Shown in pieces: positions 1-31,920 of a DNA stretch of 31,920 nucleotides. Position 1 is the first letter of the stretch; every line of letters begins with the position of its first letter. Under the pieces are notes generated by a model, which ran no database searches, had not been told where the DNA came from, and saw nothing but the letters and a program-made list of their open reading frames with translations. The position numbers and the translations under genes were made by a program. This stretch comes from a virus. The stretch lies in IMG/VR virus record IMGVR_UViG_3300010430_000323, positions 1-31,920 of that record. One strand, 5' to 3'.

Positions 1-123
1 AACTTTTTGAAAACCTAGGTATCCGGGAATATTTCTATCAGGTACTAAAACAGCTTCGTTAGTCGTAGCAACTAAAACACCGTTTAAAAGTGTTTGTATC
101 TCCCATTCTTGCTTTGGTGTAAC
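1..123. repeat. Terminal direct repeat, left copy (circularity signature)
   Basis: These 123 bases are identical to 31798-31920 when compared line by line. The minus-strand reading frame running through this region continues in phase into 31797 and below. The repeat is therefore an overlap of a circular or circularly permuted molecule and not two separate loci. The unit genome length is 31,797 bp. Confidence 0.95.
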
Positions 124-642
124 ACCTCCAGTGTAAGAAGTAGTCAAACAGCTAACGTGAACACTTGTTAAGTCTCCAATTGGTAACGGGCTAGGGCTTG
201 AAGTAAGTAATTTACTTGATGCGCTACCATTGTCACCACAATCATAATCAGCTATATTAAAGTTTTCTATTTCAAAAGTATCTTGTGTAATGTTTTTAAC
301 TGTTAATGTAATTGGAGCTATTGCAGGCTCTATAACACCTGTTGTTCTCACTTGACTAAACAATATAAAAACCAAAGCAGTATCGATAGAGCTTTGGTTC
401 GCTCCTGTTAATGGTAAAAATTCACCACTAAAATAGTCCTTAACTATGCTATTAATTTCAAAATCAAATGTATCATTAGTTCCTAGTATTGGCAAATGTT
501 GCAACTTGAAGTAATTATTAGGATCGTTTACCCTAATTTCCATTTGAACTTCTGAATAAGTAACTGGATCACTTTGTAACAGCCTATACACTAGTTTTTC
601 AGTGCTTATTTCAGATCCTAATTGTGAGAATGTTAATGCCAT
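1..642 (-). CDS. Baseplate/distal tail protein with beta-propeller, N-terminal part (continues at 31797)
   Basis: This is the first 214 codons of a gene that crosses the join of the circular genome. Its ATG is at 642-640, overlapping the end of the gp10-like gene by one base. I translated it to position 1 and then from 31797 down to 30271 without a stop, which gives 722 aa in all. The N-terminal part is beta-rich and begins MALTFSQLGSEISTEKLVYR. I recognise no catalytic motif. Its position between the gp10-like protein and a hub-like protein, in the structural operon, points to a tail-tip or baseplate component (inference). The C-terminal half carries a beta-propeller, described under 30271-31920. 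Confidence 0.7.
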   Translation of the reverse strand, partial: MALTFSQLGSEISTEKLVYRLLQSDPVTYSEVQMEIRVNDPNNYFKLQHLPILGTNDTFDFEINSIVKDYFSGEFLPLTGANQSSIDTALVFILFSQVRTTGVIEPAIAPITLTVKNITQDTFEIENFNIADYDCGDNGSASSKLLTSSPSPLPIGDLTSVHVSCLTTSYTGGVTPKQEWEIQTLLNGVLVATTNEAVLVPDRNIPGYLGFQKV

Positions 643-1127
643 TATGATTCTAGTATTCGTTTGTTTTTGCTAATAGTCTTGCTTAAAGATACGGCAACTT
701 GTTCAGTAAACAACCTTGTTAGCATTTGAAAAATTAACGTTGCGTTTGCATCTAGCATAACTTCAACAAATCCTTTCTTGTTTTCCCTGAATTGTATAGT
801 ACCTTCATTAAATATTTTACGCTGTATTGCAAAAGCTAAGCTCTTAACGCTTAGTTCACCCGTTTGAATACCTTTGTCCTCTATCCACTGCGAAAGCGCT
901 TCTATTGAAACCTTTGCCCCCCTTGGCACTCCTTTTTCAACAAACTTAGCGTAATCTTTACCAATTATAGTTATTGAAAACCCTTTTGCGCTTGAATTAA
1001 CAACGCTTCTCATAGTGTCTTGAAGTTGTCCACTTGCTCGATGCCCTTGAACATCAAGAACCTTTACAAGCTGATCTACCATAAAATCACCTATTAATTT
1101 CAATCCATCTTCTATGTCTGAGGCCAT
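642..1127 (-). CDS. HK97 gp10-like head-tail/tail completion protein
   Basis: The protein has 161 aa. It resembles the HK97 gp10 family, small proteins that complete the head-tail interface or the tail end of siphoviruses. The support is the family-like stretch YAKFVEKGVPRG near residues 59-70, an N-terminal helix, and a second helical part ending in a basic tail. It sits where this family is expected, after the capsid and connector genes. Its stop overlaps the ATG of the following baseplate gene (642), and it starts three bases after the stop of the 159-aa gene, so the three are probably translated together. Function is assigned from motif and position, not from a full alignment. Confidence 0.65.
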   Translation of the reverse strand: MASDIEDGLKLIGDFMVDQLVKVLDVQGHRASGQLQDTMRSVVNSSAKGFSITIIGKDYAKFVEKGVPRGAKVSIEALSQWIEDKGIQTGELSVKSLAFAIQRKIFNEGTIQFRENKKGFVEVMLDANATLIFQMLTRLFTEQVAVSLSKTISKNKRILES

Positions 1128-1130
1128 TGT

Positions 1131-1610
1131 TTAAGGTGCTACTGTTAACGGTGTACATTCGCTTTGAATTACTGCTGTAAATGGTATAAAAACCTGTACT
1201 AACTTAGGGTTGTGAACATCTAAGCCAAAGAACCCCTTGCCCCATTCAATGCGTCGCTTTCCTGTTGCTTTTGTTTGACCGTTGATGTTTCCTATTACCT
1301 TTAAAGCAAGTTCGTTTAAGTCGCTTTGCTTCTTGAATACAGTCATTGCAGCCCTTTCGGACTCATGGAACGTGTCATAAAAGAACAGCTTACCTTGAAA
1401 CGTTTGTAAGCCTGTTCGGTTATTACTTTGAACGCCTGTTAACTCAAAATCTGGCGAACATTCAAACAGCATTGAAGGATAAGCGTTACTAGCAGCCCCG
1501 TTATTATACCAAACTTTATCATAATGAAAGTTTAAAGGTGGCGCTGGACTTAATGGAACATAAGCATTTGCAGCCGTTTGAAAAATTAATACTAGTGCTT
1601 CGTAAGTCAT
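1131..1610 (-). CDS. Putative tail terminator/tail completion protein
   Basis: The protein has 159 aa, with no transmembrane segment or catalytic motif. It is placed between the connector-region gene and the gp10-like gene, where siphoviruses usually carry the tail terminator or tail completion protein. Size and position fit that role, but I see no diagnostic motif. The ATG at 1610-1608 overlaps the TGA (1609-1607) of the minus-one reading frame of the upstream gene in an ATGA arrangement. This coupling is strong evidence that the upstream protein normally ends here and not at 1681. Alternative: another head-tail joining protein. Confidence 0.5.
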   Translation of the reverse strand: MTYEALVLIFQTAANAYVPLSPAPPLNFHYDKVWYNNGAASNAYPSMLFECSPDFELTGVQSNNRTGLQTFQGKLFFYDTFHESERAAMTVFKKQSDLNELALKVIGNINGQTKATGKRRIEWGKGFFGLDVHNPKLVQVFIPFTAVIQSECTPLTVAP

Positions 1611-2475
1611 TCTGTTAATTTTAAGTTAAATATTTTTAGAACGTCAAACGCTCTTTTGTTCATTACTGCTTCAAGCGGTGTTACGTCGTTAGTATTGAAA
1701 ACTCCAGTTTCCGCAACTTTGATAGCAACAATCTCCCAATAGTGGTTCTTGATAGTAATCGTCTTAGCTGTTGTTGTGCTAATACTCTTTGAATCGGTGC
1801 TGGTGGGTTCTTGGTCGTAGATAAGCGGAAATAGTCGTTGTATTTCTCTAACAACTCGACAAAAAAAAAGTAAGCTGACCAGCCATACAAAGCGTTTACT
1901 TCACCAAAGACCCTAGCACGTTGTACTACGTCTTCACTAGAATCATTACCATCTGAATATAACAAAGCGAATAATTGAACCAGTGAAGGAATACCACCTT
2001 GATTTTTATTTTCTTCGATCATCTTGGTTAACTGGCTACTAATCATGAACTGCCTAAAATTAGCTTTACCGAATAACATTTCAGCGCCTCCAATCGTTTT
2101 AAGCGGTTCTATGATGTTATAAGTTTTTTTCTTGTGCGTGAACTCTTTTAACTGCACATAGCTTTCAGGTTGCTTTAAAAAGTGCTTACAATGGTCGTAA
2201 AGCCAGTTAACACTTAAACCATTAACATCGTTACCCTCAATCGGTACCAGCCTTAATTCATCTACTGTAAAATCACTCCATAAGCTGATCCAATTTAATT
2301 TAAACTCAAACAACTTACTATCGTCGAATGTTTCACCATCGTTTAATAAGTATCGCTTGGTTTCATTGTCTAAACCGCTAACATATTTATACGAAGAAGC
2401 TAATTCATTGAGCGTAATGTCAACAAATTCGTCTTTTAAATTCTTTTTAGTATCGTTTGCATTAAGATTTAACAC
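1607..2475 (-). CDS. Head-tail region protein with a T9 frameshift site (264 aa in frame 0, 289 aa after a -1 shift)
   Basis: The uninterrupted frame runs from ATG 2475 to a stop at 1681 (264 aa). Its last 60 residues after the run at 1861-1869 are Arg/Leu-rich and look like a shadow frame. A nine-T run on the coding strand (codons TTT TTT TTT) holds a perfect T TTT TTT slippery heptamer. Shifting by -1 there gives a normal-looking C-terminus (ending FNLKLTE) that stops at TGA 1609-1607, overlapping the next ATG. The product would be 289 aa. This is either programmed frameshifting, transcriptional slippage, or a homopolymer error or mutation. I do not recognise the family. It lies between the capsid and tail-completion genes, and the start overlaps the previous gene by 14 bases. 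A connector or tail assembly chaperone are possibilities. Confidence 0.65.
1861..1869 (-). promoter_or_regulatory. T9 slippery sequence, candidate -1 frameshift site
   Basis: Nine consecutive T on the coding strand are read TAC TTT TTT TTT GTC in frame 0. The run contains T TTT TTT, at which both tRNAs can re-pair after slipping back one base. Runs of nine or more A or T are also known to cause RNA polymerase slippage. The downstream -1 frame is open for about 85 codons and ends in an ATGA junction with the next gene. Confidence 0.6.
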
Positions 2476-2650
2476 TTCCCAAACCTTTTTTAGTTAATAC
2501 TTCAGCCATTACACCATCAATAGTATAAGTTCCTTTCTTCATGTGCTTAGTATCTTTTGGTACTATGAAATCATAAACCTTGTTCGGGTCTAATTTTACT
2601 GCTTCTTTTTTTGGTGCTGGTTTTTTCTTTTCTGTTTGCTTCTTTGCCAT
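2462..2650 (-). CDS. Small lysine-rich head-region protein
   Basis: The protein has 62 aa. The N-terminus is dense in Lys, Pro and Ala (MAKKQTEKKKPAPKK), followed by a short folded part ending in LTKKGLGSVKS. It comes right after the capsid gene and its terminator, and overlaps the start of the connector-region gene by 14 bases, so it belongs to the head-completion group. A gene of similar build (basic tail, then a small beta-like domain) occurs at 24230-24406 after the tail tube terminator. I recognise no named family; a small head or neck protein is inferred from position. Confidence 0.6.
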   Translation of the reverse strand: MAKKQTEKKKPAPKKEAVKLDPNKVYDFIVPKDTKHMKKGTYTIDGVMAEVLTKKGLGSVKS

Positions 2651-2694
2651 TGTAGTAAATTTTATGTTTATGTAAATCTAAGATAATTTAAGAC

Positions 2695-2723
2695 AAAAAA
2701 AAAGCCGTACATAATGCACGGCT
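2695..2723 (-). terminator. Intrinsic terminator after the capsid gene
   Basis: On the minus strand AGCCGTGC, loop ATTAT, GTACGGCT forms an 8-bp stem with one G-U pair, followed directly by nine T. It lies 26 bases beyond the capsid stop. It would set capsid mRNA apart from the lower-level head-tail genes. Confidence 0.9.
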
Positions 2724-2749
2724 CTTTTCCCTTGTAAAATAAACAACTC

Positions 2750-4009
2750 TTATGGAGTTTCTAAAGCAGCTTTTGCTGTCACGAAATTTCCGTAAACGAA
2801 TGATGTTCTATCATTGTTTTCTACGTAACAAACAGCTCTTACTTCACCTCTAATCGTTTTGAAGTTTTTAACGAAGTTATCAGCGTTGTAACCAATCTCA
2901 ACAGTAAAACCTTTCTTGTAATCCACGTTCGCTTTTGTGAAGTCTCCCATTAGGAAATCACCAGCCGTAACCATTGTAGACTTAATAACCGGTACACCAT
3001 CGAAAGAAAGAGTTCCAGCGATTAATTGAAGTCTTTCAATATAACGCTTATCAGTCGAAGAAACTTTTTGCAATAACAAAGAAGTAACATCTGAAGGATT
3101 CATAAAGATAGCTGTAGGAGCTGGACAGTTAGCCAATTCAATTTGGTTCTGTGCTACTGCAAGAACATCAACTTCGTTAGCGTTGTCAACAGTACCAGCA
3201 AAAGTACCAGCTGCAAAAACAGGAGAAACTGTTACAATTCCGTTAAGAACTGGGCTTACACCTGAACCACTGTATACACCTTGCTCTAAAGCTAATCTAA
3301 CTTTAGTAGTAAGTTTGTTTTGAATCAAAGAAGTAATTCCTTCAACATCTTCTAACATTTCATCAGTTGCAGTAATGTAAGCTGTGATCTTTTCAACTTT
3401 TTGAGAACCAACAACTAAATCAAAGTCAATGTTGTTCTTAATAAGTCCTTCACCAGTTGCACCTGCTGTACCACTTTCATTGGTTACATAAACCCACTCT
3501 TTAACATTAGATCCAATTGAACCAACAGTAACAATGTCTAAAAGCGTTGTAGCTCTTTCCTTTACATCGCCTATCATTGGGTTTCTGTCAGCCTGTGGTA
3601 TTTGTCCAGTTGTGTTACCAGCTAAAGACATATCAGCCTTATTAACTGTGAACTTTACATTTTCTCTACTTGCTCCACTTGCCAATGCTTTCAAAGCATC
3701 AGATTTAGCATCTACCAATTCTTTGATAGTTACATTCTTTGCTTCAGCTTCACCTTTAGAAAGTTTCTTCATGTAAACACCTTGCTCTTTCAATACCGTT
3801 TGAAGTGCTACAAATTGCTTTGTAATGTTAGCTTCTAATTCTGCTTTCATTGCGCTTACATCTTCAGTAGATGCTTTTAATTCGATAGCTGACTCAATAG
3901 CCGCTTTACTTGCTTCGTTGTACTCATTGTACAAGCTCGCTTGTGCATCTGCATCTAACTTAGTAATGTCACTTACTTCTTTAGTTGCTAAAAATTCTTT
4001 AAATTTCAT
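2750..4009 (-). CDS. Major capsid protein, HK97 fold
   Basis: The protein has 419 aa. Residues 1 to about 115 are helical and charged with coiled-coil character, the scaffold-like delta domain of HK97-type capsid proteins, normally removed by the prohead protease encoded just upstream. The rest has the expected pattern: an N-arm (SLAGNTTGQIPQADRNPM), a strand-rich region with VTNESGTAGATGEG, and a P-domain followed by an A-domain with IFMNPSD. The length is typical. The gene is isolated by a strong terminator downstream and has an A/T-rich leader (ATTAATAATTAAAA, 9 bases before the ATG) shared with the tail tube candidate, which suggests very high translation. Confidence 0.92.
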   Translation of the reverse strand: MKFKEFLATKEVSDITKLDADAQASLYNEYNEASKAAIESAIELKASTEDVSAMKAELEANITKQFVALQTVLKEQGVYMKKLSKGEAEAKNVTIKELVDAKSDALKALASGASRENVKFTVNKADMSLAGNTTGQIPQADRNPMIGDVKERATTLLDIVTVGSIGSNVKEWVYVTNESGTAGATGEGLIKNNIDFDLVVGSQKVEKITAYITATDEMLEDVEGITSLIQNKLTTKVRLALEQGVYSGSGVSPVLNGIVTVSPVFAAGTFAGTVDNANEVDVLAVAQNQIELANCPAPTAIFMNPSDVTSLLLQKVSSTDKRYIERLQLIAGTLSFDGVPVIKSTMVTAGDFLMGDFTKANVDYKKGFTVEIGYNADNFVKNFKTIRGEVRAVCYVENNDRTSFVYGNFVTAKAALETP

Positions 4010-4018
4010 TTTGTTTAA

Positions 4019-4032
4019 TTTTAATTATTAAT
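4019..4032 (-). promoter_or_regulatory. A/T-rich translation leader of the capsid gene
   Basis: The 14-mer ATTAATAATTAAAA lies 9 bases before the capsid ATG. The same 14-mer lies 10 bases before the ATG of the tail tube candidate (25078-25091). No Shine-Dalgarno sequence is present at either gene. Bacteroidota are known to rely on A/T-rich leaders for initiation, so this looks like a strong initiation leader. Confidence 0.55.
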
Positions 4033-4034
4033 AT

Positions 4035-4928
4035 TTATTTACTCATTAGTTCGTAAAAAGATGGCTTTTTTTCGGTTTGAGTGCCTTTAAGCGGCTCAAT
4101 ATGACTAAAAGTATCAACGTACTGCTTACAAAGATTAGAAAAAATTTCCTTATTCTCTATGTTTTTACCTAAATAGTCGAACATTTTTTGCGCTTCGTCG
4201 ATAGTTTTAATTGATTTATTGTTATCAAAAATGCCTGTTAAGTCATTTGAACCCATTAAAACCGCGCTTGTTTCTTTTAATTTAGCTTCTTGAACCGCGA
4301 AAAAGTAACCCTGCTTCTCTACTTTGTCAGCGTTTCCGATTTGTGGTAAATATTTTCTATAAAGTGCATAGGCTTCTTTATCATCTTGGTTGTCAATTGC
4401 TAAATCAATCTTAACATAGTACATTCCTACTGAGTGCTGGTTAATATTGTGGTTCTTATACTCATTGAAAACTAATTCATTCTTAGCTCTTTCTATTTCA
4501 ACGTCTAATAATAGTGCTTGTGTGTCAAGTGGACTGTTTAAACCGTAATAAATGAAACGCCCGTCTTGCTCGTATGCCTTTAGTATGTTGCCTGTTTGAG
4601 CTGTCACTTCAAACTTATGATCGTGCAATAAGAATAGCTTTTTAGTTTCTTCTAATGACTTTTTGAATACATTGTTTAAATGTACATCATCATGGCTATC
4701 CATGTAGTTATAAGTATTCGCTATAATAGTACGATAAACAGCATCTTCAGTATCAAGTGGTAAATTCCTTTCTAATAATGCCTTGTTTTGTTCATCATCC
4801 TTAACGCGTCCCAGTATCGGACTTAAAACAGGGCTATCAGTGTTTTTTACAGCACCTTTTTTTAATAGTAACGCTTCTTCTTTGTCCCTTGTTACTTGTT
4901 TTACCCTTGTGTTTCTTGATTCGCTCAT
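4035..4928 (-). CDS. Prohead protease, peptidase S78 (HK97 gp4) type
   Basis: The protein has 297 aa. It cleaves the capsid scaffold domain during prohead maturation. The putative catalytic histidine is in LLHDHKFEV (about residues 99-107) and the serine in NQHSVGMYYVKIDL (about residues 163-176), the usual His then Ser-containing order of the family. The protein is longer than a minimal protease, with a basic N-terminal extension and a helical C-terminal region that may act as scaffold. It lies between portal and capsid as in HK97-type phages. Its ATG overlaps the stop of a 34-aa ORF (ATGA). Confidence 0.85.
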   Translation of the reverse strand: MSESRNTRVKQVTRDKEEALLLKKGAVKNTDSPVLSPILGRVKDDEQNKALLERNLPLDTEDAVYRTIIANTYNYMDSHDDVHLNNVFKKSLEETKKLFLLHDHKFEVTAQTGNILKAYEQDGRFIYYGLNSPLDTQALLLDVEIERAKNELVFNEYKNHNINQHSVGMYYVKIDLAIDNQDDKEAYALYRKYLPQIGNADKVEKQGYFFAVQEAKLKETSAVLMGSNDLTGIFDNNKSIKTIDEAQKMFDYLGKNIENKEIFSNLCKQYVDTFSHIEPLKGTQTEKKPSFYELMSK

Positions 4929-5029
4929 TTCTTTACCAGTTTTTTATCGTTTAAACTCTTCTTTTTAACGTCCAATATCTTTTTAATGTCGCTTAACTTA
5001 TTTCCTTTTATTGTTTTATCCGTTTTCAT
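4925..5029 (-). CDS. 34-aa basic peptide between portal and protease
   Basis: ATG 5029-5027 lies inside the 3' end of the portal gene, and TGA 4927-4925 overlaps the protease ATG (ATGA). The peptide has 34 aa, is very rich in Lys, and has regularly spaced Leu/Ile suggesting one amphipathic helix. The gap between portal and protease is filled exactly by this frame and coupled on both sides, which supports real translation. It might serve mainly to couple portal and protease translation. I recognise no family. Confidence 0.5.
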   Translation of the reverse strand: MKTDKTIKGNKLSDIKKILDVKKKSLNDKKLVKK

Positions 5030-6206
5030 CTAGTCCTAATTCCGTTCGTAATGCTGTTTTTTGTTCGGGTGTAATGTCGCTTAATAACATTGCGCTAATG
5101 TTGTTCGGCAAGTCCTTCAATACATCAGCTTTAGTTCTTGCAAGTGCTTCTATTTCATCTTTTGCAACCTTTAACCAATAGTTCTGGCCAGTAACAGCGT
5201 TCAATGGATTAAATAAATCCTTTTCAAATTGGTTTATAAAATGGTCAACGTTTGGAAGTACTGCATTAGTTTGAAAAGCTCTATTAGCTTCTTTATAATT
5301 GCTGTATGTGTTACTTTGATAATCACCAAACAATTGAGAAGGTAAATTCAAAGCCCTACAAACGCTCCTAATGTGAGGTAATTGCATTTCGATAATTTTC
5401 ATATCATTAGCGTTCATCCCTAACTGTGTGAAATCAACCGCCTGTTCTACAACCTCAACTTTATTAAACTTATCAGCACCACCAGTAAGACCCACAAAGG
5501 CCTTTCGTACAACCTCGATAACTGAATTAGAGAATCCTAACGCTCCAGCGTCACCACTTGCAGCCTTAGGACTAATTAAACCGCTGATACCTCTATTCTC
5601 TAACATTGCTTTTTCAGCTGTTGCACGATTGTTAGAAGCGTTCACAATATCCCAAACACCTTGTAAAGGACTTAAACCGCTTTGTTGTTCTTGTAGTTGT
5701 GAAGGATCGTAATATTCTAATATGATTAGTTCTTCACTGAAGTACTTTTTTAAATTGGTATTATCTGAAAAGGTGTAATAAGGAACGTTTTCAAAGTATG
5801 ATACTGTTTCTTGTGCTGGTGTTACTTGTTGTGTTGGTAATATCCAAAGCTCGTTAGTTTCAAAGCCTATCATTTCAGACTTTTTTAATGTGTAAGCTTT
5901 ACCATGAAGAAATAAGTTGACAAATAACTGATACATTGCCTCGTTCTTTCCTTGCTTACTATTCCAGTGATCGTAAAACATATTGTAAACGGGGTCGTTA
6001 TCCATTACAACATTATCACCGTTCATTAATCTAATCGGTGTAGAAGCACAAGCCCTAGCAAGTGAAGAAACACAAGCGTAAACTAATTCATTTCCTAAAA
6101 AACCTTGTTTTACTATTTCGTCAGCTGTTGCCCTTTTGTAATTGTAACCGTTAATTACATTCCAGAAATCAGGCGTTTGTGTTTTGTTTGTAAAAATATT
6201 ACTCAT
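5016..6206 (-). CDS. Portal protein, HK97/SPP1-like
   Basis: The protein has 396 aa. It forms the dodecameric ring at the capsid vertex through which DNA enters. Family features are the N-terminal VYACVSSLARACASTPI (about residues 42-58), a stretch around LFLHGKAYTLKK, a central GISGLISPK, and the C-terminal NLPSQLFGD followed by a YKEANRAF helix. The length is normal for the HK97-type portal. The gene lies 23 bases after TerL and before the protease, the canonical order. Confidence 0.88.
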   Translation of the reverse strand: MSNIFTNKTQTPDFWNVINGYNYKRATADEIVKQGFLGNELVYACVSSLARACASTPIRLMNGDNVVMDNDPVYNMFYDHWNSKQGKNEAMYQLFVNLFLHGKAYTLKKSEMIGFETNELWILPTQQVTPAQETVSYFENVPYYTFSDNTNLKKYFSEELIILEYYDPSQLQEQQSGLSPLQGVWDIVNASNNRATAEKAMLENRGISGLISPKAASGDAGALGFSNSVIEVVRKAFVGLTGGADKFNKVEVVEQAVDFTQLGMNANDMKIIEMQLPHIRSVCRALNLPSQLFGDYQSNTYSNYKEANRAFQTNAVLPNVDHFINQFEKDLFNPLNAVTGQNYWLKVAKDEIEALARTKADVLKDLPNNISAMLLSDITPEQKTALRTELGLDENG

Positions 6207-6229
6207 GCCTATAAAAGTAATATAAAAAA

Positions 6230-7390
6230 TTAAGAGTTTTTGTACCTATAAAATTTTTCCGTATAACGAAGTGGGTCTAATAGATGGTTTTCGGTATCTG
6301 TTGGTACTTCTCCTGTCTTATCTAACCAAACATAATTATTTAGTTCTCGTATTAAATTCAGGCTGTTAGGCGTTACTTTAAAGCTCCAGTTTTGAAGGTG
6401 CCTAATACCTATAACAATTTTCTCTTTACCTAGTCCCATTATATTAAAACCATCATTTTTTATACCTCTTATTTGTGTAGGATCAGCACTATCAGCAAGT
6501 ATAACGCTGTTTTTGTTTGGTATCTTAGCGTTAAGAAGCTCAATTATTTCGTTAGGGCTTAGATTGCTTTTGTATATTTCTTCGTGTAAATAGATTGTCA
6601 TAGTTGACTTATCAAATGCAACCTTTAACAACGTGAACGGGTCTTTAAATCCAAAGTCAATACCGTACATAACAGGAATATTTTCGTCAAATTCTCCAAT
6701 ACTCCAATTATTAAATATAGCACCTTCAACAACTCCCTTCTTTCCTAAACCATAAACACGCCACCAGTTAAACCAATGACCTTGTATTCCCTTACTTACT
6801 TCTTCATCATGCTTTTTCTTTCCTTCTTTAAATTCTGTTATTTGTGAAGGTGAAAGGTTTTCTAAGTTATCAAGGAAAGTACTGTTAAGAACTATTGCGT
6901 TATCTCTTGCGCTGATCCCTTCCTGATCTACCCAAAAATCAACACTAGGGTTATAATCAATGAACACTGTTTCAGTTGTCCTTTGAATAAGCTGGTGTAT
7001 TACTTTCCACTTCATATTATTCGCTTCATTGATGAAAAGAATATCCCGTTGCGCTCCTAGTATGCCACCTATCTTATCAGCTCCAATAAATCTAATTGTG
7101 GTTTTGCCTATTGTGTAAGTGTATGGCGTTTTAATTTTTACCTCATCTAGGTTTTCACCTTCACCTTGCAGGATTAAATCAAAGTCAGTAATTGCACCAT
7201 CCCGTAAATGTGGGATACTGATAGAAATAACGTGAATGATTCTTTTTTTAGGGCTGTTTTTAGCCAGTATGTAAAGCAGTTGTAATGTGCTGTACGTCTT
7301 TGAGCTACGAGAACCACCGGAATTTATGATAAACCTGTACCCTTCTTGATAGGCCTTTCTTGTTTTCGTGAAGGTGTTACTTAGTCTCAT
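6230..7390 (-). CDS. terL: Terminase large subunit
   Basis: The protein has 386 aa and is the packaging ATPase and nuclease. Walker A is GGSRSSKT (residues 25-32) and Walker B is ILFINEAN (117-124, with the catalytic Glu). The RNase-H-like nuclease half shows GIDFGFKDP (243-251, Asp245), ILADSADP (297-304, Asp300) and HLLDPLRY near the C-terminus. This pattern fits the Terminase_3 (XtmB-like) group. It starts at 7390, only 11 bases after a terminator T-tract, so expression needs read-through or a promoter inside the terminator region. The portal follows directly. Confidence 0.95.
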   Translation of the reverse strand: MRLSNTFTKTRKAYQEGYRFIINSGGSRSSKTYSTLQLLYILAKNSPKKRIIHVISISIPHLRDGAITDFDLILQGEGENLDEVKIKTPYTYTIGKTTIRFIGADKIGGILGAQRDILFINEANNMKWKVIHQLIQRTTETVFIDYNPSVDFWVDQEGISARDNAIVLNSTFLDNLENLSPSQITEFKEGKKKHDEEVSKGIQGHWFNWWRVYGLGKKGVVEGAIFNNWSIGEFDENIPVMYGIDFGFKDPFTLLKVAFDKSTMTIYLHEEIYKSNLSPNEIIELLNAKIPNKNSVILADSADPTQIRGIKNDGFNIMGLGKEKIVIGIRHLQNWSFKVTPNSLNLIRELNNYVWLDKTGEVPTDTENHLLDPLRYTEKFYRYKNS

Positions 7391-7401
7391 TTGATTGTAT
7401 T

Positions 7402-7432
7402 AAAAACCCCTCCAAATCTCCACCTGAAGGGG
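7402..7432 (-). terminator. Intrinsic terminator or attenuator just upstream of TerL
   Basis: On the minus strand CCCCTTC, a 12-base loop and GGAGGGG form a 7-bp stem with one G-U pair, followed by TTTTT. The T-tract ends 11 bases before the TerL start. No promoter fits between terminator and gene, so this is more likely an attenuation or antitermination point than a simple operon end. Confidence 0.75.
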
Positions 7433-7442
7433 CTTAACCTAT

Positions 7443-7465
7443 TTACCTTATGCGAATAAGGGTAA
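7443..7465. repeat. Imperfect inverted repeat with GCGA loop
   Basis: On the plus strand TTACCTTAT, GCGA and ATAAGGGTAA make a 9-bp inverted repeat with a single bulged G. It lies between the terminator and the hexamer array ahead of TerL. It may be a protein-binding site or RNA hairpin; its proximity to the packaging genes is the only functional clue. Confidence 0.5.
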
Positions 7466-7482
7466 GAACGATTTTTATTTTT

Positions 7483-7596
7483 TTAAAACCAAGACCAAGA
7501 CCCAGACCTAGACCTAGACCAAGACCTAGACCAAGACCAAGACCTAGACCCAGACCTAGACCTATCGAATCCTTCTCTCATTACCGCCGCTATCAT
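7483..7596 (-). CDS. 37-aa ORF of Ser-Arg/Trp/Gly dipeptides over the hexamer array (doubtful)
   Basis: ATG 7596-7594 overlaps the TGA of the 119-aa gene (ATGA), and the frame stays open through the whole hexamer array to TAA 7485-7483. After an 11-residue start the peptide alternates R, W or G with Ser. Coupling to the upstream gene favours translation. Against it, the only variable base of the repeat is always codon position 1 and Ser is always TCT, which looks like a DNA-level repeat rather than selection on protein. I list it with low confidence. Confidence 0.25.
   Translation of the reverse strand: MIAAVMREGFDRSRSGSRSWSWSRSWSRSRSGSWSWF
7491..7562. repeat. Twelve tandem hexamers NAGACC / GGTCTN
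   Basis: There are twelve uninterrupted units. Read on the minus strand each is GGTCT plus A (5 units), T (5) or G (2), never C. Only the last base varies. The array lies between the conserved 119-aa gene and the TerL terminator, about 640 bases downstream of TerS. Candidate roles are a packaging (pac) or TerS-binding site or a replication iteron; the sequence does not decide between them. Confidence 0.9.
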
Positions 7597-7952
7597 ATTG
7601 TTTCATTTGGGAGTTCATAACTCCATTCTGTAGCATCTACAATAGCACCACGACCAACTATAACACTATTAGCAAACATTTCAACTTCAGAAAGTTTACC
7701 AGTAGTTAAGCATTCACTGAATTTACCAGTATCAGCAACCCACGAAGCACCAGAAAATAACAACTCTTTATCTGTTACCGCTTCTAATTGGCCTAACTGA
7801 ATCATTGTAACAGTTCTTATTAGGTACTTCTTACCTACTACCCAAACTGAATCAGTTCCGTTTACTTCGATTACATTTTTTTCAGTTTTTACACTGTCTT
7901 TAGGTACGTATGTTACGCCCTCAATTTTTAACTCTTCTACTTTTTTGTTCAT
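7593..7952 (-). CDS. Conserved phage protein upstream of TerL, unknown function
   Basis: The protein has 119 aa. It has a family-like core: YLIRTVTMIQLGQL (about 43-56), a GASWVADTGKF stretch, VGRGAIVDATEW, and ends SYELPNETI. From memory, proteins of this type occur near packaging genes in Bacteroidota phages, but no function is known to me. It is soluble, without signal peptide or TM segment. It has its own promoter at 7981-8012, and its stop overlaps the ATG of the dipeptide-repeat ORF. Confidence 0.75.
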   Translation of the reverse strand: MNKKVEELKIEGVTYVPKDSVKTEKNVIEVNGTDSVWVVGKKYLIRTVTMIQLGQLEAVTDKELLFSGASWVADTGKFSECLTTGKLSEVEMFANSVIVGRGAIVDATEWSYELPNETI

Positions 7953-7980
7953 AATAATTATTTATTGATTTATAATACTG

Positions 7981-8012
7981 TGAATATACAATATTATATA
8001 AGACGACACAAA
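7981..8012 (-). promoter_or_regulatory. Bacteroidota-type promoter A (upstream of the 119-aa gene)
   Basis: TTTG (8012-8009), 20 bases, TATATTCA (7988-7981). The spacer ends in TATATAATATTG, nearly identical to the spacers of promoters at 9554-9584 and 17367-17397, with the same 20-base distance. The expected start site is about 25 bases before the ATG at 7952. Confidence 0.65.
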
Positions 8013-8013
8013 C

Positions 8014-8202
8014 TTAAAACTCTTTTTTTACGCTTAAAGTTTTATAAGCTAACCAAGTTATACCTAACCACACTAAACCAAGCCAACTAAACAACGCTAT
8101 TAGTATTGATGTTAGTACATTACCTACTGTCCGCTTTCCGTTTAGTACAGCCCTTGAAACGAAGTAAGACGCTATACAACCTATTGCATAAACTAATATC
8201 AT
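8014..8202 (-). CDS. Small two-TM membrane protein
   Basis: The protein has 62 aa and two hydrophobic segments (about residues 2-19 and 29-53) separated by a basic loop with NGKRT, ending in a Lys-rich tail. The ATG overlaps the TerS stop by four bases, so the two are co-translated. Holins are small proteins of this build, but this gene is far from the lysis cassette and lies between packaging genes. Holin or membrane-located packaging helper are both guesses. Confidence 0.6.
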   Translation of the reverse strand: MILVYAIGCIASYFVSRAVLNGKRTVGNVLTSILIALFSWLGLVWLGITWLAYKTLSVKKEF

Positions 8203-8648
8203 TCTTCTTCGTTTTTTACGTCATTAATGAAGTTTAAAGTTTCTTCAGCTACTTCTTTTGATGCTACAACGATTTGCGTTTCTAGCTTGTCGCCCTTGGT
8301 TGTGTGGTCGCTTTGTATTCTATCAGTCCAGCCGTGATTACTCTTTAAGTTCATGATACCAGCACCAGTATTAATGTTTTCCTTTTTAATGTTCGTAAAA
8401 CAGTTAGCTTCGCAGTTGCGCTTCATTTTGTTTTTATACTTCTTTAACTCAGGAAATTTATCTACTAAATAATCAAATACATCAATATAGGTGTCTAAGT
8501 CTTTTGCTATTTCACCAATAAAATCGTAGTCTGTATTCTTTGATAACTCAACTGCATCGGTGAATAGTTTGGTTGCTTTTTCTATCGTCCACTTTTCAGC
8601 ATTAGTATTTCCCTCCATGCTATCACTTATCTTTTCGTTCTTTGTCAT
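8199..8648 (-). CDS. terS: Terminase small subunit
   Basis: The protein has 149 aa. It recognises phage DNA and recruits TerL. The family-like C-terminal signature is NTGAGIMNLKSNHGWTDR (about residues 92-109) followed by a charged acidic tail, as in gp3-type DNA packaging proteins. The N-terminal helical part would bind DNA, although no explicit HTH can be named by eye. It is separated from TerL by two small genes and the hexamer array. It has a promoter with -7 element TATATTTA ending four bases before the ATG, so its mRNA may be almost leaderless. Confidence 0.78.
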   Translation of the reverse strand: MTKNEKISDSMEGNTNAEKWTIEKATKLFTDAVELSKNTDYDFIGEIAKDLDTYIDVFDYLVDKFPELKKYKNKMKRNCEANCFTNIKKENINTGAGIMNLKSNHGWTDRIQSDHTTKGDKLETQIVVASKEVAEETLNFINDVKNEEE

Positions 8649-8652
8649 AAGG

Positions 8653-8682
8653 TAAATATACGAAATTATCTATTAATTCAAA
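8653..8682 (-). promoter_or_regulatory. Promoter of TerS
   Basis: TTTG (8682-8679), 18 bases, TATATTTA (8660-8653), then four bases to the TerS ATG. The motif fits the Bacteroidota consensus with one mismatch in the -7 element. The upstream element lies inside the end of the 65-aa gene. Confidence 0.5.
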
Positions 8683-8870
8683 TCTATTAGATCAGTACAG
8701 GCAAAAAAACCACCAAAGTAAACGATTAAACAGCAATCTTCGAGCTGGAAGAGTATTTCCGTAGCCTTTAAAACATCTATTTCTAGTTCATCAGCTACCA
8801 TTGAAGCGGTTATTGATGGGCGTTGTTTTACTAACCCTATACACTCCGCTATTAAACCTCTATCTAACAT
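8673..8870 (-). CDS. Small winged-helix-like protein
   Basis: The protein has 65 aa. The pattern ITASMVADELEIDVLKATEIL (helix-turn-helix spacing) followed by LIVYFGGFFACTDL (a two-strand wing) suggests a small winged-helix DNA-binding fold. A TATATTAA element lies four bases before the ATG, and a 12-bp palindrome TGTTTTAAAACA (8892-8903) lies just upstream, which may be its own operator. Function unknown; a transcription factor for the packaging genes is an inference from position. Confidence 0.55.
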   Translation of the reverse strand: MLDRGLIAECIGLVKQRPSITASMVADELEIDVLKATEILFQLEDCCLIVYFGGFFACTDLIDLN

Positions 8871-8891
8871 TTGTTTAATATACTGCTTTTA

Positions 8892-8903
8892 TGTTTTAAA
8901 ACA
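8892..8903. promoter_or_regulatory. Perfect 12-bp palindrome, operator candidate
   Basis: TGTTTTAAAACA is a perfect palindrome 22 bases upstream of the 65-aa winged-helix gene, beside the TATATTAA element. Being A/T-rich it can occur by chance; the position makes it a modest operator candidate. Confidence 0.35.
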
Positions 8904-9006
8904 GCTTTTACCTTGTTAAATGTCGTCTTTTTATACCTGTTATTTGATTAACTTTGGTTATGAATGAAGATTACCCATATTTAGATATTGCTTTAGGACA
9001 CAACGT

Positions 9007-9075
9007 TTAACTTTCGTGTGTTATTGCTATTATTAAAATTGTTATTATTAGTATCGCTGCTAGTATTAAACCCAT
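9007..9075 (-). CDS. 22-aa single-TM peptide
   Basis: ATG 9075-9073 shares one base with the TGA of the 65-aa coiled-coil gene (TGATG), and TAA is at 9009-9007. The peptide is almost entirely Ile, Leu and Ala with a short THES tail: one transmembrane helix. Translation coupling and composition support a real micro-protein. Function unknown. Confidence 0.45.
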   Translation of the reverse strand: MGLILAAILIITILIIAITHES

Positions 9076-9272
9076 CACTTTTGTTTTTTGGTTAATCCTT
9101 TAATCACTGATAAATTGCCTTCAATAAGTTTTTTGAATCGTCTTTTTTGTTCCTCTAAATCAATCGCAGTTAAAAAATTCTCTTTTATTAGTCGTTCAAT
9201 TTTTTTCTTTTTTTCGTTAAGCTCATCATGTATAATAAAAAGCCTTTCAATTTCTTTTAGTTTGTTTTCCAT
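9075..9272 (-). CDS. Small coiled-coil protein
   Basis: The protein has 65 aa, almost wholly helical and very rich in Lys and Glu with Leu/Ile spacing (KLKEIERLFIIHDELNEKK), so a coiled coil is likely. No family recognised. It lies in the early region between the 78-aa gene and a 22-aa TM peptide with which it overlaps by one base. Confidence 0.5.
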   Translation of the reverse strand: MENKLKEIERLFIIHDELNEKKKKIERLIKENFLTAIDLEEQKRRFKKLIEGNLSVIKGLTKKQK

Positions 9273-9313
9273 AATCTCTTTTGTTTTTAATTCCCCGAAT
9301 TAGTCGAGGGCTG

Positions 9314-9550
9314 TTAATGAAAATCTTCGTAACTAAAATGGTGCGCTAAGTGTTCAACCTCAACATTACGTTCAACGCTTTTAATTACCTCCCTGTTTGT
9401 AATTGGGTTACCTTCTAAATCAAATACGCTTTCTACTTCTGCTTGAACGCAAGTTATTTCATCAGTTGATAAACCTTGAAGGCTTAAATCAACATCATAC
9501 TTAATTCCGTTTGCTTCGATTTCTGTTTGTATTAGTTTAGTTGCTTCCAT
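9314..9550 (-). CDS. Small acidic early protein, unknown
   Basis: The protein has 78 aa, acidic, ending AHHFSYEDFH. There is no TM segment or recognised motif. The -7 element of promoter B (TATATTGC) ends three bases before the ATG, so the transcript would begin at or next to the start codon. The start is fixed by this promoter geometry. Confidence 0.6.
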   Translation of the reverse strand: MEATKLIQTEIEANGIKYDVDLSLQGLSTDEITCVQAEVESVFDLEGNPITNREVIKSVERNVEVEHLAHHFSYEDFH

Positions 9551-9553
9551 ACT

Positions 9554-9584
9554 GCAATATACAATATTATATATTACTGTGCAA
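9554..9584 (-). promoter_or_regulatory. Bacteroidota-type promoter B
   Basis: TTG (9584-9582), 20 bases, TATATTGC (9561-9554), then AGT and the ATG of the 78-aa gene. The spacer ends ATATATAATATTG, as in promoter A, and nearly as in promoter C. The predicted mRNA is leaderless. Confidence 0.65.
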
Positions 9585-9619
9585 CTATTATTTTAAATAA
9601 TCGTCTAATTCGCTTGGTT

Positions 9620-9901
9620 TTAACCTCTATATTTCCAGCAGTAATTACTTCTACCGTAAGAACCTTGTTTTTTATTACCTGTCTGAACTAAAAACCCTTG
9701 ATTAGTCGCGTTTGTAATAGCCCTTCGAACACTAGTTAAAGGTGTGTTAATGTTGAATATTTCCCTTAGTACTTCAGGTGGTGTTAACTCCTTTCATTTG
9801 TTAGACTTAAAGAAGTCAACAATTCTATCCTGTTGATTGATTGCTTTGTTCATTAATTCCCGTAAATCTTCGCCTTGTTCGTTGGTTGTGTTGTAATACA
9901 T
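9620..9901 (-). pseudogene. Winged-helix protein gene interrupted by in-frame UGA
   Basis: From ATG 9901 the frame reads 35 codons to TGA at 9796-9794, then continues in the same frame for 57 sense codons to TAA 9622-9620. The second part (KELTPPEVLREIF, PLTSVRRAITNATNQGFLV, then GSYGRSNYCWKY) has the look of a phage winged-helix protein: recognition helix with TSVRRA, then a wing. The two parts fit one protein of about 93 aa. Other genes here end in TGA, so the code is standard. This is a nonsense mutation, a sequencing error, or stop read-through. Confidence 0.7.
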
Positions 9902-9923
9902 GATTTTTGTTTTTAATTGTTTG

Positions 9924-10265
9924 TTAATAAAGTTCTATTTTAATTTTGTGTTGCGCTTCAATTAGCTTTTTTTTCAGGTTAAATAAAGGCGTGGTTCTAA
10001 ACTTTTTAGTTTTTTTATCATAACCCTTAACATCTTCTACCCTTCTTGATCCATCATTGTTTACTATAACATAGTCAGCGACATACTTAAACATTTTTTT
10101 ACCATCCACTAAATAAATAAATGGTACTTGATGCACAAACGATTGAATTTCACCAGCTTTAATGAGTAAGATTAATTCGTCGTATCGCTTCTTTTCCTTT
10201 TTACTATCGAATTTAATACCGTAGGCAAGGACTTTTACAGCCCCGTATTTGTTTCTTTTAATCAT
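9924..10265 (-). CDS. DUF1064-type phage endonuclease-like protein
   Basis: The protein has 113 aa. It fits the DUF1064 family, small phage proteins with a PD-(D/E)XK-like core thought to act as junction or recombination endonucleases. Visible motif residues are FDSKKEKKRYDEL (19-31, Glu24), YVADYVI (61-67, Asp64) and VEDVKG (76-81, Glu77 and Lys80), then a basic C-terminal region. It fits the neighbouring replication genes. The ATG overlaps the zinc-ribbon gene stop by four bases. Confidence 0.75.
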   Translation of the reverse strand: MIKRNKYGAVKVLAYGIKFDSKKEKKRYDELILLIKAGEIQSFVHQVPFIYLVDGKKMFKYVADYVIVNNDGSRRVEDVKGYDKKTKKFRTTPLFNLKKKLIEAQHKIKIELY

Positions 10266-10507
10266 TCTTCAATATGTATTTTAATTTTTTCCCAACCATT
10301 ACCATAATCAACTTGAATTGTTGATCCCAGAGAACCTTTGTTTTGGTGTAGCCTAATATCTTTTATGATTGTTGTTTTTTCTAGCTCCCAAACAGAACTA
10401 CAAACATCACATTGATAAAATGTAAATTCTTTAGGATAGTTTTTTAAAGGCTTTTGTAAATGTTTTCCCTCTTTACAGTTAGGGCATTTTACTACATTGT
10501 TTTTCAT
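10262..10507 (-). CDS. Small zinc-ribbon protein
   Basis: The protein has 81 aa. Two Cys pairs, CPNC (C8, C11) and CDVC (C33, C36), about 21 residues apart form a typical zinc ribbon. The C-terminal half is strand-rich (GSTIQVDYGNGWEKIKIHIEE). It overlaps its neighbours on both sides by four bases. It may bind nucleic acid or protein; a specific role cannot be given. Confidence 0.65.
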   Translation of the reverse strand: MKNNVVKCPNCKEGKHLQKPLKNYPKEFTFYQCDVCSSVWELEKTTIIKDIRLHQNKGSLGSTIQVDYGNGWEKIKIHIEE

Positions 10508-11346
10508 AATTCTTTAGCTATTAGTTTAATATCCCTTTTGTTTTTATGTAAGTTCAAAATGTAATCATAAAAATACAATACCGCTGCACGTTCTAAAATC
10601 TTAAAGTGCATAGTGTTGCTTTTTCCGCTGTTCATTTCTTTAACGCTTTCCATAAACTTTAAAATTGGTTTATGTGATTGGTGATCCTTTTTAGCGTCAT
10701 TATAAAGGTCTTTTTCTGCTAAATCAAAATAATGTTTTTCTTCTTCTTCTGTAACATTAAAAAGTTTAGCTCTTAAAAATATTTGATAAAGCTGTTTAGC
10801 TATAAACCTATCAACATCAAAAAAACCTTTTTCTTTTATTTCCTTGTAAGGCTTAAAAAGACAGTTGTTTAAAAAATTAGTTCTTGCTTCGTTCCTGTCT
10901 TCTTGTGTTGCTATCAACTCTTCTTTTGGCCGGTCTTTTAGTTCTTTAGCTAGTGCTTTGTTTCTTAGATCCCTATGAGCTATTAGAACCTGTCCTAAAT
11001 AAGCCGCTGTAATTTTCCCGTACTTATCAGCTTCAACATTCAGTTTACCAGCTACTAACTTATCAAAAGCGTCTTCAATTTCTTCTGGTGAAAAATCCTT
11101 AAAACTTTTAATTAAGGTTTCTTTTAAAACAAAATATTCTTCGTCTGTTGGCGCTACTTTACTGCCTAACATCAACGAGCATTTAGCTAAAGTCATTCTT
11201 GTTTTAGTCCAAAAAACCTTGTTATCTTCTGCAAAGTCCCTAATTTTTAGAGTTCCGTTGTAAAGAGTTACCGTTTTATCAACAAACGTCTGTACTGCCT
11301 TTGAAGAATTTATCTGTAAAAGATTCTTGTTGTCCTGTTTTTCCAT
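10504..11346 (-). CDS. Replication-region protein, unknown (possible helicase-loader-type)
   Basis: The protein has 280 aa, helical, Lys- and Glu-rich. The stretch KLVAGKLNVEADKYGKITAA followed by YLGQVLIAHRDLRNKAL (about 111-147) is the best ordered part. I recall similar proteins after replication-initiator genes in Bacteroidota phages but cannot name a family. No Walker A motif is present, so it is not an ATPase loader of the DnaC type. Its ATG lies 68 bases inside the end of the upstream gene in another frame, an unusually long overlap; a later start (MTLAKC) is possible. Confidence 0.55.
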   Translation of the reverse strand: MEKQDNKNLLQINSSKAVQTFVDKTVTLYNGTLKIRDFAEDNKVFWTKTRMTLAKCSLMLGSKVAPTDEEYFVLKETLIKSFKDFSPEEIEDAFDKLVAGKLNVEADKYGKITAAYLGQVLIAHRDLRNKALAKELKDRPKEELIATQEDRNEARTNFLNNCLFKPYKEIKEKGFFDVDRFIAKQLYQIFLRAKLFNVTEEEEKHYFDLAEKDLYNDAKKDHQSHKPILKFMESVKEMNSGKSNTMHFKILERAAVLYFYDYILNLHKNKRDIKLIAKEL

Positions 11347-12016
11347 TGCTTATAATTATTTCGTCGTTAAAAGATTTGTTATTGAGATAAGTTGACGGAT
11401 CTTTTCTAAACTTTTTGTCTGGTGTTGAGATTACGTAATTTGGAAGGTGCGAAAAAACCTTTTCCATTTCTTCATATTTTAAGGTCGAGAATTTTTTAAA
11501 GCATTTTTCCCTATTGGTTTTCTTATCGTATAAATCCCAAAAGCGATTAAATAAATCGAACACCTTTAGTTCTTTTTCTTTTCTTATTCTTTTCTCTTCT
11601 TCTTCTTTTCTCTTCTTATTCTTAATGGTTGGTTTTTCGTTGAACGTAATTTCAACGGGCGTTGCTTTTTCGTTGGATTCTCGATGACGTTTTTCTGCTC
11701 TTTTAGCCGCTGATTTCTTACCCGCTTCACTATTCTTTTTACTTACCGAATCCCTTTCTACCATTTGGTTATCTAAGAAATCGATAATAACAAATTCTTC
11801 TTCAAGTTTTATTATTTCTTCATCAAATAAAACCTTTAATTCTTTTTTACTGCGAATCTTCTTTTCAAGTTGCGTTTTTAAAACGTTGCCTTGTTTTGAC
11901 CAATAAAAGCAACAAACATTAATAAAAACACCTTGAACTGAATAATTTTCTAGTGTAATTGATCCGTTTGCCCATTCACCTGTAAAGAATTTGAAGTATG
12001 GTAATTTTTCTGCCAT
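11279..12016 (-). CDS. Replication initiator/DnaD-like protein
   Basis: The protein has 245 aa. The N-terminal domain has YFKFFTGEWANGSITLEN (6-23) and QGVFINVCCFYWS, the pattern of the DUF4373/Lin1244-type winged-helix domain of phage replication initiators. A long Lys/Glu-rich linker follows (about 95-150), then a C-terminal domain with FNRFWDLYDKKTNREKC and a DPSTYLNN motif typical of DnaD-like or replisome-organizer proteins. It probably opens or marks the origin and recruits the host helicase. An operator-like element lies directly before the ATG. Confidence 0.65.
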   Translation of the reverse strand: MAEKLPYFKFFTGEWANGSITLENYSVQGVFINVCCFYWSKQGNVLKTQLEKKIRSKKELKVLFDEEIIKLEEEFVIIDFLDNQMVERDSVSKKNSEAGKKSAAKRAEKRHRESNEKATPVEITFNEKPTIKNKKRKEEEEKRIRKEKELKVFDLFNRFWDLYDKKTNREKCFKKFSTLKYEEMEKVFSHLPNYVISTPDKKFRKDPSTYLNNKSFNDEIIISNGKTGQQESFTDKFFKGSTDVC

Positions 12017-12033
12017 GATACTTTTTAGTTTAC
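12017..12033 (-). promoter_or_regulatory. Operator-like element before the replication initiator
   Basis: The minus strand reads GTAAACTAAAAAGTATC directly before the ATG. It matches the operator at 14938-14955 in GTAAAC-Y-AAAAAGT and weakly in the second half. I see no clear -7 element in the expected place here. Confidence 0.4.
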
Positions 12034-12050
12034 TTTATTTACAAATTTTT

Positions 12051-12218
12051 TTAAGCTAATCCAAGCCCTTTTAAAATACTTACTTCTTCTGGCTTAAACT
12101 CTTTATCCTTTAACCTAGAATAAAACGTTTTCTTTGATACTCCTAGTTGTTCAATTAACCAACTCTTTTTAATTCCTTTGGATTTTATCGCTTCTTGTAT
12201 ATTTGATACTTTAATCAT
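12051..12218 (-). CDS. Small Cro-like HTH protein
   Basis: The protein has 55 aa. It is a compact helix-turn-helix domain: IQEAIKSKGIKKSWLIEQLG, then VSKKTFYSRLKDKEF (recognition helix), then a last helix with SILKGLGL. This is the build of Cro or XRE-type repressors reduced to the DNA-binding part. It lies between the MazG-like gene and the replication initiator. Its own promoter (-7 element TAAATTTA five bases before the ATG) overlaps an operator-like repeat, so autoregulation is plausible. Confidence 0.7.
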   Translation of the reverse strand: MIKVSNIQEAIKSKGIKKSWLIEQLGVSKKTFYSRLKDKEFKPEEVSILKGLGLA

Positions 12219-12223
12219 AATTG

Positions 12224-12246
12224 TAAATTTACACTTTTTAGTTTAG
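12224..12246 (-). promoter_or_regulatory. Promoter/operator of the Cro-like HTH gene
   Basis: The minus strand reads CTAAACTAAAAAGTGTAAATTTA. The first 18 bases match the operator at 14938-14955 (GTAAACCAAAAAGTTTAC), and the -7 element TAAATTTA lies at the same relative position as TACATTTG there. GTAAATTTAC (12223-12232) is also a perfect 10-bp palindrome. Confidence 0.5.
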
Positions 12247-12248
12247 AT

Positions 12249-12500
12249 TTAACGTTTTTCGTTAATTTTAATTTTATTAATTAGTTCTTTTTCAATGTCT
12301 ATTTTATAATGTTCTGCCATGTTTAACGCTACTAATATAACATCAGCAAGTTCTTCGCGTAGGTTTTGTGCTGATTTATTATGATGAAGCTCGTTAACTT
12401 CTTCATACAGCTTTGATATGAAGTGTTTAAAACGTGTTTTATCGTTAATAAGCCCCCTTTTAACTATACTTTTGTAGTTTCTTTTTATTAAATACCTCAT
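12249..12500 (-). CDS. MazG-like nucleotide pyrophosphohydrolase
   Basis: The protein has 83 aa. All-helical MazG-type motif: EEVNE (33-37) in the first helix and LREELADVILVALNMAEHY (47-65) in the second, giving the ExxE plus ExxD metal-binding set (E34, E37, E50, D53). The family hydrolyses NTPs or dNTPs to monophosphates. In phages it may alter the nucleotide pool or lower alarmone signals. It is the last gene of the PAPS-reductase-like operon, starting directly after the 87-aa gene. Confidence 0.78.
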   Translation of the reverse strand: MRYLIKRNYKSIVKRGLINDKTRFKHFISKLYEEVNELHHNKSAQNLREELADVILVALNMAEHYKIDIEKELINKIKINEKR

Positions 12501-12764
12501 TTAAAATAATCTTAATTGTTTTGGTTTTCCGTTTTTTCTTTGCTCTATTTCAACCCTTTTAAAATCGCTGTAATATTTACTTTTCTTAGGTGTAAAACCT
12601 AAAGTTTTTAAACATAAATCATTTTTTAAAATCGCTGAACATATTTCTTTGTAAGATGGAGCTTTATTTAATTGACTTAATCTTGATGGTATTTCCTGAG
12701 GTATTCCATCAAAATAACAACGTTTTTCCCACATCTTTATGTAATTCAAAATATTTTCTTTCAT
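12501..12764 (-). CDS. Stand-alone homologue of the C-terminal tail of the PAPS-reductase-like protein
   Basis: The protein has 87 aa. Residues 36-57 (PSYKEIC then LKNDLCLKTLGF) align without gaps with residues 388-409 of the PAPS-reductase-like protein (PTYKRMC then MKNDHLCKTMGF), with 12 of 22 positions identical by my count. The N-terminal half carries WEKRCYFDGIPQEIP, with Cys and Gly-Ile-Pro. This is a shared partner-binding or nucleic-acid-binding module. It overlaps the 132-aa gene by 56 bases and abuts the MazG-like gene. Confidence 0.6.
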   Translation of the reverse strand: MKENILNYIKMWEKRCYFDGIPQEIPSRLSQLNKAPSYKEICSAILKNDLCLKTLGFTPKKSKYYSDFKRVEIEQRKNGKPKQLRLF

Positions 12765-13107
12765 ACAATAATATTATTTTATCAGCTATTAAATTAGCTT
12801 TTACTTTAGTTAATTGATCTAATCCGTTCCATGCTTTACGAGTTAATAACTCAGGTACTTTATAAGCGTAACAACAAGCTGCTTGACCTATCCAAGATTG
12901 CCTATTGCTATTCTTATTGCTTAAATTAACATCTGTTGAAATTTTCCAGTTTTCCAAAACCTGAATAGATATTTTGTAAAACTCTTTTTCATTACTTAAT
13001 AATTCAGAGGCTTTTTTAATTAATGTTAATTCATTTTTAAATGAAGTGTCAAACATTCCGTTTTTAAAATCTTCCCATTCTGTATATTTGTGATAAATTT
13101 GAATCAT
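12709..13107 (-). CDS. Conserved companion of the ParB-like gene, unknown
   Basis: The protein has 132 aa. A characteristic core is SWIGQAACCYAYKVPELLTR followed by KAWNGL (71-96), then an ANLIADKII helix. From memory, this protein type accompanies ParB-like/PAPS-reductase-like pairs in phages, with no known function. It overlaps the ParB-like gene by four bases and the 87-aa gene by 56 bases. Confidence 0.6.
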   Translation of the reverse strand: MIQIYHKYTEWEDFKNGMFDTSFKNELTLIKKASELLSNEKEFYKISIQVLENWKISTDVNLSNKNSNRQSWIGQAACCYAYKVPELLTRKAWNGLDQLTKVKANLIADKIILLYERKYFELHKDVGKTLLF

Positions 13108-13610
13108 TGTTCTTGTGAAAATTCTTTATTTAAAAACAAAGCAGCTAAACCAGTAACTTGTTTAAGCCTTAATAATTCGTCTTTATCCATTCCAATATGC
13201 TTTAATATCCAAGCGTCCGACATTCCACTTTCTACTAATTCAGCTACAATATTACTCATTAATTCAATTGAATGATTACCTCTAGCCCTATTGTGACGAA
13301 TAGTTGAAGCCATTCTATCACCTTGTTCTTTATCAATTACTGAAACAGGTAAAAAACCTTCTTCACGTTCAAATATTCTTTTTGATGTTTTTAAAGTTGT
13401 GTACCTGTGATAGCCATCAACAATCTCATAAACATCTTCTTCTTTCAAGTAATAACAAACTACTGGCATAGTATAACCATCCTCCCAAATAGATGTTTCA
13501 AGTAGTTTCATTTCAGGAGGTGCAACGCTGTTAGGATTGTAACTATTAGCCCTAATTTTATCAATGTGTATTCTTTTTACGTCGTAAACTGGTGATTTGT
13601 AATTTTTCAT
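13104..13610 (-). CDS. ParB-like (IbrB-type) protein
   Basis: The protein has 168 aa. ParB/Srx-fold N-terminal domain: KIRANSYNPNSVAPPEM (18-34), VDGYHRY (64-70) and TIRHNRARGNHS (103-114), then a helical part MSDAWILKHIGMDKDELL resembling a small HTH. IbrB of E. coli has this build and acts with IbrA, a PP-loop protein like the gene directly upstream here. ParB-fold proteins can be CTP-dependent or nuclease-like; which applies cannot be told by eye. It starts two bases after its partner stops. Confidence 0.75.
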   Translation of the reverse strand: MKNYKSPVYDVKRIHIDKIRANSYNPNSVAPPEMKLLETSIWEDGYTMPVVCYYLKEEDVYEIVDGYHRYTTLKTSKRIFEREEGFLPVSVIDKEQGDRMASTIRHNRARGNHSIELMSNIVAELVESGMSDAWILKHIGMDKDELLRLKQVTGLAALFLNKEFSQEQ

Positions 13611-13611
13611 T

Positions 13612-14910
13612 TTATTTATTTTTTAGGTTTTTATATTTACTTTCTGCTTCTTGTCTTTTTTGAGTTTCTGTTTTTGTTAAAGAAAAACCCATTGTTTTAC
13701 AAAGGTGATCATTTTTCATAATACAAATACACATTCTTTTATAGGTTGGTATTTCTTTAAATTCCTTGATATTAACATCATCTAAATAATCCATTCTTAC
13801 GGGTTTTTTTGGCGTTTTGTAATTAGTATTTTCAATTACTTCAATATCAATATTTTCAGCTTTTAGCTTTTCTATTACATCAATAGATAAACAACCTCCT
13901 CTATTTTTCCAAAATATTATTGACGTTTCAAGTTTTTTTTTATAATTCTCTTTTGATTCTTCAGGTAAAGTATTTAATAAAAATTCCATGTAACTTTTCC
14001 ATGTATGATTTTTTGGTAGTTTAATATTCCTCCATCCCATTGCAGTAGTCCCACCGTATAAACCTGTAAAATTAACACCGTTCACCCTACCTATCATTTT
14101 TCCCCAGTTTTTAGGGTCAATTACTTTATACATTTTTAAACTTTCCGAAGCCGAATCATTAAAAGGACTTGCAACCCTCATTTGATTAATTGTTATTCCT
14201 GCTTGATAAAAAACATCGTACAATTTATTGTAACTCCAATTAAATTTTGAATTAGCTATCCAAACATCTTCTGTAATATAGTCGTATATTGGGTACGAAT
14301 TATAAATGTTTTTAGATATTTCTTTAGTCCACTTCTTGTTTTCAAATATTTTATAACTTTTATCTGAATGTATAGCTCTCCACCTATTTAAACTTTCTTG
14401 AGTTCTTATACCTACAAAACAAGCTGTTTTTTCTGCATTATTTTTTTTGTGTATCCATTCGGAAAAAGAAAGCATAAACTCATAATCCCACATACCTTTT
14501 TTGTAAAAATCAAAATCATGATTAGATTCATTTATTGAGTTTTCAGGAAGATCACGAACCCAAAGTTCTTTTTTTTCATCCTCCCAAGGCAACCAATAAG
14601 ATTGACTCATTGACGTACAACATTGTGCAGCAATAGGTAAACAAACTCTGTAATAATCAAATAAATCTTCATTTTCGGTATAAACTTGATCTACATAATC
14701 TGTTGTCATTTGATATTGCGCTTCATAATCAATATGAAATAAGCCGATTTTTTTTGTTATGTTGTTTAACCTCATGTAATCAACAACTAAATTTAGCATT
14801 ATACCGCTATCTTTACCTCCTGAAAACGATAAGTAAATATTATCAAAGTTTTTAAAAGTAAAATCAATTCTTTCTAAAGAAGCTTCGTAAACGTTTTTGT
14901 TTTTTTTCAT
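13612..14910 (-). CDS. PAPS-reductase-like PP-loop protein (IbrA/DUF3440 type)
   Basis: The protein has 432 aa. The N-type PP-loop is YLSFSGGKDSGIML (26-39), which binds ATP and forms an adenylate. A second motif is VGIRTQESLNRWRA. Cys pairs are seen in AAQCCTS, and a C-terminal module (388-409) is shared with the 87-aa neighbour. It is far larger than a plain PAPS reductase and matches the IbrA/DUF3440 build, paired with a ParB-like protein. Possible roles are sulfur-related nucleic acid modification, gene regulation, or host-defence evasion; none is proven. Its promoter carries a palindromic operator. Confidence 0.78.
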   Translation of the reverse strand: MKKNKNVYEASLERIDFTFKNFDNIYLSFSGGKDSGIMLNLVVDYMRLNNITKKIGLFHIDYEAQYQMTTDYVDQVYTENEDLFDYYRVCLPIAAQCCTSMSQSYWLPWEDEKKELWVRDLPENSINESNHDFDFYKKGMWDYEFMLSFSEWIHKKNNAEKTACFVGIRTQESLNRWRAIHSDKSYKIFENKKWTKEISKNIYNSYPIYDYITEDVWIANSKFNWSYNKLYDVFYQAGITINQMRVASPFNDSASESLKMYKVIDPKNWGKMIGRVNGVNFTGLYGGTTAMGWRNIKLPKNHTWKSYMEFLLNTLPEESKENYKKKLETSIIFWKNRGGCLSIDVIEKLKAENIDIEVIENTNYKTPKKPVRMDYLDDVNIKEFKEIPTYKRMCICIMKNDHLCKTMGFSLTKTETQKRQEAESKYKNLKNK

Positions 14911-14932
14911 GCTTTTGGTTTATATTATTGTA

Positions 14933-14940
14933 CAAATGTA
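14933..14940 (-). promoter_or_regulatory. -7 promoter element of the PAPS-reductase-like operon
   Basis: TACATTTG fits TAnnTTTG exactly and lies 22 bases before the ATG at 14910. It overlaps the palindromic operator at 14938-14955. No clear TTTG is seen 18-21 bases upstream, so the promoter may be weak or activator-dependent. Confidence 0.5.
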
Positions 14941-14955
14941 AACTTTTTGGTTTAC
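14938..14955. promoter_or_regulatory. Palindromic operator GTAAAC-N6-GTTTAC
   Basis: GTAAAC, six bases, GTTTAC is an exact inverted repeat overlapping the -7 element of the PAPS-reductase-like operon. Related sites lie before the Cro-like gene, the replication initiator and, less clearly, the XRE gene at 17.7 kb. A repressor bound here would block RNA polymerase. Confidence 0.6.
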
Positions 14956-14970
14956 TTAAACTAATTTATT

Positions 14971-15001
14971 TTAAAAAGCCCCTAAAGTTAATTAGAGGCT
15001 T
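14971..15001 (-). terminator. Intrinsic terminator after the DUF3127 gene
   Basis: On the minus strand AAGCCTCTAA, loop and TTAGGGGCTT form a 10-bp stem with one G-U pair, followed by a T-rich tail. It ends the recombination/replication operon before the promoter of the PAPS-reductase-like operon. Confidence 0.85.
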
Positions 15002-15021
15002 ACAAAATCTAAGTTTTAGTT

Positions 15022-15303
15022 TTAAAACGGTTCGCCAGTTTCCACTTTCCACAAATCCAAAGTATTAAAAACTTTTACCACTCCTTCTTTATTTGTCCAC
15101 TCTCGGCCACGTAAATTAAAATGTATCGTTACTTCCTGCCCTTCTTTTACATCGTTTAGAAGGTCGCATTTGTCCTGTGCTGCTTGAAATTCTACAACTT
15201 GCGGAAACTTATCTTCTGTTTCAATCCAAATTGTACGTTTTTTGAACTTATCAGAAATTACTTCTTCATTTCCTACTTGTTTAACTTTTCCTTTTTGATT
15301 CAT
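15022..15303 (-). CDS. DUF3127 protein, OB-fold SSB-like
   Basis: The protein has 93 aa. Strands and motifs of DUF3127: KRTIWIETEDKFPQVVEFQA (22-41), then VKEGQEVTIHFNLRGREW (about 52-69) and a final strand with LDLWKVE. DUF3127 is largely a Bacteroidota family predicted to have an OB-fold and to bind single-stranded DNA. Its place after the ERF, exonuclease and DnaA-like genes supports a role as the phage SSB in replication or annealing. A terminator follows it. Confidence 0.82.
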   Translation of the reverse strand: MNQKGKVKQVGNEEVISDKFKKRTIWIETEDKFPQVVEFQAAQDKCDLLNDVKEGQEVTIHFNLRGREWTNKEGVVKVFNTLDLWKVETGEPF

Positions 15304-15313
15304 ATTTATTTAT

Positions 15314-15760
15314 TTATTTGGTTACTAATTTACTCATTCTTTCAGGTGTATTATAATATCCCACTGTTGAACTATTAACTACGTTCGTATTAAATTGAAT
15401 GTTTGGTATCATAACAGCGTCTTGAATTATTTTAATGTCTTGCGTTACATCGTCATAAATACCTAATTGGTTTTGGATCTTGTTTTTACTTGCTAATACT
15501 GTTGAATAATCGCAGTTAATTAAAGCTCCTATTTCATGCAGTGATTTTCTATGTGATTGTCTTTCCGTACCAAGTTTTTTATTGCAATGATAAGCTACAT
15601 AACAATACAATTGTCTACAATAAGGTATTTTATTAAACCTTGATTTACTTAGCGCTTCTTCTTTGCTTACTCCTGTGAGTTTACAAGACGCTTGTAATAT
15701 GCTTTCTAAACTAATTCCTTTTGGTATATTCATTCCTACAAATGTTTCCGGCCTAATCAT
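15314..15760 (-). CDS. Stand-alone DnaA domain IV-like DNA-binding protein
   Basis: The protein has 148 aa. Residues about 17-100 follow the DnaA C-terminal domain: a leading helix (LESILQASCKLTG), SKSRFNKIPYCRQLYCYVAY (basic loop then helix), and LHEIGALINCDYSTVLASKN (75-94), corresponding to the DnaA signature with DHSTV. There is no AAA+ domain or Walker motif. It could bind DnaA boxes, hijacking or blocking host initiation, or mark the phage origin. It overlaps the 63-aa gene by eight bases within the replication operon. Confidence 0.78.
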   Translation of the reverse strand: MIRPETFVGMNIPKGISLESILQASCKLTGVSKEEALSKSRFNKIPYCRQLYCYVAYHCNKKLGTERQSHRKSLHEIGALINCDYSTVLASKNKIQNQLGIYDDVTQDIKIIQDAVMIPNIQFNTNVVNSSTVGYYNTPERMSKLVTK

Positions 15761-15944
15761 TTTTAATAAAGTTTAAAGTTTTTAATGAAAATTCTAATTG
15801 TGCTATTTCAACGTGTAAACCAGCTATTTCGCCGTGTGTTAAGTTTTCATAGTTGGTTATCTCGTGTTTTGCTTGGTTTAACCTTCTGTTATGGTCGATT
15901 AAAGCTAAATCTAGTTTGTCTATTATGTTTGGTTTTTGGTTCAT
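15753..15944 (-). CDS. Small coiled-coil protein in the recombination operon
   Basis: The protein has 63 aa, helical, with Leu/Ile heptad-like spacing (LDLALIDHNRRLNQAKHEI and LHVEIAQLEFSLKTL). No named family. It lies one base after the exonuclease stop and overlaps the DnaA-like gene. A partner or stabiliser of a neighbour is possible but unsupported. Confidence 0.5.
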   Translation of the reverse strand: MNQKPNIIDKLDLALIDHNRRLNQAKHEITNYENLTHGEIAGLHVEIAQLEFSLKTLNFIKND

Positions 15945-15945
15945 G

Positions 15946-16587
15946 TTATTTGGTTTTAAGTTCGTTTAAATATTCTTTATAATACCTGTTAGCCACCTCG
16001 TAACGCTCTAACATCTTTGCCTCAAGTGCTTCGTCACGTTCAATAGTTACTGTTGATACCCTGCGTACTGGATCAATACCATCTACTTTATGAATCTTTT
16101 TATTATCCCAATCTTTCAAAAGACTATCAGGTGTTGAAATCATACAGTAATCAATTGTCGCTTTCGGTTTGTTGTAAAGCATCATGTAGCCCCTTAATTG
16201 CCAATCGTAACCGCTTTTCTTTACTGCTGCGTTTGCATCTTCTTGAAAGGCTGGGAAAGTTTCTAAACTCCATGAACTTTTAACGTCGCGTATTAATTCA
16301 GGTGCTACTATGTCAGCTTCACCAGTAAGCCAGTCGTTAGTAATTCTTTCTTCGTTCTTTTTGTAGCTGTTAAAAGTAGCTTCGTTAAGAAGTTCAATCG
16401 AAAGATTTTCATAGTCAATACCCTTTGTTATTGCTGGTGTATCAAGCTGTTTTTTGTACCCGTAAACTTCCTCTTTTACCATTTCTTTAAGCCACGTTTT
16501 TGTCGTTGCGCTTAGTTCATCATTTTTACCTCTTGCGTTCGTCATCATTTTATGAAGGCTCGAACATCTTACTAATAAGTTTTTCAT
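15946..16587 (-). CDS. YqaJ/lambda-exonuclease-like PD-(D/E)XK recombinase nuclease
   Basis: The protein has 213 aa. Likely the 5'-3' exonuclease that supplies single strands to the ERF annealing protein encoded upstream. The core residues are Glu60 in KGIDYENLSIELL, then TGEADIVAPELIRDVKSSWS (88-107) with Asp92, Asp101 and Lys103, and a Gln in YDWQLRGYMMLY as in motif III/QxxxY of such nucleases. Length is in the range of the family. The start overlaps the ERF stop by four bases. Confidence 0.8.
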   Translation of the reverse strand: MKNLLVRCSSLHKMMTNARGKNDELSATTKTWLKEMVKEEVYGYKKQLDTPAITKGIDYENLSIELLNEATFNSYKKNEERITNDWLTGEADIVAPELIRDVKSSWSLETFPAFQEDANAAVKKSGYDWQLRGYMMLYNKPKATIDYCMISTPDSLLKDWDNKKIHKVDGIDPVRRVSTVTIERDEALEAKMLERYEVANRYYKEYLNELKTK

Positions 16588-17093
16588 AATTTTTCGATTT
16601 GTTCTTTAGTTAATTTATATTTTGCTTTTAATTCGTCTTGCGTGTAAGTTCCTTTGTCAATAGCTTCTAAAGCTGCTTCAAATCTAGTTTCGTCTAGTGT
16701 AGGCTTTTCGGCTGGTTTTGGTTTTTCTTCGCCGTTTGCGTCGCTATCTACATCTGTAACTAAACCAAGAGCTGAGCTTAAAGAGTACCTTCTGTAATAA
16801 GTTATTCCTGATCCATTAACTTGAAACGTATTCATTCCTTTTAATGTAATGTTTTGAGGTATTTCTGTAATGCTTTCAATTGCTTCACCGCTTTCAGTGT
16901 GAAATATTACCGTTTTAATGTTTGTACCTTCAAGCAATTGCGTAAACCCTAAGCTGTGCTTTTTTAATATTGGGTTAATTACCTTGAAGATTGTTTTTAA
17001 ATCGCTGTACGTGTAACCGTACCCCTTTGTTCCTTGGTGAATCGCTGGTACTTCTTGTTGAAATCCTGCTAATGCTTTGTAAATGTTTTTCAT
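16584..17093 (-). CDS. ERF-family single-strand annealing protein
   Basis: The protein has 169 aa. The ERF signature is clear: KGYGYTYSDLKTIFKVINPI (23-42) at the start of the domain and GSGITYYRRYSLSSALGLVT (94-113) followed by an acidic DVDSDANGEE. An Ala/Lys/Glu-rich linker leads to a small helical C-terminal segment. ERF proteins anneal complementary strands and drive phage recombination and circularisation. It is paired with the downstream exonuclease as in lambda Red-type systems. Confidence 0.9.
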   Translation of the reverse strand: MKNIYKALAGFQQEVPAIHQGTKGYGYTYSDLKTIFKVINPILKKHSLGFTQLLEGTNIKTVIFHTESGEAIESITEIPQNITLKGMNTFQVNGSGITYYRRYSLSSALGLVTDVDSDANGEEKPKPAEKPTLDETRFEAALEAIDKGTYTQDELKAKYKLTKEQIEKL

Positions 17094-17100
17094 AGTTGGT

Positions 17101-17301
17101 TTATTTTAAGTTGTTTAATATTCCTAATATCGCTTCATACTTCTTAGCTAAATCTTCTAAGCTCCTGATAAAAGGTTCGCTTCCTTGCGTCTTGTAAGCT
17201 GTTAAAAGTTCCTCTCTAACATTCAGAAGTAAACCATCGTAGGCTTTTAAGTTTCCATTGATGTTCATTATTAGTAAATCGTAAGCTGTTTCTTTGTTCA
17301 T
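17101..17301 (-). CDS. Small helical early protein, unknown
   Basis: The protein has 66 aa, mainly helical with several Leu and Lys/Glu residues; no recognised domain. It is the first well-sized gene after promoter C and is followed by ERF after seven bases, so it belongs to the recombination operon. Confidence 0.55.
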   Translation of the reverse strand: MNKETAYDLLIMNINGNLKAYDGLLLNVREELLTAYKTQGSEPFIRSLEDLAKKYEAILGILNNLK

Positions 17302-17306
17302 TGGTT

Positions 17307-17363
17307 TTAGTTTAATTTGGTTAGTAAAAAAATACTTGCTGTTATTAATAGTGCGTTTATCAT
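17307..17363 (-). CDS. 18-aa hydrophobic leader-type peptide (doubtful)
   Basis: An ATG lies exactly three bases after the -7 element of promoter C, so the mRNA would start at this codon. The frame encodes 18 residues (MINALLITASIFLLTKLN) and stops six bases before the next ATG. It could be a micro-protein or a leader whose translation feeds the next gene. Its short length keeps confidence low. Confidence 0.3.
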   Translation of the reverse strand: MINALLITASIFLLTKLN

Positions 17364-17366
17364 ACC

Positions 17367-17397
17367 CAAATATACAATTTTATATATTCCCACACAA
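17367..17397 (-). promoter_or_regulatory. Bacteroidota-type promoter C (recombination operon)
   Basis: TTG (17397-17395), 20 bases, TATATTTG (17374-17367), a perfect -7 element. The spacer ends ATATATAAAATTG, close to promoters A and B. It follows a terminator directly and drives the ERF/exonuclease/DnaA-like operon. Confidence 0.75.
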
Positions 17398-17427
17398 CTT
17401 TTCAACATTTTATTTTACAAAAAAGTA

Positions 17428-17457
17428 CAAAAAAAGGTTAGCCCGTTAAGACTAACC
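17428..17457 (-). terminator. Intrinsic terminator after the XRE regulator
   Basis: On the minus strand GGTTAG, a 10-base loop and CTAACC form a 6-bp stem followed by seven or more T. It separates the regulator and lysis region from promoter C. Confidence 0.85.
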
Positions 17458-17494
17458 CCATTCAAACCAAGTTAAAACCAACTAAAACAAGGAA

Positions 17495-17707
17495 TTATTT
17501 AATTTCTATTTTTTCGCCTTTGTAGATAATTACAAAAGGTTCGCCAGTTGCGTTAATTACTTTCTTTAATTCATCAGCTTGAATTTTACCGCTTGTAACC
17601 GTTCGCCAAAACGAAGTAGAACCACCTCGGCCAATTTTAACACCAAGTTCTTTGATATTTGTATTGTTCTTTTTAGCTAATAATTTAATGAACTCAATAA
17701 TTTTCAT
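17495..17707 (-). CDS. XRE/Cro-type HTH regulator
   Basis: The protein has 70 aa starting at ATG 17707. An upstream TTG at 17713 is part of the -7 element and is unlikely to be the start. Five-helix XRE-like pattern: IIEFIKLLAKKNNTNIKELG, then VKIGRGGSTSFWRTVTSGK (recognition region), then ELKKVINATGEPFVIIYKGE with a C-terminal strand. The build matches small phage or plasmid regulators. The promoter element TATATTTG ends three bases before the ATG and an operator-like sequence lies next to it, so it may control itself and the early operons. Confidence 0.7.
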   Translation of the reverse strand: MKIIEFIKLLAKKNNTNIKELGVKIGRGGSTSFWRTVTSGKIQADELKKVINATGEPFVIIYKGEKIEIK

Positions 17708-17710
17708 AAA

Positions 17711-17735
17711 CAAATATACAAAAAAGTAAACTAAA
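17711..17735 (-). promoter_or_regulatory. Promoter element and operator-like sequence of the XRE regulator
   Basis: TATATTTG (17718-17711) is a perfect -7 element three bases before the ATG. Upstream on the minus strand lie AGTTTAGTTTAC and a T-run, resembling the reverse complement of the operator near 14.94 kb. No TTG is found at the -33 position, so regulation by a DNA-binding protein is likely. Confidence 0.5.
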
Positions 17736-17743
17736 CTGATTAG

Positions 17744-18265
17744 CTAGTTTTTAACATTTCGATTGCTCCAAATATAGAAGCCACCTAATACAACACCAGC
17801 AACGATTAACCACCACCATTTAAAGTTTGAACCTTCTTTAGTGTTATCTATTAAGTCGTCACAATCTGGACAAATTATTTGCGGACATTCAACAGAAACC
17901 GTAACCGTATCATGTAAATATATTATTCTAGGTTTGTAGTTCAGTTTTAAGCGCCCTGTTAGCTTATCTATTAAAATCGTTAGACTATCACTACGGTAAT
18001 GATAAAAGCCGATAGAATCGCTTAATATTAGCACCGTGTCAAGTTGTGGTGGTATGATAGTATCAAACTTTATTATAGTATCATGTATAATAGTATCTTT
18101 TGACTTGAAGTATTCAGGATATTTATTAATTACAAAGCCTATACTTTCTTTAATGCCGTGTCTTTCTACCCTTCTTTGTAGCCTTTTTTCTGAACTGCAC
18201 GAACTTAAAGCAAATAAAAGTATTGCTATTAGCCCAATGAAAATATAAGTTATTATTCCTTTCAT
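17744..18265 (-). CDS. Unimolecular spanin (lipoprotein with C-terminal TM helix)
   Basis: The protein has 173 aa. The N-terminal signal peptide has a lipobox FALSSC with the acylated Cys at 23. A long periplasmic part rich in short strands (KDTIIHDTIIKFDTIIPP) follows, and WWWLIVAGVVLGGFYIW near residues 150-166 is a single C-terminal TM helix with a basic cytoplasmic tail. A lipoprotein anchored in the outer membrane and spanning to the inner membrane is the T1 gp11-type u-spanin, which disrupts the outer membrane in the last step of lysis. It follows the endolysin, which fits. Confidence 0.8.
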   Translation of the reverse strand: MKGIITYIFIGLIAILLFALSSCSSEKRLQRRVERHGIKESIGFVINKYPEYFKSKDTIIHDTIIKFDTIIPPQLDTVLILSDSIGFYHYRSDSLTILIDKLTGRLKLNYKPRIIYLHDTVTVSVECPQIICPDCDDLIDNTKEGSNFKWWWLIVAGVVLGGFYIWSNRNVKN

Positions 18266-18336
18266 AGTGTCGGTATTATTATAGCTGCTAAGATACCCAA
18301 AACAAATAAAGCGAAGATAATTTTAACCGAGTTCAT
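18262..18336 (-). CDS. 24-aa single-TM peptide in the lysis cassette
   Basis: ATG 18336-18334 lies in the 3' end of the endolysin gene, and TGA 18264-18262 overlaps the spanin ATG (ATGA). The peptide has a short start with one Lys and then some 18 hydrophobic residues (VKIIFALFVLGILAAIII). Coupling on both sides and the lysis context support a real gene. It could be a holin, pinholin-like or lysis-timing peptide, or only a coupler. Confidence 0.5.
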   Translation of the reverse strand: MNSVKIIFALFVLGILAAIIIPTL

Positions 18337-18787
18337 AATAAGTTTTTCCTTTGCTGTTCTTTTTTGCGTATAATACTTGATGCCTGTTTTCCTTTACCTT
18401 ATAACTAACGTGAACCCAATCAGGATTGTTATCTGTTCCAAACTCCCATATCAATTGATCGAAAGGCAAACTGTCTTTAATGTAATTGAACATTTCAGCG
18501 TTTGTTTTATGTCCGAATGTATCGTCAATATCAAAAGCCGCACCGTTATTAGCTAAATGTTGTGAGCTTTTCGCACCCCCTATAATCTTATTTAGTTCTT
18601 CACTTCTAAAGCCTGAATTAATCTTAATTGCGCCGCCTGCCCACTCTCGCAAAGGTTCAAAAACGTGATAACAAAGTTCCTTAATGTTTAAAAGGTGTTG
18701 CCCTGTTGGCGTGTTATCAATACCGTTTTTTATTGCGGTGTGACTTTTTGAAACTTCTTTTAAACTAACGTGATTTGATATTTTCAT
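18323..18787 (-). CDS. Endolysin, peptidase M15 (D-Ala-type carboxypeptidase/endopeptidase)
   Basis: The protein has 154 aa. It cuts peptide links of peptidoglycan with a zinc ion. Visible motifs: INSGFRSEELNKIIGG (56-71), SSQHLANNGAAFDID (74-88) with His77 and Asp86, QLIWE (111-115) and WVHVS (124-128, His126). The zinc ligands are His77, Asp86 and His126. Compared with the usual HxxGxAxD spacing there are two extra residues between His77 and Gly82. No signal peptide is seen, so a holin must release it. It overlaps the upstream membrane protein gene by 23 bases. Confidence 0.88.
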   Translation of the reverse strand: MKISNHVSLKEVSKSHTAIKNGIDNTPTGQHLLNIKELCYHVFEPLREWAGGAIKINSGFRSEELNKIIGGAKSSQHLANNGAAFDIDDTFGHKTNAEMFNYIKDSLPFDQLIWEFGTDNNPDWVHVSYKVKENRHQVLYAKKNSKGKTYYELG

Positions 18788-19136
18788 GGCTTTCTATTGC
18801 TTTTTCAACGTGGTTAGGGTCTATTTTGTTTAATACATCAGCTATAAACTTGCCTAGCCTTGTGAGTGTTCCCATTGCTTTATTTACTCCTAAAACCATA
18901 CTTACGGTTTGATCTTCGTCGCCAAATTTATGACCATACTTAGTAATTAATAGATCGTTAAACAATGTAGACATTACAACGTTACCTAATTGGTCAACAC
19001 TTAAAGCCATTACAAACCACCATTTGCCAAGTTTTTTAAATGACAGTCTAAAAGTTATCATTGAATAAATCCAGCCTAAAGGGTAAAGAACAATAGACAT
19101 TAAAACCGCTAAACAAAGTAAAATAAATCCTTTCAT
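18765..19136 (-). CDS. Conserved membrane protein before endolysin, holin candidate
   Basis: The protein has 123 aa. One strong N-terminal TM segment (about residues 4-29) and a second weaker hydrophobic part (WWFVMALSVDQLGNVVM). The latter half has FGDEDQTVSMVLGVNKAMGT then LTRLGKFIADVLNKIDPNHV, a pattern I recall from Bacteroidota phage proteins of unknown function next to M15 endolysins. Position directly upstream of the endolysin makes it a holin candidate, but the length of the soluble C-terminus is unusual for one. Confidence 0.6.
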   Translation of the reverse strand: MKGFILLCLAVLMSIVLYPLGWIYSMITFRLSFKKLGKWWFVMALSVDQLGNVVMSTLFNDLLITKYGHKFGDEDQTVSMVLGVNKAMGTLTRLGKFIADVLNKIDPNHVEKAIESHENIKSR

Positions 19137-19139
19137 AGT

Positions 19140-19790
19140 TTAATAATGTGTTCCATTGTAAATACTCATGCAGTCGTCTAGTATTTGTTGTGTGCTAAAA
19201 GACTCCTCAATAAATCCATTATTTGTAAAGTCTGATATTTCACCGTCAACAGTAACCGATATACTAGTCATATAAGCTTTAAAAATAGGGTCTGATGTGT
19301 TAATGTAACCGTCTACATAATTATCAGCAATCCTAAAAAACCTCTGTGTCTGCTCAAGTGTAATAGCTCCAAGCCTCATGTGGTCGCCTATCTTTTCTCT
19401 AATTTGCTCAATTATTAAACTCCTTCCTATTTTACTAAGTAGCAAAAGGTTTTTAATATTCTCTGAATCCTGATCGTTTGTAACTTTCCAAGACTCATCT
19501 CCTATTCTGTCAGTAGGTATTTGCATCACCCAATACTTAACAGCTATAACTTTTTCTTCTTCAGAAAGGTTGTCTAGTTGGTCAAAATTTAAAGGGCTAT
19601 AAGTTGAACTACCCTTAGGAACTATTATGTTTTGTATTCTTTTAAGAAAATGGTAATAGTTTACGTTAAGTTTTTTATAACTCTTTTCCCACCATAAAAC
19701 ACTATCTGTTTTGTCTTCATAATTAACGGCCGGAGCTATCTCTTGCAAGTATGCAGAAGTTCCGTTTTTTTCAATCCACAATTTACTCAT
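19140..19790 (-). CDS. Structural or tail-fibre-region protein, unknown
   Basis: The protein has 216 aa. No TM, signal or catalytic motif. The N-terminal MSKLWIEKNGTSAYLQE and a Trp-rich part (VLWWEKSYKKL) precede a helical region. It shares one base with the upstream gene (19790) and is followed after three bases by the membrane protein gene. Its place at the end of the tail-fibre genes suggests a virion or tail-fibre accessory protein. Confidence 0.5.
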   Translation of the reverse strand: MSKLWIEKNGTSAYLQEIAPAVNYEDKTDSVLWWEKSYKKLNVNYYHFLKRIQNIIVPKGSSTYSPLNFDQLDNLSEEEKVIAVKYWVMQIPTDRIGDESWKVTNDQDSENIKNLLLLSKIGRSLIIEQIREKIGDHMRLGAITLEQTQRFFRIADNYVDGYINTSDPIFKAYMTSISVTVDGEISDFTNNGFIEESFSTQQILDDCMSIYNGTHY

Positions 19791-20299
19791 TATCCTATTC
19801 TGTTTTTAGGTTTCCATTTAGACTGTATTACATCGTAATAAAATTCAGCCGTTTCGTTTGGTCTTATTGCCCTGTCACCGTTATCTCTTAATAAAAATTT
19901 GTTGTCTTCATCGCTTCCACCATCATTATGTAAGAATCTTAAATCATTAATTAAGCTTATGTTGTTAATTCTTTTTACTATGTATCGTTTAGGGTCTGGT
20001 GCTTTTAAACCGCTTATCTCTCTGTTGTTAGCGTCTATATCTTGACGTACTAAATGCGAAGTTTCCCACCCTGAAGGCTCGTAATTATCTACTGTAGCTG
20101 TTAATGTTGGCGGTGTAATTACGTTTGTAAAAACTTCGTCTGAACTACTCATTAATTCAGCAACAGTTACCGAATTAGTACCGTCTGTAATTTCACCAGA
20201 AACAAAAATAGTTTTAGCCCAAATTTTAAGCCATATCCTATTAAGGACACCTAATTGACCCTCTTCGTTTGCTCTCGGTTTTATATTTGGTGTTGCCAT
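19790..20299 (-). CDS. Putative tail fibre/virion protein
   Basis: The protein has 169 aa. The N-terminal half includes NRIWLKIWAKTIFVSGEITDG, and the C-terminal part has DNGDRAIRPNETAEFYYDVIQSKW, reminiscent of tail-fibre tip modules that carry a small beta domain. It shares one base with both neighbours. Function is inferred from neighbours and composition only. Confidence 0.5.
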   Translation of the reverse strand: MATPNIKPRANEEGQLGVLNRIWLKIWAKTIFVSGEITDGTNSVTVAELMSSSDEVFTNVITPPTLTATVDNYEPSGWETSHLVRQDIDANNREISGLKAPDPKRYIVKRINNISLINDLRFLHNDGGSDEDNKFLLRDNGDRAIRPNETAEFYYDVIQSKWKPKNRIG

Positions 20300-20523
20300 T
20301 ATAATAAATTTTTAATCGTTATGTCGGTTCCTTCAGCCTCGTAATAAGGGTCATCTATTGTTGTCGGGTCTTCAGAAGGCACATAGTCCCCGTCTTCGTC
20401 AACTGTAAACATACCGTCCTGTGGTATTTCATTAAAGGGCGACCTTGGTTGTAAAGATAACCCGTTACCTAATGAAATTTCGAATAAATTATCGAAAAAA
20501 TTATTTACAGTAGTGTTACTCAC
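20299..20523 (-). CDS. Small acidic virion-region protein
   Basis: The protein has 74 aa, acidic in the second half (DEDGDYVPSEDPTTIDDPYY). No recognised family. It overlaps the 240-aa gene by four bases and the next gene by one, so it belongs to the same translational unit of tail-fibre region genes. Confidence 0.5.
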   Translation of the reverse strand: MSNTTVNNFFDNLFEISLGNGLSLQPRSPFNEIPQDGMFTVDEDGDYVPSEDPTTIDDPYYEAEGTDITIKNLL

Positions 20524-21242
20524 AGGTTTGTAGTGTTTATTTGTAGTTTTTTAGCATCAAAACCAGACTCAAATATTATGTTTATTTCTGATCTACACCT
20601 ATCAAGAACCCAAATTTGTTTTTTTTCTAACGGGAAACCTTCACCGATAACAGCCGGATCACCGCCAAGTTTTAACCATCCTTTCTTTTTGTTTTCATGG
20701 TAAAGTATAACCTCTTTAAAGTCTGTGTTTGCTGATAAAACAGTTTGACTTACTCCTGTTGGTGTTAGGCTTGTATAAGGTGCGCTATCTCCAAATGTAG
20801 ACGAACTACCTAAATTTACAGAAGCGTTAACGTTTAAGTTGCCACCTGTAAAAGTCATTTGTGAAGTTACAGCCTCCATTAAAGCTAATGTAGACTCACT
20901 TGCTCTAGTGCTTAAATTTACATCAAGTTTTGCAGTATCTAATGCAATTGCATCAAGTACCAACTTAACACTAGCTAAGGTCGTTTCTGTTGCGAAATCC
21001 TTTGAATCTAACGAAGCAAGTAATACCCTTGCAGCCTCTAAAGTTGCTTCTGTTGCTACTTTACCGTTCAACTCGGTTAGTTCGTCAATGATTTCTTGCA
21101 GTTGAGGGTTTGAACTTCCACCGCCTGAAGCGTCGATAAGCCTTTGAAGCATAACCAAAACCATTGATTGATAACAACCATCATAGCGATAGTCTACATT
21201 AGCTTCAATTGGATCTGGTGGTATGATAGGATCTAAAGTCAT
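20520..21242 (-). CDS. Tail-fibre-like protein with heptad-like repeats
   Basis: The protein has 240 aa. Residues about 50-125 contain repeated segments of the type KVATEATLEAARVLLASLD and DFATETTLASVKLVLDAIA, then ASESTLALMEA, a pattern of trimeric fibre shafts. The C-terminal domain is beta-rich (TDFKEVILYHENKKKGWLKL), a likely tip or attachment domain. N-terminal MTLDPIIPPDPIEANVDYR probably docks to the virion. It shares one base with the membrane protein gene upstream. Tail fibre or short-fibre function is likely but not proven. Confidence 0.6.
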   Translation of the reverse strand: MTLDPIIPPDPIEANVDYRYDGCYQSMVLVMLQRLIDASGGGSSNPQLQEIIDELTELNGKVATEATLEAARVLLASLDSKDFATETTLASVKLVLDAIALDTAKLDVNLSTRASESTLALMEAVTSQMTFTGGNLNVNASVNLGSSSTFGDSAPYTSLTPTGVSQTVLSANTDFKEVILYHENKKKGWLKLGGDPAVIGEGFPLEKKQIWVLDRCRSEINIIFESGFDAKKLQINTTNL

Positions 21243-21430
21243 TACTGTTCTTCAATTATTTTAATGTCTTTTTTTACAAACTTGATAGCTTCATCAATAC
21301 CAGCACCCGCAACAAGAACCCAAAAGGTAATGTGTTCGTGTTCTGTAATGTAAGCCGAAGCACCACCAACTAAAACAACCCCTTTCAAGGCTGTTAAGAA
21401 ATTAATTAAACGCTTTCTTTTTTTAGTCAC
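21242..21430 (-). CDS. Small two-TM membrane protein, holin-like
   Basis: The protein has 62 aa. A basic start (MTKKRKRLINF), two hydrophobic segments (about 11-29 and 34-52) and a charged C-terminus rich in Lys and Glu. This build fits a class II holin, although it is separated from the endolysin by four genes. It overlaps the neighbouring 61-aa membrane protein by four bases. Confidence 0.55.
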   Translation of the reverse strand: MTKKRKRLINFLTALKGVVLVGGASAYITEHEHITFWVLVAGAGIDEAIKFVKKDIKIIEEQ

Positions 21431-21612
21431 TTGAACCAGTTTTTTAATTGCGTTACAACTTTACGCCAGTTCGCAACCAATATTATAAAAAACGATATTA
21501 TACTAATATGACTACCTAAAAAATCAATGCTTTCATTAAAAGAAACCCTAGCAAAAGCGGTTTGAATAAACAAACAGATTAAACTTATTTTAGCTAGTGT
21601 TATTTCTTTCAT
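21427..21612 (-). CDS. Small two-TM membrane protein
   Basis: The protein has 61 aa. Hydrophobic segments at about residues 4-20 and 33-49 with a short loop between and a basic, Trp-containing tail (ANWRKVVTQLKNWFK). Paired with the following small membrane protein by a four-base overlap. Together they may form a holin/antiholin-like pair; this is inference from size and pairing. Confidence 0.55.
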   Translation of the reverse strand: MKEITLAKISLICLFIQTAFARVSFNESIDFLGSHISIISFFIILVANWRKVVTQLKNWFK

Positions 21613-21794
21613 TATTTCTTTTTTTGATCGTTTAAAACAGCGGTTAAAGCTTCAATTGCTCCAGCGCACTTTGTAGCTGTCACGCTAAAGTTTGCAACGT
21701 GTTGTTCTGCTTGTGCTTGTTGTCCTTTTAACGCTTCTATTCTTTCTTCAATAGTTGCTACCTTTTTTACTGGTGCTTTCTTTTTTCGTGCCAT
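21612..21794 (-). CDS. Small coiled-coil protein with basic N-terminus
   Basis: The protein has 60 aa. N-terminal MARKKKAPVKK is strongly basic; the rest is a helix rich in Ala, Gln and Glu (IEERIEALKGQQAQAEQHVA). It shares one base with the next gene. Unknown function in the virion/lysis region. Confidence 0.5.
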   Translation of the reverse strand: MARKKKAPVKKVATIEERIEALKGQQAQAEQHVANFSVTATKCAGAIEALTAVLNDQKKK

Positions 21795-21806
21795 TTTTTA
21801 AGTTTT

Positions 21807-22148
21807 TTAAATTCCTGAAATAGTTGCTAAATAATTTAAGCCGTCAAGGTACGCTTTTACTTCATCATGTGCAACCGAAATTGTTTGAGCTTTCCAAGTT
21901 TCAGGATCATCGTTATTTGAAAGATCATAATACTTTGAAGCAACAGTAAAACCTTCTACACCATCTAAATTAATTGTGCTTTTTCCTGCGTTGTAATCAG
22001 CTTCTGAACCATAAGCGTATAAAGCTACTTGAATAGTTTTACCATCTTGTGGTGATGCAAATTCAAGTCTTAATAATACGTTATCTATTTCAACGGTTGT
22101 ACCCTTAAAATAAAGTTTTTCTTCGTTTGGTGTTGTTATTGTAATCAT
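21807..22148 (-). CDS. Small beta-rich virion-region protein
   Basis: The protein has 113 aa, probably beta-sandwich: alternating polar and hydrophobic stretches (VLLRLEFASPQDGKTIQVAL and STINLDGVEGFTVASKYYDL). No signal or TM. It lies between the tail fibre gene and the small coiled-coil gene. A fibre-associated or decoration protein is possible; the family is not recognised. Confidence 0.55.
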   Translation of the reverse strand: MITITTPNEEKLYFKGTTVEIDNVLLRLEFASPQDGKTIQVALYAYGSEADYNAGKSTINLDGVEGFTVASKYYDLSNNDDPETWKAQTISVAHDEVKAYLDGLNYLATISGI

Positions 22149-22158
22149 GTTTTTTGTT

Positions 22159-23739
22159 TTAATCGTATAAAGCTAAATACCTAACCGTTCCATTAACGTT
22201 AATAGGTAAAAAATCAGTTGAAATTGTTTTACTAAGTACCGTTGTTTGATCGCTTCTTATTGTTCCTACAACGTGAAGTTTAGCACCAGCAGCCACCAAA
22301 CCAACCGAAGCTCCAAATATAGCACCTGTTGATGTGAACTTTACCCTTGTATTAGCATTAGTAAAATTAGAACCTAAAGAGAATTTAATATCTCCGTTTC
22401 TTGAACCTATAGCAAAATCATTTGTACCCCTAATTCCGAAACTATTATTAATTAATTCTAAATTACCACCTACGCCATAAGTTGAACCACCCATCAAAAA
22501 CTGCCCCTTTATACCTGTGTCGTTGTAATAAGCAAATTCAGAAAGGCTACCTGCTGAGGTTCCTGTTATTGTGTTTACTACTACGTTATTTGTTTGTGTT
22601 ATGTCTCCCGTTGTTAATGTTAAATCTGTTGCTATTTTTGCTGCCCCTCTAACGTCTAGCTCTGCACCTGCCGATATTAAACCAACTGCTGCGCCAAATA
22701 TAGCACCCGTAGGCGTAAACTTTACTCTAGTGTTTGCATTTGTAAAGTCACCACCTAAAGAGAATTTAATCACTCCATTCCTTGAGCCTATTGGAAAATC
22801 ATCAGTTGTTCTTATTCCGAAAGTATTGTTAATTAATTCTAAATTTCCACCAACTCCGTATGTCGAGCCACCCATTAAAAACTGTGCCCTTACGCCCGTG
22901 TCGTTGTAATAAGCGGAATCAGAAAGGCTACCCGCTGAGGTTCCTGTTATTGTGTTGTTAATAACTGTGTCAGATTGTGCTATATTTCCATTTACTGTTG
23001 CATTACCATCTATCCTAGTATCACCTGATACGTGTAGTTTTGCGGTTGGTGTTATCCCAATTCCAAAATTACCACCAGCTACCACAGTCCTATCATTAAA
23101 AACCTCTAAAGCTATTAAACCAGATGCGTTTTCTACAGATAAAGCCTTACTTGCACCTAGTGAATTTTCACCAACTAAATTTAAAGCTGTTCCTGCTACG
23201 GGTGTTGCCGTGTTTCCTATTGCAACCCCATTAGGATTTATTCTTAACCTGTTATTTGCCCCATCTTTAAACTGTAAATCGTTACCGTTTACGTTGTAAA
23301 ATCTTGAAGGATCAGTAAGTGTTAAATCGTTTGTTTGTAAGTTTGTGTCTACACCTCCGCCACCAAAAGTAGCCCAAACTCCAGCAGTATATTCCATCCA
23401 TGAAGTAGTAGCTACATTGTAACATAAAGAACCGTCAACAGGCGTTACGGGGTTTGCTATTGAGTTTGTAAAACGTACCCAATCACCAAAGGTAGCAAGA
23501 CCGCCCCACGAACCATCTATTACACCAGCCCCAATAAGAACGTAAATATCACCGTCAGCCGTTGTAGGTGCTGCCAGTGTACCATCAACAAAATTAATTG
23601 CTTTTGGTAGCTCCATTTGCTCACGATAAGTTGATAAGCCTAGTTCATCCTTCCAAGGGAACGTGTTAATAGTAGCAGGAATAAACCCTTTCGGATCGTG
23701 CTTGTTTGCTTCGTCTAATAATAAATGTAGATTACTCAT
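22159..23739 (-). CDS. Tail fibre protein with tandem duplicated module
   Basis: The protein has 526 aa. The N-terminal part resembles the DUF2793-type fibre head (WGGLATFGDWVRFTNS then PVDGSLCYNVATTSWMEY), followed by a strand-repeat shaft, as shown by GIGITPTAKLHVSGDTRID and similar lines found in fibre proteins. Two modules of about 103 residues, 127 residues apart, share runs such as QFLMGGSTYGVGGNLELIN. There is no evident S74 autoproteolytic chaperone at the C-terminus, which ends soon after the second module. It overlaps the adaptor-like gene by four bases. Host recognition is the likely role. Confidence 0.75.
   Translation of the reverse strand: MSNLHLLLDEANKHDPKGFIPATINTFPWKDELGLSTYREQMELPKAINFVDGTLAAPTTADGDIYVLIGAGVIDGSWGGLATFGDWVRFTNSIANPVTPVDGSLCYNVATTSWMEYTAGVWATFGGGGVDTNLQTNDLTLTDPSRFYNVNGNDLQFKDGANNRLRINPNGVAIGNTATPVAGTALNLVGENSLGASKALSVENASGLIALEVFNDRTVVAGGNFGIGITPTAKLHVSGDTRIDGNATVNGNIAQSDTVINNTITGTSAGSLSDSAYYNDTGVRAQFLMGGSTYGVGGNLELINNTFGIRTTDDFPIGSRNGVIKFSLGGDFTNANTRVKFTPTGAIFGAAVGLISAGAELDVRGAAKIATDLTLTTGDITQTNNVVVNTITGTSAGSLSEFAYYNDTGIKGQFLMGGSTYGVGGNLELINNSFGIRGTNDFAIGSRNGDIKFSLGSNFTNANTRVKFTSTGAIFGASVGLVAAGAKLHVVGTIRSDQTTVLSKTISTDFLPINVNGTVRYLALYD
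22270..22959 (-). repeat. Tandem duplication within the tail fibre gene
   Basis: Segments at about 22270-22578 and 22651-22959 are similar along their length with a constant offset of 381 bases (127 codons). The offset is the same at both ends that I aligned (22301 with 22682, and 22561 with 22942). Many differences are silent, which shows an old duplication kept by selection, or repeated gene conversion. Confidence 0.85.
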
Positions 23740-24227
23740 ATTGGAAAGAATCTTCGAAAATTAGGTTCGTAAATTATGTCATCTTCTACAAATAAAGGAT
23801 AAGTTGCAGCGTTATCAATTAAGAAGTTACCCAATTGTAAACAGTAATCGAACTCCCTTTGCTTTATAACTGCTAAGATTCTTTTTGCTGAAGTTGCCGC
23901 CGCTGATTTGCTCCATTGGGTATGGTTTTCCATTATCCCTTGGTTGTTTGTCTTGCGTTCTAAGTCTTTTGAATACCCTTCAAAAGCAACCGCGTACGCT
24001 TCAGCATTTACAACAATGTCATAAACTGCTTGATCGTTTGCGCTTAATGGTGTTCCCGGCAATAAAGCAACCTTTGCAACTAAATCAGCGTAATAACCAG
24101 CGGTTAAAATACAGCTTATCACCGTATCTTCTGTGTACTGTATTGATGTACTAAAGAAAGAAGGATCAAGCGCCACCACTGGCGATACTATAACCTTAAT
24201 TTCGTCTGCTGTCATTAAATTAGCCAC
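23736..24227 (-). CDS. Head-tail adaptor-like protein (DUF6712-like)
   Basis: The protein has 163 aa, mostly helical. Features: a first helix and loop (MTADEIKVIVSPVV), a long helical part, KTNNQGIMENHTQWSKSAAA (106-125) and a last helix with EFDYCLQLGNFLIDNAATYP. The pattern resembles the DUF6712-type head-tail connector of Bacteroidota phages. Those normally lie after the capsid gene, so finding it after the tail tube candidate is unusual. A tail protein is the alternative. It starts two bases after the 58-aa gene and overlaps the fibre gene by four. Confidence 0.5.
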   Translation of the reverse strand: MANLMTADEIKVIVSPVVALDPSFFSTSIQYTEDTVISCILTAGYYADLVAKVALLPGTPLSANDQAVYDIVVNAEAYAVAFEGYSKDLERKTNNQGIMENHTQWSKSAAATSAKRILAVIKQREFDYCLQLGNFLIDNAATYPLFVEDDIIYEPNFRRFFPI

Positions 24228-24229
24228 GA

Positions 24230-24406
24230 TTATTTAACTTTTTTAGTTATCGATCTAAGCCCCAAACCATACAAGGCTTTTAAAGTTGATTGTGGTAACC
24301 CGTTGTTTAACTTAATTACCTTGCCTTTAAAACTTAACTGAGTTCCTACACTTTTAATATTAACTGTGTATTCTTTAACTTCTTTTTTCTTCTTTTCTTC
24401 AGCCAT
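24230..24406 (-). CDS. Small basic protein after the tail tube terminator
   Basis: The protein has 58 aa. N-terminal MAEEKKKKEVKEYTVNIKS is Lys-rich, followed by a small domain (TLKALYGLGLRSITKKVK). The stop is two bases before the adaptor-like ATG. In build it recalls the 62-aa gene at 2462-2650, basic head then small domain with Lys-Lys near the end. No family recognised; a small virion assembly protein is inferred from neighbours. Confidence 0.55.
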   Translation of the reverse strand: MAEEKKKKEVKEYTVNIKSVGTQLSFKGKVIKLNNGLPQSTLKALYGLGLRSITKKVK

Positions 24407-24418
24407 AACAAATAAATT

Positions 24419-24454
24419 AAAAAAAAAGCCTCACAATTAACTTGCAAGGCTTTT
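24419..24454 (-). terminator. Intrinsic terminator after the tail tube candidate
   Basis: On the minus strand AAAAGCCT and AGGCTTTT pair, extended inward by TGCAA with TTGTG (two G-U type pairs), making a stem of up to 13 bp with loop GTTAA, followed by nine T. It would isolate the highly expressed tail tube mRNA, as the capsid terminator does. Confidence 0.9.
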
Positions 24455-24479
24455 AAGTTTATATTAAAAACCTAGAATC

Positions 24480-25067
24480 TTATCCTAAGTTTACAGTTGT
24501 ACCTGTTGCACCATCTTCTACAACAATAGAACCAGTAAAGAACCTTACAGATTCGCCTTGTGTTGCTGTTATAATAGTGTTGTAACCGTTTACACCTCCT
24601 TGCTCAGCTTCAGACGTTGTATTGAAAGCGAAAGTTGCACCAGCATCAGAACCCATTTTCTTATCTAATCCAATTACAACCGCTTTTCTGTTTCCAGATG
24701 CAGCCAATTCGTAAAGCTCACAAATAAGTACTAGCTTTTGTTTTCCGTACTCTTCTAATAAAAACGATTTATCTTTATCTAAGTTCGGAATTAAAGCATT
24801 TGCAGTAATAGTATGAACGTTACCACCTCCATCTTTAGCGTTTTCACTTGCTAAATCTTTAGTAGATACTTTTCCTTCGATTTGCATGAAGAAACCACCA
24901 GCTTGCAAAGCTAACGTTGTAATGTCATGTGTAGTTGTTCCAAATACCGTTGCACTATCATCTAATTGACGTACTGGTGCTAAATAAATGTTTCCTAAAC
25001 CAGCTAATGGAAAATCATCACCACATTGATTTAAGATGTTGTCTGTTAATGGGCAAAATTCAGCCAT
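24480..25067 (-). CDS. Major tail tube protein candidate
   Basis: The protein has 195 aa, beta-rich with Gly/Thr-rich loops (TLALQAGGFFMQIEGKVSTK and GDDFPLAGLGNIYLAPVRQL), in the size range of siphovirus tail tube proteins. Strong circumstantial evidence for high expression: its own promoter element (25098-25105), the same A/T-rich 14-mer leader as the capsid gene, and a strong terminator directly after it. It neighbours the tape measure gene. The usual order is tube before tape measure; here it is after. No catalytic motif. Confidence 0.65.
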   Translation of the reverse strand: MAEFCPLTDNILNQCGDDFPLAGLGNIYLAPVRQLDDSATVFGTTTHDITTLALQAGGFFMQIEGKVSTKDLASENAKDGGGNVHTITANALIPNLDKDKSFLLEEYGKQKLVLICELYELAASGNRKAVVIGLDKKMGSDAGATFAFNTTSEAEQGGVNGYNTIITATQGESVRFFTGSIVVEDGATGTTVNLG

Positions 25068-25077
25068 AATTTTAAAG

Positions 25078-25091
25078 TTTTAATTATTAAT
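25078..25091 (-). promoter_or_regulatory. A/T-rich translation leader of the tail tube candidate
   Basis: ATTAATAATTAAAA, identical to the 14-mer before the capsid gene, ends 10 bases before the ATG (9 at the capsid). No Shine-Dalgarno sequence is seen. Confidence 0.55.
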
Positions 25092-25097
25092 GTTATT

Positions 25098-25105
25098 CAA
25101 ATATA
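25098..25105 (-). promoter_or_regulatory. -7 promoter element of the tail tube candidate
   Basis: TATATTTG on the minus strand is a perfect TAnnTTTG element about 30 bases before the ATG. No TTG lies 20 bases further upstream, so the promoter is half-site only by sequence. Confidence 0.5.
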
Positions 25106-25150
25106 AATTAAATAATCGAGCTTTTTTTAATGTTCGTCGATGTTTTTATT

Positions 25151-27856
25151 TTAAAAACTTGCTGAATCTTGAATTGTTTCTACCCTGTTAGCTACTCCGG
25201 TTGTTTCAGAAGCAACGTTCTGAACCTTAATAGTGTTGATTGAAGCTGCTATCCTAGCTTCTAAATCGGCTAAATCTAAACTGCTACTTTGATTTGTTAC
25301 ATTGTTAGTTATACCACCGTTGCCGAACTTGCTTAAAGCTCCTGTACTTGGTGAAGCAACACTGCCCAAAGCAACACCGCCGCCGTCTTGATTAATAGCT
25401 GACAACAAAGGAAGGTGTTTTGCTGTGCTTCTTTTGTTTATAATAGCTTCACCCCCTTCAGCTTCTTGATTGTTACCTAGATTTACACCACCGAAAGCGT
25501 GACTAGCTCCATGAATTACACCACCCTTTGAAAACTTTTGTGATCCAACTATTCCAGCTTGTACGGCGCTTCTTGCAATTGCAATTCCACTTAAAACAGC
25601 TGCTTGTGAAATACCAGCGGCACCAAAAGTAACAGCGTTTGCAGGGTTCGCCGCTGCTGCTGCTGCGATAGCTGAAAGTTCTTTCGCTAAGTCAATCGCA
25701 ATTACTGCAATGTCTAACTTTTTCTTTTTGTTAAAAGCAGTCTTTTCAATTTCTAGCTTTTTCTTTTCAAATTCTTCTTGAGTAATTAAACCGCCTTGCA
25801 ATTTAGCGTCAAGGTTTGCTAGTTCAATATCTTTTTCCCTGTTTGATCTGGATTCGAACCCGTTTAATAATGCTTTTCCTGAATCGGCTATTAAGTCAGC
25901 AGTTGCAGCGTTTACCTCTCTTTTAAAGTCCTCGTTTGCTTGTAATCGTTCTTTTTCTTTTTCGTCTATCCCTGCTTGTGCTTCTTGTTCTAATTCAGCT
26001 TTAGCAATTTTGTTTTCTAGCTCAACAGTTGCAACTTCTTCGCCGTTTAACTTTGCTTTTTCAACTCTTAAAGCCCCAATTGAATCAAGTAATTCACGTT
26101 CTTTTTCTAATTTTTGTTCATTGGTTTCGTCAATAGTTGCTAATTCTAATTGCCTTGCTAATTCTAAACCTTGTATTTGCTTGTCTATTAGTTCGGTTTG
26201 TTGTTTTATCTTCTCTTCAGCGGCTTTTGTTTCTGCTTTGGCTATGTCGTCAATTGCTTTTAAACGCTTATCTTCAGCAGCTTTTGCAATGCTGTTAGAT
26301 TTATTCCTAATTTCAATACTTTTTTCAGTTGCTTGAGCTTCTATTCTTTCGCGTTCTGCTATTAAGTCTTGGATTTCTGTTTGCGCTGCAATATCCGTGT
26401 CACTTCCTACAGCTTTTAACTTAGCCAGTTTTACTTGTCTGTTAACTTGATCAACCTCTAACTTAGTAACGTCTTTTAATGCTTGTTGAGCTTTTCCAGC
26501 CGCCACAAGTTGTTCTTGTGTAGTTGCGTTGGTATCTTCTGCGATTTTCTTTTGTTGAGCAAAAATTAATAACCCCTTTTCCCTTTCTCGGTTTAAACTA
26601 ATTCCAGCTCTTTCAATTTGCTTTGTGATCCTGTCAATTTCTGAACCACGTTCGGCAGCTTCACCAAAGAAATCACCAACAGCACTAGCAGCCTCCTTTA
26701 CTTTTTCAGCGTCAACACCTAAAGACAATTCAATAGTAGCGTCCTTTAATTCACTAAAAGAGCTTGTTACTTCTTGTTTAGCTGTTTCTAAATCCTTTTC
26801 AAGTTGTTCTTTATCAATAAACTTTCCAATTAAAGGAACGTCTGAAAGAACTTTCTTAATTCCTAAACCGATTAACTTAAACGAATTAATATAAGCACCA
26901 GCCGCCGCCTTTATTAGTTTTGGAACTGCTAAAATTCTAGTTATTAAATTGTCTTTTATTGCGTTACCTAAATCAATAACAGCCTGTTTTGGATCCGCAA
27001 AGGCTTTCTTTAACCTATCAAGGCCGCTTGTTGCTAAGTTCTGAACAACTCCTAGTATTGAGTTCATTATCTCTTGAAGCGGTCTTAAAACCTTTGTTAA
27101 GGCATCAACTCCACGTTGAGTAGACAAGAAAGCAGCAACTAAAGCGCCTAAAGCAACAACAATAGCACCAATCCCAGTAGCTATTAGAGCAATTCTAAAA
27201 GATTTTAACCCTTTATTTGTCGCTTTTGTACTGGCCGCTGCTCCTTTTTGGGCTGTTGTGTACTTCCCTATTGATTCTTTTACGCTCCCTAACTGAGTAA
27301 CTATACTTTGTATTTGTTGACCGAATCCACCCATTATAGGAAGTACACCCGTCATAGCGTCGCCGTAGTTACCTACATTCCTAGCTGTTGTTCCGTAACC
27401 TTTTTCAAGCTCTTTTAGTTTTTCCCCTTGATCTTTTACTTTTTTGTTTAACTCCCTACCTACTTTGGTGTTTTTTATTTCTTCTTCAGTCAACAGCCTT
27501 AAAGCGTCTTTATCTTTTACGTGTTGCGCTGCTAGTTGAGCTACTGAACCTTTAGCTAACCTATTTGCTTTTGCAGAAATATTAACAGCTTTTGAAGTCT
27601 CGTTAAATTCTTGCTGTGTTTGTTTTTGAATTAGGTTATTTTGTACCTGTTGTTCAGCTAAATCTTTTAGAGCCGCTGTCTGTTCGTCTGTTGCCCCTTT
27701 GGATTCATCAATTTCTTTTACTAAATCCTTTTCAACTTTTGACAGCTTCTTTTTTTCCGCTGCAAGTGCGTTTAATTCCTCCTGTAAAAGATTAAGCGTT
27801 TTAAGTTGTTCGTTTGCACCGTCTAACCTTACTTTTATTATTACATCGTCAGCCAT
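25151..27856 (-). CDS. Tail tape measure protein
   Basis: The protein has 901 aa. It sets tail length and passes into the host membrane during DNA injection. Residues 1-160 are helical coiled coil (LLQEELNALAAEKKKLSKVE). A hydrophobic segment lies at about 222-244 (ALIATGIGAIVVALGALV), and a further long Lys/Glu/Gln coiled coil occupies roughly 400-650. The C-terminus has the Gly-rich SKGGVIHGASHAFGGVNLG followed by EAEGGEAIINKRSTAKHLP, which I recognise from Bacteroidota tape measure proteins. At the usual 0.15 nm per residue the tail would be near 135 nm. It starts six bases after the hub-like gene. Confidence 0.88.
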   Translation of the reverse strand: MADDVIIKVRLDGANEQLKTLNLLQEELNALAAEKKKLSKVEKDLVKEIDESKGATDEQTAALKDLAEQQVQNNLIQKQTQQEFNETSKAVNISAKANRLAKGSVAQLAAQHVKDKDALRLLTEEEIKNTKVGRELNKKVKDQGEKLKELEKGYGTTARNVGNYGDAMTGVLPIMGGFGQQIQSIVTQLGSVKESIGKYTTAQKGAAASTKATNKGLKSFRIALIATGIGAIVVALGALVAAFLSTQRGVDALTKVLRPLQEIMNSILGVVQNLATSGLDRLKKAFADPKQAVIDLGNAIKDNLITRILAVPKLIKAAAGAYINSFKLIGLGIKKVLSDVPLIGKFIDKEQLEKDLETAKQEVTSSFSELKDATIELSLGVDAEKVKEAASAVGDFFGEAAERGSEIDRITKQIERAGISLNREREKGLLIFAQQKKIAEDTNATTQEQLVAAGKAQQALKDVTKLEVDQVNRQVKLAKLKAVGSDTDIAAQTEIQDLIAERERIEAQATEKSIEIRNKSNSIAKAAEDKRLKAIDDIAKAETKAAEEKIKQQTELIDKQIQGLELARQLELATIDETNEQKLEKERELLDSIGALRVEKAKLNGEEVATVELENKIAKAELEQEAQAGIDEKEKERLQANEDFKREVNAATADLIADSGKALLNGFESRSNREKDIELANLDAKLQGGLITQEEFEKKKLEIEKTAFNKKKKLDIAVIAIDLAKELSAIAAAAAANPANAVTFGAAGISQAAVLSGIAIARSAVQAGIVGSQKFSKGGVIHGASHAFGGVNLGNNQEAEGGEAIINKRSTAKHLPLLSAINQDGGGVALGSVASPSTGALSKFGNGGITNNVTNQSSSLDLADLEARIAASINTIKVQNVASETTGVANRVETIQDSASF

Positions 27857-27862
27857 AACTTT

Positions 27863-30271
27863 CTATTTTCTATACATTTTTTGTAAATTATTATCTAAAC
27901 AAGGAACAATAGCACCGTTAACAGTTACGAATATTTCTTGAGGTTGTGGTGGTGGTATAACTATTACTGGAACATTACCAACGCCTTGAGCAATCACAAC
28001 GGGTGTAAAGTCTTTAAACTTAACTAATGTTATGGTTGTTGGTGTTTGTTTTGTTACGTTGAAATTCTTTATGCTATCAGTAATATAATACCCTGCTATT
28101 TCTGCTGGTTCGCTTATGTAATAAGGCTTTCTTAAATCCCATGCTTGAAATTCGTACAAGCTCAAAACCAGATCAACCGTTAAGATAACTGTATCTTCTA
28201 TGTTAGCTAAAGTTTTAGCGTAAAACTGCTCTACTAGGCCGTTTGTAGCGTTAAAGGTTAATCTTCTATCACCAAAGGTAGGAGTGTTAGCATAATCTTC
28301 CATTATACCAGTTAAAACAATAGTTGACAGCGTTGATCCTGAAGGCCTTCTTACATTTCCTGCTGGGTCGTATTGCCTTCCTTTTGCTAATTGGAAAACC
28401 CTTGCACCATAATTTGAATTGGTGGGTTTGTTAAGGTTATCAGCGTCTAAATATTCTTCTTTTACTATTGATGAAATTATGTTAGTTGTAGCGCCGTTTA
28501 ACTCTCCTTGTATTGTCGCGCTTAATAACTGGGTGCTTAAAGTGCTTTGCCCTTTTTCAAAACGGGTATTATTACCCATTTCATAGATTAGTTCACCATA
28601 AGTTAAATCATTTATTTTGTTGTACTGTTCTAAATATTTGTCTTTTGGATCAACGGCATACTTGAAAACCATTTCATTTTTATACCCTGTTAAGTAGTTA
28701 AGTGTTGGTGGCTTGTTTAAATCAATTTTATCTGTAATATCTAAGAAGGTATTGTTGTAAAAATCGTCTCGAGGTTCGATAATTACCGTTTTCCTGTTTA
28801 TGTCAACATCAAAATAAAGGTTAAACATTGTTTTAAAATCCTGTAACAAAGACAAGCATTTAATACCAGTTGGAATGTGTGAATTAATTCTAAATTCAGT
28901 ACCAATTTGAACCGTTGATAGAGGCGATATTTTTAAAACAGAACCATTATTAATTCTGGTTTTCCAATAGTTTAAAGAAGGTGCGTTTAGTTGTGGTTGA
29001 CCAAGAAAACCAGAAGCATCGTCATTATATTCTAAAAAAACGGAAACAGTATCGCCAGATGTAAGCGTTAATGTTTGGTTCGGCATATTGTTTTGACCAC
29101 TACCACCAGCTACACTACCTTTATACAATACGTTTAAACTATTTATACTAGTATTACTTGGGTTGTTTTTAACAATGTACCATGTAAACGAAGGTGCTAA
29201 ACCTGAAGAAGCAGAACCAAAACCAGAAAAAGCCCAAGGCTTAAATGTACCTCCATAATCCTCATAATATCCAGTTGAATTATTAAAAGAAAAACTCACA
29301 AGGTAAGAACCAGATATTCCCACAGTAAACTCACTTGTAGCAGTGTTAAACCTTCCAAAATTATCAGTTACAACGGTGTTAATTGAGGCTGGGAACCTGT
29401 AAACACTTCTCACGCTGTTATTAACTGGTAAAAGCAAAGTTCCTACTGTTTCGCTTGGGTTCCACGTGTTAGGGTCTGAAGTTCCTGTTATTCCTGAAGT
29501 CGAATACTCTATAGTTTGACCTATTAAATCTTGTGTTTCTCTTGTCATTTGAAACGCAGGATCAACACTAAGTCCAAAATGAGTATAAAGATGGGCGTAA
29601 GCATCTAAGTATTGAACACCCGTACCGCCTTTTATCCAATCGCTTTCTAAGAACGCACTAGAAACCGTATAACCTATCTTTTCAAACATTGATAATACAA
29701 TAGACCTTAAATGCAGTTGCGGCCTAAAGTCAATAGAGTACCAAGCATTATTTCTGTTTATGTACGGGTAAACTAAATCAGCATTTACAGAATTTTGCCC
29801 GTTTAAAGCTATAAACCGATTATTACTATAACTTTCTAAGGCGTCTTCAGTTCTTAACCCTGTTTTGTAGTCCCTCCAATTAAGTTGGTTTAGTTCAACG
29901 TCGCGTAATTTTTCAACCCAATCATTATTTAATCCTTTAAAGTTAAGTTTATACATACCATCTAAAGTACTTTCAAACGGGTATAAAAAACCTTTATCAA
30001 TCTGGTTCCCATCAACAACAATCGAACATTCTTTTTGTCCTAGTATTTCCTTTGATGCTGTTGCGAATCTAAGCCCTGATAAGAGTCTATTGTTGTTCTT
30101 TGTTTGTGGTACTTCAAAATCTAAACTAAAAGACGTGTTACGCTTTCCAATGTTGTTAATTGAAGCTAAAGACTTAGTTAACTTTAATGCAAAATCATCT
30201 GAATCAGTTAATTCAAGTTCGCCTAATTGCGCTCCTGTATTGTCAAGTATAAGAATTTGTAAGTCTCTCAT
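27863..30271 (-). CDS. Tail hub/baseplate protein
   Basis: The protein has 802 aa. The N-terminus (MRDLQILILDNTGAQLGELE, then NIGKRNTSFSLDFEVPQT) and the following FLYPFESTLDGMYKLNFKGL with NDWVEKLRDVELNQLNW match the pattern I know from Bacteroidota phage tail hub proteins. A middle beta-rich insertion carries many Gly/Ser/Asn residues. The C-terminal part has DITDKIDLNKPPTLNYLTGY and a final proline-rich stretch VPVIVIPPPQPQEIFVTVNG. It shares one base with the propeller-containing gene and starts the block that includes the tape measure. Enzymatic domains are not seen. Confidence 0.7.
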   Translation of the reverse strand: MRDLQILILDNTGAQLGELELTDSDDFALKLTKSLASINNIGKRNTSFSLDFEVPQTKNNNRLLSGLRFATASKEILGQKECSIVVDGNQIDKGFLYPFESTLDGMYKLNFKGLNNDWVEKLRDVELNQLNWRDYKTGLRTEDALESYSNNRFIALNGQNSVNADLVYPYINRNNAWYSIDFRPQLHLRSIVLSMFEKIGYTVSSAFLESDWIKGGTGVQYLDAYAHLYTHFGLSVDPAFQMTRETQDLIGQTIEYSTSGITGTSDPNTWNPSETVGTLLLPVNNSVRSVYRFPASINTVVTDNFGRFNTATSEFTVGISGSYLVSFSFNNSTGYYEDYGGTFKPWAFSGFGSASSGLAPSFTWYIVKNNPSNTSINSLNVLYKGSVAGGSGQNNMPNQTLTLTSGDTVSVFLEYNDDASGFLGQPQLNAPSLNYWKTRINNGSVLKISPLSTVQIGTEFRINSHIPTGIKCLSLLQDFKTMFNLYFDVDINRKTVIIEPRDDFYNNTFLDITDKIDLNKPPTLNYLTGYKNEMVFKYAVDPKDKYLEQYNKINDLTYGELIYEMGNNTRFEKGQSTLSTQLLSATIQGELNGATTNIISSIVKEEYLDADNLNKPTNSNYGARVFQLAKGRQYDPAGNVRRPSGSTLSTIVLTGIMEDYANTPTFGDRRLTFNATNGLVEQFYAKTLANIEDTVILTVDLVLSLYEFQAWDLRKPYYISEPAEIAGYYITDSIKNFNVTKQTPTTITLVKFKDFTPVVIAQGVGNVPVIVIPPPQPQEIFVTVNGAIVPCLDNNLQKMYRK

Positions 30272-31920
30272 TATTTAATTCCTTTTCTTCTGTTAGCTAA
30301 TCTAAATTTAACCCTAAAAAGTGTTTCAGGTGAAAACTTATCTTCTAAAGTACTTTCTTCTGTTGTTATCACTATTGGAAAATATTTACCAACTCCAGAA
30401 CTAGAAGATACAAAGCTGATTCTAACCATTTCTTCATTTAAAGACAATGCTAGTTGAGGTATTCCGAAAATATCACCACTATCAGAAACTCCACTGGTTG
30501 CCCATTCGGGGTTGGTAAGTATTGTTGGTAAATCAACTATTGCGCTTGTTGCAGGGTCGAAAGTTCTTATAAAATCAGAAGCGTAAGGAAGTAAGTAAAA
30601 CAAACCATCAGCCCCTAGTTCAGCTATCAAATGACCACTTGCTACATTACCTAAAAACACAGTTGTTATACTGTCATTTGAAACGTCTATTTTTATAATG
30701 TTAAACGGTGAAACTGGTGGTAACGTTGAAGAGTAAGCGAAAGCATAAATAAAACCATTAACTTCATAAGAAGTGTGGCTGTTACAAGCGTCTGTACCTT
30801 GATTGCCGAAACTTGTTAAAGCGTCTGTTGCTGTATTAATCTTTAAAAAAGCCTCGTTACCACCACTAAAACAGTAAATAAAACCATTTGAAGCATTACA
30901 AGAAGATAAATACTTAAATGAACCTACTGGAGCTGGTAAAACATTGCCAAATTCAGTAACAGAATCTGTTGAAGTGTCTATTTTTAAAATAGTTGTTACA
31001 GTCGATCCAGCTGGTGGGGCGTAAATAACACCGCTTGAAGTTATAGCTGAAGTTTGCCATTTAAAAAAAGTACCTGTTGTTGTTGGAACTGCAATAGTGT
31101 AAGTAGTATCATTAGACGGGTCTATAACTAAAATATCATCATTGAAAAAAGGTATGCAGTAAATTTTTCCATTAGGCGCCCTTTGTGCCGAGTTCCATTT
31201 TGGTAATCCACCAGCAAAAGTACCAAAGTTACTTATTGCATTTGTTGCTTTATCTATTTTTAGTACAGCCGTACCCGTTAGAGGTGGCGCATACATAAAA
31301 CCGTTACCACCATCAACCAATACACCGTATTGCTGTGATACAGATACAGAACCAAATAAGGTTGTAGACCCTAAAGCTGGAACTGAAGAAACAAACTTAC
31401 TTTGTATAGCCGCCCTTTTATTAATTAGCATCTTACTTAACCATTCGACGTGCTTTTCTGGTATTCTATCGCTGAAAAGGTCGTATTCGTAGTTGTAACT
31501 TGATTTGTAAACTAAATCACCAACATCTGTACTAACAGGTGCAACAGGTCGAACCCGTTTAAAAGTGCTATCCTTGTACTTTCCTACTCTATTAATATTT
31601 CCAGCAAAAGTATAACTGTCTTGCGCTCCTAGTTCATTAAGCCAAGATAAAGTAATAGTTTTTTCACAGTCGTTACGTAATTTGTAAACTTTTGTTTCAC
31701 TTCTTATAGTAAAAGGACTAGCAATATCACGTACTAATATCCTTACTTCGTCGATACCTGTTGAGCTATCAAAATCAAATCTATAAGTAGAAATGTCAAC
31801 TTTTTGAAAACCTAGGTATCCGGGAATATTTCTATCAGGTACTAAAACAGCTTCGTTAGTCGTAGCAACTAAAACACCGTTTAAAAGTGTTTGTATCTCC
31901 CATTCTTGCTTTGGTGTAAC
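30271..31920 (-). CDS. Baseplate/distal tail protein with inserted beta-propeller, C-terminal part (starts at 642 across the join)
   Basis: This is the continuation of the 722-aa protein from position 1. The frame has no stop from 31920 to 30271; an apparent start at 31431 is only an internal Met (residue 337). Residues about 350-660 hold six to seven repeats of roughly 45 residues with G-x-IY-x-x-P and LKID-x-x-T-x-x-x-x-x-FG, for example NGKIYCIPFF and ILKIDTSTDSVTEFG, the pattern of a beta-propeller of NHL/kelch-like type. The last part (KYFPIVITTEESTLEDKFSP) looks like the end of an original baseplate domain. The propeller is an inserted, probably exposed module for binding a host surface. 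Confidence 0.72.
   Translation of the reverse strand, partial: VTPKQEWEIQTLLNGVLVATTNEAVLVPDRNIPGYLGFQKVDISTYRFDFDSSTGIDEVRILVRDIASPFTIRSETKVYKLRNDCEKTITLSWLNELGAQDSYTFAGNINRVGKYKDSTFKRVRPVAPVSTDVGDLVYKSSYNYEYDLFSDRIPEKHVEWLSKMLINKRAAIQSKFVSSVPALGSTTLFGSVSVSQQYGVLVDGGNGFMYAPPLTGTAVLKIDKATNAISNFGTFAGGLPKWNSAQRAPNGKIYCIPFFNDDILVIDPSNDTTYTIAVPTTTGTFFKWQTSAITSSGVIYAPPAGSTVTTILKIDTSTDSVTEFGNVLPAPVGSFKYLSSCNASNGFIYCFSGGNEAFLKINTATDALTSFGNQGTDACNSHTSYEVNGFIYAFAYSSTLPPVSPFNIIKIDVSNDSITTVFLGNVASGHLIAELGADGLFYLLPYASDFIRTFDPATSAIVDLPTILTNPEWATSGVSDSGDIFGIPQLALSLNEEMVRISFVSSSSGVGKYFPIVITTEESTLEDKFSPETLFRVKFRLANRRKGIK
31798..31920. repeat. Terminal direct repeat, right copy
   Basis: Exact copy of bases 1-123. 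It marks the overlap of the circular assembly and repeats residues 174-214 of the baseplate protein in the same frame. Confidence 0.95.

Follow-up and report, generated by a model that had tools for sequence, protein, structure and literature searches.

A conserved run of nine Ts as a probable programmed slip site with dual-coded C-termini in uncultured Flavobacteria-type phages

The window analyzed here is the whole of a stretch of 31,920 nucleotides of viral DNA (IMG/VR record IMGVR_UViG_3300010430_000323). One of its genes, located between the capsid gene and the tail genes, contains a run of nine Ts (T9) which, with a high degree of confidence, we regard as a recoding site yielding two products. 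Comparison with relatives indicates a real and conserved slip site followed by C-termini that are encoded twice in the same bases, and the slip is probably programmed. The gene belongs to a group of uncultured Flavobacteria-type tailed phages.

The whole gene, through the stop of the -1 frame, covers positions 2475-1607 of the minus strand. The A9 of the plus strand at 1861-1869 is a T9 on this coding strand, in the sequence GCT TAC TTT TTT TTT GTC, and the slip site (TAC TTT TTT TTT G) holds the heptamer T TTT TTT in phase for a -1 shift. Upstream of the run, the open reading frame and the alignments define a shared N-terminal part (1870..2475, minus strand), read in frame 0 from the GTG at 2475 and 62-83% identical to its relatives. 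Past the run, frame 0 goes on for 59 residues rich in Arg, Leu and Lys until the stop at 1683-1681 (tail and stop at 1681..1860, minus strand), which gives a protein of 264 aa. The -1 frame is open for 84 residues and ends at the TGA in 1609-1607 (tail and stop at 1607..1861, minus strand). This stop overlaps, as ATGA, the ATG of the next gene in the ORF list (159 aa, 1131..1610, minus strand), a downstream neighbour that is conserved in the relatives. The fused -1 product would have 205 + 84 = 289 aa. The third frame is closed within 2-3 codons after T9. An earlier reading made from the sequence alone had described the run with its in-frame heptamer, as well as the open -1 frame with its ATGA overlap, and both descriptions hold when the coding strand is read; the 60 residues it counted in frame 0 after the run are 59.

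The presence of T9 proves nothing by itself, since about 3 A/T runs of 9 are expected from base composition in this genome of 34% GC, where 4 are present. It is the conservation across relatives that makes it significant. In addition to the lineage of the window, scans of IMG/VR and GTDB genomes provided 12 distinct lineages as well as near-identical copies; the record L002/L004, which does not differ from the window anywhere in the region searched, represents its phage in the comparisons. The most distant T9 relative in terms of fused-protein identity, L036, is at about 40%. At the levels of family, order and phylum, with about 400 genomes searched at each, we obtained one T9 copy, a contig in a Flavobacteriaceae MAG, and weak matches, two of which, single-frame homologues in chromosomes, were informative. 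The sequence-only reading had proposed a comparison of relatives, and in this comparison T9 is exact and at the same place in 13 out of 13 distinct lineages. A non-T base is found on either side and none of the lineages has T8 or T10. Since the flanking bases are never T, the run has a fixed length of nine. Scanning with a pattern permitting TTC for Phe and TAT for Tyr retrieved 15 homologous contig stretches, all of them TAC-T9-G, and two further matches that are unrelated and due to chance.

These data bear on two explanations that would deprive the run of a role in recoding. Homopolymers are prone to errors, and the run might reflect an indel or assembly error, which the earlier reading had also offered, a sequencing error, or else a decaying gene. 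Yet the same T9 is found in 13 distinct lineages that were assembled independently, and both frames are under selection (see below). Exact conservation in independent assemblies excludes an indel or assembly error, and we give next to no credence to this explanation. Homopolymers are also hypermutable (PMC1088944), and changes in the length of the T run during replication could switch the population between two proteins, a form of phase variation at the level of DNA. The variation in length typical of contingency loci is not found here, as every relative has T9 and never T8 or T10, and a length that is fixed over such large divergence points to maintenance rather than switching. Phase variation is therefore very unlikely.

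Several measures indicate that both tails are most likely proteins under selection. Past T9, the open stretch of frame 0 measures exactly 59 codons in each of 12 lineages and 68 in the farthest one, with TAA or TGA stops. If only the -1 frame were maintained, synonymous resampling in 11 lineages gives a chance of 0.0004-0.025 per lineage for such an open frame 0, probabilities that are not to be multiplied because the lineages are related by descent. The amino-acid identity of the frame-0 tail is 0.656, when the null distribution has a mean of 0.42 and a maximum of 0.46 (300 resamplings). The -1 frame is open for about 84 codons past T9 across relatives, and its tail is conserved, with 45% identity still in the farthest T9 relative. 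Its codon-position divergence falls inside the overlap and climbs past the frame-0 stop. Similarly, identical -1 residues are encoded by different codons in 25% of the cases in the overlap versus 46% after it; the value is 52% for identical frame-0 residues before the run. It is the agreement between these measures (open length, codon divergence and frame-0 identity) that makes selection on both tails the most likely interpretation. The frame-0 tail had been described as unlike a protein, a judgment contradicted by the conservation of its length, its stop position and its amino acids. In one relative (L014:4981-5301) the -1 tail has an insertion of 12 residues just past the frame-0 stop, where a single frame is coding.

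Measured between its stops, the -1 frame is open for about 95-112 codons, which would leave room for a small independent gene nested in the larger one and translated from a start of its own. This is extremely unlikely: in 11 of the 13 lineages, the part of the open -1 frame that precedes the conserved tail contains no ATG, GTG or TTG, none of the 13 has a start codon in the first 40 codons of that tail, and homologues carry the tail fused in one frame. The lack of a conserved start codon disallows an independent -1 gene.

The homologues with a single frame also inform on which of the two tails is older. When genomes were searched with the profile of the fused product, weak matches (E 0.001-0.01) were obtained to proteins from chromosomes of Flavobacteriales that are 260 aa long and encoded in a single frame. 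One of these chromosomal homologues matches phrog_25418 (5.5e-8), as well as proteins of Duneviridae phages, namely the Flavobacterium phages 2A, 23T, 6H and FPSV and the Cellulophaga phage Ingeline. Through these intermediates, the profile of the fused product matches the single-frame set with 96% probability (E=3e-9, columns 118-282), in an alignment that crosses the junction and stops just short of the end of the -1 tail. With the frame-0 profile, the alignment extends no further than residue 211, six past the run. Direct hmmscan of the T9 gene product gave no match to phrog_25418, and there is no detectable relation between the downstream 159-aa gene and the gene at the same position in Duneviridae. 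Homology between the fused -1 product and the phrog_25418 proteins of Duneviridae is thus likely on these profile comparisons and not proven, given the shallow alignments and the undetectable synteny of the next gene. Since the profile homology runs through the -1 tail, this tail is likely the ancestral one and the frame-0 tail a newer, overprinted C-terminus. The phrog_25418 proteins are of similar length (293-301 aa) and their genes are likewise located upstream of the tape measure gene, but they are encoded in a single continuous frame, without T9 and without a second tail. We also observed that the homologue in phage 6H (L038, ~6500-6560) is annotated with 191 aa instead of 293, its frame being broken, unlike that of phage 2A, by a short stretch close to where T9 would lie, which may be a sequencing error or real. 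Two of the homologues in Flavobacteriales chromosomes (L032:1082-1864 and L034:1075-1857) adjoin the same downstream gene, which does not look like a phage gene, and are possibly domesticated copies.

How the ribosome comes to read the -1 frame can be explained in two ways. In the first, RNA polymerase slips on the run. Runs of 9 A/T are established sites of transcriptional slippage in bacteria, where slippage commonly becomes relevant at nine A/T and varies strongly from one organism to another (PMC1088944, PMC5009743). The gene has two of the features associated with such slippage: a conserved run of about 9 A/T at the junction of the frames, and a trans-frame product conserved as a protein. 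Against this, some AT-rich bacteria may suppress slippage on 9T (PMC1088944). In the second, the mRNA is uniform and the same two proteins arise by ribosomal -1 frameshifting, with the tRNA-Phe of the P and A sites slipping back by one base on U UUU UUU. The in-phase and invariant T TTT TTT, a heptamer of the form X XXY YYZ, agrees with this, and -1 shifts are common in phage tail genes (PMC5009743).

The two explanations differ in what they ask of the sequence. The codons TAC TTT TTT TTT have zero synonymous changes on the tree of the N-terminal region, while 33 other conserved two-fold codons have a mean of 2.8 synonymous changes each on the same tree, none of the 33 being unchanged. A ribosomal slip requires T TTT TTY only, and would accept a third codon TTC or a TAT before the run. 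It does not account for the consistent absence of TTC at the third codon and of TAT at the Tyr that precedes it. Because TAC and the third TTT are also invariant, a mechanism that uses the whole run is favoured, albeit not conclusively; a fixed third TTT alone has a probability of about 0.06 (Poisson estimate), which is weak evidence.

Ribosomal frameshifting could be stimulated by a downstream RNA structure, and there is a weak AU-rich hairpin about 5 nt after the site, in which some pairs alternate between A-U and G-U and 93% of cells are paired. Its consensus folding is better than that of column-shuffled alignments (-4.4 vs -0.6 +/- 1.3). Yet it has no compensatory pair change, only 9 of its 14 pairs can form in the farthest T9 relative, and its stability is ordinary when set against the rest of the gene. 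Rfam has no RNA family matching the T9 region. Overall, folding of each sequence, RNAalifold and pair counting, all applied to stem-loops, together with Rfam, revealed no convincing stimulatory RNA. Ribosomal frameshifting, the first choice of the sequence-only reading, keeps an appreciable but lesser probability, as it accounts less well for the fixed nine Ts and the TAC. The exact length of the run and the lack of a supported stimulatory structure lead us to prefer transcriptional slippage, and the patterns of conservation make it somewhat probable that the slip is mainly of this kind.

Under transcriptional slippage, T9 would make two proteins from one gene of the head/tail module, with a common N-terminus of about 205 residues. 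The unslipped mRNA with U9 would be translated in frame 0 into the 264-aa form with its short basic tail. When RNA polymerase adds one U (U10, or else U7, a net change of -2), translation would follow the -1 frame and give the 289-aa form, whose tail would be that of the ancestral single-frame family. The earlier proposal that a slip at T9 takes frame 0 into the -1 frame, with proteins of 264 and 289 aa as the outcome, is probably correct. Historically, an indel in a T run of the ancestral gene was likely rescued by slippage, after which a new tail would have been overprinted in frame 0. That slippage occurs, that it is mainly transcriptional, in what ratio the products arise and what each form does are points that we infer. 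We give about even chances to the full scenario, in which slippage of the host RNA polymerase at T9 would act as a fixed-ratio switch, both C-termini being written in the same 180 bases, with slippage restoring the ancestral tail and the frame-0 tail being the overprinted one.

The genomic context provides some indications on the function of the gene. The major capsid protein, of the HK97 type (phrog_10, E=3e-31; PF05065, E=1.1e-20), is encoded two genes upstream, at 2750..4009 on the minus strand. The T9 gene follows this capsid gene and precedes those of the tail, and four genes (159, 161, about 770 and 802 aa) separate it from the tape measure gene at 25151-27856. From this position we infer that its product is a structural or assembly protein of the head/tail module, in two forms. 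The frame-0 protein has no significant match in Pfam or PHROG, the fused proteins have no PHROG match to a chaperone, and a PDB search found no relatives of the gene product. AlphaFold models are poor, with a mean pLDDT of 40 for the frame-0 protein and 49 for the -1 ORF. We rejected a tail assembly chaperone, as the location, the family searches and the length of frame 0 (59-68 codons past the slip) do not fit. Matches by tblastn to the portal gene of a Vibrio phage and to genes of cyanophages S-TIM (E 0.04-0.9) involved the wrong genes or frames and resemble chance. As to the record itself, positions 1-123 and 31798-31920 are an exact direct repeat of 123 bases, and the ORF of about 770 aa (a length that counts the repeat twice) crosses the joined ends. 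Because of this terminal repeat and of the ORF reading across it, the record is probably a complete genome, circular or circularly permuted, of about 31.8 kb. Elsewhere in it, the coding strand of a PAPS-reductase-like gene (13612-14910, minus strand; phrog_2302, E=1e-104) contains five runs of A8-A9, at 13933, 14441, 14569, 14748 and 14900, which are potential slippage sites as well.

To our knowledge, the programmed slippage described in phages consists mostly of ribosomal frameshifting in the genes of tail chaperones. The coupling of a homopolymer slip to about 180 bases of dual coding would show slippage creating a protein besides rescuing one, and annotation pipelines would either treat such a gene as disrupted or overlook one product of the two. 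The phage tail assembly chaperones G/GT resemble the T9 gene in having a -1 shift in a gene of the structural module and two products that share their N-terminus (PMC5009743). They differ from it in that the T9 gene does not immediately precede the tape measure gene, has no chaperone match, and has a frame 0 that runs far past the slip. The A9 of Thermus dnaX and the run of Shigella mxiE are, like T9, A/T runs in a coding region that give two products (PMC5009743, PMC1088944), but the T9 gene, unlike them, is a gene of a phage head/tail module. Moreover, the slipped frame of dnaX ends almost at once, whereas here 59 and 84 codons follow the run and both stretches are under selection. In P3N-PIPO of potyviruses, polymerase slippage on a short homopolymer likewise opens a conserved overlapping frame behind a shared N-terminus (PMC5009743), in an RNA virus rather than in a DNA phage. 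In PIPO, frame 0 is the canonical one and the slipped frame is the extra, whereas in the T9 gene it is the slipped frame that matches the likely ancestral family and frame 0 that appears to be the addition.
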